Assembly: GCF_001880325.1 (NCBI RefSeq)
Contig: NZ_CP016312.1
Location: 1,240,001 to 1,304,000 of the forward strand
Direction: 5' to 3'
Length of the DNA: 64,000 nucleotides
Source of the DNA: Thermus brockianus
Lineage (GTDB): Bacteria > Deinococcota > Deinococci > Deinococcales > Thermaceae
Shown: positions 1 to 64,000 of the stretch, one piece after another
Layout: the number at the start of each line of letters is the position of its first letter
Position numbering within the stretch: position 1 is the first letter of the stretch
Notes under the pieces: model-generated
What the model was told of the DNA's origin: nothing
Databases searched by the model: none
What the model saw: the letters and a program-made list of their open reading frames with translations, nothing else
Program-made: the position numbers and the translations under genes

Positions 1-477
1 GCCGGGGGGCTTGGCCTTTCTTGCCGTTACTGCCACCCTTCGGTGGAGCATGCCCCTTACGCCGGGCTTCCCCCCACGGAGACCTGCATGACCTGCCATA
101 CCTACGTGAAGCCCGATAGCCCCAACCTGGCCCTGGTGCGGGAAAGTTGGGAAACGGGCAGGCCCATAGAGTGGAACCGGGTCATCAACCTGCCGGACTT
201 CGTCTACTTCAACCACGCCGCCCACGTGGCCAAGGGGGTGGGGTGCGCCGAGTGCCACGGGCGGGTGGACCAGATGCCGGTGGTCTACCAGCCCCAGGCC
301 TTCACCATGAAGTTCTGCCTCTCCTGCCACCGGAACCCCGAGGCCCGCTTGCGGCCCAAGGAACAGGTCTTCAACATGGCCTACACCCCCGATCCCGAGC
401 TCGGCAAGAAGCTCAAGGAGCTTTACCAGATCCGTTCCCCCGAGGCCCTTACGAGCTGCAACACCTGCCACCGCTAG
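1..477 (+). CDS. actA: Pentaheme cytochrome c subunit ActA of alternative complex III (5' end outside window)
   Basis: The frame is open to the left edge, so the start codon lies upstream. Five CXXCH heme motifs are visible: CRYCH (22-36), CMTCH (85-99), CAECH (244-258), CLSCH (about 316-330) and CNTCH (460-474). FNHAAH between the second and third motifs offers candidate distal histidine ligands. Five hemes and its position directly before actB fit ActA, which takes part in passing quinol electrons to periplasmic carriers. The stop is 7 nt before actB, with a GGAGG ribosome site between. A generic multiheme cytochrome is the alternative, but the neighbours make ActA much more likely. Confidence 0.9.
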   Translation, partial: AGGLGLSCRYCHPSVEHAPYAGLPPTETCMTCHTYVKPDSPNLALVRESWETGRPIEWNRVINLPDFVYFNHAAHVAKGVGCAECHGRVDQMPVVYQPQAFTMKFCLSCHRNPEARLRPKEQVFNMAYTPDPELGKKLKELYQIRSPEALTSCNTCHR

Positions 478-484
478 GAGGCGT

Positions 485-3123
485 ATGAAGGAGACGCGCG
501 GTTTTCCCGAAGCCCTGGAAAGGGAGCTATTCCGGGAGGAGTTTCCCTTTGGCCCCGTGACCCGAAGGGGCTTTTTGGCCCTGGGCCTCTTGAGCCTTGC
601 CGCCTGTACCCCGGTGGTGCGGCGCAAGGGGGTGCCCTATGTGCGCCAGCCCGAGTGGGTGGTGGAGGGGGGGAGGGCGGAGTTCGTCACCGCCTTTCCC
701 CACGCCGGCTTCGCCGAGCCCGTGCGGGTGCGCCATTACCAGGAGCGGCCCCTTTTCCTCACCCCCCTCGAGGCGGCCATGAGCCCTTACCCCCTGGCCT
801 CCCTCTACGCCCTCTACGACCCAGCCCGCAAGGGGAAAGGCCCGGACTGGGAGGGCTTCTTCGCCGCCTGGCGGAAGGCGCTTGGGGAAGGGGAAACCCT
901 CCTCGTCCTCCCCCGGACCACCTCCCCCCGCCTCGAGGGCCTGGTGCGGGAGGCCCTGAGGCGCTACCCCAACCTGCGGGTGGCCCGGTTTGAGGCCTGG
1001 AGCTTGGAGAACGTCTACCTGGGGGCCGAGCTCGCCTTTGGGCGCGGGGCCTGGCCCGTCTACCGGCCCGAGAGGGCGGAGACCGTCCTCCTCTTGGACG
1101 TGGACCTCCACGAGCACCCCGCGGGCTACCTCTGGGGGAGCGCCCTGGCCCAAAGGCGCCTTCCCCCCATGAACCGCATCTACGCCGTGGAAAGCGGGGC
1201 AAGCCTCCTCGGGACCCTGGCGGACCACCGCCTGGCCCTGAAGCCGAGCGGGGTGGAGGCCTTCCTCCTGGACCTGGCCCGGGCCCTTGGGGTGGTCCCG
1301 GGAAGCCCCGTCTCGGACTACGGCGGCTTCCTCCCCGCCCTGGCGGAGGACCTGGGGCGGGGTGGGGTGGTCCTCCCTGGGGTCCACCTCTCCCCAGGGG
1401 CCCAGGCCCTGGCCATGGCGGTGAACGCCCACCTAAGGGCCCCCGTGGCCTACGTGCCCCCGCCCGAGGGGGAGGCGGCGACCCCCAGGGCCTTTCAGGA
1501 GGCCGAGGGGGCAAGCCGCTTGGTCTGGGCCGCGGAAGGCCCCTTGCCGAGCCTTCAGGGCAAGGCCTTCGCCGCCGTGCTCTCCCTTTACCCCAAGGAG
1601 GCCCCCTATAGCCTCCCCCTCGCCCACCCCCTGGAGGCCTCCAGCCCATGCCGGGACGCCCAGGGGCGGCTTTGGCCCGCCCAGGCCCTGGTGAAGCCCC
1701 TCTGGGGGGGAGGTCCCTGGAGGAGGTCCTGGCGGGCCTCCTGGGGGAGGAGCTTCCCGCCCTCTCCCCCGAGGAGAAGCAGGCCCTGGCGGAGGGCCGT
1801 CCCTTGGCGGAGGCGGAGGTCTTGGAGGTGGCCTTGAGGCCAGGGCTTGGGGACCGGCTTCCCCCCTTGCGGGAGGAGGCCCCCCTGGAGCTCACCCTGC
1901 GCCCGGATGCCAGCCTCTTTGACGGCCGCTACCGGCAGAACCCCTACCTCCAGGAGCTCCCCCGGCCCCTCACCCGCCTGGTCTGGGACGGGGCCCTCCT
2001 GGCAGGGGAAAAGCAGGCGGAGGCCTGGGGGCTTTTGCAGGGGATCCGCGCCCGGGAGCGCCGGGCCGATCCCCAAAGGCCCCTCCTCCGGGTGCGGGCG
2101 GGGGGGCAGGAGGTTCTTCTCCCCCTTTGGCCCCTTCCCCTGCTCCCCGAGGGGAGCCTCGTGGCGCCCCTTTCCCACGTTTTCCACCCCGAGGGGGTGG
2201 CCTTCCCCGCGGAGGTGACCCCCACGGGGCGGGACTACCCCTTGGTCTCCACCCAGTACCACGGCGACTTGGGGGAGGTGGAGGTGGAGGCGGTCCACGT
2301 GATGACCGAAAAGGAGGCCCTAAAGGAGCCCAAAGGGGAAAAGCGCCTTTCCTTCTACCCCCCCTGGCCCCAGGGGGAGCACGCCTGGGCCATGACCGTG
2401 GACCTAAGCCGCTGCCTGGGGTGCGGGCTTTGCGTCCTGGCCTGCCAGGTGGAGAACAACATCCCCGTGGTGGGGAAGGAGGAGGTGCAGAAGGGGCGGG
2501 AGATGCACTGGATCCGCCTGGACCGCTACTTCACCCCCGAAGGGGCTTTGCACCAGCCCGTGATGTGCCAGCACTGCGAGAAGGCCCCTTGCGAGGCGGT
2601 CTGCCCGGTGGCGGCCACGGAGCACTCCGATGAGGGGCTAAACCTCATGGTCTACAACCGCTGCGTGGGCACCAAGTACTGCTCCGCCAACTGCCCCTAC
2701 AAGGCCCGCCGCTTCAACTTCTTCCCCTACGCCGAGCGGTTCGTGGGCCAAGGGGACCCCCGGCGGGCCAAGGAAAGCCCCCTCGTCCTCCTCATGAACC
2801 CCGAGGTGACGGTGCGGAGCCGCGGGGTCATGGAGAAGTGCACCTACTGCGTCCAGCGCATAGAGCTCGCCCGGGCCGAGGCCGCCAAGGAGGGGCGCAG
2901 GATCCGCACCGGGGAGGTGAGGACCGCCTGCCAGGAGGTCTGCCCGGGGAAGGCCATCCACTTCGGCGACCTCCTGGACCCCGAGGACCCTATCCAGGCC
3001 CACCGCAGGGAGGGGCGGCACTACACCCTCCTGGAGGAGGCCAACACCTGGCCCCGCACCACCTACCTGGCCCACCTCAAGAACCCGAACCCGCGCCTAG
3101 CGAAGGAGGAGGCCCATGGCTAA
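485..3123 (+). CDS. actB: ActB: fused molybdopterin-oxidoreductase-like and iron-sulfur subunit, interrupted by a frameshift at a G7 run
   Basis: The N-terminal part (from 485) carries a twin-arginine-like signal, TRRGFLALGLLSLAAC, and then the molybdopterin-oxidoreductase-like domain that in ACIII holds no cofactor. At 1704-1710 (seven G) the coding frame drops back by one base. Up to there the protein-like sequence is in the frame of 485; after it, in the frame of 1705 onward (SLEEVLAGLLGEELPAL). The C-terminal part has four cysteine groups for Fe-S clusters: CLGCGLCVLAC, CQHCEKAPCEAVC, CVGTKYCSANC and CTYCV...CQEVC. Known ActB is one fused protein, so an eighth G would restore it. The end overlaps actC by 8 nt. 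A real split into two genes is unlikely because no start signal precedes the second part. Confidence 0.85.
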
Positions 3124-4465
3124 AGAACCCCACCCGGACCGCGACCTCATCCAAGGGGAATGGACGGAGAGGAGCTTGGTGGAGAAGCTCTTGGAGCCCG
3201 TGGAAAAGCCCCCGCCGAGGCCCTGGAAGGTGGTGGCGGCCGTGGGCTTGGCCCTTACCCTGGCCTGGCTTTACGCCATCTTCGTCACCTTCGTCCAGGG
3301 CCTGGGCACCTGGGGCATCAACCAGCCCGTGGCCTGGGGGTACGATATCGTCCACTTTGTCTGGTGGATCGGCATCGGCCACGCCGGGACCCTCATCAGC
3401 GCCATCCTGGTCCTCATGCGGCAAAACTGGCGGGACTCCCTAAACCGGGTCACGGAGGCCATGACCCTCTTCGCCGTGCTCTGCGCCGCCACCTACCCCC
3501 TCATCCACATGGGCCGGCCGCAACACTTCTACTGGGTCATGCCCTACCCCACCCATATGGCCCTCTGGCCCCAGTACAAGAGCCCCCTCTCCTGGGACGT
3601 GCTGGCCATCATGACCTACCTCACCATCTCCACCCTCTTCCTCTACCTGGGGCTCATCCCCGACCTGGCCCTCTTGCGGGAAAGGAGCAGGGGCTGGCGG
3701 CGGAAGCTTTATGGCTGGCTCTCCTTGGGCTGGACGGGGAATGCCGTCCACTGGCAGCGCTACCGGGCGGTGTACGTCCTCCTGGCGGGCCTCGCCACCC
3801 CCGTGGTCATTTCCGTGCACTCGGTGGTGAGCATGGACTTCGCCTACGGCCTGGTGCCCGGCTGGCACCTCACCGTCTTCCCCCCCTTCTTCGCCGCCGG
3901 GGCCATCTACTCGGGCTTCGCCATGGCCCTCACCCTCATCATCCCCTTGCGCCGGTGGTACCGGTTGGAGGGGGTCATCACGGAGCGGCACCTGGACTGG
4001 ATGGCCAAGGTGACCCTGGCCTCGGGGCTCGGGGTGGCCTACATCTACCTTTTGGAGATTTTCATCGCCTGGTATAGCGGGGAGCCAGCGGAGTGGGCCC
4101 AGCAGCTTTGGCGCATGACGGGGCCCTACGCCCCCTACTACTGGGCCATGATGCTCATCAACGTGGTCCTCCTCCAGACCCTCTGGTTCCCCCGCTTCCG
4201 CAAGAACCTCACCTGGCTTTTCCTCTTCTCCCTTCTGGCCAACGTGGGCATGTGGCTGGAGCGCTTTGTGATTGTGGTGATTAGCCTCTCCCACGATTTC
4301 TTGCCGGGGAACTTCCACCTCTACTACCCCACCTGGGTGGACTGGACGCTCTTCCTGGGGACCATCGGCTTCTTCCTCTTTGGCCTGGCCCTCTTCATCC
4401 GGCTTTTCCCCCCCATCGCCGTGGCGGAGATGGTCCACCTCTTCCACAAACTGCGCGGGCACTAG
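3116..4465 (+). CDS. actC: ActC: NrfD-like integral membrane quinol-binding subunit of alternative complex III
   Basis: A 449-residue membrane protein of the NrfD/PsrC family with about ten hydrophobic segments, for example WKVVAAVGLALTLAWLYAIF near residue 40 and a last one near residue 415. In ACIII this subunit forms one of the two large membrane bundles and contacts quinol and the Fe-S clusters of ActB. It starts 8 nt inside the end of actB and is followed after 9 nt by actD, so translation is probably coupled. The length is close to the family's usual size. Confidence 0.9.
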   Translation: MAKEPHPDRDLIQGEWTERSLVEKLLEPVEKPPPRPWKVVAAVGLALTLAWLYAIFVTFVQGLGTWGINQPVAWGYDIVHFVWWIGIGHAGTLISAILVLMRQNWRDSLNRVTEAMTLFAVLCAATYPLIHMGRPQHFYWVMPYPTHMALWPQYKSPLSWDVLAIMTYLTISTLFLYLGLIPDLALLRERSRGWRRKLYGWLSLGWTGNAVHWQRYRAVYVLLAGLATPVVISVHSVVSMDFAYGLVPGWHLTVFPPFFAAGAIYSGFAMALTLIIPLRRWYRLEGVITERHLDWMAKVTLASGLGVAYIYLLEIFIAWYSGEPAEWAQQLWRMTGPYAPYYWAMMLINVVLLQTLWFPRFRKNLTWLFLFSLLANVGMWLERFVIVVISLSHDFLPGNFHLYYPTWVDWTLFLGTIGFFLFGLALFIRLFPPIAVAEMVHLFHKLRGH

Positions 4466-4474
4466 GAGGGCAGG

Positions 4475-4993
4475 ATGCTTTACGGCTACATGGCCTACTT
4501 TGACACTCCAGAAGCCTTGCTATCGGCCCTAAGGGCGCTCAAGCGGGAGGGGTACCGCCGCCTCGAGGCCCTCACCCCCAACCCCGTGGAGGGGATTGAG
4601 GAGGTGCTTGGGGGGGATGGGCGCATCCCCTGGGTGGCCTTCTTTCTGGGGGTGTTGGGGGCGGGGCTTGGGCTTTTCCTCCAGGTCTACACCACCCTGG
4701 ACTACCCCCACAACGCCGGGGGCAAGCCCCTTTTGGGCTGGCCCGCCTTCATCCCCGTGACCTTTGAGCTCACCATCCTCACCATCACCGTGGGCATCTT
4801 TCTGTATCTTCTCTACATTAACGGCCTACCCCTGGCCGCCCACCCGGCGGTGCGGGCCCGGGACTATCTGGAGGTGCTCCTGGACCGGTACGGGGTCTTC
4901 CTCTACGCCACGGACCCCCGCTTTGACCCGGAGGCCACCAAGGCCCTCCTCCAGGCCCTGGGGGCGGAGGTGGAGGAGGTGCGCCGTGATTAG
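4475..4993 (+). CDS. actD: ActD: DUF3341 membrane subunit of alternative complex III
   Basis: 172 residues with an N-terminal soluble part (YGYMAYFDTPEALLSALRAL) and two transmembrane segments, near residues 50-70 and 90-112. This is the DUF3341 layout of ActD. It sits between ActC and ActE, and its stop overlaps the actE start by 8 nt. The identification rests on domain layout and operon position. Confidence 0.85.
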   Translation: MLYGYMAYFDTPEALLSALRALKREGYRRLEALTPNPVEGIEEVLGGDGRIPWVAFFLGVLGAGLGLFLQVYTTLDYPHNAGGKPLLGWPAFIPVTFELTILTITVGIFLYLLYINGLPLAAHPAVRARDYLEVLLDRYGVFLYATDPRFDPEATKALLQALGAEVEEVRRD

Positions 4994-5498
4994 GTTCCTC
5001 CTTCTCCTCCCCCTCCTTTCCGCCTGCGGCTGGATGTGGGACCAGCCCAAGGCCAAGGCCTTCCGCCCCGCCCCCCTCCAGGTGGAGGTCCCCGAGGAGC
5101 GGGTGCGCTTCGGGGAGAACCTAAACCCCGAGGTGCGCCTTGGGGTGAAGCCGGAAGGGGGTTTTGCGGAGAACCCTTACACCTTCGCCGAGGCGGATTG
5201 GGTGCGGGGCAAGGCGCTTTACGGGAGCTTCTGCGCCATCTGCCACGGGGTGAGGGGGGAAGGGGATGGCCGGGTCATCCCCCTAGGGGTGCCAAAGCCC
5301 CGCTCCTTCCACGATCCCGGCGTGCGGGCCATGCCCGAGGGCTACTTCTACTTCGCCGCCACCAACGGTTTTGGCAGGATGCTTTCCTACAAAAGCCGCA
5401 TCCCGGAAAGGGAGCGCTGGCTCATCGCCCACTACATCAAGCGCTGCCTCCTGGATGCGGCCTGTCCCAAGGAGGTAATGGATGCAGAGGTCCATTGA
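4986..5498 (+). CDS. actE: ActE: monoheme cytochrome c lipoprotein of alternative complex III
   Basis: Chosen start is GTG at 4986, which gives a short lipoprotein signal (IRFLLLLPLLSAC) with the lipobox cysteine near residue 13. The protein is about 170 residues and has one heme motif, CAICH, near 5231-5245, with a likely axial methionine in the region after RAMPEGYFYF. In ACIII, ActE is a membrane-anchored cytochrome c on the electron exit side. It overlaps actD by 8 nt and actF by 17 nt, typical of a tightly coupled operon. Confidence 0.88.
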   Translation: MIRFLLLLPLLSACGWMWDQPKAKAFRPAPLQVEVPEERVRFGENLNPEVRLGVKPEGGFAENPYTFAEADWVRGKALYGSFCAICHGVRGEGDGRVIPLGVPKPRSFHDPGVRAMPEGYFYFAATNGFGRMLSYKSRIPERERWLIAHYIKRCLLDAACPKEVMDAEVH

Positions 5499-6483
5499 GG
5501 CGCCCCGCGCTTGGCCTTGGGCCTTGGGCCTAGGGCTTTACGCCCTGGCCTTCCTCTTCGGTGCCCCCGCCGCCTACTTCCCCTTCGCCTTCTTCCTCCT
5601 CCTCTCCTTGGGGGCGCTCCTCGTCCTCCTCCTCCACAACGCCCTCACGAGCCGCTGGGGGGTTCCCCTGGAGCCCTACCTCTACCCCTTGGCCCGGCTC
5701 CTTCCCCTTATGGGGCTTTTGGGCCTACCCTTTTTCCTCTTCCTGCCCGAGCTTTTCCCCTGGGCGCGGCCCGAGGCCCTTGCCGACCCCATCCTGCGCC
5801 ACCGCTCGGCCTACCTGAATGCCCCTTTCCTGCTCCTCCGCTACGTCCTCTTTTTCGCCCTCTTCGCCCTTATCCTGGCCCGGCTCCGCCCCGGGGAGCG
5901 CCGGGCGGAGGTGGGGGCTTATGGGCTTGCCCTCACCTTCGCCGCCGCCACCTTCCTCACCTACGACCTCTTCAAGAGCCTCGAGGCCCACTTCTACTCC
6001 GCCTCCTACGGGGCCATCCTGCTCCTTTCCGCTGTCCTCCTGGCCCTTTCCCTGGCCGTGGCCCTGGCGGTCCGGCGGGGGACGGCGGCCCTTCTGGGCC
6101 AGGCCCAAAACCACACCAACCTCCTCCTGGCCTTTTCCATCATCTGGATTTACGTGGAGGCCACCACCCTCATCATCGTCTGGGGCGGTGACCTCCCCCA
6201 CGAGGTGGAGTTCTACCTGAAGCGCCTGGAGGGCCCCTGGGACGAGGTGGCGGCCTTGTGGGTGGTGGGGGGGTTTTTCCTCCCCTTCCTCTACCTCCTC
6301 ACCAACCCGCCCAAGCGGGAGGCCCGCTTCCTCCTTCCCGTGGCCCTTTGGATCCCCTTCTTCCGCCTCCTCCACCTGGCCTGGTACCTCCTCCCCGCCT
6401 TGGGCCGGGGGGTGGGGGTGGGGGAGGTCCTGGGGTTCCTGGGCCTCGGCCTCCTCTTCGCCACCAGGCTACGCCAGGGCTAG
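5482..6483 (+). CDS. actF: ActF: second large membrane subunit of alternative complex III
   Basis: 333 residues with about ten hydrophobic segments, starting LGLGLYALAFLFGAPAAYF. It lacks cofactor motifs. Its place as last gene after actE and its membrane-only layout fit ActF, the paralogue-like partner of ActC. The start ATG lies inside actE. This is the last gene of the operon; an 87-nt gap with its own promoter-like elements separates it from the flavoprotein gene. Confidence 0.85.
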   Translation: MQRSIEAPRAWPWALGLGLYALAFLFGAPAAYFPFAFFLLLSLGALLVLLLHNALTSRWGVPLEPYLYPLARLLPLMGLLGLPFFLFLPELFPWARPEALADPILRHRSAYLNAPFLLLRYVLFFALFALILARLRPGERRAEVGAYGLALTFAAATFLTYDLFKSLEAHFYSASYGAILLLSAVLLALSLAVALAVRRGTAALLGQAQNHTNLLLAFSIIWIYVEATTLIIVWGGDLPHEVEFYLKRLEGPWDEVAALWVVGGFFLPFLYLLTNPPKREARFLLPVALWIPFFRLLHLAWYLLPALGRGVGVGEVLGFLGLGLLFATRLRQG

Positions 6484-6536
6484 GCGGGGCATTTGCACCT
6501 ACCTTCACGAGGGGTCCAGGGGGAAACTGGACTTAG

Positions 6537-6557
6537 GGGTACACGGTATAGGTACCC
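6537..6557 (+). promoter_or_regulatory. Inverted repeat GGGTAC-N9-GTACCC around a -10-like TATAGG, before the SQR gene
   Basis: Arms are at 6537-6542 and 6552-6557. The -10-like hexamer TATAGG (6547-6552) lies between and into the second arm. A GGAGG ribosome site follows before the start at 6571. A second inverted repeat, GTCCAG...CTGGAC (6514-6532), lies just upstream. No clear -35 is seen. An operator for a repressor of the sulfide genes is possible but not shown. Confidence 0.4.
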
Positions 6558-6570
6558 AAGGAGGTAGAAG

Positions 6571-7707
6571 ATGGCGACGAAGGTTCTGGTCCTGGGAGGC
6601 GGTTCGGGCGGCCTGGTGGCGGCCAACAAGGTGAAAAAGCTCCTCGGGAAGGAGGTGGAGGTCACCCTGGTGGACCGGAACGCCTACCACGAGTTCATGC
6701 CCGCCTACCCCTGGGTGGCCTTCGGCATGCGGGAGCCCGAGCAGGTGCGTAGGCCCCTCGCCAACCTGGAAAAGCGGGGCATCCAGTACCTCCAGGCCAC
6801 GGTGGAGGCCCTGGACCCGGCCCACAACAAGGTGAGGACGAGCGCCGGGGAACTTACCTACGATTACCTCATCGTCTCCTTGGGGGCGGAGGCCATGCCT
6901 TCCCCCGCCCAGGACGGGTATGCCCCCTGGAGCCTCGAGGGGGCCCTTAGGCTCCGCCAGGCCCTGAAGGACTTCCGGGGCGGCCGGGTGGTGGTGGGGG
7001 TTTCCTCCCCCTACTACCCTTGCCCCCCTGCCCCGTACGAGGTGGCGGGCCAGGTGGAGTTCGCCCTCAAGGTGAAGGGGGTGCGGGAGAAGAGCACGGT
7101 GGAGGTCTTCCACCTAAACCCGGCGCCCTTGGCGGGTATGGGGCCGGTGATCTCCGGCAAGGTCATGGAGATCCTCCGCGCCAAGGGCATCGCCTTCCAC
7201 GGGGAGTTTGAGCCGGTGGCCTTTGAGGGGGGCAAGGTGAAGGCCAAGGATGGGCGCGAGCTCGCCTACGACCTCCTCATCCTCACCCCGCCCTTCGCCC
7301 CCAACCGGGTGGTGCGGGAATCCCCCCTGGCCGGACCCAACGGCTTCCCCGAGGTGCACAAGTCCACCTTCCGCTCCCCCAAGTTCCCCAACGTCTTCGT
7401 CATCGGCGACACGGTGAACCCCTCCCTGATGCTGCCCCCCGCCGGGGTGGTGGCCCACTTCCAGGGGGAGTACGTGGCCGGGGTCATCGCCTCCGACCTC
7501 AAGGGGGCCTATATCGGCGAACCCTTCAACCCCGTGGCCATGTGCATCATGGACTTCGGGGACAACGCCCTCCTGCCCCAGTGCTCCTTTGAAAGGCTGC
7601 TGGCGGGCACGGGCATGCCCTCCTGCGGCGTGATGGCCGTGGGCAAGTGGGTGCGGGTGACCAAGATGCTCTTTGAGGGCTTCTGGTTCGCCACCCTAAT
7701 CGAGTAG
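6571..7707 (+). CDS. Sulfide:quinone oxidoreductase-like FAD flavoprotein
   Basis: 378 residues. The N-terminal Rossmann FAD motif is VLVLGGGSGGLVAANKV, and a second FAD-contact motif FVIGDT is near residue 273. Cysteines occur at YPCPPAPYE (near residue 151) and in the C-terminal part (CIMD, PQCSF, PSCGV). A cysteine pair carrying the sulfur is required in SQR. The enzyme would oxidise sulfide at the membrane surface and reduce quinone. Directly after an alternative complex III operon and before a DUF1641 gene, this role is favoured. A type II NADH dehydrogenase is the main alternative, but the cysteines argue against it. Confidence 0.78.
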   Translation: MATKVLVLGGGSGGLVAANKVKKLLGKEVEVTLVDRNAYHEFMPAYPWVAFGMREPEQVRRPLANLEKRGIQYLQATVEALDPAHNKVRTSAGELTYDYLIVSLGAEAMPSPAQDGYAPWSLEGALRLRQALKDFRGGRVVVGVSSPYYPCPPAPYEVAGQVEFALKVKGVREKSTVEVFHLNPAPLAGMGPVISGKVMEILRAKGIAFHGEFEPVAFEGGKVKAKDGRELAYDLLILTPPFAPNRVVRESPLAGPNGFPEVHKSTFRSPKFPNVFVIGDTVNPSLMLPPAGVVAHFQGEYVAGVIASDLKGAYIGEPFNPVAMCIMDFGDNALLPQCSFERLLAGTGMPSCGVMAVGKWVRVTKMLFEGFWFATLIE

Positions 7708-7715
7708 GAGGGGCC

Positions 7716-8324
7716 ATGGAGAAGACCCTGACGGTGGAGGAACGCCTGGCCCGAATTGAGGAGGTTTTGGAGAAAAGCGGGCTTGGCCTGTTGGCGCAAA
7801 TAGGCACGGGGGAGACCCTTGCCGAGAACCTGGGCCTCCTTCTAGATCCCAAGAACCTGGAGCTCGTTTCCCTCCTCGCCCGCTTCCTGGACCAGGCGGA
7901 GGCCCTGGGGAAGTTGGCGGAAACCCTGGAGAAGCTGGAGAAGTCCGGGGCTTTAGCCTTCCTCGGCCACCTCTCGGAGAACTTCGGCGAGGGCCTGGGG
8001 ATGCTTATGGAGCCCCAGCTCCTCCGGCTCATCTCCCACGGGGCCAACGTTTTGGACATCCTCTCCCGCATTGAGCCCGCCGCCATCGGCATGATGGCGA
8101 GCGCCCTGGAGCGGGGGCTTGCGGAGACCTTCACCCCCGAGACCCTGCGGGAGCCTCCCCGGGTGGGCCTGGCGGGCATCCTCAAGCAACTGGCCGACCC
8201 CGAGGTGCAAAAGGCGCTCGGGGTGCTCTTCCTCCTCCTCAAGGCCCTGGGCAAGGCCTTTGGCCACATGAACGAGGACATGAAGGCCCTCGAGGGCCTC
8301 ATGGCCAAGATGATGAAGAAGTAG
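7716..8324 (+). CDS. DUF1641 family protein
   Basis: 202 residues, largely helical, with repeated Leu-rich amphipathic stretches (VEERLARIEEVLEKSGLGLL) and a conserved-looking end, LGKAFGHMNEDMKALEGLMA. DUF1641 proteins are often encoded beside SQR-like or formate-dehydrogenase flavoproteins; the biochemical role is not known to me. The gene starts 8 nt after the flavoprotein gene with a GGAGG site, so the two are one transcription unit, closed by the terminator at 8341-8369. Confidence 0.75.
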   Translation: MEKTLTVEERLARIEEVLEKSGLGLLAQIGTGETLAENLGLLLDPKNLELVSLLARFLDQAEALGKLAETLEKLEKSGALAFLGHLSENFGEGLGMLMEPQLLRLISHGANVLDILSRIEPAAIGMMASALERGLAETFTPETLREPPRVGLAGILKQLADPEVQKALGVLFLLLKALGKAFGHMNEDMKALEGLMAKMMKK

Positions 8325-8340
8325 CCCTGCCATGGGGGTG

Positions 8341-8369
8341 GGGGCCGGGAAGCTTCCCGGCCCCTTTTG
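8341..8369 (+). terminator. Intrinsic terminator after the SQR/DUF1641 pair
   Basis: A perfect 24-nt palindrome (12-bp arms, GGGGCCGGGAAG and its complement, 8341-8364) is followed by TTTT. It ends the unit that starts at 6571. Because it lies 15 nt before the next gene's start, that gene needs its own promoter. Confidence 0.8.
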
Positions 8370-8384
8370 TGGTAGCCTTTTCCC

Positions 8385-8732
8385 ATGGCCGAGAACCCTG
8401 GGGGCCTTTCGGGCGAGGCGCTGCTCCTCCGCATCTTCCTCGGGGAGTCGGACCGGTTTGGGGGCCGCCCCCTTTACGAGGCCATTGTCCTGGAGGCGAA
8501 GCGGCGGGGCCTGGCGGGGGCCACGGTGCTCAAGGGCTTCATGGGCTATGGCGCCCATTCCCGCATCCACACCGCCAAGGTCCTCCAGCTTTCCGAGGAC
8601 CTGCCCGTGGTGGTGGAGATCGTGGATACGGAGGAAAAGGTCCAGGCCTTTTTGCCGGTCCTGGAGGGGATGGTGAGGGAGGGGCTCATCACCTTGGAGA
8701 AGGTGCGGGTCCTCCGCTACCAAAGCCGGTAA
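8385..8732 (+). CDS. DUF190 family (PII-like fold) protein
   Basis: 115 residues with the DUF190 signature: RIFLGESDRFGGRPLYEAIV, then GLAGATVLKGFMGYGAHSRIHT. Family members have a ferredoxin-like, PII-like fold; the function is uncertain. The gene is single, between two terminator or promoter gaps. An extended -10, TGG plus TAGCCT (8373-8378), lies 6 nt before the ATG, so the mRNA is probably leaderless. Confidence 0.8.
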   Translation: MAENPGGLSGEALLLRIFLGESDRFGGRPLYEAIVLEAKRRGLAGATVLKGFMGYGAHSRIHTAKVLQLSEDLPVVVEIVDTEEKVQAFLPVLEGMVREGLITLEKVRVLRYQSR

Positions 8733-8776
8733 GCGCCCTTCCTTTTTCCTTGGGCTTTCCCCGCTAGCCTAGGGGT

Positions 8777-9379
8777 ATGGAGCGGATCCCTCCGGGCCAG
8801 ATCGTCACCGAGCGCTTCCCCATCCTCACCTACGGGGAAGAGCCTGAGGTTGCGCCAGGGGAATGGCGCTTTAGCCTTTCGGGCTTGGTGGAGGTCCCCC
8901 TTACCCTCACCTACCAGGACCTCCTGGCCCTACCCCAGGTGGAGGTGGTGCGGGACTTCCACTGCGTCACCCGTTGGAGCCGGCTGGACGTGGCCTGGAA
9001 GGGGGTGCGGGTCCGGGACCTTTTGGAAAAGGCCCGCCCCAAGCCCGAGGCGGTGGCCGCCTTGGTCCATTCCTACGGGGGTTACACCACCAACCTCCTC
9101 CTGGAGGACCTCCTGCGGGAGGATGTGCTCCTGGCCCACACCCTCTTCGGCAAGCCCCTTCCCCCGGAGCGGGGCGGCCCCGTGCGCCTTTTGGTCCCCC
9201 ATCTCTACGCCTGGAAGAGCGCCAAGTGGGTGCGGGGCATAACGCTCCTAGACCACCTGGAGCTGGGCTTCTGGGAGCGGATGGGCTACCACTGGCGGGG
9301 GGATCCCTGGCGGGAGGAGCGCTTCCAGGAGGGCCCCATCCCCGCCGCAAGCCTTAGGTTTCGCAGTAAGAAAACTTGA
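8777..9379 (+). CDS. Sulfite-oxidase-family molybdopterin oxidoreductase (YedY/MsrP-like domain)
   Basis: 200 residues covering only the molybdopterin-binding domain of the sulfite oxidase family. Its hallmark is the cysteine in VVRDFHCVTRWSRLDVAWKG (near residue 62), the expected molybdenum ligand. GGYTTNL and SAKWVRGI also match the family. No Tat signal is seen, so the protein may be cytoplasmic or need a partner. It could oxidise sulfite or reduce a methionine-sulfoxide-like substrate; the sulfur neighbourhood makes sulfur chemistry plausible. TAGCCT (8765-8770) lies 6 nt before the ATG, again a leaderless arrangement. Confidence 0.8.
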   Translation: MERIPPGQIVTERFPILTYGEEPEVAPGEWRFSLSGLVEVPLTLTYQDLLALPQVEVVRDFHCVTRWSRLDVAWKGVRVRDLLEKARPKPEAVAALVHSYGGYTTNLLLEDLLREDVLLAHTLFGKPLPPERGGPVRLLVPHLYAWKSAKWVRGITLLDHLELGFWERMGYHWRGDPWREERFQEGPIPAASLRFRSKKT

Positions 9380-9401
9380 TATAATAGGGCTAAGGAGGTG
9401 G
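9380..9401 (+). promoter_or_regulatory. Perfect TATAAT -10 and ribosome site for the 88-residue protein gene
   Basis: TATAAT at 9380-9385, next to the end of the molybdoenzyme gene, is followed by the ribosome site AAGGAGG (about 9392-9398) before the ATG at 9406. The -35 region is poor. This gene is one of the few here with both a clear -10 and a clear Shine-Dalgarno site. Confidence 0.65.
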
Positions 9402-9405
9402 GAGG

Positions 9406-9672
9406 ATGGCCCTGAGGGAAGCCCAGGTCAGGGTAGAGGAGGCCTTGCGGGCCTACGAGGCCTGTGTGGAACGGGAGGCCATGGAGTACGGGGAGGAGTA
9501 CGAGCGGGTCACGTACATGGAGTACGAAGCCCCCGCGCCCGACCCCTGCGCCGAGGCCTTTTCCCGCCTGCTGGCGGCGGTGCGGGCCTACGAGGCGGCG
9601 GGGGGAAGGCGGGAGGAGCTGGACCTTAGGGGCAAGGAAGAAAAAGTCTACGAGGCCCTAGACAAGGGATAG
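9406..9672 (+). CDS. Small acidic helical protein, unknown function
   Basis: 88 residues, rich in Glu and Ala, predicted mostly helical (REAQVRVEEALRAYEACVER, then FSRLLAAVRAYEAAGGRREE). I recognise no domain. A strong TATAAT and an AAGGAGG site support that it is expressed. Its last 25 nt overlap the end of the opposite-strand PHP phosphatase gene. Confidence 0.6.
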   Translation: MALREAQVRVEEALRAYEACVEREAMEYGEEYERVTYMEYEAPAPDPCAEAFSRLLAAVRAYEAAGGRREELDLRGKEEKVYEALDKG

Positions 9673-10451
9673 GCCCGGGGCCTTCCCTCCTGGAAGTAGA
9701 AGGCTTCCCGGTAACCTGCCCGTAGGAGGAGCGCCGCCGCCTCCTGGAAGGCGAAGCCCACCTGGTCCGGCCGGTGGGCGTCCGAGCCCAGGACCACGCC
9801 AATGCCAAGCTCCCGGGCCCGCTTTAGAAGGACAAGGGCAGGGTAAACCTCCCGGGCCGGGTTGCGAAGCCCAGCGGTGTTCACATCCAGGAAGAGCCCC
9901 GCCTCGGCCACGGCCTTTAGGGCGGGCTCGGCCAGTTCCAAAAGGGCCTCCTCGGGCAAGCGGTGGCCGAACTTCTTGGGCAGGTCCAGGTGGCCGATGG
10001 CGTGGAAGAGGCCGCTTTGCGCCGCCCGTTCCACCTCGTGGAAATAGGAGCGGAAGACCTCCTTGAGCTCGCGCCAGGCGTACTCCTCCTGGTGGTCCGG
10101 GTGGTCCAGGGGCCAGGCGCCCAGGTAGTGGACGCTCCCGATGACGTAGTCAAAGGGGTAGCTCTTGAGGAGGGTTTGCACGAACGCCTCCGTGCCCGGG
10201 TGGAAGTCGGCCTCGAGGCCGATCCCCACATAGAGGTCCGGGTGAAGCTCCCGCACCCGTTCCAGGGCCAGGAGGTAGAAGGGAAGCTCGGAAAGGCGCA
10301 TGCGGCTTTGGGGGTCGTACCAGGCGGGCATGGGGCTGTGGTCGGTGAAGATGAGGCCCCTTAGCCCCGCCCTCCTGGCCTGGAAGAGGTACTCCCCCGG
10401 GGCCCCTTCCGCATGGCCGCAGAGGGGGGTGTGGACGTGGCTATCCACCAT
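9648..10451 (-). CDS. PHP-family histidinol-phosphatase (HisK type)
   Basis: 267 residues with PHP metal-binding motifs in order: DSHVHTPLCGH at the N-terminus, FTDHSPMP near residue 35, GLEADFHPG near residue 78, IGSVHYLG near residue 105, IGHLDLPKKFG near residue 152 and LGSDAHRPDQVG near residue 222. These are the trinuclear metal ligands of PHP phosphatases; Thermus uses this type for histidinol phosphate in histidine synthesis. TAGAAT (10458-10463) lies 6 nt before the ATG, suggesting a leaderless transcript. Confidence 0.88.
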   Translation of the reverse strand: MVDSHVHTPLCGHAEGAPGEYLFQARRAGLRGLIFTDHSPMPAWYDPQSRMRLSELPFYLLALERVRELHPDLYVGIGLEADFHPGTEAFVQTLLKSYPFDYVIGSVHYLGAWPLDHPDHQEEYAWRELKEVFRSYFHEVERAAQSGLFHAIGHLDLPKKFGHRLPEEALLELAEPALKAVAEAGLFLDVNTAGLRNPAREVYPALVLLKRARELGIGVVLGSDAHRPDQVGFAFQEAAALLLRAGYREAFYFQEGRPRAYPLSRAS

Positions 10452-11037
10452 GGGGCCATTCTATTCGGACGAGGAGCCCCCGCCAGGCGTAGGCCACCAC
10501 CTCCTCTCCCAGGGCCTGGGTGAGGTCTAGGGAGAGAAAGGGGTCCTCCGTGGGGATTTCCGCTTCCTGGACCAAAACCGGGGCAGGCGGGGAAAGGAGG
10601 GAAGGGTAGCGCTCCAAGATGGCCTCCACCTCAAAAGCGCTCGCCCAGATCCGCTTGAGGGCGAAGAGGGCCTCCTTGGGGCTTGGGGCTGGGTGGGCAT
10701 CCCCTTTTCCCGCCCGGCGGAGGAGGAAGGGCCCCCGCCCCTTTAGGCCCTCCAGGAAGGCCTCGGCCCGCTCGGGCAGGAGGTAGCTTTCCCGCACCGC
10801 CTTCTTGGCCTCTTCGGCGGCCCAGACCAGCCTTTCCTCGTCAATGCGCACGCCAAAGACCCCGTGGAAAAGCCTTTCTATGCGCTCGGGGAGGTTGTTC
10901 AAGCGGAAGAACTCCTCCTCTAGCCCCACCACCCAGGTGGGAGCCAGGGGGAAGCCCAAGGCCAAAGCCCGCCGCAAAAGGGCCATCTCCCCCTCGCCTA
11001 GGGCCCTTTCCAAGGGGATGATTCCAGGCTCCGCCAT
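10441..11037 (-). CDS. Unknown protein with weak similarity to the PEP/pyruvate-binding domain of PEP synthase
   Basis: The frame is open further upstream, but the protein-like part starts at the ATG at 11037 (MAEPGIIPLERALGEGE), inside the end of the glycosylase gene, giving 198 residues. Segments such as GFPLAPTWVVGLEEEFFRLN, LFALKRIWASAFEVEAILER and APVLVQEAEIP resemble the nucleotide-binding domain of PEP synthase/PPDK, at about half the usual length. It could be a degenerate regulatory relative. It overlaps the PHP gene start by 11 nt. Expression is likely coupled to the glycosylase. Confidence 0.55.
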   Translation of the reverse strand: MAEPGIIPLERALGEGEMALLRRALALGFPLAPTWVVGLEEEFFRLNNLPERIERLFHGVFGVRIDEERLVWAAEEAKKAVRESYLLPERAEAFLEGLKGRGPFLLRRAGKGDAHPAPSPKEALFALKRIWASAFEVEAILERYPSLLSPPAPVLVQEAEIPTEDPFLSLDLTQALGEEVVAYAWRGLLVRIEWPHGG

Positions 11038-11570
11038 AGGTACCACGCCAGGTGGCTCCGGTAGGGACGGAAGGGCTCGCCAAAGGCGGCGAGGGCCTCG
11101 CCCTCTATCCCGAAGAGGGCCTTGGCCGCCCGCCTTAGGCCCAGGTCCCCCACGGGCCAGACATCGGGGCGCCCCAGGCCGAACATGAGGAACATCTCCG
11201 CCGTCCAAGGGCCCACGCCCCGCACGCCACAAAGCCTTTCCTTTACGGCCTCGTCCTCCAGGTCTGCAAGGTCCTGGAAAAGCCCTTCCATGGCCTTCTT
11301 CGCCAGGTCCTTTAGGGCTAGGGCCTTGGACCGGGAAAGCCCCGCCTGGCGCAGGGCCTCGAGGGGGGCCCGTAGCACGGCCTCAGGCCTGGGTTCCACC
11401 CGTTGCCAAAGCCTTCCGGCGATGGTTTCCGCCGCCTTGGTGGAAAGCTGCTGGGCCACGATGCTTTCCGCCAGGACCCGGAAGGGGTCCCGCCGGGGCA
11501 CGGGGTGGGGATGGAAGGGGGCGGGCCCGTGGCGCTCCCAGAAGGCCAGGAGGAGGGGGTGCTCAAACAA
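10998..11570 (-). CDS. DNA-3-methyladenine glycosylase II-like (AlkA/HhH-GPD)
   Basis: 190 residues with the helix-hairpin-helix motif LCGVRGVGPWTAEMFLMFGL followed by the catalytic aspartate in DVWPVGDLGLRRA. This is the minimal catalytic module of AlkA without the N-terminal domain of the E. coli enzyme. It would excise alkylated bases from DNA. The start ATG lies 8 nt inside the end of the nicotinamidase gene, and the 3' end overlaps the next gene by 40 nt, so the three genes form one compact operon. Confidence 0.88.
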   Translation of the reverse strand: MFEHPLLLAFWERHGPAPFHPHPVPRRDPFRVLAESIVAQQLSTKAAETIAGRLWQRVEPRPEAVLRAPLEALRQAGLSRSKALALKDLAKKAMEGLFQDLADLEDEAVKERLCGVRGVGPWTAEMFLMFGLGRPDVWPVGDLGLRRAAKALFGIEGEALAAFGEPFRPYRSHLAWYLWRSLESSPWKGP

Positions 11571-12153
11571 ACCGCACCCCTTCGGCCCGGGTCACCTTGC
11601 CCTGGTAGAGGAAGGTGACCTGGCGGAGGGCGGCCTGGAGGTCAAAGGGGGTCAGGGCGCTGGTGGCGTCCTCGGGCAGGACCACCTGGTACCACCGGAG
11701 GGCGGCGGAACCGGCGGTGTGGAGGACGCAGATGTTGGCCACGGTGCCCGTGACCACCACGTACTTTACCCCCCATAGGTGCAGGTAGTGGTCCAAGGGG
11801 GTGCCGTAGAAGGCGTCGTAGCGCACCTTCTGCACGATGAGGTCGCCGGGCTCGGGCTTAAGCTCGTCCAGAATCTCCGCCCCCCAGGTGCCGGCCACGG
11901 CGTGCCGGGGCCAGATCTGGAACTCGGGGTCGTCCTCCCGGTGCCAGTCCTGGGTGTAGACCACCCTGGCCCCCGCCGCCCGGGCCCGCTCCAAAAGGAG
12001 CCGGATGGCGGGAACGCTCTTGGGGGCGTCGGGCACGAAGAGGGCCCCTTGGGGATGGGCGAAATCGTTCTGCATGTCCACCACGAGGAGGGCCGTTTCC
12101 TTGGCGGGCAGATCTAGGCCTTCTACCTTGGGGATCTCGGGAATCTCCACCAT
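11563..12153 (-). CDS. Nicotinamidase / isochorismatase-family hydrolase
   Basis: 196 residues. Catalytic triad residues are visible: Asp in LLVVDMQNDF (near residue 27), Lys in IVQKVRYDAF (near residue 108) and Cys in ANICVLHT (near residue 143). HREDDPEF contributes the metal-site His/Asp. The enzyme converts nicotinamide to nicotinate in NAD salvage. CACAAT (12160-12165) lies 6 nt before the ATG, a leaderless layout, and diverges from metF. Confidence 0.85.
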   Translation of the reverse strand: MVEIPEIPKVEGLDLPAKETALLVVDMQNDFAHPQGALFVPDAPKSVPAIRLLLERARAAGARVVYTQDWHREDDPEFQIWPRHAVAGTWGAEILDELKPEPGDLIVQKVRYDAFYGTPLDHYLHLWGVKYVVVTGTVANICVLHTAGSAALRWYQVVLPEDATSALTPFDLQAALRQVTFLYQGKVTRAEGVRFV

Positions 12154-12171
12154 ACCCCCATTGTGCCACCC

Positions 12172-12200
12172 TTGACCGGGGGTAGGGGAGGGGCTACACT
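12172..12200 (+). promoter_or_regulatory. metF promoter, TTGACC-N17-TACACT, leaderless
   Basis: -35 TTGACC at 12172-12177, 17-bp spacer, -10 TACACT at 12195-12200. The metF ATG at 12209 is 8 nt beyond the -10, about where transcription should start, and there is no Shine-Dalgarno sequence. The divergent nicotinamidase promoter lies just to the left. Confidence 0.8.
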
Positions 12201-12208
12201 CCTATAGC

Positions 12209-13090
12209 ATGAAAATACGGGACCTCCTCAAAAACCGTCAGGGGCCCCTTTTCTCCTTTGAATTTTTCCCCCCTAAGACGGCGGAGGGGGAGGAGGCGCT
12301 TTTCCGCACCATGGCCGAGCTCAAGGCCTTCCGCCCCGCCTTCGTGTCCATCACCTACGGGGCCATGGGGAGCACCCGGGAAAGGAGCGTGGCCTGGGCG
12401 AGGAGGATTCTCGCCCTCGGCCTAACCCCCCTGGCCCACCTCACCGTGGCGGGGCAAAGCCGGGAAGAGGTGGAGGAGGTCCTGGGGCGCTTCGTGGAAA
12501 GCGGGGTGGAAAACCTCCTCGCCCTTAGGGGGGACCCGCCCCAGGGGGAGCGGGTCTTCCGGCCCCATCCCGAGGGCTTCCGCTACGCCGCCGAGCTCGT
12601 GGCCCTGATCCGGGCGCGCTACGGGGAGGGGGTTTCCGTGGGCGGGGCCGCCTACCCGGAAGGCCATCCGGAAAGCGAAAGCCTCCAGGCCGATCTCCAG
12701 CATTTCAAGGCCAAGGTGGAGGCGGGCTTGGACTTCGCCATCACCCAGCTTTTCTTCAACAACGCCCACTACTTCGGCTTCCTGGAGCGGGCCCGGCGCA
12801 TGGGCATCCATATCCCCATTCTTCCTGGCATCATGCCCATCACCAACTACGCCCAGCTCCGCCGCTTCACCGAGGTCTGCGGGGCCAGCATCCCTGGGCC
12901 CCTTCTTTCCCAACTGGAGCGCCACCAGGACGACCCCAAGGCCATCCTGGAGATTGGGGTAGACCACGCCACCCGCCAGGTGGCGGAGCTTTTGGAGGCC
13001 GGGGTGGAAGGGGTCCACTTCTACACCCTGAACAAAAGCCCCGCCACCCGCATGGTCCTGGAGAGGCTGGGCTTCCGCCCGGGGGCCTAG
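12209..13090 (+). CDS. metF: Methylenetetrahydrofolate reductase
   Basis: 293 residues, normal length for MetF, the FAD enzyme that reduces methylene-THF to methyl-THF for methionine synthesis. Family motifs are FSFEFFPPKTAEGEEALF at the N-terminus, FVSITYGAMG, NLLALRGDPP and DFAITQLFFNNAHYFGFLER. It is transcribed from its own leaderless promoter. Its stop codon shares the palindrome CTAG with the stop of the opposite-strand RNase gene. Confidence 0.95.
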   Translation: MKIRDLLKNRQGPLFSFEFFPPKTAEGEEALFRTMAELKAFRPAFVSITYGAMGSTRERSVAWARRILALGLTPLAHLTVAGQSREEVEEVLGRFVESGVENLLALRGDPPQGERVFRPHPEGFRYAAELVALIRARYGEGVSVGGAAYPEGHPESESLQADLQHFKAKVEAGLDFAITQLFFNNAHYFGFLERARRMGIHIPILPGIMPITNYAQLRRFTEVCGASIPGPLLSQLERHQDDPKAILEIGVDHATRQVAELLEAGVEGVHFYTLNKSPATRMVLERLGFRPGA

Positions 13091-14382
13091 ACCTCCACCC
13101 CTTCGCCGAAACTCCCGAGCCCCACCTCCTGCCCCCGGAGGGCAAGGAGCTTGCCCAGGGCCAGGAGCTTGTCCTCTTCCCCGTGGACCAGGAGCACCCG
13201 GGGTTGGCCCTCGAGCCAATCCAGAAGCTCGTCCTGCCCCGCGTGGCCGGAGAAGCCGCCCAGGGTGTGCACCTCGGCCCTAAGGGGCACCTCCTGCCCC
13301 AGGAGGCGCACCCGCTCGGGCCTGGCGATGATCTCCGCTCCCAGGCCCCCTCGAGGCTGGTACCCCACGAAGACCAGGGCGTTTCGGGGATCGGATAGCC
13401 CGTGCTTCAGGTGGTGCAGAATCCTCCCTCCCGAAAGCATCCCGCTTCCCGCAATGACCACCATGGGCCCAGCTTCTTGGGCCAAGGCTTTGGACTCCTC
13501 CGCGCTTTCCACCACCCGCAGCGCCCGGGGACGGAAAGGGTTTTTCCCTTGGAGGAAGTAGGCCTGCACCTCCTCGCTAAAGTAGGGCACGAGCCTCGGG
13601 TATAGCTCCAAAACCCTTCCTGCCATGGGGGAGTCCAGGAGGATGGGGGCCTTGGGGAGGCGGTGGCCGTTCTCGTAAAGGAGGAAAAGGATTTCCTGCG
13701 CCCGCTCCACGGCGAAGGAAGGGATGAAGACCTTCCCGCCCCGGCTCAAGACCCGGTCCAAGATCTCCAAAAACTCTTCCACCGTGGCGGCGAAGGAGCG
13801 GTGGGGCCGGTCGCCGTAGGTGCCTTCGGAGAGGACCAGGTCCGCCCTAGGGGGAAGGGAGGCGTCGGGGAGCACCACCTTTTCGCGGTTACCCAAGTCC
13901 CCGCTATATACGAAGGTCTTCCCCTCCCCTTGGGCCACCACGAAGGCGCTCCCCGGTAGATGCCCGGCCTGGGAGAGGGAAAGGGTGAGGTCGCCCAAGC
14001 GGAGCCACTCCCCGTACTCCAGGGGCTTGGCGTGGCGGAAGACCTCCTCCACGTCCTCCTCCTCAAAGAAGGGCCTTTCCATAACCTTCAACGCATCCTC
14101 CAGAACGATGCGCATCAGGAGGAGGGTGGCCTTGGTGGCGTAGACGGGGCCGCGAAACCCCTCGCGGAAGAGCCGGGGGAGGCGGCCCACGTGGTCCAGG
14201 TGGGCGTGGCTGAGGACCACCGCCTCCACCCCCTTGGGGTCAAAGCCAAAGGGGGCGTGGTTCTTCTCCTCCTCCTTGCCCTGGAACATGCCGCAGTCCA
14301 AAAGCACCCGTCTCCCCTCGGCCCAAAGGAGGTGGCAGCTTCCCGTCACCTCCCGGGCGGCGCCAAAAGGTACGATGCGCAT
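13087..14382 (-). CDS. Beta-CASP metallo-beta-lactamase ribonuclease (RNA-specific exonuclease family)
   Basis: 431 residues from the chosen ATG at 14382 (MRIVPFGAAREVTGSCHLL). Motif 2 is LSHAHLDHVGRLP, GHLPGSAF and YSGDLG follow, and the beta-CASP C-terminal motifs include AGSGMLSGGRILHHL and FSGHAGQDELLDWL. It strongly resembles the Thermus RNase described as TTHA0252, which degrades RNA. A TTG start 21 nt upstream would use insertion-sequence bases. The IS ends only 8 nt before this ATG, so the native promoter has been separated from the gene. Confidence 0.9.
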   Translation of the reverse strand: MRIVPFGAAREVTGSCHLLWAEGRRVLLDCGMFQGKEEEKNHAPFGFDPKGVEAVVLSHAHLDHVGRLPRLFREGFRGPVYATKATLLLMRIVLEDALKVMERPFFEEEDVEEVFRHAKPLEYGEWLRLGDLTLSLSQAGHLPGSAFVVAQGEGKTFVYSGDLGNREKVVLPDASLPPRADLVLSEGTYGDRPHRSFAATVEEFLEILDRVLSRGGKVFIPSFAVERAQEILFLLYENGHRLPKAPILLDSPMAGRVLELYPRLVPYFSEEVQAYFLQGKNPFRPRALRVVESAEESKALAQEAGPMVVIAGSGMLSGGRILHHLKHGLSDPRNALVFVGYQPRGGLGAEIIARPERVRLLGQEVPLRAEVHTLGGFSGHAGQDELLDWLEGQPRVLLVHGEEDKLLALGKLLALRGQEVGLGSFGEGVEV

Positions 14383-14389
14383 GCCCTTC

Positions 14390-15701
14390 AGGGCTTTACC
14401 CAAAACTCCTTCCTCGCCCTCCCTTAGCCTGCTTCAAGAGTTCTTGGGTGACTTCATAGTTGAGCAGGCGAACCAGGCCCCTCAGGAGCAGGTACGGACC
14501 ATCCCTCTCGCTGGGCAGCCCCAGCTTGCCCCCGAGCTGCAAAAGAAACCCCTTGAACGGATCCCCCAACCGCTCAACTTCCCAAAGGAACACCGCCAGC
14601 CCCAGCAAAACCGCCACCACCTTCCGGATCCGGGCAAGCCCCCGCACCTGGAAGGTCTCAAGCCCCAGCCCCGTCTTCAAAAGCCGGAAGAACCGCTCCA
14701 CCTCCCACCGCCTGCGGTACGCCTCCACCACCTGCGCCGCCTCCTCCCTCCCCCTCACCGGCAAGCTGGTCAGTAGCCACCACTCCCCACGCCGCCCCAG
14801 GGCTGGCACCCGGCAGACCACCAGGTGGAGCCGCCTCCCCTCCACCTCCACCTCCCTCCATCCGAAGTGGAGCCGCACCCGCTGGTACCTGCCCCCTACC
14901 CTCAGCTCCACCTCCTCCCCACAGGGAAGGGCCAGGGAAGAAGCCACCTTCGCCAGAGAACCCCCCTCCCCAAGCTTCCGGTCCCGGTAGACCCGCACCA
15001 CGAACTCCTCCCCCAGGGCCAGCACCTGCCCAAACACCTTCCGGTCGTCAAACCCCCGGTCCGCCACATACACCAGCCTCCTGCCCACGCCCCCCAATCG
15101 CTCCCGGGCCGCCTCAATGGCTCCCTCCACCTCCTTGGGCAGGCTGGCAAACCCCCTCTCCCCGTAGGCCACCAGGTGGGCGTACCCCAGGGCCAGCCGC
15201 CCCGCGGGGTCCAACCCCAGGGCGGTGAGGAGCTCGTACCCGGGCCGCCTATCCTTCCCCACCCGGGCTATCCCCTCCAGGGCCCGGGCATAGGGCTTGG
15301 CCACCGGGCTCAGGTCCAGGAGGACCAGAACCTCCTCACCCTCCAGGGCAGTCGCGCTCTCCTGATAGACCCGGTCAAGGAGGGCTTCTGCCTCCACCCG
15401 TGGGTTGGACAGGAAGCGGTAAAGGGCTTTGGCCTGGTGGAAGCGGTTCTGGAGGGGAGAAGGGAGCGAGGCCACCATCTCGCTCACCCGGGCTGAGCCT
15501 GCGGCCAAGGCGCCCCGCACCACCTCTTCAAACCGTCGGTGGAGGCGCTTATCGGGGGAAAACGCTCGCAAAACGGCCCGTGAACTCCTGGAGCCTGGCC
15601 TCGGCCACCTTGAGCATGTCCATGGATCACCCCCGGTACCAGATACGGGCTGCGCCCGCAAGGGGAGATTTACCACGAAACGGAGATGTGGGTAAAGTCC
15701 T
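14390..15701 (-). mobile_element. IS4-family insertion sequence, about 1.3 kb
   Basis: Imperfect terminal inverted repeats of about 20 bp are visible: left end AGGGCTTTACCCAAAACTCC (from 14390) and, read inward from 15701, AGGACTTTACCCACATCTCC, with three mismatches. One transposase gene fills the element. No clean target duplication is seen; CATGCC occurs near both junctions (14380-14385 and 15702-15707) but is not convincing. The element lies between the RNase gene and the tRNA/tuf promoter. Confidence 0.75.
14396..15623 (-). CDS. IS4-family DDE transposase, with an apparent frameshift near its N-terminus
   Basis: The catalytic triad is visible: Asp in LVLLDLSPVAKP, Asp in VYVADRGFDDRKVF, and the YREK signature (Y-x2-R-x3-E-x6-K) in YRRRWEVERFFRLLK. 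The likely start is ATG at 15623 (MDMLKVAEARLQEFTGRF), but that frame stops at 15551. Removing one base from the five-G run at 15554-15558 (plus strand) joins it to the rest (DKRLHRRFEEVVRG). Either the element is inactive or the base call is wrong. The stop TAA is supplied by the terminal repeat. Confidence 0.8.
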
Positions 15702-15719
15702 CATGCCAATGCCCTTATC

Positions 15720-15748
15720 TTGACACTCATCCTGGGGTGTGTTAGCCT
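15720..15748 (+). promoter_or_regulatory. Strong promoter of the tRNA-tuf operon, TTGACA-N17-TAGCCT
   Basis: A perfect -35 TTGACA (15720-15725), an ideal 17-bp spacer and -10 TAGCCT (15743-15748), about 33 bp before the first tRNA. The insertion sequence ends only 18 bp upstream, so any upstream activating sequence has been replaced. Confidence 0.8.
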
Positions 15749-15780
15749 ATTCCCTCGGACAGGGTCCCATCCCCGGTCCT

Positions 15781-15856
15781 GCCACCCTAGCTCAACAGGC
15801 AGAGCACCCGACTTGTAATCGGGGGGTTGGGGGTTCAACTCCCCTGGGTGGCTCCA
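15781..15856 (+). tRNA. tRNA-Thr (anticodon TGT), CCA encoded
   Basis: 76 nt. The acceptor stem GCCACCC pairs with GGGTGGC; the anticodon stem CCCGA/TCGGG encloses the loop CTTGTAA, giving anticodon TGT. The T-loop is TTCAACT. It ends in TCCA. First of four clustered tRNA genes before tuf. Confidence 0.95.
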
Positions 15857-15867
15857 AAAGAGGGCGT

Positions 15868-15953
15868 GGGCAGGTGCCCGAGCGGCCAAAGGGGACGGTC
15901 TGTAAAACCGTTGGCGCACGCCTACGCTGGTTCGAATCCAGCCCTGCCCACCA
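15868..15953 (+). tRNA. tRNA-Tyr (anticodon GTA), CCA encoded
   Basis: 86 nt with a long variable arm, as expected for bacterial tRNA-Tyr. The acceptor GGGCAGG pairs with CCTGCCC; the anticodon loop CTGTAAA gives GTA; the T-arm is GCTGG-TTCGAAT-CCAGC. Ends in ACCA. Confidence 0.95.
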
Positions 15954-15956
15954 AAC

Positions 15957-15974
15957 GGTGTGCTTAAGCACACC
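15957..15974 (+). repeat. Perfect 18-bp palindrome between tRNA-Tyr and tRNA-Gly
   Basis: GGTGTGCTTAAGCACACC is fully self-complementary. As RNA it can form a short hairpin between two tRNAs in the primary transcript, possibly a processing signal. It has no T-tract, so it is not a terminator. Confidence 0.6.
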
Positions 15975-15978
15975 CCAT

Positions 15979-16054
15979 GCGGGAGTAGCTCAGTTGGTAG
16001 AGCATCGGCTTCCCAAGCCGAGGGTCGCGGGTTCGAGTCCCGTCTCCCGCTCCA
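15979..16054 (+). tRNA. tRNA-Gly (anticodon CCC), CCA encoded
   Basis: 76 nt. The acceptor GCGGGAG pairs with CTCCCGC; the anticodon stem TCGGC/GCCGA encloses TTCCCAA, giving CCC, which reads GGG. The T-arm is CGCGGGTTCGAGTCCCG-like. Ends in TCCA. Confidence 0.95.
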
Positions 16055-16057
16055 CGA

Positions 16058-16133
16058 GCTCGCGTAGCTCAGCAGGTAGAGCACACCCTTGGTAAGGGTG
16101 AGGTCGCCGGTTCGAGCCCGGCCGCGAGCTCCA
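16058..16133 (+). tRNA. tRNA-Thr (anticodon GGT), CCA encoded
   Basis: 76 nt. The acceptor GCTCGCG pairs with CGCGAGC; the anticodon stem CACCC/GGGTG encloses TTGGTAA, giving GGT. It is the last tRNA before tuf. The 67-nt gap to tuf holds a GC-rich hairpin (GCCCTGGG...CCCAGGGC, about 16145-16174) that may separate tRNA from mRNA during processing. Confidence 0.95.
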
Positions 16134-16200
16134 TCTTTTTGTCTGCCCTGGGCCTTAGGCCCCCAGGGCGGCCTTTGCGTGCAAGAAAAGAGGAGGAACC

Positions 16201-17421
<1,221 letters not shown>

Positions 17422-17427
17422 GCCCTA

Positions 17428-17453
17428 GGGGGGAGGCCTCCTCCCCCCTCTTT
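17428..17453 (+). terminator. GC-rich hairpin with weak T-tract after tuf
   Basis: A 9-bp stem, GGGGGGAGG (17428-17436) and CCTCCCCCC (17440-17448), with a 3-nt loop, is followed by TCTTT. The poor T-tract suggests partial termination, which would lower expression of the downstream rpmG-secE-nusG genes relative to tuf. It could instead be a 3'-end stabiliser. Confidence 0.5.
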
Positions 17454-17465
17454 GCGAGGTGAGGC

Positions 17466-17630
17466 ATGGCCAGCGAGGTCCGCATCAAGATCCTCTTGGA
17501 GTGCACCGAGTGCAAGCGCCGCAACTACGCCACCGAGAAGAACAAGCGCAACACCACCTCCAAGCTGGAGCTGAAGAAGTACTGCCCCTGGTGCGACAAG
17601 CACACCGTGCACCGGGAAGTGAAGGTCTGA
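17466..17630 (+). CDS. rpmG: 50S ribosomal protein L33
   Basis: 54 residues beginning [20 protein letters not shown], with two CXXC pairs (CTEC and CPWC) for zinc, the zinc-binding form of L33. Start at ATG 17466 after GAGGTGAG. Its stop TGA overlaps the secE ATG by one base (TGATG), so translation is coupled. Confidence 0.93.
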
Positions 17631-17812
17631 TGTTTGCCCGGATTGTCCGCTACTTCCAGGAAGCCCGGGCGGAACTGGCCCGGGTTACCTGGCCCACGCG
17701 GGAACAGATCGTGGAGGGCACCCAGGCGGTCCTCCTTTTCACCGTGGTGGCCATGGTGATCCTGGGTTTCTACGATCTGGTTTTCCGCTTTCTCATAGGG
17801 CTTTTGCGATGA
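17630..17812 (+). CDS. secE: Preprotein translocase subunit SecE
   Basis: 60 residues: a short amphipathic N-terminus ([20 protein letters not shown], with the conserved W-P-T/S), then one transmembrane segment ([20 protein letters not shown]). This is the minimal SecE found in most bacteria; it clamps SecY. Its stop overlaps nusG (ATGA). Confidence 0.95.
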
Positions 17813-18363
17813 GCATTGAATGGTACGCGGTCCACACCTACGTGGGGCAGGAGGAGAAGGCCAAGGCCAACCTGGAAAAGCGCATCCAGGCCTTTGGCCT
17901 TCAGGATAAGATTTTCCAGGTCCTCATTCCCACGGAGGAGGTGGTGGAGCTCCGCGAGGGGGGGAAGAAGGAGGTCGTCAAGAAGAAGCTCTTCCCCGGT
18001 TACCTCTTCGTGCAGATGGACCTGGGGGATGAGGAGGAGCCGAACGAGGCCTGGGAGGTGGTGCGGAGCACCCCGGGCATCACCGGCTTCGTGGGGGCGG
18101 GTAGCCGCCCGGTACCCCTCTCCCCGGACGAGGTGCGGCACATCCTCGAGGTCTCCGGCCTCCTGGGCAAGCGGGAGGCCCCCAAGGCCCAGGTGGCCTT
18201 CCGGGAAGGGGACCAGGTCCGCGTCGTCTCCGGCCCCTTTGCGGACTTTACCGGCACCGTGACCGAGATCAACCCGGAAAAGGGTAAGGTCAAGGTCATG
18301 GTCACCATCTTCGGGCGCGAGACCCCTGTGGAGTTGGACTTCTCCCAGGTGGTCAAGGCCTAA
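17809..18363 (+). CDS. nusG: Transcription termination/antitermination factor NusG
   Basis: 184 residues. The N-terminal NGN domain ([20 protein letters not shown]) is followed by [11 protein letters not shown] and [10 protein letters not shown], and a C-terminal KOW domain starts at [19 protein letters not shown] (near residue 130). It binds RNA polymerase and couples it to Rho or ribosomes. The order secE-nusG-rplK-rplA is the common bacterial one. Confidence 0.97.
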
Positions 18364-18406
18364 AGGCGTCTGCACCCCCAACTTGGGGGGAGCCTAGGAG
18401 GGAAAA

Positions 18407-18842
<436 letters not shown>

Positions 18843-18850
<8 letters not shown>

Positions 18851-19532
18851 GCACGGCAAGCGCTACCGCGCCCTCTTGGAGAAGGTGGACCCCAGCAAGG
18901 TCTACACCATTGACGAGGCGGCCCGGTTGGTGAAGGAGCTGGCCACGGCCAAGTTTGACGAGACCGTGGAGGTCCACGCCAAGCTGGGCATTGACCCCCG
19001 CAAGTCCGACCAGAACGTGCGGGGCACCGTTGCCTTGCCCCACGGCCTGGGCAAGCAGGTGCGGGTTCTGGCCATCGCCAAGGGGGAGAAGATCAAGGAG
19101 GCGGAGGAGGCCGGGGCCGACTACGTGGGCGGGGAGGAGATCATCCAGAAGATCCTGGATGGCTGGATGGACTTTGACGCCGTGGTGGCCACCCCGGACG
19201 TGATGGGGGCGGTGGGCTCAAAGCTGGGCCGCATCCTGGGCCCTAGGGGCCTCCTGCCTAACCCCAAGGCGGGCACCGTGGGCTTCAACATCGGGGAGAT
19301 CATCCGGGAGATCAAGGCGGGGCGGATTGAGTTCCGCAACGACAAGACCGGGGCCATCCACGCCCCTGTGGGCAAGGCGAGCTTCCCCCCGGAGAAGCTG
19401 GCCGATAACATCCGCGCCTTCATCAAGGCCCTCGAGGCCAGCAAGCCCGAGGCGGCCAAGGGCACCTTCCTGCGCTCGGTCTACGTGACGAGCACCATGG
19501 GGCCGAGCATCCGCATCAACCCCCACTCCTAA
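18843..19532 (+). CDS. rplA: 50S ribosomal protein L1
   Basis: 229 residues, beginning [16 protein letters not shown] as in Thermus L1; the conserved segment [18 protein letters not shown] is near residue 125. L1 shapes the ribosome E-site stalk and in many bacteria represses its own operon by binding the L11-L1 mRNA. The unit ends in the terminator at 19544-19578. Confidence 0.97.
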
Positions 19533-19543
19533 GGGGAACCCTT

Positions 19544-19578
19544 GGGGGCCTGGCTTGACGCCAGGCCCCCTTTCTTTT
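19544..19578 (+). terminator. Intrinsic terminator after rplA, overlapping the rplJ promoter
   Basis: An 11-bp perfect stem (GGGGGCCTGGC at 19544-19554 and its complement at 19560-19570), a TTGAC loop and the T-tract TTTCTTTT (19571-19578). The loop carries most of the -35 element of the next promoter. Confidence 0.85.
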
Positions 19579-19583
19579 ACACT
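19555..19583 (+). promoter_or_regulatory. rplJ-rplL promoter TTGACG-N17-TACACT built into the terminator
   Basis: -35 TTGACG (19555-19560) begins in the terminator loop. The 17-bp spacer is the 3' stem arm plus the T-tract, and -10 TACACT (19578-19583) starts at the last T. Transcription would start near 19590, giving a leader of about 140 nt before rplJ. Confidence 0.75.
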
Positions 19584-19589
19584 CCAGGG

Positions 19590-19732
19590 TGGCACCCCGG
19601 GCGCATTGGCGCCCAGGCCCAAGACAGCGGGGGGCTTCAGGCCTTAAACATCCCGCCGAGGCGCTTGAGGGGGAGCGTTTCGTAAAGCCCGAAAACCGGT
19701 TGGGGTTCCCCTGCCCCAAAAGGGAGGAAGGC
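19590..19732 (+). ncRNA. rplJ 5' leader, probable L10 autoregulatory leader RNA
   Basis: The long untranslated leader between the inferred transcription start and the GTG of rplJ contains a GGGCGC-ATTG-GCGCCC hairpin (19599-19614) and further pairable GC-rich segments. In many bacteria the L10-(L7/L12) complex binds such a leader and represses translation. The position and length fit; the kink-turn was not verified. Confidence 0.5.
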
Positions 19733-20254
19733 GTGCCAAACAAGCGCAACGTTGAGCTTCTTGCCGCCCTCAAGGAAAACCTTGAGCAGGCGAAAGGCTC
19801 CTTCTTCCTCGTGAACTACCAGGGGCTTTCCGCCAAGGAAACCCACGCCCTGCGCCAGGCGCTTAAGGAGAAGGGGGCACGGCTCTTCGTGGCCAAGAAC
19901 ACCCTGATCCGCATCGCCTTGGAGGAGCTTGGCCTACCCAAACTGGATGGGCTTCAGGGGCCGAGCGCCGTGGTCTTCTACCAGGACCCGGTGGCGGCGG
20001 CCAAGGCCCTGGTGGAGTTCTCCAAGAAGAACCCCAAGGGCATTCCCGAGGCGAAGGGCGGCCTTCTGCAGGGCCAGGTGCTTTCGGCCAAGGACGTGGC
20101 GGCCCTGGCGGAGCTTCCCACCATGGACGAGCTCCGGGCGGAACTGGTGGGCGTCCTGCAGGCGCCCATGGCCGAGCTCGTGGGCGTCCTGGGGGGCGTG
20201 GCCCGGGAACTGGTAGGCATCTTGGAAGCGTACGCGGAGAAGAAGGCGGCGTAG
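19733..20254 (+). CDS. rplJ: 50S ribosomal protein L10
   Basis: 173 residues. GTG at 19733 is chosen because it follows a GGGAGGAAGG site and gives the expected N-terminus ([20 protein letters not shown]). The open frame continues upstream, but that part reads like leader. The C-terminal helix with repeats [19 protein letters not shown] matches the Thermus L10 tail that binds three L7/L12 dimers. Confidence 0.96.
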
Positions 20255-20264
20255 GAGGTGGAAG

Positions 20265-20642
20265 ATGGCTTTGGACATTGAACGCATCAAGGAAGAGCTT
20301 TCCCAGGCGACGGTTTTGGAACTCAAGCAGCTCATTGACGTCCTCAAGGAGGCTTGGGGCGTGACCGCTGCGGCCCCCGTGGCCGTGGCCGCGGCCCCCG
20401 CCCAGGCGGCGGCCGCTGCCCCCGCCGAGGAGAAGACCGAGTTTGACGTGATCCTCAAGGACGCCGGGGCCAAGAAGCTGGAGGTCATCAAGGAGCTTCG
20501 TGCCATCACCGGCTTGGGCCTCAAGGAGGCCAAGGACCTGGCGGAGAAGGGCGGCCCCATCAAGGAGGGCATCCCCAAGGCCGAGGCGGAGGAGATCAAG
20601 AAGAAGCTCGAGGCCGTGGGCGCGGTGGTGGAGCTGAAGTAA
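20265..20642 (+). CDS. rplL: 50S ribosomal protein L7/L12
   Basis: 125 residues: N-terminal dimerisation helices ([20 protein letters not shown]), an Ala/Pro-rich hinge ([20 protein letters not shown]), and a C-terminal factor-binding domain ([32 protein letters not shown]). It recruits translation GTPases. A terminator follows at 20664. Confidence 0.98.
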
Positions 20643-20663
20643 GCCCCCGCCCCACGGGGTGCC

Positions 20664-20690
20664 CCCCAGGCCCAAAGGGCCTGGGGTTTT
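20664..20690 (+). terminator. Intrinsic terminator after rplL
   Basis: A 10-bp perfect stem, CCCCAGGCCC (20664-20673) and GGGCCTGGGG (20677-20686), with an AAA loop, followed by TTTT. It closes the rplJ-rplL unit. Confidence 0.85.
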
Positions 20691-20708
20691 CCCTTTAGGA
20701 TGGGGGGC

Positions 20709-21272
20709 ATGGAACCTCCCCGGGTGGTGGTGGGGATTTCGGGGGCGAGCGGGATGCCCTACGCCTTGGACCTCCTGGAAGCCCTCCAGGGCCTTGCTGA
20801 GGTGCACCTGGTGCTCTCCCAGGGGGCCAAGCGGGTGCTTTGGGAGGAGATGGGCCTAAGCCCCAAGGACCTTTACCCCTTGGCAAGCCGGGTGTACAAG
20901 GACGGGGACCTGGGCGCCCCCATCGCCTCGGGTTCCTTCCCCACCCGGGGGATGGTGGTGGTGCCCTGCTCTGCCACCACCCTGGCCAAGGTGGCCTGGG
21001 GCCTCGCCGATACCCTCCTCACCCGTGCGGCCTATGTTCACCTTAAGGAACGGAGGCCCCTCATCCTGGTGCCCCGGGAAACCCCCCTGCCCCTGCCCAC
21101 CCTAAGGGCCATGGTCCAGGCGGCCGAGGCGGGGGCGGTGGTGCTTCCGGCAAGCCCCGGCTTCTACCACCGGCCCAAGGAGGTCAAGGACCTTCTGGGC
21201 TTCATCACCCAGCGCATCCTGGACCACCTGGGCCTGAAGGCCGAGCGCGCCCCCCGCTGGGGCGAAACCTGA
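20709..21272 (+). CDS. ubiX: Flavin prenyltransferase UbiX
   Basis: 187 residues, typical of UbiX: VVVGISGASGMPYALDLLEAL (flavin-binding start), VVVPCSATTLAKVAWGLADT, LILVPRETPLPLPTLRAM and ASPGFYHRPK. It makes prenylated FMN for UbiD-type decarboxylases. ATG 20709 is preferred over 20700 because TAGGAT (20696-20701) lies 7 nt before it, the leaderless pattern seen throughout this window. No ubiD is in view. Confidence 0.9.
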   Translation: MEPPRVVVGISGASGMPYALDLLEALQGLAEVHLVLSQGAKRVLWEEMGLSPKDLYPLASRVYKDGDLGAPIASGSFPTRGMVVVPCSATTLAKVAWGLADTLLTRAAYVHLKERRPLILVPRETPLPLPTLRAMVQAAEAGAVVLPASPGFYHRPKEVKDLLGFITQRILDHLGLKAERAPRWGET

Positions 21273-21309
21273 CGTTTTTTTACCTCCTTGCGGTGATACG
21301 ATAGGGGCG

Positions 21310-22428
21310 ATGACCCTTACCCAGGAGCAGCGGCTCGTCTTGGACACGGTGCGCAAGGTGGCCAAGGGGGTGCTTTACCCCCTGGCCCCGGAGTACGACA
21401 AGGAGGGGAAGTACCCCTGGCCGCAACTTAAGGCCCTGGCGGAGCTGGGCCTCCTCGGCATGACCACCCCGGAGGCCTGGGGCGGGGTGGGGTTGGACTC
21501 CGTCACCTGGGCCTTGGCCTTGGAGGAAATCGCCGCCGCCGACCCCAGCGTGGCGGTGGTCCTTTCCGTGACCAGCGGGCTTCCCCAGTACATGCTCCTC
21601 CGTTTCGGCACCGAGGCGCAAAAGCGGAGGTATTTGGTGCCCCTGGCCCGGGGGGAGTGGATTGGGGCCTTCTGCCTCACGGAGCCCCATGCGGGTTCGG
21701 ATGCGGCGAGCCTCCGCACCCAGGCCCGCAGGGTGCCGGGGGGGTACGAGCTTTGGGGGGTGAAGAGCTGGATCACCTCCGCTGGCCAAGCCCACCTCTA
21801 CGTGGTCATGGCCCGCACGGAAAAGGGCATCAGCGCCTTTCTGGTGGAAAAGGACGCCAAGGGGCTTTCCTTTGGCCCCCCGGAGGAGAAGATGGGCCTC
21901 CACGCCGCCCACACCGCCGAGGTGCGCCTGGAAGGGGTTTTCGTTCCCGAGGAGAACCGGCTGGGGGAGGAGGGGCGGGGTCTCGCCTACGCCTTGGCGG
22001 GGCTGGACTCGGGCCGGGTGGGGGTGGCGGCCCAGGCGGTGGGCATCGCCCGGGGCGCCTACGAGATCGCCAAGGCCTATGCCGACGAGCGGGAGCAGTT
22101 TGGCAAGAAGCTTAGGGAGCACCAGGCCATCGCCTTCAAGATCGCCGACATGCACGTGAAAATCGCCGCCGCCCGGGCTTTGGTGTTGGAGGCGGCGCGG
22201 AAGAAGGACCTCGGGGAAAGGTTCACCCTCGAGGCCAGCGCCGCCAAGCTCTTCGCCAGCCAGGTGGCGGTGGAGGTGACCCGAGAGGCGGTGCAGGTCC
22301 TAGGGGGCTACGGCTACCACCGGGACTACCGGGTGGAGCGCTACTACCGGGACGCCAAGGTCACGGAGATCTACGAGGGCACCTCGGAGATCCAGCGCCT
22401 CGTCATCGCCCGGGAGCTTTACCGCTAG
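21310..22428 (+). CDS. Acyl-CoA dehydrogenase
   Basis: 372 residues with the full three-domain fold. Signatures are [19 protein letters not shown] (FAD-contact), [19 protein letters not shown], and [20 protein letters not shown] near the C-terminus, with the catalytic Glu in the YEGTSE segment. Oxidises acyl-CoA to enoyl-CoA; the chain length cannot be read. TACGAT (21297-21302) lies 7 nt before the ATG. Its stop shares CTAG with the opposite SDR gene. Confidence 0.93.
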
Positions 22429-23195
22429 ACGGGGCGGCCCGCCATCATGAAGCTCGCCGTCATCCCCCCGTCCACGGGGAGGATGGCTCCGGTGATGAAG
22501 CTGGCCTTCTCCGAGGCCAGGAAGAGCACCGCCTCCGCCACCTCCTCCGGGCGGCCGAGCCGCCTTAGGGCGTGGAGGTCCTCCCAGTCCCGCCGGGTCC
22601 GTTCGGGGTCTTCCGAGAGGGCGATGGCCTCGAGGACCGCCTCCGTGGCGATGGCCCCCGGGGCCACGGCGTTTACCCGGATGTTGAGGGGGGCGAGGTC
22701 CAGGGCCAAGGAGCGGGTGAGGTTCACGAGCCCTCCCTTGGAGGCGTTGTAGGCGGCGTTTTCCTGCTCGGCGAAAAGCCCCTGGACGCTGGCCACGTTC
22801 ACGATGGCCCCACCCCCCACCCGCTGCATCCTCCTCGCCGCCAGGGCGGAGAGGTGCATGGGGGCGGTGAGGTTCACCTCCAAGACCCTGCGCCACTCGG
22901 GAAGCCTCACCGTGAGGGCCGAGCCGGGGGCAGAGAGGGCTGCGTTGTTGACCAGGACGTCAATCCGGCCCAACGCCTTTTCCGCCTCCTCCACGAAGCG
23001 CACCCGGTCCCTTTCCTCCGCCAGGTCCGCCTGGACGAAAAACCCCCCCACCTCCTCCGCCACCGCTTGGCCCTCGGGCCTGAGGTCGCATAGGGCCACC
23101 AAGGCCCCTTCCCGGGCGAAGGCCCGGACGATGGCCCGGCCGATCCCCCTGGCCCCTCCCGTGACCAGGACGCCTTTTCCCTCAAATAGCCCCAT
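22425..23195 (-). CDS. Short-chain dehydrogenase/reductase
   Basis: 256 residues. The NAD(P) motif [12 protein letters not shown] is at the N-terminus, followed by NNAALS near residue 86; catalytic Ser and YNASKGG (Tyr-x3-Lys) are near residue 150. Resembles 3-oxoacyl-ACP reductase and sugar dehydrogenase types; the substrate is unknown. TAAGCT (23202-23207) lies 6 nt before the ATG. Next to an acyl-CoA dehydrogenase, a role in fatty-acid chemistry is possible. Confidence 0.88.
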
Positions 23196-23199
23196 GCCC

Positions 23200-24327
23200 C
23201 TAGCTTACCCGCTTGGGGTCCAGGGCCTCCGCCACCCTCTCCTTGGGCAAGGCCCCCTGGACCACCTCCTTGCCGCCGCCCTTGGCCCCGAGGGCCTTGA
23301 GGCTTTCCAGGACCTCCATCCGCTTGGGGCCCAGGAGGGCGAAGCGGCCCTCGGGGGAGAGGAGGAGGAAGGTTTGGTCGCTCCAGGAGAGGAGTTTTTT
23401 GGCGAGCTCCCCGAGGACGGGTGCCGGAACCAGGATGGCCCTTTCCTCCAGGGCTTTGGGCAGGAGGGCCTCCACCAGGGCCTCCTTCAGGGTTAGGTTT
23501 TCCCCCTTCAGGGCGTAAAGCTCTTCCTGGAGCTTCTGGATGGGCTTCTCCACGTCTAGGGGGTTTGTGGAAAAGCTGAGGGCGAGCCGGGCGAGGAGGG
23601 CGTGCTTGGCGTGGTAGTCCTCCAAGGCCTCCCACCCCGCCATAAAGTAGACCCGGCTTCCCCCCTTGTACCGCTCCCACTTCAGGACCTTGATGGGCCC
23701 GGCCTGGGCGCTGGTCTTCAGGTGGGTGCCCCCGCAGGCGGCGAGGTCAAAATCCCCGATGCGCACCAGGCGCACCTGGCCCTGCACCTTGGGGGGGCGC
23801 CTGAGGGGGTACTGGGCCAGTTCCCCTTCGCTCACGAAGAAGGCCTCCACCGGGTAGTCGGCGTAGACGGCGAAGTTGGCCAGGGCTTCCGCCTGGCGGA
23901 TTTTCTCCTCTTCCGCTTCCTCCTCGAGGTCCACCGTGCACACCGCCGAGTCCAGGCTCACGGCGATGGTGTGGTAGCCGCCGGCCCTTAGGAGGGCCTG
24001 GGAGAGGATGTGCTGGGCCGTGTGGCGCTGCATGTGGCGGAAGCGTCTTTCCCAGTCAATCTCCCCCTCCACAGAGGCCCCTTGGGGCACGGGGTGGGCG
24101 AGGACGTGGACCACGTCCCCAAAGGCCTTGGTCTCCTCGTAGGCGCCGAGGACCCGCACCTCGCCGAACGCCCCCCTGAGGACCCCGGTGTCCGAAGGCT
24201 GCCCCCCGGACTCGGGGTAGAAGAGGGTTTCCGAGAGCACGGCGTAGTGCCCCTTTACGTCGCTCCAGGCCCGCACCACCTGGGCGCGGAAACGGGTGGC
24301 GTAGCTGTCCAACTGGTAAAGCCTCAT
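23200..24327 (-). CDS. Alanyl-tRNA editing protein, AlaX-L type with DHHA1 domain
   Basis: 375 residues. The N-terminal part resembles the AlaRS editing region ([18 protein letters not shown]); zinc motifs HTAQH (near residue 101) and CGGTH (near residue 199) are intact. A C-terminal DHHA1-like domain ends with [13 protein letters not shown]. It would hydrolyse mischarged Ser- or Gly-tRNA-Ala. TATCCT (24335-24340) lies 7 nt before the ATG and overlaps a TAGGAT reading the other way. Confidence 0.88.
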
Positions 24328-24346
24328 GCCCCTTAGGATAAGGAGG

Positions 24347-24469
24347 ATGGTGGCCTTGGACCGGGAGGAGTTTGCCCGTTGCCCCGATGCCTACCCTGAG
24401 GGAAGTCCCCATGCTCCACCGAGGCGAAGGCTAAAGAGGCCTGGGAGGCCACCGGAAAGGGTAGGGTAG
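24347..24469 (+). CDS. Possible 40-residue protein, unknown
   Basis: A small frame (MVALDREEFARCPDAYPEGS then Pro/Arg-rich) has TAGGAT (24334-24339) 7 nt before its ATG and an AAGGAGG ribosome site. Those signals are its only support; I recognise no family. It may be a short leader peptide or the remnant of a longer gene. It lies in the 173-nt gap between the editing protein and the pseudouridine synthase. Confidence 0.3.
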   Translation: MVALDREEFARCPDAYPEGSPHAPPRRRLKRPGRPPERVG

Positions 24470-24500
24470 CCCTTTGGTGGTGGGAAGGGGCTAGGGAGTT

Positions 24501-25232
24501 GTGAAGGGAGAGCGCTTGGACAAGCTCCTCGCCCACCTGGGCCTTGGGAGCCGCAAGGAGGTGGCGGGCCTCGTGCGGGCGGGGCGGGTTTCCGTGGCGG
24601 GGGAGGTGGTGCGGGACCCCGGTTTCCGCGTGCCCCAGGGGGCCGAGGTGGCCTTGGACGGGAAGCCCCTTAGGGTGCGGCGCCACCACCACGTGCTCCT
24701 GCACAAGCCTGGGGGTTACGTGACGAGCCGGGCGGAGGGGCCTTCCGTCTACGCCCTTTTGCAGGGCTTTCCCCTTAGGGACCTTTCCCCCGTGGGCCGG
24801 CTGGACAAGGACACCGAGGGGCTACTCCTCTTCACCACGGACGGGGAGCTCCTCCACCGCCTCACCCACCCCCGGCACAAGGTGGCAAAGCGCTACCTCG
24901 TCCACCTCCTCCAACCGGCCACGCCGGAGGACCAAAGGGCCTTCGCCGAGGGGCTTTGGCTGGATGGCAAGAGGCTTCTTCCCGCCGAGCTTTTTCTCGG
25001 GGAGGACCCCAGGTGGGTGGAGCTCGTCCTTCGGGAAGGACGCTTCCACCAGGTGAAGCGGATGTTCGCCGCCCGGGGCAACCGGGTGTTGTACCTGAAG
25101 CGGCTATCCCTGGGGCCCTTGGCCCTGGGGGATTTGCCTTTGGGGGAGGCCCGGTACCTAACGGCGGAAGAGGAGGAGGCCCTTTACCGGGCGGTGGGCC
25201 TAAGGGGCGAGGGCCCGGAGGGTGAGGTCTAG
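24501..25232 (+). CDS. RsuA/RluB-family pseudouridine synthase
   Basis: 243 residues with a GTG start. The S4 RNA-binding domain occupies the N-terminal 60 residues (ERLDKLLAHLGLGSRKEVAG). The catalytic motif SPVGRLDKDTEGLLLFT holds the active Asp (near residue 102); REGRFHQVKRMFAARG is the family C-terminal motif. It modifies ribosomal RNA; 16S versus 23S target cannot be told. Its end overlaps the opposite pilus gene by 33 nt. Confidence 0.9.
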   Translation: MKGERLDKLLAHLGLGSRKEVAGLVRAGRVSVAGEVVRDPGFRVPQGAEVALDGKPLRVRRHHHVLLHKPGGYVTSRAEGPSVYALLQGFPLRDLSPVGRLDKDTEGLLLFTTDGELLHRLTHPRHKVAKRYLVHLLQPATPEDQRAFAEGLWLDGKRLLPAELFLGEDPRWVELVLREGRFHQVKRMFAARGNRVLYLKRLSLGPLALGDLPLGEARYLTAEEEEALYRAVGLRGEGPEGEV

Positions 25233-25667
25233 GGCCAGGCGCTCTCCCCGTTCCCCTGCGGGCTCGAGGGCGTAGCTTTCCACCCAGAGGGGCTGATCCA
25301 GGGAGGGGAGGGCCTGGAAGAAGCCCAAAACCCCCCCATAAGGCCCTTGGAGCTTAAGGTGTAGCCGCCAAGCCCGGACGTTGCCGGCGCTTTCCGCTTC
25401 CCCGGGCTCCAGGGCGTGGGGCTCTAGGCCCTGGCTTTCCGCTAGGCGGAAGAGGTCCTGGTAAAGGCGGGGAAGCTCCTCTTCCCGTAGGGGGGCTTCG
25501 GCCAGGGCTTGGGGAAGGCGCTGGGCGAGGGCCTCCACCTCCCTTTCCAGGGCCACCACCTCCGCCTTGGTCCTTTGGTAGCTCCGGTAGGTAGAAAAAA
25601 GGGCGTTGGCGCTCCAAAGGAGAACCGCTAGGGGCAGGAAGAACCAAAGCCAGATAGGAAGCTTCAT
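25200..25667 (-). CDS. PilO/GspM-like inner-membrane assembly protein
   Basis: 155 residues: one N-terminal membrane anchor (PIWLWFFLPLAVLLWSANAL), a coiled segment (RTKAEVVALEREVEALAQRL), then a small alpha/beta periplasmic domain. This is the PilO/GspM layout. It is the last gene of the minus-strand filament cluster, overlapping gspF by 4 nt. The family call rests on layout and place. Confidence 0.7.
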   Translation of the reverse strand: MKLPIWLWFFLPLAVLLWSANALFSTYRSYQRTKAEVVALEREVEALAQRLPQALAEAPLREEELPRLYQDLFRLAESQGLEPHALEPGEAESAGNVRAWRLHLKLQGPYGGVLGFFQALPSLDQPLWVESYALEPAGERGERLALDLTLRALAP

Positions 25668-26854
25668 CGGCGCAGGATCCGAGAGAGGTCAAAGAGCGGA
25701 AGATAAAGCGCTAAGGCGACCACGAGCATTATACCCCCTAAGACCACGGTGAGGGCGGGCTCAATGCTGGAGGAAAGCCGCTTGACCCCGTAGTCCACCT
25801 CCCGTTCCAGGTGGAAGGCGGCTTGGTAGAGCATCTGGTCCAGGCTCCCCGCCTCTTCTCCCACCAGGGCCAGGCGCACCAGGATGGGCAGGAAGAGGGG
25901 CTCGCGCCCCATGGCGGCGCTAAGGGACTCCCCCCGGACCACCCGCTCTAGGACCCGGTCCAGGGCCTCGGCGAGGGCGGCGTTGCCCAGGGTGTTGCGG
26001 GTGGCCTCGAGGGCCTGGGTGATGAGCACGCCCCCTTCGTAAAGCGTGGCCAGGGTGCGGGCGAAGCGGGCCATGGCTGCCTTGTGCAGGATGGGTCCCA
26101 CCAGGGGAAACCGGAGGAGAAGCCCGTCTATGAGCCGGGCGCCCCCGGGGGTCTGGTGGTAGGCCCTAAGGAAATACACCAGGCCCGCAAGGAAGAGGAG
26201 GAGCCAAAACCCGTTTTGCCGCACGAAGGAGGAGGTACCGATGAGGAAGCGGGTGGGCCAGGGTAACTCCGCCCCCGCTGCCCCGTAAAGCCGGGCGAAG
26301 ACGGGGATGACGAAAAGGAGGAGGACCGCCACCACCAGGACCAAGACCGCCACCACGAAGGAGGGGTAGAGGAGGGCGGTGCGCACCTTCTCCCGCAGGT
26401 CGTGGCTTTTGTCCAAGTACTCGGCGATGCGCCGGAGCACCACCTCCAAGGCCCCGCCCACCTCCGCCGCCCCCACCAGGGCCCGGACCAAGGGGGGAAA
26501 AACCTCAGGGTACTGGCCCATGGCCTGGGCCAGGCCCTCACCCCCTTCCACCCGCTCCCGTACTCCCCGGGCCGCCTCCTTCAAAAGGGGGTGCCGGCTT
26601 TCCAAGGAGAGGGTGTGAAGGGCTTGGGTCACGGAAACCCCCGCGCCCACCAAGGTGGCGAACTCCTCCATGAAGAGGACGAGTTCGGGGAGGGGTACCC
26701 GCCCCCTTGGGGGCCGCCTTACCCTTTCCAAGCGCAGGGGGTAGAGGCCCATTTCCCGGAGGCGGCGCCTGGCTCCTTGGGGAGTTTCCGCCTCGAGGAC
26801 CCCCCGGTAAATCCGTTCTCCCTTCTCGTCCGTGGCCTCGTAGAGGAAGCGCAT
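25664..26854 (-). CDS. Type II secretion/type IV pilus platform protein (GspF/PilC)
   Basis: 396 residues with two GspF domains and three main membrane segments (near residues 165-190, 215-235 and 370-390). Motifs include LYPLRLERVRR and EFATLVGAGVSVTQALHTL, repeated as YEGGVLITQALEATRNTLGN in the second domain. It is the inner-membrane platform that couples the ATPase to filament assembly. It follows gspE by 3 nt. Confidence 0.92.
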   Translation of the reverse strand: MRFLYEATDEKGERIYRGVLEAETPQGARRRLREMGLYPLRLERVRRPPRGRVPLPELVLFMEEFATLVGAGVSVTQALHTLSLESRHPLLKEAARGVRERVEGGEGLAQAMGQYPEVFPPLVRALVGAAEVGGALEVVLRRIAEYLDKSHDLREKVRTALLYPSFVVAVLVLVVAVLLLFVIPVFARLYGAAGAELPWPTRFLIGTSSFVRQNGFWLLLFLAGLVYFLRAYHQTPGGARLIDGLLLRFPLVGPILHKAAMARFARTLATLYEGGVLITQALEATRNTLGNAALAEALDRVLERVVRGESLSAAMGREPLFLPILVRLALVGEEAGSLDQMLYQAAFHLEREVDYGVKRLSSSIEPALTVVLGGIMLVVALALYLPLFDLSRILRR

Positions 26855-26857
26855 ACC

Positions 26858-28501
26858 CTACTCCCAAGTCCCAAGCACCCGCAGAAGCTCGCTTCCCGTG
26901 GTGACGCCAGCGCGCACTTGGTGGAGCCCCACCGCCCGCAAGTCCCGGTGGCCTTGGGCTTTGGCCTGCTCTCGCAGCTCTCCTTCGCTGGCACCTAGCC
27001 CTAGGCGGTAGAGGGCTTCCCGGTCAGGGGCGTAGACCTCGTACAGGCCCACCCGTCCCCTGTACCCTGTGCCCCGGCAAAAGGGGCACCCTTCCCCCCG
27101 CACCTCCTCCTCGGGCGCCTCCTCCCCGAAGAAGAGACGGGCCTCCTCGGAAAGGGGCTGGGGCCGGGCACACTGGGGACAGACCCGGCGCACCAGGCGC
27201 TGGGCCACGGTGCCGAGGAGGGTGGAGGCCAGGAGGTGCCTTTCCGCCCCCATTTCCAAAAGCCGGGTCACGGCGGCGATGGCGTCGTTGGCGTGGAGGG
27301 TGGCCAGGACCAGGTGTCCGGTGAGGGCGGCCCGGAGGGCGGTGTCCAGGGTCTCCCCATCCCGCACCTCCCCCACCAGGATCACGTCGGGGTCCAGGCG
27401 CAAAACGCTCCGCAAGGCCTCGGCGAAGGTGAGGCCGATTTTGGGCTGCACGGGAATCTGCACCACGCCCTCCAGGGGGAACTCCACGGGGTCTTCAATG
27501 GTGACGAAGGTCTTCTCCCGGGTGTAAAGGCGGTCCAGGGCGGCGTAGAGGGTGGTGGTCTTGCCGCTTCCCGTGGGGCCGGTGACGAAGAGGATGCCGT
27601 GGGGCTTCCGAAGGAGCGTTTGAAAGAGGGAAAGCTCCTCGGGGAGCATGCCGAGTTCCGTGAGGCCAAGCCGCACCCCCGTGGGGTAGATGATGCGCAG
27701 GGTGAGCTTTTCCCCATGGAGGCTACCCACGGAGGCCACCCGCACCTCGTACCGCTTCCCTTCAAAGGAGAAGGTAAAGTGGCCGTCCTGGGGGCGGCGC
27801 TTTTCGGCGATGTCCATGCCCGCCAGGACCTTATAGCGAGCGGCCAAGGAGGCTTCCAGGTCTTTGGGGAGGCGTTCAAGCTCCTGGATAACCCCGTCCA
27901 CGCGGGCCCGCACCGCCAGGTGGGTTTCCTCGGGGTCTAGGTGAAGGTCGCTGGCGTTAAGGGCGATGGCCCGTTCCAAAAGGGCCTGGGCCAGGCGCAC
28001 GGCGGGCATGGCCTCCAGGGTGAGGTCCACCTGGGCGGCCTCCTCGCGCCGGGTCTCCTCCTTCGGCCGGGCTTCTTCCGCCAGGAGGCGGTCTAGGGCC
28101 TCCAGGATCTCCCGGTCTGGGGCCAGGTAGGGGACGATTTCCTTCCCTGTGAGGAAGCGAAGCTCGTCCAGAAGGGCCAGGTCCGAAGGGTGGGCCATGG
28201 CCGCATGGAGCCGGTTCCCCTCCACCCTAAAGGGGAAGACCCGCTTTTCCCGGGCAAAACGGGGGTCCAGGAGGCGCAGGGCTTGGGGGTCGGGGGTGAT
28301 TTCCGAAAGGCGGACTAAGGGGGCCCGTTGCTGGTCCGCCAGGACCCGGGCCAGGTCCTCCTCCTTCACATAGCCCCGCCTAAGGAGAATTTGGCCCAGG
28401 AGGTCCCCTGTGCGGGCCTGCTCCTCCAGGGCCGCCTGCAGTTGGGCTTCCGTGATGTACCCTAGGCGCAGGAGGAGTTCACCGAGCTTGGGCCTTTGCA
28501 A
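26858..28501 (-). CDS. Type II secretion/pilus assembly ATPase (GspE/PilB)
   Basis: 547 residues. The TTG at 28501 is chosen: it follows a GGAGGTGGAGG site and starts right at the N-terminal domain (LGELLLRLGYITEAQLQAAL), which is followed by a second such repeat (QILLRRGYVKEEDLARVL). Walker A is GPTGSGKTTTLYAAL, Walker B region DPDVILVGEVRDGETLDTAL, and a zinc tetracysteine is formed by CPQC and CPFC. It powers filament extension. It overlaps the preceding gene by 23 nt. Confidence 0.92.
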   Translation of the reverse strand: MQRPKLGELLLRLGYITEAQLQAALEEQARTGDLLGQILLRRGYVKEEDLARVLADQQRAPLVRLSEITPDPQALRLLDPRFAREKRVFPFRVEGNRLHAAMAHPSDLALLDELRFLTGKEIVPYLAPDREILEALDRLLAEEARPKEETRREEAAQVDLTLEAMPAVRLAQALLERAIALNASDLHLDPEETHLAVRARVDGVIQELERLPKDLEASLAARYKVLAGMDIAEKRRPQDGHFTFSFEGKRYEVRVASVGSLHGEKLTLRIIYPTGVRLGLTELGMLPEELSLFQTLLRKPHGILFVTGPTGSGKTTTLYAALDRLYTREKTFVTIEDPVEFPLEGVVQIPVQPKIGLTFAEALRSVLRLDPDVILVGEVRDGETLDTALRAALTGHLVLATLHANDAIAAVTRLLEMGAERHLLASTLLGTVAQRLVRRVCPQCARPQPLSEEARLFFGEEAPEEEVRGEGCPFCRGTGYRGRVGLYEVYAPDREALYRLGLGASEGELREQAKAQGHRDLRAVGLHQVRAGVTTGSELLRVLGTWE

Positions 28502-29666
28502 CCTCCACCTCCCAGGTGTAGACGGTTTTCCCCCCCAGGCTCGCCCGTTCCAGGGGGCCCACCCTCCCCCCAAGCCGTTGGGCGAGGAGGAGGGGGGCGT
28601 AGGGGTCCAGGGCCCTGCCCTCTAGGAGGAGGCGGCCCTGCTCCGCCTCGAGGCGGGTCAGCCAAAGGCTTTCCGGCTTTTCCGCCGCCACCTTGAGGAT
28701 CTCCTCTAGGCCAAGCCCCTGGGGCCTTGCTGGCTGAAAGGCTTGCTCGCGCAGGAGGGCTGCTTCCCGCCCTAGAGCCTCTAGGCGGCTCCTCTCTCGG
28801 GCGGTCATCTGGGTGAGGAGGCTCTGCCCAAGAAGCCCCAGGGCGAAAAAGAGGGAGGCCAGGAAGATGGCGAGCTGGGCCTCCCGCGGCAACCCCTCGC
28901 CCAAAGGGCGGCGCCTCGGCTTGAGATCCAGGGAAAGCGCCCGTGCCAGGGCTAGGGTTTCCAGGCCCTGGGGCACCTCCTGGTGGATGCGTTCCCCAGG
29001 GAGCCCCGGGGGCAAGGGCGGTGGGGTGGGGAGGCCCAGAAGCCAGGCCTCCTCCGGGCGCCCCGCATGGCCAAAGAGGGCGAGGGAGCGAGCCACTTCC
29101 TCGGTCAGGGCCTCCGTGCCGGCATCGGCCTCGAGGGTAAGGTAGCGGAAGCCCTTGAGCACGCCCCCCTCAAAAAGGGCCACGGTGTGGGCCAGGTTCT
29201 CCAGGACCAAAAGGGTGTGCGCTTCGCTCCTTTGGAGGGCGTGGCGCCAGAGGAGGAGGGGTAAGGGTTCTATGCGGCTTGGCCGCAGGCGTCCCAAAAG
29301 GGCGGCCCCCTTCTTGGGCATGGCGGCGTATAGGACCCGCACCCGGCGCTCGTCCTCGGGGGCGGCGAGGAGGTAATCGGCCGCCAGCTCTTCCCCGGCG
29401 AAAAGGGGGCTTCGCTCCGCCTCGGCGAGGACGGCTTCCTCCAGGGGGAAGCCCTCGAGGGCCGGGAAGGCCTGCCAGCGCAGGAGGGCGAACTCTGGCC
29501 CTAAGCCAATGTAGCTCCCTTTGGCCCCCAGCTCGCGCAGGCGGTGGAGGAGGCGCTCGTACCGGGGCCTTCCCTCCTCGTCCAAGAGCCCCTCGGCGGG
29601 GAAGCTTTCCACCTGGCCTTCCCAAAGGCGCAGGATGCGTTGGCGTAGGACGAGAAAGAGGGGCAT
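28479..29666 (-). CDS. GspL-like (PilM/PilN-type) assembly protein
   Basis: 395 residues. A cytoplasmic N-terminal domain of about 250 residues is followed by one membrane segment (AIFLASLFFALGLLGQSLL), a coiled segment and a small periplasmic domain. This fused layout equals GspL, or PilM plus PilN in one chain. Sequence similarity to known families is weak to my eye, so the call relies on layout and its place before gspE. No clear promoter; it follows the pseudopilin genes closely. Confidence 0.65.
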   Translation of the reverse strand: MPLFLVLRQRILRLWEGQVESFPAEGLLDEEGRPRYERLLHRLRELGAKGSYIGLGPEFALLRWQAFPALEGFPLEEAVLAEAERSPLFAGEELAADYLLAAPEDERRVRVLYAAMPKKGAALLGRLRPSRIEPLPLLLWRHALQRSEAHTLLVLENLAHTVALFEGGVLKGFRYLTLEADAGTEALTEEVARSLALFGHAGRPEEAWLLGLPTPPPLPPGLPGERIHQEVPQGLETLALARALSLDLKPRRRPLGEGLPREAQLAIFLASLFFALGLLGQSLLTQMTARERSRLEALGREAALLREQAFQPARPQGLGLEEILKVAAEKPESLWLTRLEAEQGRLLLEGRALDPYAPLLLAQRLGGRVGPLERASLGGKTVYTWEVEVAKAQAR

Positions 29667-29684
29667 ACTCGGTTCGCTCCCAGT

Positions 29685-30209
29685 TTACCCGCTACGCAGG
29701 GCCACCACCACAGGGGGGAAGCGGTGGTCCCGTTCCCCCACCCGTAGGGTGAGGTTTTTGCCGTTCAGGGTGTTGGGGTCGCACGGCGCATCCATTAGGT
29801 AGACGCTCTCGTTCTCGTAGCAGAAGGCGGCGTAGGGAAGGAGGGCGGGGGTGAGGAGGTCTTGGAAACCCGTGTTCGTGCCGCTACCGCAGTTACTCGC
29901 CGACCACGAGGCTCTTTGCAGGCGGCCCCCTTGCAGGCGGTACTGCACGCAGAGGGGACTTGGGGAAGCGCTCACCTGGACCACTAAGCCCGTGGGGCTA
30001 GCCATGGTGAGGCCGGTGCTGGTGGCGCTGCGCAGGTCCTTGCCCAGGTAGCCCCTGAGGTCCGCCATGAGGGCTTGGGCCTGTAGGAGGCTTCCCTCCC
30101 CTTGGCTTTGCGTGCCGGAGAGGAGAAGGGTGGAAAGGGCCAGGGCCAGAAGGCCAGCCAGGAGCATGGCGACGGCCAGCTCCACGAGGGTTAGGCCTCG
30201 TTGCTTCAC
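29685..30209 (-). CDS. Minor pseudopilin
   Basis: About 174 residues from GTG 30209, which overlaps the previous stop as GTGA. The class III leader KQRG|LTLVELAVAMLLAGLLAL has the conserved Glu at position 5 of the mature protein. The C-terminal part is Ser/Gly/Cys-rich and globular. The gene uses more A/T than most of the window. Confidence 0.8.
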   Translation of the reverse strand: MKQRGLTLVELAVAMLLAGLLALALSTLLLSGTQSQGEGSLLQAQALMADLRGYLGKDLRSATSTGLTMASPTGLVVQVSASPSPLCVQYRLQGGRLQRASWSASNCGSGTNTGFQDLLTPALLPYAAFCYENESVYLMDAPCDPNTLNGKNLTLRVGERDHRFPPVVVALRSG

Positions 30210-30919
30210 CACCTCACCTCGCATGGGGTTACCGAGTACTCCCTGCCCAACGCATCGCGCAGGCGGAGGGTAAAGGTGTAGGTTGTGTTCCGCGAGAAGT
30301 TCCTGGAAAATTGCAAGCGGATTTGGGTAGAGGTGAGTAAGGAAAGGGGCAAGGCGAAGCTAGTGAACCCGCTTCCTGAGGCATAGGTTCCGGTGTAGTG
30401 GATCAGGAGTAGAGGGGCCACTTGCCGGATCTCTCGCAGCCGTTGGTTTGCAGGGGCCTGGGGGGACCAGCTTAGGGAAAAGGCGGTGTAAGTGTTGCCT
30501 GTGGAAGGCAAGGTGAAGACGACCTGTCTGCGGTTTCCACCAGGGGCGCAGCTTCCTGCTAGAGGGGGAGGGCTCGAGGGGGAGACCGCCACCTGGGTTG
30601 CTTCGGCCAAAAGTTGGGTGCCGTCATACACCTTTATCGTGCTGATAACCCGCGAGATGCCGGAAAGCGTTTCGTTCCTCAAGCTTTGGCAGACTTGATA
30701 GGTCTTGCTCCCCAAGGTGAGGCTCTGCGTGGTAGGACAGCTGGGGAAAGAGGACCCTTCTTCCAGAAGGGTTTCTGCTACGAAAAGCCCCTCCTGCGAG
30801 GCTTGGGTAGCTCCGCCGCTGCGGATTGCGGAGGATAGAGCGTTTACCACCAGAATGAGGACAGAGGTGAGGAGTAACGCTATGGCGGCTTCAAGCAGGC
30901 TAAAGCCCTTGGGGTTCAC
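30206..30919 (-). CDS. Minor pseudopilin, large
   Basis: About 237 residues from GTG 30919 (GTGA overlap with the previous gene). The prepilin leader is NPKG|FSLLEAAIALLLTSVLIL with Glu at position 5. The long globular part has several cysteines. Fits GspJ/PilW-like minor subunits; assignment to one type is uncertain. Confidence 0.8.
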   Translation of the reverse strand: MNPKGFSLLEAAIALLLTSVLILVVNALSSAIRSGGATQASQEGLFVAETLLEEGSSFPSCPTTQSLTLGSKTYQVCQSLRNETLSGISRVISTIKVYDGTQLLAEATQVAVSPSSPPPLAGSCAPGGNRRQVVFTLPSTGNTYTAFSLSWSPQAPANQRLREIRQVAPLLLIHYTGTYASGSGFTSFALPLSLLTSTQIRLQFSRNFSRNTTYTFTLRLRDALGREYSVTPCEVRW

Positions 30920-31374
30920 GGGCCCACCTCCCATTCCTCTACCACGTCGTCCGTGGCGTTATAGACCGCCCTCACCCGTGCTATGGCGCCATCGCTTTCG
31001 CCCACGGCGCTGATGGTGAAACGCCTTTTGCCTCCGGAGATGGTTTGAGCGATAGCGCAACTCACCCCCCCCAGGCTCCCCGTGCTGTAACAGTATCTTC
31101 CCACGAAGTCTCCGGAGTTGGAGGTGCAGGGGGAAGAGGTTTGGCACACCAACACGGGTTGAGGGGCGTAGGTGGGGTTGGTGGGGTTTGCTTGGATGAA
31201 GGCGATGGCTTCCCAGGCGCCTGCTTCCGCCAGGTAAAGGGCCTGCAAGGCTGCTTGAGACTTGAGGGTTCTTTCCGCATTAAGACGAGCCAGCAGGGAA
31301 TAGGGGAGGACGAGGATACCCAAAAACGCTAAAATCAAGGCCACCAGCAAGAGGAGATAACCCCTTACCCCCAT
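30916..31374 (-). CDS. PilX/GspK-like minor pseudopilin lacking Glu5
   Basis: About 152 residues from ATG 31374, which overlaps the preceding stop by one base (TGATG). The N-terminus VRGYLLLLVALILAFLGILV is prepilin-like, but the Glu at position 5 is absent, as is usual for GspK tip subunits. The segment ALQALYLAEAGAWEAIAFIQ matches the PilX/GspK region after the helix. It would sit at the filament tip. Confidence 0.75.
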   Translation of the reverse strand: MGVRGYLLLLVALILAFLGILVLPYSLLARLNAERTLKSQAALQALYLAEAGAWEAIAFIQANPTNPTYAPQPVLVCQTSSPCTSNSGDFVGRYCYSTGSLGGVSCAIAQTISGGKRRFTISAVGESDGAIARVRAVYNATDDVVEEWEVGP

Positions 31375-31835
31375 CAGAACTCCCCCTGGCAATAGGCGCT
31401 TATCCCGGAGGTGTAAGGGCGGAACACCACGATGCGGGCCTCCGGTTGGGTGGCGGGGTCCCCCGCTTCGGCCAGCTGGCCGAAGGGGTTATACCCGTCC
31501 ATGCAGTACTCCCGCCCCGGCCGGTGGCGGAGGATGATTTGGTAGTTGTAGGGGCCATAAGGGTTCCGTTTCAGGAAAGGGGCTTCCCAGGTGTCCTTCT
31601 TGTAGGGCGACTCCAGCGCATCCCAGACCTCATCCAGGCCCGGGGGACGCCCAAGCTTGACGGTGAGAATGCGCACGGTGGAATTCAGGGCCATGAGGGT
31701 CTGGCGCGCCGCTGCCTTTTCGGCCTCCTGGGATAGGTCTACAAATCTGGGGACGGCGATGGCGGCGAGAATTCCCAAAAGGACCACCACTAGGGCGAGC
31801 TCTATCAGGGTAAAGCCGCGGCCTTTGGCCCGCAT
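31374..31835 (-). CDS. GspG-like pseudopilin
   Basis: 153 residues with leader MRAKGRG|FTLIELALVVVLLGILAA, Glu at position 5, then VPRFVDLSQEAEKAAARQTL. The C-terminal part (SPYKKDTWEAPFLKRNPYGP) resembles the GspG fold. Could be the major pseudopilin of a secretion pseudopilus. Confidence 0.82.
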   Translation of the reverse strand: MRAKGRGFTLIELALVVVLLGILAAIAVPRFVDLSQEAEKAAARQTLMALNSTVRILTVKLGRPPGLDEVWDALESPYKKDTWEAPFLKRNPYGPYNYQIILRHRPGREYCMDGYNPFGQLAEAGDPATQPEARIVVFRPYTSGISAYCQGEF

Positions 31836-31845
31836 GTCTTCTTCC

Positions 31846-32274
31846 TCACTCTATCGTATCTGAATGCCCCCGAAGGCAGCGGATGGGCACGGTAACCGTG
31901 GTGGAGCTAACGGCAATCAAGTACACCGTACAGGCCGCGTCCGCATACAGGTGGGCCAGGCGTTCTCCGGCGTTGCAGGTGGCGTTTTGGTTGTGGTCCC
32001 AGTAGGCCACGGTGCTTCCCGAGGGGCAAGAGGAGGAAAGCCTAAGATCTTGGGGGTTTCCTAAAAGGGCTTTCAGCTGGTTCCAGGTGGGTACGGCTTG
32101 GTTTTGGGCAATGAAGATGGCGTAGGCGGAGCGGAGGTTTCTTAGGACCTCCTGTTGCTGGGCCTTCCGAGCCTCGGTTTGGAGGTCTAGGTAGCGGGGT
32201 ACGGCCACGGTGGCGAGGATGCCTACCATCAGGAGGACGACCGCAAGCTCCACTAGGGTCAAGCCTCTTGCCAT
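31846..32274 (-). CDS. Type IV pilin-like protein
   Basis: 142 residues. Leader MARG|LTLVELAVVLLMVGILAT; helix continues VAVPRYLDLQTEARKAQQQE. Two cysteine pairs in the globular part could form disulfides. The start overlaps the end of the ligase-like gene by 16 nt. Confidence 0.82.
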   Translation of the reverse strand: MARGLTLVELAVVLLMVGILATVAVPRYLDLQTEARKAQQQEVLRNLRSAYAIFIAQNQAVPTWNQLKALLGNPQDLRLSSSCPSGSTVAYWDHNQNATCNAGERLAHLYADAACTVYLIAVSSTTVTVPIRCLRGHSDTIE

Positions 32275-33692
32275 ACCTCGTTCCGGACCCAGGATGCGCC
32301 CAAGGCAAGCAGGGCGATCGGGGTGACGTGGACGCTATCGTACCAGGTGAGCCCGTAGAGGATATAGCCCACCAGGACGAGGACCCATGGCAGTTTCTCC
32401 CAGGTGGCCTGGCCGAGGGTGAGGCCGAGCCATAGGAGGTAGGCGAGACCCCCTAGAACGCCTACCGACAAGAGGAGGTCCAGGACCCAGTTGTGCGCTT
32501 TGGCGTAGGGGGAGGGGGCGAGGAGGCGAAGGCCTTTGGCGTCTTCCAGGTAAATAAGGCGGTCCTCGCCTTGAATGACCTGCACAGGGGGTGTAAGGGC
32601 AATGGGCACTCGGCTTTTCTCCTTGCCGTTCCAGTCTACGACGTAGGGGTAAGCCCGAGCGAAGCCATCAAAACCCCAACCCAAAAGGGGCCTTAGGGGA
32701 AGTGCTGCCAGCGCTTTTTGCCATAGCTCCAGCCGACCCGAGCTGTAGGCGTTGGCTTCGGTGAAGCCTGCGCCTAACTCGGGGAGAACCCTTCGGAATT
32801 CTGCCAGTTGGAGGTGGGCTAATCCCCAGTAAGCCCCGAAAGTAAGGGCTCCAATGGTCAGAAGTTTCCAAACCCCTTGGGTTTGCTTGTAGCGTGCCCC
32901 AAAGAGCCCTAGGGACAAGAGGGGTATCCACAGGGCGAGCCATCCGCCGCGGGTTTGCGTGAGCCAGAGGGCAAGGCTTCCCAAGGCAAAGAGGAAGAGA
33001 AGCTTTGGGTTTGGCCGAGAGAGGTATTGGCCGGCGAGGAAAAGTCCGAGCAAGGCGAGAACCCCGGCGGCGTGCCCTCGGTGGGAGGTAAGGCCGATGG
33101 GCATCTGTCCTCCGTGCACCCCGGAAGCGGTGGCCTCAGGGTTTTCTTGGCACTGGCTTTTGGCCACATCAAAACAGCGCACGTAGGTTTGGCCCTGGGT
33201 TTGCGTGTAGTCCAGCTTCCAGTTCACGACCTGGGGCAATACCGCCAGGGCATGGAGGGCTAGGCCCAGAAAGAGCGCGGCGGCGAACCGCTTAGGGGAA
33301 ACAAGACCGGTTTCTAGAGCCAAGTAGACCGCCCAAGCGAAGGCCACCCCTAAGGCCCAAAACCGTAACCCGTCTCCCACGCTGGGATACCCGGTAAAGC
33401 TCCAGATGGGTTGGGGTGAAAGGACCGTGGCGGCGATACCGGAAAGGAGAAAACCTAGGGAAGCAAGGAGGGCCAGAAACGGCTTTCCCAGATGGGTTGG
33501 GCCGCTTTTTCGGGTAAGCACCCCGAGGAGCGCTAAGAGGACAAAAGCCGTCATTCCGGCTTCTCGGGGAGCGTTCCAGATCTCCGCATGTCCCTGGCCG
33601 GAGGGGTTAATGGCGGTGAGGGCGGCAAGCAGGCTAAGCAAAAGAACCCCCTCGAGGAGGGTAGGCCTCGAGGGGGAAGGGGCCAAGGTCAT
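32259..33692 (-). CDS. O-antigen-ligase-like membrane protein, possibly a pilin oligosaccharyltransferase
   Basis: 477 residues, about eleven hydrophobic segments and one large periplasmic loop (about residues 290-390). The motif AKAHNWVLDLLLSVGVLGGL matches the Wzy/WaaL/PglL superfamily. Located between two pilin genes, a role in attaching glycans to pilin is plausible, as for PglL/TfpO-type enzymes. Surface polysaccharide polymerisation is the alternative. Base composition is lower in GC than surrounding housekeeping genes. Confidence 0.75.
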   Translation of the reverse strand: MTLAPSPSRPTLLEGVLLLSLLAALTAINPSGQGHAEIWNAPREAGMTAFVLLALLGVLTRKSGPTHLGKPFLALLASLGFLLSGIAATVLSPQPIWSFTGYPSVGDGLRFWALGVAFAWAVYLALETGLVSPKRFAAALFLGLALHALAVLPQVVNWKLDYTQTQGQTYVRCFDVAKSQCQENPEATASGVHGGQMPIGLTSHRGHAAGVLALLGLFLAGQYLSRPNPKLLFLFALGSLALWLTQTRGGWLALWIPLLSLGLFGARYKQTQGVWKLLTIGALTFGAYWGLAHLQLAEFRRVLPELGAGFTEANAYSSGRLELWQKALAALPLRPLLGWGFDGFARAYPYVVDWNGKEKSRVPIALTPPVQVIQGEDRLIYLEDAKGLRLLAPSPYAKAHNWVLDLLLSVGVLGGLAYLLWLGLTLGQATWEKLPWVLVLVGYILYGLTWYDSVHVTPIALLALGASWVRNEVWQEA

Positions 33693-33696
33693 TTCC

Positions 33697-34089
33697 TCAC
33701 TTGAAGCGTAGGTTCACCTTTAAGGGAGTACCGCTATGATGGGTTTTTGCCCCACTAGCGTAGATGGATATGTCAGCGTTACCCGCAGGGGGGTTCGGGG
33801 CGCTGCACTCGATGGTCACGTTGCCTTGAAGGGTAACCTGGGACGAAGCGCTGTTGATGTTTACTCCCTCCAGCCCGTTAAGAACGTCTGCGCAGGTGTC
33901 GGGATAGTCCTTGTTTTGGGCCACATAAATGGCGTAAGCGGAGCGGATGGAGCTCGCAGTAGCTTGGACAGCCGCATCCTTGGCATCCCCGGACAGGTCC
34001 ACAAACCGCGGCACGGCGATGGCCACCAGGATGCCGATGATGACAATGACGATAGCAAGCTCTATGAGCGTGAAGCCTTTTGCCCTCAT
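33697..34089 (-). CDS. Type IV pilin, probably the main subunit of this filament cluster
   Basis: 130 residues from ATG 34089, preceded by GGGAGGTGG; a GTG 9 nt upstream is less likely. The short leader MRAKG|FTLIELAIVIVIIGILVA has Glu at position 5, and IAVPRFVDLSGDAKDAAVQA follows. Two cysteines bracket the C-terminal beta region. It is first in the cluster, nearest the promoter, and resembles the small Thermus pilins (PilA5-like) as I remember them. Confidence 0.85.
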   Translation of the reverse strand: MRAKGFTLIELAIVIVIIGILVAIAVPRFVDLSGDAKDAAVQATASSIRSAYAIYVAQNKDYPDTCADVLNGLEGVNINSASSQVTLQGNVTIECSAPNPPAGNADISIYASGAKTHHSGTPLKVNLRFK

Positions 34090-34114
34090 CTCTGCCACCT
34101 CCCTTACAGGTCCC

Positions 34115-34148
34115 AGTATGGGCGTGGCGTGTGAAAACGGTGTGAAAG
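34115..34148 (-). promoter_or_regulatory. Pilin promoter with Pho-box-like 11-bp direct repeats
   Basis: Read on the minus strand: CTTTCAC-ACCG-TTTTCAC-ACGC (34148 down to 34127), then 6 bp, then a -10-like CATACT (34120-34115). The 7+4 layout of two direct repeats replacing a -35 is the architecture of PhoB/OmpR-family activator sites. The pilin start is 25 nt past the -10. Confidence 0.55.
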
Positions 34149-34200
34149 CTGGGACCTAGGCCGGAGATTACCACGTGGACGCTAGGGGTGCAAGGGGCAC

Positions 34201-34235
34201 CTTTCACAGGCCTTTCACCATGGGCGTGCTACCCT
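34201..34235 (+). promoter_or_regulatory. vanW promoter with Pho-box-like 11-bp direct repeats
   Basis: CTTTCAC-AGGC-CTTTCAC-CATG (34201-34222) is followed after 7 bp by -10 TACCCT (34230-34235), which is 6 nt before the ATG at 34242. The repeat unit and spacing match the opposite pilin promoter, so one regulator may control both. Confidence 0.55.
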
Positions 34236-34241
34236 TGGGGC

Positions 34242-35369
34242 ATGCGCCGGGGCCTTTGGCTTCTCCTCCTTCTCGGGTTTGGCGTGGCCTGGGGGCAGGG
34301 AGCCCCCTTAGAGGCGCTTTTGGTTTTGGAGGAGGAGGTTATAGAGGAGGGGAGGCTTGTGGCCTACACGGGGGTCCAGCGTTACCCCGTGGCCTCGGAG
34401 GCGGAGCTAAAGGCCCTCCTAAAGCGCCTCGCCCGCCCACCCCGCCCGCCCCGTTTCGTCTACCAGGAGGGGCGGTGGCGGGGGGTGGAGAAGAAGGGGC
34501 TCGCCTTTGACGAGGCCCTGGCCCTAGAGGCTTACCGGGAGTCCTTGGCCCAAGGGAAGCGAAACTTCCGGCTTCCCGTGCGCTATACCCCACCAAGCCC
34601 AAGCCTAAGGGACCTCTACGCCCTGGGGGTGCGGGAGCACCTGGCCACGGGGGAGACGGACTTTAGGGGCTCCAGCCGGGAGCGGGCCCATAACCTCCTT
34701 CTCGCCTCGGCCAAGCTGGATGGCCTCCTCCTCCCCCCGGGGGCTTTCTCCTTCAACCGGGCCCTCGGGCCCATTACGGAGGAGGAAGGGTATAAGGAAG
34801 CCTTCGTCATCGTGGGGGAGCGCACGGAACAGGGGGTAGGGGGCGGGGTGTGCCAGGTGTCCACCACCCTTTTCCGCGCCTTTTTCTTCGCCGGGCTTCC
34901 CATCCTGGAGCGCCACGCCCACAGCTACCAGGTGGCCTACTACAAACCCCCGGGCCTGGATGCGGCGGTCATCCAGCCCTACAAGGACCTGAAGGCCCTA
35001 AACGACACCCCGGGCCACATCCTGGTGCAGCGCTCCGTGGTGGGCACCAAGCTCCGCTTCCACCTTTTCGGGACCAAGGACCGGGAGGTGGCCTGGGAAG
35101 GTCCTTTCCTCAGCGAGCGCAAGCCGCCCCTTCCCCCGAAGGAAATCCCCGACCCCTCCCTGCCCCCGGGCGTGCGCAAGCAGGTGGACTTCGCCGCCGA
35201 AGGGGCCCGGGTGGAGGTGCGCCGGAGGGTGCGCTACGCCGACGGCCGGGTGCGGGAAGACCGCTTGGTGAGCGTCTACCGCCCCTGGGGGGCGGTCTAT
35301 CGGGTGGGACCTAGCCCCACTCCAAAAGCACCGCCCGCTCCACCGGCAGGAGGCGGTGGGGCTCCGTGA
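34242..35369 (+). CDS. VanW-family exported protein
   Basis: 375 residues from ATG 34242, which gives a clean signal peptide (RRGLWLLLLLGFGVAWGQG); earlier starts give no sensible N-terminus. The VanW domain is clear: LPPGAFSFNRALGPITEEEGY, then GGGVCQVSTTLFRAFFFAGL and ERHAHSYQV. The C-terminal 90 residues look like a small beta-rich (G5-like) domain. The biochemical function of VanW is not established. Its end overlaps the opposite cupin gene by 59 nt. Confidence 0.88.
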   Translation: MRRGLWLLLLLGFGVAWGQGAPLEALLVLEEEVIEEGRLVAYTGVQRYPVASEAELKALLKRLARPPRPPRFVYQEGRWRGVEKKGLAFDEALALEAYRESLAQGKRNFRLPVRYTPPSPSLRDLYALGVREHLATGETDFRGSSRERAHNLLLASAKLDGLLLPPGAFSFNRALGPITEEEGYKEAFVIVGERTEQGVGGGVCQVSTTLFRAFFFAGLPILERHAHSYQVAYYKPPGLDAAVIQPYKDLKALNDTPGHILVQRSVVGTKLRFHLFGTKDREVAWEGPFLSERKPPLPPKEIPDPSLPPGVRKQVDFAAEGARVEVRRRVRYADGRVREDRLVSVYRPWGAVYRVGPSPTPKAPPAPPAGGGGAP

Positions 35370-35571
35370 CCCGGGCGGCCTCCCCCTTCCTCAGGTGCAG
35401 GTAGCGCCCCTCGGGGAGGTCTATGACCAGTTCCCCTTCCAAGAGGAGGTAAAAGGCGGTGCCTTGGCGCTCCTCCGCCTCGAGGAGGGGGTAGGCCTTT
35501 AGGGAGGTACCCGGCACCTCCACCCTTTCCGCCCGGGCCAGGCGCAGGAGGTGGAGCTTGTAGCTTTCCAT
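35311..35571 (-). CDS. Small cupin-fold protein
   Basis: 86 residues. GTAFYLLLEGELVIDLPEGRYLHLRKGEAARV fits one cupin barrel, but the usual His metal ligands are absent, so it may bind a ligand without metal. Its ATG overlaps the topA stop by one base (TGATG), so it is probably co-translated with topA. Confidence 0.65.
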   Translation of the reverse strand: MESYKLHLLRLARAERVEVPGTSLKAYPLLEAEERQGTAFYLLLEGELVIDLPEGRYLHLRKGEAARVTEPHRLLPVERAVLLEWG

Positions 35572-38042
35572 CAGGCGGGGGCCACCTCCTTCTTGGCCCG
35601 GCCCTTTTGCATCCGGAGCTTGAAGAGGGCCCGCTTGGCCAAGGTGGCTTCCTCTGCAGCAAGCTTCTTCCCCTGGGCCAAGGCCTCCAGCGCTTGGCGT
35701 TCTTCCTCTTTCAGGCTCGGGAGAAAGGCCCTTAGGGCCTCAAAGTCCTGGGGGAGCTTAGGGGGGCTTGGGGCCTTGCCCTTGCCCTTGGCGGGGCCTG
35801 GGGTTTTGGGGGCGGGAAGGAGCTTGGGGTCGTGGGCCGGGCAGCTTGGGTTGATGCAGGCACCCTCTCCCTTTTTCACCAGGGGCCAGCTGCAACTTGG
35901 GCAGGTTTGGTCCAGGAGGGGGTAGAAGGAGAGGAAGTCGCAGGTGTTCTCCTCGCACTTGTAGTAGGGCTTGCCCCGCTTGCTCCTCTTTTCCAGTACC
36001 CGGCCGCCGCACTTGGGGCAGGTGTGCCCCGTGGGGCGGCCATCGTCCCGGGTGTAGTCGCACGCCGGGTAGCCGGAGCAGGCGATGAAGCTCCCGTAGC
36101 GGCCTTCTTTACGCAAGAGGGGTTTGCCGCACTTGGGGCAGGCTTCCCCGATGGGCTCCGCCTCCCGTTTTTCCAGGGGCTCGGTGTAGGTGCACGCCGG
36201 GTAGCCGGTGCAGCCCAAGAACTGCCCGTAGCGGCTCACCTTGAGCTCCAGGGGACGGCCGCACCGGGGGCAGGTCTTCTTGGGCACCTGGGCGAGCTCC
36301 CCCAAGAAGGGCTCGTAAAACTCCCAGACCACCTGGGGCCAAGGGGCCTTGCCCTCCTCCACCTCGTCCAGGCGGTCTTCCATGCGGGCGGTGAACTCGT
36401 AGGCCACCACCTGGGGGAAGCGTTCCTTGAGGTAGTGGGTCACCTCCCGGCCCAGGGGGGTGGGGAGGAGGGTGCGCCCCCTGCGCTCCACGTACCCCCG
36501 TTTTTCCAAGGTTTCCAGGGTGGGGGCGTAGGTGGAGGGGCGGCCGATGCCCAGCTCTTCCATGGTCTTCACCAGGCTGGCGTCCGTGTAGCGGGGCGGG
36601 GGCTCGGTGAAGCGCTCCTCGGGGGTGATTTCCAAAAGCTTTGCCGGGGCCCCTTCCGGCACCGCGGGCACCGGGGGCTCCTCCTCCTCTTCCTCCTTGC
36701 CCCAGGCCTTCAGGTAGCCTTCAAACTTGAGCACCGAGCCCGAGGCGCGGAAGAGGAGGCGGGGGGTTCCTTCCCCCTCGAGGACCACCGCCGTCTGCTC
36801 GTAGAGGGCGTCCTTCATCTGGCTCGCCAGAAACCGCCGCCAGATGAGGTCGTAGAGGCGGTACTCCTCCTCGGAGAGGTACGGGCGGACGCTTTCCGGG
36901 GTGCGCCTCGGGTCGGTGGGGCGGATGGCCTCGTGGGCGTCCTGCACCCCTTCCTTGCGGTTTTTGTAGAACCTGGGGGCTTCAGGCACGAAGTTCGGCC
37001 CAAAGCGTTCGGCGATGACCTCCCGGACTAGGGCCAGGGCCTCGGGGGATACGCGCACCGAGTCCGTGCGCATGTAGGTGATGAGGCCCACGGTGCCCTC
37101 GGGGAGGTCCACCCCCTCGTAGAGGCGCTGGGCGATGCGCATGGTCCGGCTTGCGGTGTAGCCTAGGCGGCTGCTTGCGGCTTGCTGGAGGGTGGAGGTG
37201 GTGAAGGGGGGGGGAGGAGCCTTGCGCCTTTCCTTCACCTCCACCCGGGCCACCCGGTAGGGGCGCTTCCGGGCCTCCTCCGCCAGGGCCTTGGCCTCGG
37301 CCTCCGTCTTGAGGTGGAGCTTTCCCTCCTTCTCCCCTTGCCCCGTCCAAAGGCGCTTTCCGTCCACCTCGTGGAGGAGGGCGGGGAAGGCCTTCCCTTC
37401 CGCCTGGAAGAGGCCCTTTAGGAGCCAGTACCCTTCTTTTTGGAAGGCCTCTATTTCCTCCTCGCGCTCCACCACGAGCCTCAGGGCCACGCTCTGCACC
37501 CGGCCGGCGGAGAGGGCCCGCTTGCGGAACTCCAGGGAGAGGAGGGGGGAGAGGTTGTAGCCGAGGAGCCGGTCCAAGACCCGGCGGGCCTGCTGGGCGT
37601 CCACCAGGTTCTGGTCAATGGGGCGGGGGTTTTCCACCGCCTGGCGCACCACCTTGGGGGTGATCTCGTGGAATTCCACCCGGATGGGCTCCTTGGGGTC
37701 GCGGTCCAAAAGCCTCGCCACGTGCCAGCCGATGGCCTCCCCTTCCCGGTCAGGGTCGGTGGCGATGAGGAGGCGCTTGCCTTGGGCCGCCCGCTTGAGC
37801 TCCTCCACCACGGCTTTCTTATCCTTCTTCACCTCGTAGGTGGGGGCGAAGCCCCGTTCCACGTCCACCCCCAGCTCCCGCTCGGGGAGGTCGGCCACGT
37901 GGCCGCGGCTCGCCCGCACCTCGTAGGCGGGGCCCAGCATCTTCTGGATGCTTTTGGCCTTGGCGGGGGACTCCACCACCACCAAGGTGGTGGCCCCGCC
38001 CTTGGCCGGTGCGCTGGTCCCTTGCGTGGGCTTCTTCGGCAT
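35571..38042 (-). CDS. topA: DNA topoisomerase I
   Basis: 823 residues. The Toprim domain is at residues 18-140 (VVVESPAKAKSIQKML, LLIATDPDREGEAIGWHV); the active Tyr is in VGLITYMRTDS. Four C-terminal cysteine clusters follow (CPRC...CTGYPAC, CPKC...CSGYPAC, CPKC...C, CPSC...C), then a basic tail ending RAKKEVAPA. It relaxes negative supercoils. The promoter TTGACA-N18-TAAATA gives a leaderless message. Confidence 0.96.
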   Translation of the reverse strand: MPKKPTQGTSAPAKGGATTLVVVESPAKAKSIQKMLGPAYEVRASRGHVADLPERELGVDVERGFAPTYEVKKDKKAVVEELKRAAQGKRLLIATDPDREGEAIGWHVARLLDRDPKEPIRVEFHEITPKVVRQAVENPRPIDQNLVDAQQARRVLDRLLGYNLSPLLSLEFRKRALSAGRVQSVALRLVVEREEEIEAFQKEGYWLLKGLFQAEGKAFPALLHEVDGKRLWTGQGEKEGKLHLKTEAEAKALAEEARKRPYRVARVEVKERRKAPPPPFTTSTLQQAASSRLGYTASRTMRIAQRLYEGVDLPEGTVGLITYMRTDSVRVSPEALALVREVIAERFGPNFVPEAPRFYKNRKEGVQDAHEAIRPTDPRRTPESVRPYLSEEEYRLYDLIWRRFLASQMKDALYEQTAVVLEGEGTPRLLFRASGSVLKFEGYLKAWGKEEEEEEPPVPAVPEGAPAKLLEITPEERFTEPPPRYTDASLVKTMEELGIGRPSTYAPTLETLEKRGYVERRGRTLLPTPLGREVTHYLKERFPQVVAYEFTARMEDRLDEVEEGKAPWPQVVWEFYEPFLGELAQVPKKTCPRCGRPLELKVSRYGQFLGCTGYPACTYTEPLEKREAEPIGEACPKCGKPLLRKEGRYGSFIACSGYPACDYTRDDGRPTGHTCPKCGGRVLEKRSKRGKPYYKCEENTCDFLSFYPLLDQTCPSCSWPLVKKGEGACINPSCPAHDPKLLPAPKTPGPAKGKGKAPSPPKLPQDFEALRAFLPSLKEEERQALEALAQGKKLAAEEATLAKRALFKLRMQKGRAKKEVAPA

Positions 38043-38049
38043 CGCCCCC

Positions 38050-38079
38050 TATTTAGGGGGGTGGGGGCGGGGTTGTCAA
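38050..38079 (-). promoter_or_regulatory. topA promoter TTGACA-N18-TAAATA
   Basis: On the minus strand, -35 TTGACA (38079-38074) lies inside the last codons of the CoA-transferase gene; after an 18-bp C-rich spacer comes -10 TAAATA (38055-38050), 7 nt before the topA ATG. Confidence 0.75.
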
Positions 38080-39404
38080 GAGCTGGGCCCGCTTTTGCCC
38101 TTCAGGTCGGCGCCGGGGTAGCTTCGGGGAAGGAGCTTCCTCTCCCAGGCGGCCCGGGTGAGCTCCTCCCGGAAGTCGGGGTGGGCGACCTCTATGAGGG
38201 CCTTGGCCCTTTCCCTTAGGGAGCGGCCGAAAAGCTCGGCGATGCCCCACTCCGTCACCACGTAGTGCACGTCGGCCCGGGTGGTCACCACCCCCGCCCC
38301 TGGCCGCAGGTAGGGGACGATGCGGCTATGCCCCTTGGCGGTGGAGGGGAGGGCGATGATGGGCTTGCCTCCTTCGCTCCTCGCCGCTCCCCGGATGAAA
38401 TCCAGCTGGCCGCCGAAGCCCGAGTAGATGCGCGTGCCGATGGAGTCCGCCACCACCTGGCCCGTGAGGTCCACCTCAATGGCGGAGTTGATGGCCACCA
38501 TCTTGCGGTTTTGCGCCACCACGAAGGGGTCGTTCACGTAGTCGGCGGGGTGGAGCTCAAAGAGGGGGTTGTCGTGGACGAAGCGGTAAAGCCTTTCCGA
38601 GCCCAGGACGAAGGTGCCGATGATTTTGCCCGGGTGGAGGGTCTTCTTGGCCCCAGTGATGAGGCCTTTTTCCAGGGCCTCGAGGACCCCATCGGAGATC
38701 ATCTCCGTGTGGACCCCGAGATCCCGCCGCCCAGAAAGGCTCGCTAAGACGGCGTCCGGGATGGCCCCGATGCCCATCTGCAGGGTGGCCCCGTCCTCAA
38801 TGAGGCTCGCCACGTGCTCCCCGATTTTGCGCTCCACCTCGCCGAAGCCCTCCCTTTTCAGCTCGGGCAGGGGCCAGTCCAGCTCCACGATGGCGGTGAG
38901 GCGGGACACGTGGACGAAGGTGTCCCCCAGGGTTCTCGGCATCCTAGGGTTCACCATGGCGATGACGATGGGGGCTGCCTCCACCGCCGCCTTGGTGGCG
39001 ATGACCTCCACCCCCAAGGAGCAGAAGCCGTGCTCGTCCGGCGGGGATACCTGGATGATGGCGGCGTCCAGGGGCAGGATGCGCCTTTTGAAGAGCCAGG
39101 GCACCTGGTGGAGCATGATGGGCACGTAGTCCGCCCGGCCCTGGTTCACCGCCTCCCGGTCCGCCGGGCCCACGAAGAGGGAGCGGCGGCGGAAATGCCC
39201 CTCCATCTCGGGGCTAGCGAAGGGGTCTTCCCCCATCTGCAGGAGGTGGACGAGCTCCACCCCTTCCAGCTCGTCCTTGCGGGCGGCGAGGGCCTTGAGG
39301 AGGGGCGTGGGGGTGGCGGCGTTGCCGGAAACGAAGACCCGCATCCCCGAGCGGATGAGGGTCACGGCGTCCTCGGGGGAGGTGAGCTTCTTGCGGTAGC
39401 TCAT
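38076..39404 (-). CDS. Acetyl-CoA hydrolase/CoA-transferase family (4-hydroxybutyrate or acetate CoA-transferase type)
   Basis: 442 residues, normal for the Cat1/AbfT family. Features: SGNAATPTPLLKALAARKDE, VSPPDEHGFCSLGVEVIAT, LQMGIGAIPDAVL, GLHTEMISDG-like (LGVHTEMISDG), the catalytic-Glu region EL-HPADYVNDP, and GFGGQLDFIRGA. Moves CoA between short acyl groups. The start overlaps the alanine-dehydrogenase-like gene by 4 nt (ATGA), so the pair is one operon. Confidence 0.88.
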   Translation of the reverse strand: MSYRKKLTSPEDAVTLIRSGMRVFVSGNAATPTPLLKALAARKDELEGVELVHLLQMGEDPFASPEMEGHFRRRSLFVGPADREAVNQGRADYVPIMLHQVPWLFKRRILPLDAAIIQVSPPDEHGFCSLGVEVIATKAAVEAAPIVIAMVNPRMPRTLGDTFVHVSRLTAIVELDWPLPELKREGFGEVERKIGEHVASLIEDGATLQMGIGAIPDAVLASLSGRRDLGVHTEMISDGVLEALEKGLITGAKKTLHPGKIIGTFVLGSERLYRFVHDNPLFELHPADYVNDPFVVAQNRKMVAINSAIEVDLTGQVVADSIGTRIYSGFGGQLDFIRGAARSEGGKPIIALPSTAKGHSRIVPYLRPGAGVVTTRADVHYVVTEWGIAELFGRSLRERAKALIEVAHPDFREELTRAAWERKLLPRSYPGADLKGKSGPSS

Positions 39405-40462
39405 TCTAGGTGGCCTCCTTTCTGGCCCAGGAGGAGGTAGGCCCCTTGGCGGAGGGCGGGGACCTTGAGGGGGTCGTCCTCCACCTGGCGCAGGAAGGGA
39501 AGGAGGGTGGCGGTGAGGGCGTGGCTCGCCGTGCGGGGCACCAGGGCGGGGACGTTGGGCAGGCAGAAGTGGGTGACGCCAAGCTCTTGGTAGATGCCCG
39601 GCCGGCTTGTTTCCGCCACGCCCCCTTGGTCAATGGCGAAGTCCAAAAGCACCGAGCCCCGGCGCATGCGGGCGAGGAGCTCCCGGGTGAGGAGCACGGG
39701 GGCCCTTTCCCCCGGCACGGCCACCGCCCCCACCAGGACGTCGGCGAAGGCCACGTACCGCTCCAGGCGGCTTTGGGTGATGAGGGCGGTGATGGCCCCA
39801 GGGGCCTCCCGGCTCGCCTCCTCCAGGGCGGGAAGCTCCTTGTCCAGGAGGTAGACGGAGGCCCCGGCCCCCAGGAAGGCCCGGGCCGCTGCCCGGCCCA
39901 GGGTGCCCGCTCCCAGGATGACCACGTCCGCCGGCGGGATGCCGGGGAGGCCGGAAAGGAGCATCCCCGGGCCCAAGGGGGCCTCGAGGAGCCTCCCCGC
40001 AATCTGCGGGGCCATGCGCCCGGCGATCTCGCTCATGGCCTTGAGGATGGGGCGCTTGGCGCCTTCCCCGATGAGCTCGTAGCCGATGGCGCTCAGGCCC
40101 TTTTCCGCCATGGCCTCTAGAAGGCCCGTTTCCGCCACCGCCAGGTGCAGGAAGCCCATGAGGGTGGCCCCGGGGCGCAGGAGGGCGATCTCCTCGAGGG
40201 TGGGCCGCCCCACCTTGAGCACCACCTCGCCCCGGCCAAAGGCCTCTTCCCGGCTCACCAGCTTGGCCCCCGCCTCCTCGTAGGCCTCGTCCGGGAAGCC
40301 CGCCCGTTCCCCGGCCCCCCGCTCCACAAAAACCCGGTGGCCTAGGGCGGAGAGCTCCCGCACCCCTTGGGGGGTAAGGGCCACCCGGCCTTCCCGCACC
40401 TCCTCCCCGAGGGGAGGGGGGATTTTTAGGCTTGCCCGTTCCTTGGGTAGGCCAAAGTCCAT
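39401..40462 (-). CDS. Alanine dehydrogenase / transhydrogenase-alpha family protein
   Basis: 353 residues. The N-terminal half has GLPKER...EGRVALTPQGVREL and a Lys in VVLKVGRP; the NAD motif is VVILGAGTLGRAAARAF near residue 175; the C-terminal segment LPNVPALVPRTASHALT matches alanine dehydrogenase. A 15-residue insert (KIPPPLGEEV) near the N-terminus is unusual. It would interconvert alanine and pyruvate. Ribosome site GGAGGCGGG precedes the ATG. Confidence 0.82.
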   Translation of the reverse strand: MDFGLPKERASLKIPPPLGEEVREGRVALTPQGVRELSALGHRVFVERGAGERAGFPDEAYEEAGAKLVSREEAFGRGEVVLKVGRPTLEEIALLRPGATLMGFLHLAVAETGLLEAMAEKGLSAIGYELIGEGAKRPILKAMSEIAGRMAPQIAGRLLEAPLGPGMLLSGLPGIPPADVVILGAGTLGRAAARAFLGAGASVYLLDKELPALEEASREAPGAITALITQSRLERYVAFADVLVGAVAVPGERAPVLLTRELLARMRRGSVLLDFAIDQGGVAETSRPGIYQELGVTHFCLPNVPALVPRTASHALTATLLPFLRQVEDDPLKVPALRQGAYLLLGQKGGHLE

Positions 40463-40549
40463 GCCCGCCTCCTACCCTTGAGCTTACGCCCTTAGGGGGT
40501 GGCGGATGTCCCTTGCCTTTCTCATCTCCCCTTACCCTAGGCTTGGGCC

Positions 40550-41025
40550 GTGGAGGCCTTGGCGGACTGGCTCTTTGTGGTCCTTTGGGTGGCGGGGGTT
40601 TTCCTCACCCTCCTTCCCTTCGTACCCGCCACCTTGGTCATCCTCTTCGCCGCCTTTTTGCACGAGCTCTTGGTCGGATTCCGGGAGCTTTCCCTTTGGC
40701 TTTGGCTCGGCCTCGGCGTCTTGGCCCTCCTCGCCATGACCCTGGATAACCTGGCGGCCCTCTGGGGCGCCAAGCGCTACGGGGCGGGCCGGGCGGGGCT
40801 ATGGGGGGCTTTTTTGGGAGGCATCTTGGGCCTTTTCCTGGGGGTGGTGGGGGTCTTGGTCCTTCCCTTCCTCCTGGCCTGGCTTTTTGAGTACCTATCG
40901 GGCCGAAAGCCGGAGGAGGCCCTGAGGGCCGCCTGGGGCACCCTGGTGGGCCTCATGGGGGGGTGGTGGCCAAGGTCTTCCTCCACCTGGCCATGGGGCT
41001 TTGGGTGATTCGGGCCATCTTCTAG
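40550..41025 (+). CDS. DUF456 membrane protein, frameshifted at a G7 run
   Basis: Four hydrophobic segments with a Gly-rich middle (LGGILGLFLGVVGVLVLPFL). The GTG start at 40550 has TAGGCT 6 nt upstream. After LVGLMGG at 40957-40963 (seven G) the frame ends in a nonsense-like tail at 41008. The -1 frame continues naturally (VVAKVFLHLAMGLWVIRAIF) to a TAG at 41023-41025, completing the last membrane helix. One missing G explains it. Function unknown. Confidence 0.75.
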
Positions 41026-41041
41026 GGGTATGCTTGGGGGC

Positions 41042-41275
41042 ATGGAGCTTGTCTTCGTCACCCGCGAGGGGTGCGGGCTTTGCGAGAAGGCGGAAAGGGC
41101 GCTTTGGACCTTAGGGGTGCCCTACGTCCGCCGGGATGTGGACCAAGACCCGGAGCTTTTTCGCCTCTACACCTTCCGGGTACCCGTCTTGCTCCTAGGG
41201 GATAGGGTCCTTTTGGAAGGGGCCTTCGGCGAACGGGAGCTAAGCGCCTTGGCGCAGGAACTTTTGGGAAGGTAA
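41042..41275 (+). CDS. Glutaredoxin-like (thioredoxin-fold) protein
   Basis: 77 residues from ATG 41042; TATGCT 7 nt upstream favours it over 41030. LVFVTREGCGLCEKAERAL carries the redox motif CGLC, followed by RVPVLLLGDR (cis-Pro) and a C-terminal helix. Fits the glutaredoxin 2-like/DUF836 group; likely a small thiol reductant. Confidence 0.82.
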   Translation: MELVFVTREGCGLCEKAERALWTLGVPYVRRDVDQDPELFRLYTFRVPVLLLGDRVLLEGAFGERELSALAQELLGR

Positions 41276-41278
41276 GCC

Positions 41279-42124
41279 GTGGACCCCACCCTGATCCAGA
41301 TAGGCCCCTTGCGCATCCAGTGGTACGGCTTCCTCCTAACCCTCGCCATCTTTATCGGTTTTGAGCTGGCCAAGCGCCGCCTGAAGGCGTGGGGCCTGGA
41401 TGCGGAGCGGTTTGAAACCGCGGCCTTTTGGGCGGTGGTGTGGGGCGTGGTGGGGGCAAGGCTCGGCTACGTCCTCACCTCCCCCGGCTATTTCTTACAA
41501 AACCCTGTGGAGGTCCTTTACATCTGGCACGGGGGGCTTTCCTTCCACGGGGCGGTTTTGGGCGGGGCCCTGGTTTTCCTCTACTACCACCGGAAGAAGG
41601 GCTACCCCCTTTGGCCCTACCTGGACGCCGCCACCCCCGGGGTGGCCTTGGGGATCATCGCCGGGCGGATCGGCAACCTCATGAACGGCTCGGACACCGT
41701 GGGCCGCCTCACCTCCTTGCCCATCGGCTTCACCTGGCCGGAGTGGGCCAAGGGGTTTCCCGGGATTTGCCCGGGGATTGACGACATTTCCCAGGTCTAC
41801 CAGTGCGCCGAGCTCTTAAGGGGCCCGGTCCACCTCACCCAGGTCTACGGGGCCTTGGTGGGGGTCATCCTCCTGCCCCTTACCTTCTACTGGCTTCGGA
41901 AAAACCCCTTCCCCGGGTACGCCTTCTGGAACTTTCTCCTTTGGTATAGCGTCCTTCGCTCGGTCTTAGAAGAGCCCTTCCGCCTGAACCCCCTCTGGCT
42001 TCCCGTCTACCGCAACGACGAGCTGGGCATCGGCCTTTTCACCGCCACCCAGGTGGTGAGCCTGCCCCTCATCCTCCTTTCCCTCTACATGCTGAGGCGG
42101 TTCCGGAGGGCTTCCTCGGGGTAG
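41279..42124 (+). CDS. lgt: Prolipoprotein diacylglyceryl transferase
   Basis: 281 residues with about seven membrane segments and a GTG start. Signature motifs: [27 protein letters not shown], and the Lgt hallmark [14 protein letters not shown] (R-x-G-N-F/L-x-N). It attaches diacylglycerol to lipobox cysteines, the modification needed by ActE and the lipoprotein at 49606. Confidence 0.95.
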
Positions 42125-42133
42125 CATAGCCTT

Positions 42134-43495
42134 ATGCACGCCCACGTGATCCTGGCCGCAGGGCAGGGGACCCGGATGAAGTCCCGTTTGCCCAAGGTCC
42201 TGCATCCCCTTTTGGGCAAGCCCATGCTCCTTTACGCCGTGGAGACCGCCATGGCCTTAGGCCCGGAAAGGCTTGTGGTGGTGGTGGGCCACGGGGCGGA
42301 GGAGGTGGAGGCGGCCCTGGAAGGCTACCCGGTGGAGACGGTCCGCCAGGAAGCGCAGCTCGGCACCGCCCACGCCCTCTTGCAGGCGGAAGGCCCCCTT
42401 AGGGGTTTCCCGGGGCCTTTTTTGGTCACCCAGGGGGACACCCCCCTCCTTTCCCCCGAAACCCTCAAGGCCCTCTTGGCGGGGGTGGCGGAGGGGGCGG
42501 GAATGGCCCTCCTCACCGTGGAGCTGGAAAACCCCACGGGCTACGGCCGCATCCTAAGGGAAGGGGAGGAAGTCTTGGCCAATGTGGAGGAGAAGGACGC
42601 CTCGCCCGAGGTCCGGGCCATCCGGGAGGTGAACGCCGGGGCCTACGCCTTTGACGGCTTCCTCTTCCAGGCCCTAAAGGAGGTGAGAAACGAAAACGCC
42701 GCCCAGGAGTACTACCTGCCCGACCTCATCGCCATCTACCGGAGCCACGGCAAAAGGGTGGTGGCGGTAAAGGGCGTGGCGGAGGAGGCTTTGGGGGTGA
42801 ACACCCGGGAGGAGCTGGCCCGGGTGGAGGGGGTGCTTCTTGGGCGGCTACGGGCGGAGTGGATGCGCCGGGGGGTGCGCATGCTCCTCCCCGAGACCAT
42901 CTACCTGGAGCCCACGGTGGAGCTCGCCCCCGACGTGACCCTTTGGCCCGGGGTGGTGCTACGGGGCAACACCCGCATCGGCGAGGGGTGCGAGGTGGGG
43001 GCGTATGCCGTCCTCGAGGACACCACCTTGGAACCGGGGGCCAAGGTCCACGCCCACACCGTGGCCCAGGGGGCCCACCTCTTCCCCGGGGCCGATGCCG
43101 GCCCCTTCGCCCGCCTCCGCCCGGGGGCGGTGCTCAGGGAGGGCGCCCACGTGGGGAACTTCGTGGAGGTGAAGAGTAGCCTCCTCCAGCCCGGGGTCAA
43201 GGCGGGGCACCTCGCCTACCTGGGGGACGCCGAGGTGGGGGAGGGGACCAACGTGGGGGCGGGGGTCATCACCGCCAACTACGACGGCAAGCGCAAGCAC
43301 AAGACCGTTATCGGCAAGAAGGCCTTCATCGGCTCCAATAGCGTCTTGGTGGCCCCGGTGCGGGTGGGGGATGGGGCCATGGTGGGGGCGGGGAGCGTCA
43401 TCACCCACGACGTGCCCGAGGACGCCCTGGCCGTGGCCCGGGGGCGGCAGCGGAACCTGGAGGGCTACGCCAAGCGGAAGCGGGAGGAGGGCTAA
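42134..43495 (+). CDS. glmU: Bifunctional GlmU: GlcNAc-1-P uridylyltransferase and GlcN-1-P acetyltransferase
   Basis: 453 residues. The N-terminal nucleotidyltransferase has LAAGQGTRMKSRLPKVLHPL and TQGDTPLL. The left-handed beta-helix begins near residue 240 with hexapeptide repeats, and the acetyltransferase site includes FVEVKSS, HLAYLGDAEVG, NVGAGVITANYDGKRKHKT. Produces UDP-GlcNAc for the cell wall. TAGCAT (42122-42127) overlaps the lgt stop and lies 6 nt before the ATG. Confidence 0.96.
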   Translation: MHAHVILAAGQGTRMKSRLPKVLHPLLGKPMLLYAVETAMALGPERLVVVVGHGAEEVEAALEGYPVETVRQEAQLGTAHALLQAEGPLRGFPGPFLVTQGDTPLLSPETLKALLAGVAEGAGMALLTVELENPTGYGRILREGEEVLANVEEKDASPEVRAIREVNAGAYAFDGFLFQALKEVRNENAAQEYYLPDLIAIYRSHGKRVVAVKGVAEEALGVNTREELARVEGVLLGRLRAEWMRRGVRMLLPETIYLEPTVELAPDVTLWPGVVLRGNTRIGEGCEVGAYAVLEDTTLEPGAKVHAHTVAQGAHLFPGADAGPFARLRPGAVLREGAHVGNFVEVKSSLLQPGVKAGHLAYLGDAEVGEGTNVGAGVITANYDGKRKHKTVIGKKAFIGSNSVLVAPVRVGDGAMVGAGSVITHDVPEDALAVARGRQRNLEGYAKRKREEG

Positions 43496-43536
43496 GGCTT
43501 CAGTTCCCTTTCCGGCGGGGTGCTAAACTGGGGGTT

Positions 43537-43782
43537 ATGAACCTGGGCATGCCGGAAATCCTGGTGATCCTGGTGGTGGCCCTCCTCATCTTTGGGCCCA
43601 AGAAGCTTCCCGAGCTCGGCCGCTCCTTGGGCCAGAGCATCCGGGAGTTCAAGCGGGGGGCGCAGGAGATCCGCGAGGAGCTGGAAAAGGCGGTGGACGT
43701 GAAGGAGGAGGTGAAGCCCAAGGTGGCGGAGCCTGCCCCGGCGGGGGCCTCCCCTGAGGCCAAGGAGGAGCCCAAGGCTTGA
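43537..43782 (+). CDS. tatA: Twin-arginine translocase subunit TatA
   Basis: 81 residues: one membrane helix (MPEILVILVVALLIFGPKKL) with the FGPKKLPELG hinge, an amphipathic helix (GRSLGQSIREFKRGAQEI), then an acidic/Pro tail. Forms the pore with TatC, which it overlaps by 4 nt. TAAACT (43524-43529) lies 7 nt before the ATG. Confidence 0.95.
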   Translation: MNLGMPEILVILVVALLIFGPKKLPELGRSLGQSIREFKRGAQEIREELEKAVDVKEEVKPKVAEPAPAGASPEAKEEPKA

Positions 43783-44522
43783 AAGAAGCCCCGTTGGTGG
43801 AACACCTGGAGGAGCTTAGGGCCCGGCTCCTCTGGTCCCTTTTGTCCTGGGCGGTGGGCACGGGGGTGGCCTGGACCTTCCGGGTGCAGCTTTTGGACTG
43901 GCTCAAACGCCCCCTGGACCTGGCGGCCCGGCAAAACGGCATCCAGGTCAACCTCATCGTTTTGGACATCACCGAGCCCTTTTTGGTGTCCTTGAAGGTG
44001 GCGGCCTTTGGCGGCCTGGTCCTGGCCCTCCCCTTCATCGTCTACCAGGTCTGGGCCTTCATCGCCCCCGGGCTCTACGAGCACGAGAAGCGCCTGGCGG
44101 GGCCCTTCCTCCTGGGGGCGGGGTTTAGCTTCGCCCTGGGGGCCCTTTTCGCCTACTACGGCTTTTTGCCCTTCGCCATCCCCTTCCTCCTGGGCTTCCT
44201 GGGGGACGTGGTCACCCCCCAGATCTCCATCGGCCGCTACATGGGCCAGGTGCTCATGATGATGACCGTCATGGGCCTGGTCTTTGAGATGCCGGTGGTG
44301 AGCTACCTTTTGGCCCGTTTGGGCCTCCTCACCTCCGCCTTCTTGGCCCGGAACTGGCGGGTGGCCGTGGTCCTCCTCCTCACCCTGGCGGCGGTCATCA
44401 CCCCCACGGTGGACGTGGTTTCCCTGTCCATCGTCACCCTGCCCCTTCTCGTCCTCTACTGGGTTTCCGTCCTGGTGGCCCGCTTCGCCGAGCGGCAAAG
44501 GCCCAAGGAAGAGGCCGCTTGA
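43779..44522 (+). CDS. tatC: Twin-arginine translocase subunit TatC
   Basis: 247 residues with a TTG start at 43779. Six membrane segments; MPLVEHLEELRARLLWS-type N-terminus (PLVEHLEELRARLL) and APGLYEHEKR are TatC hallmarks. It recognises twin-arginine signals such as that of ActB. The stop lies within the -35 TTGACA of the next gene. Confidence 0.95.
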   Translation: MKEAPLVEHLEELRARLLWSLLSWAVGTGVAWTFRVQLLDWLKRPLDLAARQNGIQVNLIVLDITEPFLVSLKVAAFGGLVLALPFIVYQVWAFIAPGLYEHEKRLAGPFLLGAGFSFALGALFAYYGFLPFAIPFLLGFLGDVVTPQISIGRYMGQVLMMMTVMGLVFEMPVVSYLLARLGLLTSAFLARNWRVAVVLLLTLAAVITPTVDVVSLSIVTLPLLVLYWVSVLVARFAERQRPKEEAA

Positions 44523-44550
44523 CACCTTAAGGGGCTTTGCCCCATAGAAT
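44519..44550 (+). promoter_or_regulatory. aroF-type gene promoter, TTGACA ... TAGAAT
   Basis: A perfect -35 TTGACA (44519-44524), which includes the tatC stop codon, and -10 TAGAAT (44545-44550) 5 nt before the ATG. The 20-bp spacing is long; a CATAGA at 44543 would give 18. Confidence 0.55.
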
Positions 44551-44555
44551 AGCCC

Positions 44556-45623
44556 ATGGACGAGCGCATCCTGGCCCTGCGCAAAGAGGTGGACCGGGTG
44601 AACCGGGAGTTGCTCCGCCTCCTTTCCGAGCGGGGGAGGCTGGTGCAGGAAATCGGCCGCATCCAGACGGAGCTGGGCCTTCCCCACTACGACCCCAAGC
44701 GGGAGGAGGAGATGCTTTCCTACCTCACGGCGGAAAACCCCGGCCCCTTCCCCAACGAAACCATCCGCAAGCTCTTTAAGGAGATCTTCCAGGCAAGCCT
44801 GGACCTGGAGGAGCGCCAGGACCAGAAGAAGTTCCTTTACTCCAAAAAGCACAAGCCCGAACCCACCAAGGTGCGGGTAAAGGACGTGGTCTTCGGGGAA
44901 AGGCCCCTCCTCATCGCCGGGCCCTGCTCCATTGAGTCCGAAACGCAGATGATGGAAACGGCCCGCTTCCTGGCGAGCCGGGGGGTTAGGGTGCTCCGGG
45001 GCGGGGCCTTCAAGCCCAGGACGAGCCCCTACGGTTTCCAGGGTTTGGGCCTCGAGGGCCTCAAGCTTGGCCGCAAGGCGGCGGATGCCTTCGGCATGGT
45101 CTTCGTCACCGAGGTCATGGACACCCGGGACGTGGAGGTGGTGGCGGAGTACGCCGACATTCTCCAAATCGGGGCCCGCAACATGCAGAACTTCGCCCTT
45201 CTCAAGGAGGTGGGCCGCGCGGGGAAGCCCGTCCTCCTCAAGCGGGGGCTTTCTGCCACCATGGAGGAGTGGTTCTACGCCGCCGAGTACATCCTTTCCC
45301 AGGGGAACGGGCAGGTGATCCTGGCGGAAAGGGGTATCCGCACCTTTGAGCGCTGGACCCGGAACACCCTGGACCTCTCCGCCGTGGCCTTGGCCAAGCA
45401 GGAAACCCACCTCCCCGTCATCGTGGACGTGACCCACGCTGCCGGGCGCACGGACCTCCTCGCCCCCTTGGCCCGGGCCGCCCTTGCCGTGGGGGCGGAC
45501 GGGGTGCACGTGGAGGTGCACCCCAACCCCAAGGTGGCCCTCTCGGACAACCAACAGCAGATGGACTTCGCCCAGTTTGACCGCTTCCTGGAGGCCATCC
45601 AAGGCCTCCTCCTCGAGGGCTGA
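44556..45623 (+). CDS. Chorismate mutase (AroQ) / DAHP synthase fusion
   Basis: 355 residues. Residues 1-85 form an AroQ chorismate mutase domain (ERILALRKEVDRVNRELLRL, then RLVQEIGRIQ). The DAHP synthase of type I-beta follows: LIAGPCSIESETQMMETARF, RGGAFKPRTSPYGFQG, ILQIGARNMQNF and VDVTHAAGRTDL. It starts the shikimate pathway, and the mutase domain probably senses chorismate/prephenate as a feedback switch. Confidence 0.95.
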   Translation: MDERILALRKEVDRVNRELLRLLSERGRLVQEIGRIQTELGLPHYDPKREEEMLSYLTAENPGPFPNETIRKLFKEIFQASLDLEERQDQKKFLYSKKHKPEPTKVRVKDVVFGERPLLIAGPCSIESETQMMETARFLASRGVRVLRGGAFKPRTSPYGFQGLGLEGLKLGRKAADAFGMVFVTEVMDTRDVEVVAEYADILQIGARNMQNFALLKEVGRAGKPVLLKRGLSATMEEWFYAAEYILSQGNGQVILAERGIRTFERWTRNTLDLSAVALAKQETHLPVIVDVTHAAGRTDLLAPLARAALAVGADGVHVEVHPNPKVALSDNQQQMDFAQFDRFLEAIQGLLLEG

Positions 45624-46567
45624 TGGGCCTTTTGGACAACCTCCTCAACGCCTTCCTCAAGGCCACCGACCCGAGGCCCCGCTACACCGAGTCCCGGTGC
45701 CTCCTCTACAAGAACAGCGTGGGAGGGTGCGACCGCTGCTACCAGGCCTGTCCCAAGGGGGCGGTGCGCCTGGAGGGGTGGCGGGTGGAGCTGGACGAGG
45801 TCTTGTGCACGGGCTGCGGCCTCTGCACGGGGGTCTGCCCCGGCCTCGCCCTGGAGTACCCCTTGGGGGCCATCCAGGAGGCCCTGATCCGGGGGAAGGG
45901 GCAGCTTCGGTGCTCCAAGGCGGAGGGGAAGGGGGAGGAGGTCCTCTGCCTGGGCCGGCTCACCCCGGGGCTTCTCGCCGAGGCGGGAAGCCGCTTCGGC
46001 CGGGTGGTCCTTGCCCGGGGGGACTGCGCCCGCTGCCCTATCGGGGGGCCTGCGGTGCCCGAGCACCTGGAGGGGATGGCGGAGGAGGCCCGGCGCTACT
46101 TCCCCGTGGCGGTGGAGGTGGTGGAGGGGGAGCTTCCCGGGGAGAAGGTGGGGAGGCGGGAGCTTTTCCAGGCCCTTTTGGGAAGCGCCAAGCGCACCGC
46201 TGCCGACCTTGTCCCCGAGCTTCCCTTGCCCCAAGGGCCCGAGGAGGAAAAGGGCCTGCCGGCGGAGCTTCGCCTCCGCCGCCTCGCCGCCTCCCGGGCG
46301 GAGGCGGTGGCCTGGCCTGGGATCCGGGTGGAGGAGGGGTGCACCCTCTGCCCGGTCTGCACCAACGTCTGCCCCACGGGGGCGGTCTACCGGGTGCGGG
46401 AGGGGGAGGAGTACGTCCTAAGGCTTAGGGTGGAGGCCTGCACGGGGTGCGGGGCCTGCGTGGAGAGCTGCCCACCCCAGGTGATCCGCCTCGAGGCCGC
46501 CCCCAAGGAGGCCTTGGGAGGGGAGCGGGAGCTTTTCCGGGGCAAACCCCCTTGGTACGACCTTTGA
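45623..46567 (+). CDS. Polyferredoxin-like protein with four [4Fe-4S] motifs
   Basis: 314 residues. Two ferredoxin domains: CDRCYQACPKGA and CTGCGLCTGVCPGLA near the N-terminus; CTLCPVCTNVCPTGA and CTGCGACVESCPPQV near the C-terminus; a middle part with CARC-like cysteines (LARGDCARCPIG) may bind another cluster. Start overlaps the preceding stop by one base. The following gene is an FAD dehydrogenase, so it may be that enzyme's electron partner. Confidence 0.8.
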   Translation: MGLLDNLLNAFLKATDPRPRYTESRCLLYKNSVGGCDRCYQACPKGAVRLEGWRVELDEVLCTGCGLCTGVCPGLALEYPLGAIQEALIRGKGQLRCSKAEGKGEEVLCLGRLTPGLLAEAGSRFGRVVLARGDCARCPIGGPAVPEHLEGMAEEARRYFPVAVEVVEGELPGEKVGRRELFQALLGSAKRTAADLVPELPLPQGPEEEKGLPAELRLRRLAASRAEAVAWPGIRVEEGCTLCPVCTNVCPTGAVYRVREGEEYVLRLRVEACTGCGACVESCPPQVIRLEAAPKEALGGERELFRGKPPWYDL

Positions 46568-46579
46568 ACCGGGTATAAT
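46552..46579 (+). promoter_or_regulatory. Promoter of the FAD dehydrogenase, TTGGTA-N16-TATAAT
   Basis: -35 TTGGTA (46552-46557) lies in the end of the ferredoxin gene; after 16 bp comes a perfect TATAAT (46574-46579). The ATG at 46592 is about 6 nt past the expected transcription start. Confidence 0.65.
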
Positions 46580-46591
46580 CCCCGCCAAGCT

Positions 46592-48229
46592 ATGGATGCG
46601 GACGTGCTGGTGGTGGGCGGGGGGCTTGCCGGTTTGGTGGTGGCCACGGAGGTGGCGGCCAAGGGCAGGCGGGTTTTCCTCCTGGAGCAGGAGCCCTACC
46701 TGGGAGGGCAGGCCTACTGGTCCTTCGGGGGGCTTTTCCTGGTGGACTCCCCCGAGCAGCGGCGGCTCGGCATCCGGGACTCGGTGGAGCTCGCCTTCCA
46801 AGACTGGTTGGGCGCCGCCGGCTACCACCGGGAGGAGGACTACTTCGGCCAACTTTGGGCCCAGGCCTACCTGGGCTTCGCCGCCGGGGAGAAGCGGGCC
46901 TGGCTCGCCTCCTTGGGGGTGCGGTTTTTCCCGGTGGTGGGCTGGGCGGAAAGGGGCGGGGGCCTGGCCACGGGGCACGGCAACTCCGTGCCCCGCTTCC
47001 ACATCGTCTGGGGCACGGGGCCGGGGCTTCTGGAGCCCTTTCTCCGCCGGGTGGAGGCTTTGTCCGCCGAGGGGCGCCTTCGGGTCTTCCTCCGCCACCG
47101 GGTGGAGGAGGTCCTGGTGGAAGGGGGGAGGGCGGTGGGGGTGGCGGGGGTGGTCCTGGAGGAGGACCCCAAGCCTCGAGGGGCGCCCACGAGCCGCAAG
47201 CCCCTAAGGGACTTCGCCTTCCGCGCCCAGGCGGTGGTCCTGGCCACGGGGGGGATGGGGGCCAACCTGGACCTGGTGCGCCGCCACTGGCCCGAGCGCA
47301 TGGGGAAGCCCCCAAAGAGGATGCTCGTCGGCGTGCCCGACCACGTGGACGGCTCGGGCCTCTTCCTGGCCGAGCGGGCGGGGGCGCGCCTGGTCAACCT
47401 GGACCGCATGTGGCACTACCCCGAGGGGGTGGAGAACCACTCCCCCATCTGGACGGGCCACGGCATCCGCATCCTTCCCGGGCCCTCGGCCCTCTGGGTG
47501 GACGCCACGGGCAAGCGCCTTCCCCCGCCCCTCTTCCCCGGGTTTGACGCCTTGGAAACCCTGCGCCACCTGCGCCACACCGGTTTTGACTGGAGCTGGT
47601 TCATCCTGGACCTGCGCACCCTAAAGAAGGAGTTCGCCCTCTCGGGCTCCGAGCAGAACCCGGACCTTACCGGAAGGCGCTGGCTCCAGGTGCTTAAAAA
47701 CCGCCTCCTGGGCCCCGCCGCCCCCGTGCGGGCCTTTTTGGAGCGGGGGAAGGACTTCCTCGTGGCGGACCACCTTTCAGACCTCCTGCGGAAGATGGAT
47801 GCCCTGGCCCCTGGGGTTTTGGACCCCGTGCGCCTCGAGGCGGAGATCCGCGCCCGGGACCTGGAGCTCCTAAACCCCTTCGCCAAGGACGGCCAGGTCC
47901 TCGCCCTCCACGCCTTCCGCCGCTACCGGGGGGATCGGCTTTTCCGGGTGGCCAAGCCCGCCCCCTTCCTTTCGGGGAAGAGCCCCTTGGTGGCGGTGCG
48001 CCTTTGGACGCTTACCCGCAAGACCTTGGGGGGTATCCAGACCGATCTCAAGGGGCGGGCCTTGACACCCAGGGGCGAGCCCCTCCCCGGGCTTTTCGCC
48101 GTGGGGGAGGCGGCAGGGTTTGGGGGCGGGGGGTTCCACGGCTCCAAAGCCCTGGAGGGCACTTTCCTGGGGGGGTGCCTCTTCACGGGGCGCCAGACGG
48201 CGAAGGCGCTTCTGGAGGGGCTAGAATAG
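46592..48229 (+). CDS. FAD-binding dehydrogenase of the fumarate reductase / 3-ketosteroid dehydrogenase superfamily
   Basis: 545 residues. FAD motif DVLVVGGGLAGLVVATEVAA and a C-terminal FAD contact LFAVGEAAGFGGGGFHGSKA with LEGTFLGGCLFTG. Actinobacterial relatives are often annotated as KstD-like or generic FAD-binding dehydrogenases. The substrate cannot be inferred; the upstream polyferredoxin could accept its electrons. Confidence 0.82.
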   Translation: MDADVLVVGGGLAGLVVATEVAAKGRRVFLLEQEPYLGGQAYWSFGGLFLVDSPEQRRLGIRDSVELAFQDWLGAAGYHREEDYFGQLWAQAYLGFAAGEKRAWLASLGVRFFPVVGWAERGGGLATGHGNSVPRFHIVWGTGPGLLEPFLRRVEALSAEGRLRVFLRHRVEEVLVEGGRAVGVAGVVLEEDPKPRGAPTSRKPLRDFAFRAQAVVLATGGMGANLDLVRRHWPERMGKPPKRMLVGVPDHVDGSGLFLAERAGARLVNLDRMWHYPEGVENHSPIWTGHGIRILPGPSALWVDATGKRLPPPLFPGFDALETLRHLRHTGFDWSWFILDLRTLKKEFALSGSEQNPDLTGRRWLQVLKNRLLGPAAPVRAFLERGKDFLVADHLSDLLRKMDALAPGVLDPVRLEAEIRARDLELLNPFAKDGQVLALHAFRRYRGDRLFRVAKPAPFLSGKSPLVAVRLWTLTRKTLGGIQTDLKGRALTPRGEPLPGLFAVGEAAGFGGGGFHGSKALEGTFLGGCLFTGRQTAKALLEGLE

Positions 48230-48233
48230 CCCC

Positions 48234-48626
48234 ATGCGGCTTCACCACGTGGGCATCGCCGTGGAGGACCTGGAGGCGGCGAAGGCGCGCTACCTCCTTC
48301 TGGGCTACCGGGTGGTGGCGGCAGGGGAGGTCCCCGCCCAAGGGGTGCGGGTGGCCCTCCTGGAGGCCGAGGGAGAAACCCTTTTGGAGCTCCTCGCCCC
48401 CTTGGCCCCCGAGACGCCCGTGGGCCGTTTCCTCGCCAAGAGGGGGCCTGGCCTGCACCACCTGGCCTTCGCTACCCGGGACATGGAAGGGGAGCTCTCC
48501 CGCCTGAAGGCGGCGGGGGCGAGGCTGGTGGACGAGGTGCCTAGGCCCGGCTTTGGCGGGCACAGGGTGGCCTTCCTCCACCCCTCCTTTGGCCTTGGGG
48601 TCCTTTGGGAGCTGGTGGAGGCCTAG
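48234..48626 (+). CDS. mce: Methylmalonyl-CoA epimerase
   Basis: 130 residues, vicinal-oxygen-chelate fold. HHVGIAVEDLEAAKARY at the start gives one metal His; GLHHLAFATRDMEGELSRL gives the second His region, and a Glu near the end (WELVEA) completes the site. Interconverts R- and S-methylmalonyl-CoA in propionate metabolism. TAGAAT (48222-48227) lies 6 nt before the ATG. Confidence 0.9.
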   Translation: MRLHHVGIAVEDLEAAKARYLLLGYRVVAAGEVPAQGVRVALLEAEGETLLELLAPLAPETPVGRFLAKRGPGLHHLAFATRDMEGELSRLKAAGARLVDEVPRPGFGGHRVAFLHPSFGLGVLWELVEA

Positions 48627-48964
48627 TGCGCCCCCTTTTCCTCCTCTTGGCCCTCCTCCACATGGGCCTCCTCTGGTGGCTTTCCGACCAGCCCCAGACC
48701 GGGCTTGGGATTCCCCACCCCTGGGACAAGGGGGCCCACTTCCTGGCCTACGCCCTCTTGGGCCTCCTGTTGCGTTTGGGCCTGGGGCGCTTTCCCTTGG
48801 CCTTCCTCCTGGGGGCGGCCTACGGGGGGGTGGACGAGTACCACCAAAGCCTGGTTCCCGGCCGGGAGGCCTTCGGCCTGGACCTGGTGGTGGACGCCTT
48901 GGGGGCTTTCGTTGGGGCTAAAGCGGGGGATAGATGGGAAGCTCCAAAAACCTCCCGCCCCTAG
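48626..48964 (+). CDS. VanZ-like membrane protein
   Basis: 112 residues from GTG 48626, which overlaps the mce stop by one base. Four hydrophobic segments; HPWDKGAHFLAYALLGLLL and DEYHQSLVPGREAFGLDLVVDALG are typical VanZ motifs. Function unknown in non-enterococcal bacteria. The end overlaps the opposite SDR gene by 47 nt. Confidence 0.82.
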   Translation: MRPLFLLLALLHMGLLWWLSDQPQTGLGIPHPWDKGAHFLAYALLGLLLRLGLGRFPLAFLLGAAYGGVDEYHQSLVPGREAFGLDLVVDALGAFVGAKAGDRWEAPKTSRP

Positions 48965-49601
48965 CGGAAGCGGCCCGCACGATGGCCTCTGCTATGAGCT
49001 CGGGGGCGATCCAGCGGCTTGGGTCCGCCTCGGGCATGGCCCGGCGGTTGGCCTCGGTGTCCAGGGTGCCCATGGGGTAGACCACGAGGAAGCGCACCCC
49101 CTCCACCTCCCCCTGGAGGGATTTCAGGAGGCTCGCCAGGGCAGTTTTGGCCATGGTGTAGAGGGCCCTGCCGGGACCCGCCCCCGTCCAGGCGGGGCCG
49201 GCGGCGATGGCGGCGAAGAAGCCCTCTCCCCGCTTTTCCATGTAGGGGAGGACGGCCCTTAGGAGGTTGTAGGTGGTGCGGAGGTTGAGGTCCAGCATCC
49301 AGTCGTAAAGCCCGGGGTCGGCGTCCAGAAAGCGCCCGGCGGCGAAGCCGCCCACGGTGTGCACCGCGCCATAGAGGGGGGCTTCCCGCTCCACGAAGCG
49401 GGCCAAGGCCTCGGCCTCCTCGAGGCGGGTGAGGTCGGCCACGAAGGTCCTGGCCCCCACGGCCTGGGCCCTTTCCGCCATGCGCTCAAGCCGGGGGTCG
49501 GAGAGGAAGAGCCTCGCCCCCGCCTGGTGCAGGGCGGGGATGAGCGTCCGGGCCAGGGCCCCGCCCGCTCCCGTGACCAAGAAGGCTTTTCCTTGGAGCA
49601 T
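48918..49601 (-). CDS. Short-chain dehydrogenase/reductase
   Basis: 227 residues from ATG 49601. N-terminal TGAGGALARTLIPALHQAGA is the cofactor motif; the catalytic region AAIAAGPAWTGAGPGRALYTMAKTA carries Tyr-x3-Lys (YTMAK), though the preceding Ser is not obvious. TACAAT (49608-49613) lies 6 nt before the ATG, inside the end of the lipoprotein gene. Substrate unknown. Confidence 0.8.
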   Translation of the reverse strand: MLQGKAFLVTGAGGALARTLIPALHQAGARLFLSDPRLERMAERAQAVGARTFVADLTRLEEAEALARFVEREAPLYGAVHTVGGFAAGRFLDADPGLYDWMLDLNLRTTYNLLRAVLPYMEKRGEGFFAAIAAGPAWTGAGPGRALYTMAKTALASLLKSLQGEVEGVRFLVVYPMGTLDTEANRRAMPEADPSRWIAPELIAEAIVRAASARGGRFLELPIYPPL

Positions 49602-49605
49602 GGCC

Positions 49606-50589
49606 CTATTGTACGGGGAGGAAGGCCAGGCTGCTTGGGGTAAAGCCCAAGGGGGCGCTCCCTTGGGGGAAGGTGGGGAGGGGGTTTGGCTGGAGGTCGT
49701 AGACCTCCAAGAAGCTTCCCCGGGCCAGGTAGAGGTAGCCGTCCTGGCCCACGGCGGCAGCGGTGTAGGCGGTGTAAGGGTTCCTCGCCCCCGAGTCCCG
49801 GGGGGATAGGACGCGGAAGCCCGTGCCGTAGGCCACCAGGCCCTGCACGGGGTCCAGGGCGAGGCGAATGGGGCCTGGGAAAAGCCCAAGGCTTTGCGAG
49901 GCGGGGTTTCCCGCCCCGTTCCAGGCGAGGAAAAGGGTGTCCGTGGCCGTGTAGCCCGCTCCCAAAAGCCTCCCCCCCGGGTCCAGGCGGAGCTCGGTGG
50001 GGGTGAGGCTTTGCAGGCTAACCTCTTGGAAGGGCGTGCCCGTGGGGTTATTGGCGGGGCGGAAGCCTAGGGCCCCTTCCGTGAGGTAGGCGAGGAGGTC
50101 CACCCCCCCTTGGGGGAAGAGGGCGAGGCGCACCCCGGGGGGAAGCCCGGTGAGGTCGGCCTCTTCCAGGTTGGTCGGGTCGGGTAGTGTGAAGAGGAAG
50201 GCCCGGTTGGCGCTCGGGCAGTGGACCAGGGCCCGGTTCGCCCCCAGGCGCAGGTAGCCCCCGGTGCAGTCCACCCCCGTGGGGAGGGGGGCAGCGGTGG
50301 GGGGGGCTTGGGGGGCGGCGCTTTCCGTGAAGCCCGCCGTGGGGTAGGCCTCGAGGCGGTCGGGGAAGAGGAGGAAAAGCCTTTGGGAAGCGTTGCTGTA
50401 GGCCAGGTCTTGCAGGTCTGGGGTGGTCCAGGTGGCCACGAGGGTGGCCCTTCCCGCCTGCAGTTCCGAGGCCCGGTAGAACCGCACCTCCCCACCTCCC
50501 CCCGCCGCCACCAGGGCGGGCAAGGGGGGTTCTTGGCTTCCCGTGCAGGCGGCAAGGGCCAGGACCAAGGGCAAGAGGAGCTTCCTCAC
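49606..50589 (-). CDS. Predicted lipoprotein with beta-propeller-like repeats
   Basis: 327 residues from GTG 50589 (GTGA overlap with lptD). Signal RKLLLPLVLALAAC has a lipobox cysteine near residue 14. The rest is beta-rich with repeated short strands (LQDLAYSNASQRLFLLFPDR, LYLARGSFLEVYDL) like a WD/NHL-type propeller. It follows lptD, so it may be an outer-membrane assembly partner (BamB-like in layout), but this is inference. Confidence 0.65.
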   Translation of the reverse strand: MRKLLLPLVLALAACTGSQEPPLPALVAAGGGGEVRFYRASELQAGRATLVATWTTPDLQDLAYSNASQRLFLLFPDRLEAYPTAGFTESAAPQAPPTAAPLPTGVDCTGGYLRLGANRALVHCPSANRAFLFTLPDPTNLEEADLTGLPPGVRLALFPQGGVDLLAYLTEGALGFRPANNPTGTPFQEVSLQSLTPTELRLDPGGRLLGAGYTATDTLFLAWNGAGNPASQSLGLFPGPIRLALDPVQGLVAYGTGFRVLSPRDSGARNPYTAYTAAAVGQDGYLYLARGSFLEVYDLQPNPLPTFPQGSAPLGFTPSSLAFLPVQ

Positions 50590-53062
50590 GGCAGACCTCC
50601 CAAGCGCACGCCTTCCTCGTCCATGAGCACCTCCGCCGCCTGGCCCCCGTAGAGGAAGGCCAGGCGCACCTCGCCCTTGGCGGCGTCCAGGGTATAGCGC
50701 AGGGCCCAGCAGCACCGGTCCAGGGTGAGGATGAACTTAGGCCTTAGCGTTTCTCCGGGCAGGTTTTGCGTGAGGAGGGCAGAAAGGTGAAGCTTGGTGT
50801 TCTCCCGGCCCAGGAAGGTGAAGGTGGGGCCGAAGGCCCGCAGGGCCAGGGTGTACCCTTCGGGCCTCAAGGGCTGGCGCTGGTAGCTGAGGCTTCCCGA
50901 GAGGGAAAGCCCGGGGATGGCCCCTTCCCCGCTTGTGTCCCCCGGCACGGGTCGCCAAAGCTCCACGCCCCCGCTAAAGGTGGCGTCCTTTAGGTAGACC
51001 TCCCGGTCCTGCACCTCCGGGAGGTGGAGGTTCGCCCCCAGGCGGAAGCCCGCTTCGGGAAGGGCTTGGGTGAGGGCAAGCCGAAGGTTGGTGCCCTGGG
51101 GGCCCTCCTGGAGCCGGCCCGAGAGGAGGAGGTCCAGGAGGGGCCCGGGGGTTACCCCCGTGCGGAAGCCCAGGGCGTAGGCCAGGGCCTCCCGGTCCAG
51201 GGTGGCCTGGAGGGAGAGGCTTTGGGGGCCCAGGATGGCCTGGCCCTGGAGGGAGAGGATATCCCGTTGCCAGTCCCGCCGGCCCTGGAGGGTGTAGGCG
51301 TTGACGCCTTCCCGGAGGGCGAAGGTGAGGTCGGTGGTGAGGGCCCCTTCCCCGTTAAGGCCGTGGCGGTGGGTGAGGGAGAAGCTTCCCCCCGGAAGGG
51401 CGTAGGCCCCTTGGAGGGTGAGGGGGTCAAAGCGGGCCTGGGCGTGGTCGTAGCGGAGGCTCATCCGAAGGGAGAAGGGGTAGGGGGTGAGGCCCGCTTC
51501 CCCTTGAGTTTCCAAAGGGCCTTCCCCTTCCAGGCCCCGCTTGTGGTAGAGGCGAAGGGCGTACCCCGCGTCCTGCAGCCTCGCCTCGGCCTCGAGGGGG
51601 AGGTACCTATTCCCCTCCAGGTCCCGCCCCCCCTTGAGGCTTAGGGAAAGGGGCCTTTCCTGGAAGCCCAGGGCCAGGGTGGCCTGGTGGCTTCGCCGCT
51701 GGGGAAGGACATCAAAGCGGAAAGGGCTTTCCCCCTCCTGGACGCTCCGCCCGTAGGTCCCTTCCAGGCTAAAACCCCCAAGGGCTTGGCGAAGGCTGAA
51801 GTTCAGGCTCCAGTCCACCTGCCGCTCGTACTCCCCGTCCGGGTTTTGCGTGGTGTAGTAAAAGCCCCGGAAGCGGCCTTCCGCCCTGAGCGAGCCTCCG
51901 GGCCAGGGACTAAGGGCGAGGCTTTCCGAGTGGGTAAAAAGGGCCCTTCCCGCCTCGGCGTAGGGCCCCAGGGCGCGTGCGGAGCGGTTTAGGGGGTTGG
52001 TTTCCGCCAGGTAACGGCCCACCGTGAGGCCCGCCTGGAGGCTAAAGGGGCCTTCCCGGAAGGTGGGGGACTGGACCTCCAGCTCGGGGAGGCGTTGCAG
52101 GGTGCGGGGGGGTGGGGTGCTTTCGTCGTGGTCCAGGAAGCCCTCGAGCCTTAAGGCGTAGCGGAAGTCCTGGGGGGTAGGGGTGCCGGGAAGGAGGGCT
52201 TCCAGGCGGAAGCGGGAAAGCTTCTCCCGGGTGTCGTCCCGCTCCAGGAGGGCCGTGAGGGAAAACCCCTGCCTTTTCAGGGCGTACTCCCCCCGGTACT
52301 GGAAGGTGTCCGGGGGGTGTGGAGGAAGAAGTAGCGCTCCTTGGCCTCCCCCACCCCCTGGTGGTCAAAGCCGAAGCCAAACCCCCGCCCCTGGTAGTAG
52401 CGGAGCAGGGTGTACCCCAGGCCGAAGGCGGTCACGTAGGGGAGGTCGGCCTTGAAGAAAAACCCCCCCTCGTCCTGGCCCACCTCCAGCCGGGGCCGCC
52501 TCTCCGAGAGGTAGAGGAGGAGGACGGGGAGCTCCAAAAGGGGTTCTTCCCGCCAAAGGAGGACCACCCCCCGGGCCACCACTCGGTCCCCCGGATAGAG
52601 GACGATCTCCCGGGCGCGGAAGGCGTAGTCCGGCACCTCCTGGCCGCAGGAGGCGCAAGGGGTGGCGTAGCCCCTTTGGAGGAGGATGGCCCCCGCCGCC
52701 CGTTGGCAAAGGGGCCCGGTGAGGAGGAGGTCCTTGGCCTCTATGCGCACCGAGAGGGCGTCAAAGCTTTCGTCCTTTAGGTCCACCTGGAGCTCTTCCG
52801 CCGCTATGAGGCGGCCCTCCTTGTCCCGGTAGCGCACCTTCCCGGAGAGGTAAAGGAGCCTCCGGGCGCGAAAGTAGGTGACCCGCTCTGCCTCTAAAGC
52901 CTCTCCGTTCCGCTCCAGGCGCACGGGGCTTCCCACCAGGACGTAGACCTCCTCCCCCCCTTCCTCCCTCAGCTCCAGCCTTTCCGCCTCCAGGACCTTG
53001 AGGACGTTTTCCTCCGCCCAGGCGAAGGAGAGGAGAACGAGGAGCATAAGGGCCCACCTCAC
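50586..53062 (-). CDS. lptD: LptD/OstA-like outer-membrane assembly protein, frameshifted at a G6 run
   Basis: The N-terminal 260 residues start with a signal peptide (RWALMLLVLLSFAW), then an OstA/LptA-like beta-taco domain (LKVLEAERLELREEGGEEVY, RVTYFRARRLLYLSGKVRYR). At 52312-52317 the frame breaks; adding one base continues smoothly (DTFQYRGEYALKRQGFSLTA) into a large beta-strand-rich barrel to the stop at 50586. Full length would be about 825 residues, normal for LptD. It lies next to two LptF/G-type genes. Its cargo is uncertain because Thermus is believed to lack lipid A. Confidence 0.78.
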
Positions 53063-54102
53063 CTTCTACCCCCAAGGAAAAGGAGAAGCCCCAAAAGGCC
53101 AAAGGCCAGGTTCGGTCCCCAGGCGGCGAGGAGGGGATTTAGGGCGTTTTGCTCCCCCATGATGCGCCCCACGCTCCAGGTGGCGTAGTAGAGGAAGGTG
53201 AGGACCGCCACCCCCACAAGCCCGAGGCTCCGGCTCCCCCCGAGGAGGTAGAAGGCGAGCCCCGTGGCGAAGAGGGCGAAGACCATGGAGGCCACGGGCT
53301 CGGCGAAGCGGCGGTAGTAGGTGGTGGCCTCGAGGCCCGCCCGCATCCCTTGGGCCCGAAGCCTTTGGACCTCTTGCCTGAGCTCGGCGAGGGTCATGCG
53401 GTTCGCCGGGTTCTGCCAGGGCTCAAAGGTGAGGTCTTGGAGCACCAGTTCCCCTTGCCGGAAGCGGGTCAGGGTGCGGGGGCGGTCCCCCTCGTAGGTG
53501 AGGCGCTTCCCCTCCTCCACCCTTAGCACCCCCCCTTGGAAGCTTCCCCTTTCCGCCAGGAGCACCTCCTCCCGGGAGACCACCCTGAGCTTCCCAATCC
53601 TGTCCCCCGCCACCTCGCCCACGTACACCACCCGCCCCTTGGCGTCCTGGAAGGTGGCCCCGGGGGTGAGGAGGGCGCGGGGCCTTTCCAGGACCTGCCG
53701 CCTTAGGAGGTCCTGCCCCTGGGCGAGCGCCCTTGGCACCAGGCTTTCCCCGAGGAGGAAGGTGAAGAGGGCTATCCCGCCGCCCAAAAGCAAAAAGGGC
53801 AAGAGCACCCGTTCCCGGCGCACGCCTAAGGCCAGGAGGGCCTTGAGCTCCGAGTCCTCCGCCATGCGGGAAAGGAGGAGCAAAAGGGCGAAGAGGTAGG
53901 CCACCGGGGCTCCCCGGGCCACGGCCTCCGGGGTGCGGTAGAGGAGGTAGCGAAGGAGGGTGTAGGGGTCGGCCCCCTTGGCCACCAGGGGGGCCAGGAC
54001 CTCGTAGACCGCCCCCGCCAGGAAGAGGAGGACAATGAAGAGGAGGCCGAGGCCGAAAAGCCCCAAGGCTTCCCGGAGAAGGTAGCGGTCTAAGGTCTTC
54101 AC
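53059..54102 (-). CDS. lptG: LptF/LptG-family (YjgP/YjgQ) permease
   Basis: 347 residues from GTG 54102 (GTGA overlap with the previous gene). Six membrane segments in the 3+3 layout: TLDRYLLREALGLFGLGLLF at the start, a periplasmic domain, then SMVFALFATGLAFYLLGGSR near the end. Family proteins pair with LptB and pass lipid to the periplasmic bridge. The lptF/lptG names could be swapped. Confidence 0.82.
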   Translation of the reverse strand: MKTLDRYLLREALGLFGLGLLFIVLLFLAGAVYEVLAPLVAKGADPYTLLRYLLYRTPEAVARGAPVAYLFALLLLLSRMAEDSELKALLALGVRRERVLLPFLLLGGGIALFTFLLGESLVPRALAQGQDLLRRQVLERPRALLTPGATFQDAKGRVVYVGEVAGDRIGKLRVVSREEVLLAERGSFQGGVLRVEEGKRLTYEGDRPRTLTRFRQGELVLQDLTFEPWQNPANRMTLAELRQEVQRLRAQGMRAGLEATTYYRRFAEPVASMVFALFATGLAFYLLGGSRSLGLVGVAVLTFLYYATWSVGRIMGEQNALNPLLAAWGPNLAFGLLGLLLFLGGRR

Positions 54103-55108
54103 CGTAGCCTCCAGGTGAGGAAAAGGGCCAAGGCCCCGTAGAAGAGGTTGGGCAGGTGGGCCCAAAGGGGGCTCACGTCGTAACGGGCGAGCTGGGCGCT
54201 AAAGGTCCAAAGCACGTAGTAACCGAAGATGAGGAGGACCACGGCCAAAAAGGCCCAGGCTGCCTCCCGAAAGGAAAGGCCCAGAGCCGCCGCCACCCAG
54301 CCCAAAAAGAGGGCTCCCAGGGCATCCGCCAGGCGGCGGTGCAGGGCGAAGCGGGCCGAAGCCTCCACCTTGCCCCGCTCCCAAAGCTCCCTTAGGGTGG
54401 TGGTGTCGTAGGGGTCGCGGGAGCCCAGGCTTTCCTTGGGGCGGAAGCTTGCGGGGAAGGGGAGGGTGCCCTGGAAGGCCCGCACCTCCTCCCCCTCCAG
54501 CACGTGGCCCTCGAGGCGCCACCCCGCCCCGTCCCACACGCCTTCTTGGGCGCTATAAACCCGGCCCTTTTCGTCCACCACCCGCACCCCATAAAGCCGG
54601 TTTTCCGCCCCTTGCGGGCGGATCTCCTCGGCGTAGTACACCCCAAGGCCCGGAGGGGCGTAAAGCTCCTTGCGCAAGACCCCGCTTAGGGCCCCTTCCC
54701 CGTAGAGGAGGCGGGAAAGCTCGGCGTCGTAGGCCTCCAGGGCCCTGGGCCTCACCTCCGCCAGGTTGGCCAGGTTCAAAAGGGCGAGGGCGAGGGAGAG
54801 GAGGAGGAGGGGCCGGAGGAGGGCCAAGGGGGGCACCCCCCCGGCGTAGGCCGCCTTGAGCTCCGACCCCCGGATCAGGCGGGATAGCCCCACCAGGAGG
54901 GCGAAGACCAGGCCCAAAGGCAAGGCCAGGCTCAGGGTCCAGGGGAGGCGGAAGAGGACGAGGCGGAGGATGTCCGCCGTCCCTGCCCCCGGCTGAGGAG
55001 GACCCCCGAGAGGCTGGAGAGGAGGTCAAAGGTGAGGAGGGCGACGAAGAGGAGCACCCCCACCAGGAAGGGAGGGAGCACCTCCCGCAGCACGTAGCGG
55101 CCCAACAC
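54099..55108 (-). CDS. lptF: LptF/LptG-family permease, frameshifted at a C5 run
   Basis: The N-terminal part from GTG 55108 (VLGRYVLREVLPPFLVGVLL) is in a different frame from the bulk (LPLGLVFALLVGLSRLIRGS and onward). Adding one base to the C5 run at 54986-54990 joins them (LLSRGAGTADILRLVLFRLP) into a normal protein of about 336 residues. TATACT (55116-55121) lies 7 nt before the GTG, a leaderless start of the lptF-lptG-lptD operon. Confidence 0.75.
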
Positions 55109-55153
55109 TGGGCCGAGTATACGGAAAGACCATGAGAAGGGCGAAAGAGGCCT

Positions 55154-55564
55154 CTAGGGATGGGCGATCACGTGGATCACGGGGAGGCCAAACCGCTCGG
55201 CCTGGGTATGCACGTCCAGCCTAAGCCACCGGGATAGCCCCGGGGGCAGGGTGGCGAGGACGATGGCCTGGTAGGTTCCCGGGTGGGCGGCGAGCTCCTC
55301 CTCGAGGGCGAGGAGGGGGGAGATGTCCCCCGCCTTGGCCTCGGCGATGGGGATGCCTTGGGCTTCCAGGGCCCTTTTGGCCGCCTCCGCCTCGGCCTCC
55401 GCCCGCCGCTTCACCTCCGCCTCCTCGTACACCCAGCCCGGCGGGGGCACGGCGGGCACCAGGAGGGTGAACTGGGCCCCGGGGTCTTGGGCCAGGATTT
55501 CCCGGAGCCGGGCCGCCAAAACGGGGCTATTGGCCGTGCGGTGGGCCACCACCAGGTAGCGCAT
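55154..55564 (-). CDS. Universal-stress-like small protein
   Basis: 136 residues, alpha/beta: RYLVVAHRTANSPVLAARLR, then QFTLLVPAVPPPGW, a charged helix (RRAEAEAEAAKRALEAQGI), and YQAIVLATLPPGLSRWLRLD. It fits a UspA-like fold but lacks a clear ATP motif. It has a strong ribosome site AAAGGAGGTG. Function unknown. Confidence 0.6.
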   Translation of the reverse strand: MRYLVVAHRTANSPVLAARLREILAQDPGAQFTLLVPAVPPPGWVYEEAEVKRRAEAEAEAAKRALEAQGIPIAEAKAGDISPLLALEEELAAHPGTYQAIVLATLPPGLSRWLRLDVHTQAERFGLPVIHVIAHP

Positions 55565-55707
55565 AGCACCTCCTTTGGCCTTAGCCTAGGCCGGGGGCCT
55601 TGAAGGCCATGGGGATAAGGGCACATTCTCCTTGGGGAAGAACTTGTGGCCAATTCAAGGAAGCCCTGGGAACCCCGCAGAAACCCCCTTGGGGCGGGGA
55701 TTTTCTG

Positions 55708-55743
55708 CATACCACTTTACATATCGGCAAAGCGTGGTATACT
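55708..55743 (+). promoter_or_regulatory. Extended -10 promoter inside an inverted repeat, no gene behind it
   Basis: TTTACA (55716-55721), a 16-bp spacer, then TGG plus TATACT (55738-55743). Nine-base arms GCATACCAC and GTGGTATAC (one mismatch) flank the -35 and cover the -10, as an operator would. Downstream there is no good reading frame, only the hairpin at 55772. Confidence 0.5.
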
Positions 55744-55771
55744 AAAGGAGTCAGACGAAGAAGAAAGGCCG

Positions 55772-55797
55772 CCCGCGGAGGCAGCGGGTTTGTTTTT
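55772..55797 (+). terminator. Short terminator-like hairpin (possibly bidirectional)
   Basis: CCCGC (55772-55776), a 7-nt loop and GCGGG (55784-55788), followed on the plus strand by TTTGTTTTT. On the minus strand the same hairpin follows the alcohol dehydrogenase stop and is followed by TTTCTTCTT. The 230-nt region 55565-55795 otherwise holds no gene I can support. Confidence 0.55.
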
Positions 55798-56829
55798 AGG
55801 GGACCAGGGCCACCTTGGTGGCCTGGTGCTCGTGGAAGAGCCGGTAGCCCTCCGGTGCCTCCGCCAGGGGAAGGCGGTGGCTGAAGACGAAGCTTCCCCT
55901 TAGCCTCCCTGCCCTTTGCAAGGCCAAGACCTCGCCGATGTAGCGGGGGATGTTGGCCAGGGCGCTCCGGAAGGTGATGCCCCGGCTGAAGGCGGAAAGC
56001 CAAGGGTACTCCACCTTCTCTGCCGTGGGCACCCCGAGGCTGGACACGATTCCTCCAGGCCCCGCCAGGCGGAAGGCGAGGCGCAACGCCTCCCCATCCC
56101 CGCCCACCGCCTCCACCACCAGGTCGGCCCCTTGGCCCTCCGTGTCCTTGCGCAGGCGGGCCACGGGGTCTTCCGCCTTGGGGTTTAGGGGGAGGCTTCC
56201 CAGGGCCTTGGCCTTTTCCAGGCGGCTTTCCTCCGGGTCTATGGCGTAGACCACCCCCGCCCCCAGGGCGTGGGCCACCATCTGGGCCATGAGGCCCACG
56301 GGCCCTGAGCCCACCACCGCCACGCTCATCCCCGGCTCCAAGAAGGGCCGCACCCCCCGTAGGCGGTGGCGAGGATGTCCCCCGCCAGGATGGCCTCCTC
56401 CGCCGGGAGGTCCCCGATGGGGAAGAGGCTTGTCCGGGCAAAGGGTACCCGCACCCTTTGGGCCTGGGCTCCCTGAAGGTTGCCCAGGGCCAGGCCGAAG
56501 CCGTAGACGCCGCCCTTAAGGCAAGCGAAGAAGCGTCCCTTGCGGCAGGCGGCGCAGTCCCCGCAGGCCACCTGGAAGCTTCCCACCACCCTTTCCCCTA
56601 GGGCGAAGGGCACCAAAGGCCCCTTTTCCACCACCCGGCCCACGAACTCGTGGCCGAGGACGGTGCCCGGCAGGACCCCGGCGATCTTCCCGTGGTAGAT
56701 GTGGAGGTCCGAGCCGCAGATGGCGGCGAGCTCCACCTCCACGATGGCGTCGGTTTCCGCCTCCAGCTTGGGCTCCGGGACCTCTTCCACCGCCACCTGG
56801 AAGGGTCCCTGGTACACCACCCCTTTCAC
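55796..56829 (-). CDS. Zinc-dependent alcohol dehydrogenase, frameshifted at a C6 run
   Basis: The N-terminal catalytic part shows ICGSDLHIYHGKIAG (zinc Cys), GHEFVGRVVEKG (zinc His/Glu) and a four-cysteine structural zinc site CGDCAACRKGRFFAC. The frame breaks at 56353-56358 in a run of six C. One extra base joins TAYGG to VRPFLEPGMSVAVVGSGPVG, the NAD-binding domain, to give about 344 residues. Without repair the gene is split. It overlaps the SCP2 gene by 4 nt, so they are one operon. Confidence 0.8.
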
Positions 56830-57218
56830 GCTACCTCCCGGGCCACCTTTACGAGCTCCTGGGCCGCTTGGGCGTAAGGGGCTAGGGCGGCGAGGGAGCC
56901 TTTTTTGAGCTCCAAGAACCCCCGCATGAGGGCGGTAAGGGGCTCGAGCCGCCCTTCCAAGACCTCTTGCCAGGTGGCCAGGTCGGCCTCTATGACGAAG
57001 TCCGCTTCGGCTTCGCCCTCCACCACCCTCGCCCCCCGGCAGGCCCCGTGCCAGAGGTCCAGGACCACGGCGACCCCCTGGGGCAGGCCCGCCCCTGGGT
57101 CGGGGCGGACGCTCAAGGCCAGGCTCCCCTCCCAGGTGGCCGCCGCCTTGCGGTAGGCCTCGCTTTGGGAAAGCTTCTCGCAGTACGCCCTCGCCCAGGC
57201 CTCGCTAAAGAGCTCCAT
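56826..57218 (-). CDS. SCP2 sterol-carrier-like lipid-binding protein
   Basis: 130 residues: AYRKAAATWEGSLALSVRPD, then VVLDLWHGACRGARVVEG and TWQEVLEGRLEPLTALMRGF, LKKGSLAALAPY, as in bacterial SCP2 domains that bind fatty acyl-CoA or other lipids. It is followed by the alcohol dehydrogenase. Unlike most genes here, it has a strong Shine-Dalgarno site (AAGGAGG) and a leader. Confidence 0.85.
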   Translation of the reverse strand: MELFSEAWARAYCEKLSQSEAYRKAAATWEGSLALSVRPDPGAGLPQGVAVVLDLWHGACRGARVVEGEAEADFVIEADLATWQEVLEGRLEPLTALMRGFLELKKGSLAALAPYAQAAQELVKVAREVA

Positions 57219-57239
57219 GCCCTACCTCCTTTTGCACCG

Positions 57240-57245
57240 AGTATA
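57240..57245 (-). promoter_or_regulatory. -10 TATACT of the SCP2-adh operon, divergent from the HAD gene
   Basis: On the minus strand TATACT (57245-57240) lies 21 nt before the AAGGAGG-preceded ATG. The opposite gene's TAGGCT (57258-57263) is 6 nt before its GTG, so the two -10 elements are only 12 bp apart and probably compete. Confidence 0.6.
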
Positions 57246-57269
57246 ACCCTAAAGGCTTAGGCTAGAGGC

Positions 57270-57722
57270 GTGGTCTACCTCTTGGACCTCTCGGGGGTGT
57301 ACTGCGAGCCGGTGGAGCCCCGCCTCATCCGGCTATTGGCCGAGGCGGGCGGGGAAAGCCCCTTCTATGTGTCCCAGGCCTTCTACGACCTCCTTCCCCG
57401 CCTCAAGGAGGAAGGCCCAGGGGTTTTGGAGAACCTTTTCCCAGGGGCTTCCCGGCTTTACCCCCAGGCCTTTGTCCCCCGGCCCCTGGCTTTCCCCACG
57501 CCCTTCTACCTGGTTTCCGACCTGCCCCCTCCGGAGGGGCTTACCGCCTTCTTCCACCCGGACAAGCTAGAGGCCCTGGCCCAGGCGGTGGCGGCCTTGG
57601 GGGAGGAGGCCCTCTTCCTGGACGACAACCCCCTCCTCGTGGAGCGGGCCCGCCAAAGGGGCTTTCGGGCGGCGGTCTTCACGGGCGTTCCGGCCACGGG
57701 TGCTTGGGGTAGCGGCGCATGA
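57270..57722 (+). CDS. HAD-like hydrolase
   Basis: 150 residues with a GTG start. VVYLLDLSGVY resembles HAD motif I, but the second Asp is Ser/Gly-shifted (DLSGV), so activity is doubtful. FYLVSDLPPPEGL resembles motif II, and EEALFLDDNPLLVERARQRG is a good motif IV. Cap region is small. Leaderless (TAGGCT 6 nt upstream). Its end overlaps the opposite hrpB gene by 44 nt. Confidence 0.7.
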   Translation: MVYLLDLSGVYCEPVEPRLIRLLAEAGGESPFYVSQAFYDLLPRLKEEGPGVLENLFPGASRLYPQAFVPRPLAFPTPFYLVSDLPPPEGLTAFFHPDKLEALAQAVAALGEEALFLDDNPLLVERARQRGFRAAVFTGVPATGAWGSGA

Positions 57723-59970
57723 GCTCCCGCCGCACCTCGGGGTAGCGCTTTTCCCAGAAGGACCTGAGGTCCTGGGTGACCTGCACCGGCCGCCGGGCGG
57801 GGGAGAGGAGCTCCACCACCACGGGTACCTTTCCCCCAAGGACCCTTGGGGTTTCCTTAAGGCCGAAGGCCTCTTGGATGAGGAGGGAGAGGAGGGGTGG
57901 GGCGCCTTCCCGGTACTGGAGGCGCTTCCTTCTCCCGGAAGGGAGGGTGAGGGTTTCGGGGGCGAGGGCCTCGAGGGCCTTCCTCGCCTCCCCTAGGTGG
58001 CTTAGGAGGATCTCCTTCCAAGGGAGTTCCCGAAGGTCCTCCACCCGCCGCACCCCTTGCGCCCAAGGGAGGAGCCAGGTGAGGTCCTGGAGGAGGGCTT
58101 CTTCCGTGAGCTCGGGCACCTCCACCCCGTGCTCCCGGAGGAAGGCGAGGCGGAGGAGGACCTGCCGGGCCTCCTCGGGAAGGGGTAGGCCTCCCTTGAG
58201 GGCCTCCCGCAACGTCTCGGGAGTGGGCGGGCCGGGGTCTATGGGGAGCCTTTCCAGGACCAGGGCCCCAAACCGCTTTTCCAGGTAGCCCCTAAGCCGG
58301 CCTTCCTCCCAGCCCCTATGGGCCACCACCTCCGCCCGCTCCTCTAGGTCCTCCGGGGCCAGGGGGGCGTGGAGGAGGATCCTGCCTTTGCCGCCCGATA
58401 CCTCCGCCCCCACGGCCACCAGGTACGGGGGGCCATCCCCCTCCAGGCCCAGGAGGGGGCCGGTGGCCAGGCGGTACTGCCCGGGGCCTACCCGCATGGC
58501 CGCCCGGTCGGGGTAGGCGAAGAGGAGAAGCCGCCCCACCGCCTCCGGAGGGGGAAGGCTTTCCAAGGGCTTGGCGCCGAGCCGCCTTCGCCAAAGGGCC
58601 GAGGCCCGCTCCACCCTAAGGAAAGCCCCCCGCCTCTCCTTGCGGGCGAGGAGGAGGGCTTCCAGCTTGGCGAGGAGGTCCCTTTCCCCTTCCAGGGGGT
58701 CCCGCTCCTCCAGGAGGGCCATGAGGTCCGCCGCTAGGGGCAAGAGGCCGAGCCCCTCAGCCGCCAGGGCCATCCGGGCCAGGCGGGGGTGGGTGGGGAG
58801 AGAGAGCATGGCCTGGCCCAAGGGGGTGGGGCGGCCCTCCCGCACCGCCCCCAGGAGGTGGAGGAGGGCGTGGGCCGCCTCCAGGGCCCCCTTGGGGGGC
58901 GGGGTGGGGAGGGGCAGGTCCTCTAGCCGTTCCCCGAAGGCCAAGGCCAGGAGGACCGCCCGGGAAAGGTCCGTCTCCAGGATCTCGGGCCGCTTGGGGG
59001 GAAAGGGGCCTTGGGGGTAGAGGCGGTACACCTTCCCCGGGCCGAGCCGCCCGGCCCGCCCCGCCCGCTGTCGGGCGGAATCCTCCGGGATCTGGGCGAG
59101 GACCAGGCGGGTGAGCCCCGTCCTCGGGTCAAAGCGGGGCTTCTTGGCCAGGCCTGTGTCCACCACCGCCCGCACCCCGGGCAGGGTGAGGCTCGTTTCC
59201 GCCACGTCCGTGGCCAGGACGATCTTCCGGGGCCCGGGCCTGAGGAGGGCCGCCTGCTCCGCCAAGGGAAGCCCCCCGTGAAGGGGAAAGGCGGGGAGGT
59301 CCTGGAGGAGTTTTTGCGTCCTCTCTATCGCCCCCTTCCCTGGCAGGAAGACCAGGACGTCCCCTTCCCCTTCCAGGAAGGCTTTCCGGGCGTAGCGGGC
59401 CGCCAAGGCCTCCAGGGGGCCTTCCGGCACCCTTTCCAGGTGGAGGATCTCCACGGGGTGGCTTTCCCCCTCCACCGCCAAGGTGGCCCCGGCCAGGGTC
59501 CTCTCCAGGTCGGGGTCGGGGGTGGCGGTGAGGAGGGCGAGCTTGAGGTCGGGCCTTAGGGTCTCCTGCACCCTTAGGAGGAGGGCGAGGGCCAGGTCCC
59601 CTTCCAGATGGCGCTCGTGGGCCTCGTCCAGGAGGACGGCGGAAACCCCTTCCAGGGTAGGGTCTTCCAGGAGGAGCCGGGTGAGGAGGCCCTCCGTCAT
59701 GACAAGGAGCCGGGTTTCCGGGCTCTCCTTGGCCTCGAGGCGCACCCGATAGCCCACGGTCTTCCCCAAGGGCTCCCCCAGGTTTTCCGCAAGCCTGGCC
59801 GCCACCGCCCGGGCCGCCACCCGCCTGGGCTCAAAGAGGAGGACCCGCCCGGGTAGGGCCTCCAGAAGCCTCAAGGGGAAGAGGGTGCTCTTGCCCGCCC
59901 CGGGGTAGGCCTTGAGGAGAAGGCGGCCCGCCTGGAGCAGCAGGGCCACCGCCTCGTCCAGCCAGGCCAT
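57679..59970 (-). CDS. hrpB: ATP-dependent helicase HrpB (DEAH box)
   Basis: 763 residues. Walker A YPGAGKSTLFPLRLLE, DEAH in VLLDEAHERHLEGDLALAL, motif III LLTATPD, motif VI in EDSARQRAGRAGRLGPGKVY; the C-terminal HrpB_C region ends EKRYPEVRRELMRRYPKHPW. Probably an RNA helicase; its exact role in bacteria is unclear. Its ATG directly follows the gyrB stop, so the two are co-transcribed. Confidence 0.93.
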   Translation of the reverse strand: MAWLDEAVALLLQAGRLLLKAYPGAGKSTLFPLRLLEALPGRVLLFEPRRVAARAVAARLAENLGEPLGKTVGYRVRLEAKESPETRLLVMTEGLLTRLLLEDPTLEGVSAVLLDEAHERHLEGDLALALLLRVQETLRPDLKLALLTATPDPDLERTLAGATLAVEGESHPVEILHLERVPEGPLEALAARYARKAFLEGEGDVLVFLPGKGAIERTQKLLQDLPAFPLHGGLPLAEQAALLRPGPRKIVLATDVAETSLTLPGVRAVVDTGLAKKPRFDPRTGLTRLVLAQIPEDSARQRAGRAGRLGPGKVYRLYPQGPFPPKRPEILETDLSRAVLLALAFGERLEDLPLPTPPPKGALEAAHALLHLLGAVREGRPTPLGQAMLSLPTHPRLARMALAAEGLGLLPLAADLMALLEERDPLEGERDLLAKLEALLLARKERRGAFLRVERASALWRRRLGAKPLESLPPPEAVGRLLLFAYPDRAAMRVGPGQYRLATGPLLGLEGDGPPYLVAVGAEVSGGKGRILLHAPLAPEDLEERAEVVAHRGWEEGRLRGYLEKRFGALVLERLPIDPGPPTPETLREALKGGLPLPEEARQVLLRLAFLREHGVEVPELTEEALLQDLTWLLPWAQGVRRVEDLRELPWKEILLSHLGEARKALEALAPETLTLPSGRRKRLQYREGAPPLLSLLIQEAFGLKETPRVLGGKVPVVVELLSPARRPVQVTQDLRSFWEKRYPEVRRELMRRYPKHPWPERP

Positions 59971-61896
<1,926 letters not shown>

Positions 61897-62006
61897 CTAG
61901 CGGGTCGGGATTTTTCCCTTGCGCATGGGCAGGACTGCGGCCTTGGGTCGGGGACTTTTGCGGAAAAAATCCAATACATTTTCCCTTTCCCCGGTATGAT
62001 GCTGCC

Positions 62007-63580
<1,574 letters not shown>

Positions 63581-64000
63581 CTAGCGAATGACCCCGAGCT
63601 TCCGCCCCACCTTGGCGTAGGCCTCGAGGGCCTTGTCCAGCATCTCCCGGGTGTGGGCGGCGGTGACGATGTTGCGGATCCTGGCCTTTCCCCGGGGCAC
63701 CGTGGGGAAGCCGATGCCCACGGCGAAGACCCCTTCCTCCAGGAGGAGGCGGCTTGCCTCAAAGGCCAGGGGAGCCTCCCCGAAGAGCACGGGGGTGATG
63801 GGGGTCTGGCTTCCCAGGGTGTCGTAGCCCAGCCGGGCGAGCTCCGCTTTGAAGTAATGGGTGTTCGCCCAAAGCCTTTCCACCCGCTCGGGCTCCTTCT
63901 CAATGAGCTCCAAGGCCCCGAGGAGGGCCCCCACCACCGCCGGGGGGTGGCTCGTGGAGAAGAGGAAGGGCCTGGCCTTGTTGATGAGGAGTTCCTTGAG
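63581..64000 (-). CDS. Alpha-oxoamine synthase, probably 2-amino-3-ketobutyrate CoA ligase (partial)
   Basis: C-terminal 139 residues, open to the right edge. FLFSTSHPPAVVGALLGALE, SQTPITPVLFGEAPLAFEAS and GIGFPTVPRGKARIRNIVTA are typical of the KBL/BioF pyridoxal-phosphate family. The PLP lysine lies outside the window, so KBL versus 8-amino-7-oxononanoate synthase cannot be decided. It ends 3 nt before the methylase start, so the methylase may be co-transcribed with it. Confidence 0.85.
   Translation of the reverse strand, partial: LKELLINKARPFLFSTSHPPAVVGALLGALELIEKEPERVERLWANTHYFKAELARLGYDTLGSQTPITPVLFGEAPLAFEASRLLLEEGVFAVGIGFPTVPRGKARIRNIVTAAHTREMLDKALEAYAKVGRKLGVIR

Follow-up and report, generated by a model that had tools for sequence, protein, structure and literature searches.

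A conserved direct-repeat promoter box in Thermus points to a probable surface-life regulon under a proposed OmpR/PhoB-family response regulator

The divergently oriented pilA5 and vanW genes of Thermus brockianus are separated by a short gap in which each promoter carries a direct-repeat box in place of a -35 element. Based on the distribution, spacing and gene context of this box, we consider it probable that both sites are bound by one OmpR/PhoB-family response regulator, the likeliest being an orphan regulator (G000:C1:941689-942360) that is found throughout Thermus and in a sister genus, and not PhoB, and that this regulator heads a surface-life regulon. The window, i.e. the whole stretch of DNA that was analyzed (64,000 nucleotides, C1:1240001-1304000 of genome G000), contains the following features:

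32259..33692, minus strand: O-antigen-ligase-like (Wzy_C) gene, immediately following pilA5 within a presumed operon
33697..34089, minus strand: pilA5, type IV pilin (PilA5 orthologue), ATG at 34089; PF07963
34120-34115, minus strand: pilA5 -10 element CATACT, 10 bp past the box
34148-34131, minus strand: pilA5 direct-repeat box CTTTCACACCGTTTTCAC, read as CTTTCAC-ACCG-TTTTCAC (7+4+7)
34201-34218, plus strand: vanW direct-repeat box CTTTCACAGGCCTTTCAC, read as CTTTCAC-AGGC-CTTTCAC
34230-34235, plus strand: vanW -10 element TACCCT, 11 bp past the box, with 6 bp between it and the ATG
34242..35369, plus strand: VanW-like protein gene, ATG at 34242; PF04294, E 1e-41

The pilin of the window was assigned to PilA5 because its best match among solved structures (8qqj, E 5e-22) is the narrow-pilus subunit of T. 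thermophilus. In that organism, the narrow (twitching) pilus is built of PilA5 and the wide pilus of PilA4 (PMC7203116), and cells cannot twitch without PilA5 (PMC10507856). Here, pilA5 is the first gene of a filament cluster, and its leader contains AGGGAGGTG. A gene for a large membrane protein comes after pilA5 (window 32259-33692) and likewise after pilA4 (L100:5521-6906), and the Wzy_C protein behind pilA5 is possibly a dedicated pilin glycosylation enzyme. On the opposite strand, the closeness of the -10 to the ATG predicts that the vanW mRNA is leaderless.

Both repeats and both -10 elements lie where the initial annotation had placed them, and nowhere else in the window is the pattern matched with one mismatch or fewer. 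The exact pattern YTTTCAC-N4-YTTTCAC occurs four times in the 2.39-Mb genome, with about 0.03 occurrences expected when the window is modeled as an order-1 Markov chain, while an exact search of the genome with the reversed control pattern yielded none. Under the same model, the chance of finding the pattern on either strand of the 150-bp gap is 2e-6. Those matches in this genome with two mismatches that were inspected were discarded; most of them lay inside long open reading frames and had no -10.

Over the family as a whole (50 genomes), 58 exact occurrences were counted, and none of the reversed control. Two exact matches from another family genus (L040, L041) were set aside, as they showed neither the spacing nor the gene context. 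A sequence model built from 40 sites and run over the same 50 genomes found the motif in all 27 genomes of the genus and in one genome of a sister genus (G049), 28 in total; it was not found in the remaining 22, and no site in the other three family genera scored better than about E 0.06. The consensus reads YTTTCACACSN-YTTTCACACCC, followed by YANCCT starting 10 bp past the second 7-mer. A YANNNT hexamer stands at exactly the 10-bp spacer in 37 of 53 sites, against 0.56 expected. When the repeats and the -10 at 10 bp were combined into a single 34-bp pattern, 40 occurrences were found in 111 genomes of the class, all of them in Thermus or G049, with none in the 83 other genomes of the class and none for the control across the 111. 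Upstream of the pilin-like genes taken from six genomes of other genera, the motif was not found.

All known sites of the OmpR/PhoB family are direct repeats. M. tuberculosis PhoP requires a pair of 7-bp units set 4 bp apart (PMC4832192), the PHO box was originally defined as two 11-nt units made of 7-bp repeats with a 4-bp spacer (PMC4415409), and the pho box of E. coli lies near the -10, where it stands in for the -35 (PMC4971064). The Thermus box likewise contains two or more units of about 7 bp, repeated in the same direction and set 4 bp apart (an 11-bp period), at a fixed distance from the -10 and with no -35, which supports the architecture proposed in the initial annotation. While the arrangement is that of the E. 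coli PhoB promoters, the repeat itself is not, being TTTCAC(A) rather than CTGTCAT, and the targets are pili and surface genes, with pst and phoB lacking the motif. The closest boxes in sequence are those of M. tuberculosis PhoP and Streptomyces PhoP, which share the 11-bp period and have a TCAC(A) or TTCACC core, although these belong to another phylum, with a different regulon and kinase, and their base-reading residues are only partly shared by our candidate regulator. In the mechanism we propose, two subunits of one OmpR/PhoB-family response regulator would occupy the 11-bp repeats of either site in a head-to-tail arrangement and recruit RNA polymerase to promoters that have a -10 and no -35. 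Control of a major pilin gene by a response regulator, as proposed here, is also the principle of the proteobacterial PilSR system. PilR, however, is a sigma-54 enhancer-binding protein, whereas the Thermus site replaces the -35 beside the -10 and spans two pilins and other surface genes.

Many unrelated orthologous gene groups carry the motif. In the T. brockianus genome, the model matches exactly six sites, those of pilA4, pilA5, vanW, a DUF11 gene, a DUF4388 gene and a GGDEF gene. The motif precedes pilA4 in about 25 genomes (counted by open reading frame), pilA5 in eight, a DUF11-type surface-protein operon in about 17 (and likewise the DUF11 operon on pTT27 of T. thermophilus HB8), an operon encoding DUF4388, MglA-like GTPase, Roadblock and REC-HD proteins in about 15, a secreted-protein operon in about 10, a GGDEF gene in five and a HisKA-HATPase-TPR histidine kinase, also in five; the site of this kinase is degenerate in T. 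brockianus. The kinase gene is adjoined by a REC-only gene, after which come another membrane-type protein and a glycosyltransferase of family 2, and it is associated with an exopolysaccharide-synthase-like locus. Taken as one regulon, these genes would comprise, genus-wide, both pilins, surface and secreted proteins, c-di-GMP-type signaling genes, the MglA-like/Roadblock pair and the histidine kinase with its glycosyltransferase locus.

Several local arrangements were also observed. The secreted-protein operon is preceded by two tandem double boxes with 28 bp between them (L070, L079), and in two species a weaker box precedes a receiver-like gene that is followed by a penicillin-binding-protein-like gene (L167, L169). 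Between the direct-repeat promoter and pilA4, a C6-A4-G6 hairpin with TTGACA directly behind it (L001:1535-1600) is kept in most genomes of the genus, which suggests either tandem promoters or the terminator of an upstream pilin operon. In G048, a pilA4-type promoter and the hairpin precede a transposase-like open reading frame in place of pilA4 (L126).

For pilA4, published reporter measurements exist for the orthologous promoter of T. thermophilus HB27, the activity and temperature response of which need upstream DNA. According to the available text of PMC10507856, a 499-bp upstream fragment gave about 270 MU at 68 C but was strongly down-regulated, to 30 MU, at 80 C, and a 206-bp fragment gave 110 MU at 68 C and 73 MU at 80 C; in that text, upstream DNA is reported to boost and thermoregulate pilA4 with no regulator named, a predicted -35/-10 is described at 131-170 bp upstream of the gene, and the direct-repeat box is not mentioned. 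Such a difference between the fragments is what an activator box located upstream would produce. Counted from the pilA4 ATG, the box begins near -230 in G038, a close relative, and the short fragment ends at -231. As this end thus adjoins the box when G038 spacing is assumed, the 206-bp fragment may still contain the repeats, and the reporter data should not be taken as proof.

The two sides of the pilA5-vanW gap differ in how well they are conserved. The divergent layout was seen in all eight gaps examined, and alignment of the gap across these eight genomes, as had been suggested in the initial annotation, showed the pilA5 box in every one of them. The vanW box, on the other hand, is strong only in this species and its closest relatives: it is exact here, has one mismatch in G032 and G033, is weaker in G043 and G034 and is lost in G041, G044 and G037, three species that retain the pilin site. 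The same regulator likely also controls vanW in this species, but since the vanW repeats are lost or weak beyond the closest relatives, such control is not a rule for the genus. One could instead regard the vanW-side repeat as a by-product of the neighboring pilin site that has no control over vanW. In favor of this view, the repeat is conserved only in the closest relatives, its spacer is 11 bp instead of 10, and the vanW -10 with its leaderless start, GTGCTANCCTTGGGGCATG, persists in seven of the eight gaps, including those of species without the repeats. We nonetheless find this reading rather unlikely, though it deserves consideration, as the double repeat is exact and correctly oriented here, retains all but one base in two relatives and has a chance of only about 2e-6 of arising in the gap. 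The earlier proposal of one factor for the filament cluster and vanW is supported for the pilin cluster, which appears to be co-regulated with other genes, and only partly for vanW.

With respect to the identity of the regulator, the genome encodes eight clear full-length OmpR-family regulators, in addition to one weak partial match. Our comparison covered the OmpR-family members and drew on a sister-genus genome as well as on two from genera that lack the motif. The orphan response regulator (PF00072 and PF00486) has orthologues at 78-97% identity in 27 of 27 genomes of the genus and in G049, that is, in all 28 motif-bearing genomes (frameshifted in one), and none at this level in the other three family genera, where the best matches reach 57% or less and lie mostly at the PhoB positions of those genomes. 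The remaining seven regulators all have orthologues (62-94%) in genera without the motif. Being the only one of the eight that shares the distribution of the motif, the orphan regulator is suggested as the best candidate. This should be read with the consideration that the match rests on a single clade and is therefore suggestive rather than proof; the shared distribution may reflect a single evolutionary origin. Weaker homologues (54-56%) occur in a related family, from the genomes of which the motif is missing. The wing of the orphan regulator reads VVG, where VRG is usual, in every orthologue inspected. The frameshift mentioned above lies in the receiver domain of the G048 copy (L348, G048:C1:1742300-1744000) and reflects either a sequencing error or decay; the motif sites of G048 remain. 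No motif was found before the orphan regulator gene.

Among the other OmpR-family members, the one that most deserves to be weighed as the binder of the boxes is L034 (C1:746347), which has its own kinase. Its recognition helix, NVVDVYIGYLRKKL, is the closest to that of M. tuberculosis PhoP, the reader of TCACAGC repeats. PhoP reads this sequence using Asn212, Val213, Tyr217 and Tyr220, among others, and in an alignment made by eye L034 has all four of these residues, while the orphan regulator has only Val213 and Tyr217. L034 is, however, 91-94% identical in genera without the motif, and the target of so nearly invariant a protein should persist there, where no site beats an E of about 0.06. 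Binding by L034 or by another of these regulators is improbable. A similar 7+4 double repeat with another core, TTTACAC-CCCC-TTTACAC, was observed at L029:1501-1518 (G000:C1:1167674-1167691, minus strand), about 1.7 kb from the OmpR-family regulator L031, and may be the box of L031 itself.

Our profiling covered OmpR-family regulators only, and the repeats could in principle belong to an alternative sigma factor or to a regulator outside this family. We judge this very unlikely, since the distances from TTTCAC to the -10, 10 and 21 bp, do not suit a -35, so that the box is not itself a -35, and since the strict head-to-tail period of 11 bp is characteristic of OmpR/PhoB-family dimers. Weakest of all is the phosphate reading implied by the initial annotation, in which the PhoB orthologue (L032) would bind the boxes as Pho boxes, and pili and vanW would answer phosphate starvation: the 7+4 architecture is the same, L032 adjoins PhoR and PhoU in a PhoB-PhoR-PhoU locus and Pho boxes vary by species (e.g., GTTCACC in Streptomyces), but the reading fails because the regions upstream of pstSCAB and phoB lack the motif and PhoB is also present in motif-less genera (its orthologue is found in 50 of 50 family genomes, the motif in 28), and no phosphate gene was seen among the motif sites examined. 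PhoB was accordingly rejected as the regulator.

The sites with their spacing and conservation, the groups of genes, the regulator distribution and the lack of the box at phosphate genes are computed results, while binding, activation, the role of the orphan regulator and the signal are inferred. The preferred reading, in which the orphan regulator binds the boxes, would place pilus expression under a signal such as temperature, nutrients or surface contact. The control of type IV pili in Thermus has been described as little known (PMC10507856, PMC8578077), and in our literature search neither a regulon of this kind nor a regulator for the motif turned up. Thermus is a model for natural transformation, and a short testable DNA box, together with a defined set of genes and a single named candidate for the regulator, makes pilus control experimentally tractable. 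If true, the proposal would connect the two pili with enzymes of the c-di-GMP type and with genes for the surface coat. More tentatively, and with somewhat less than even confidence, the Thermus-specific orphan regulator may be a master switch for surface life, turning on both pili, the surface proteins, the exopolysaccharide-synthase-like locus, the c-di-GMP-type enzymes, the polarity-type GTPase pair and, inside its own regulon, a histidine kinase, thereby closing a feedback loop that would explain how temperature and medium control pilA4.
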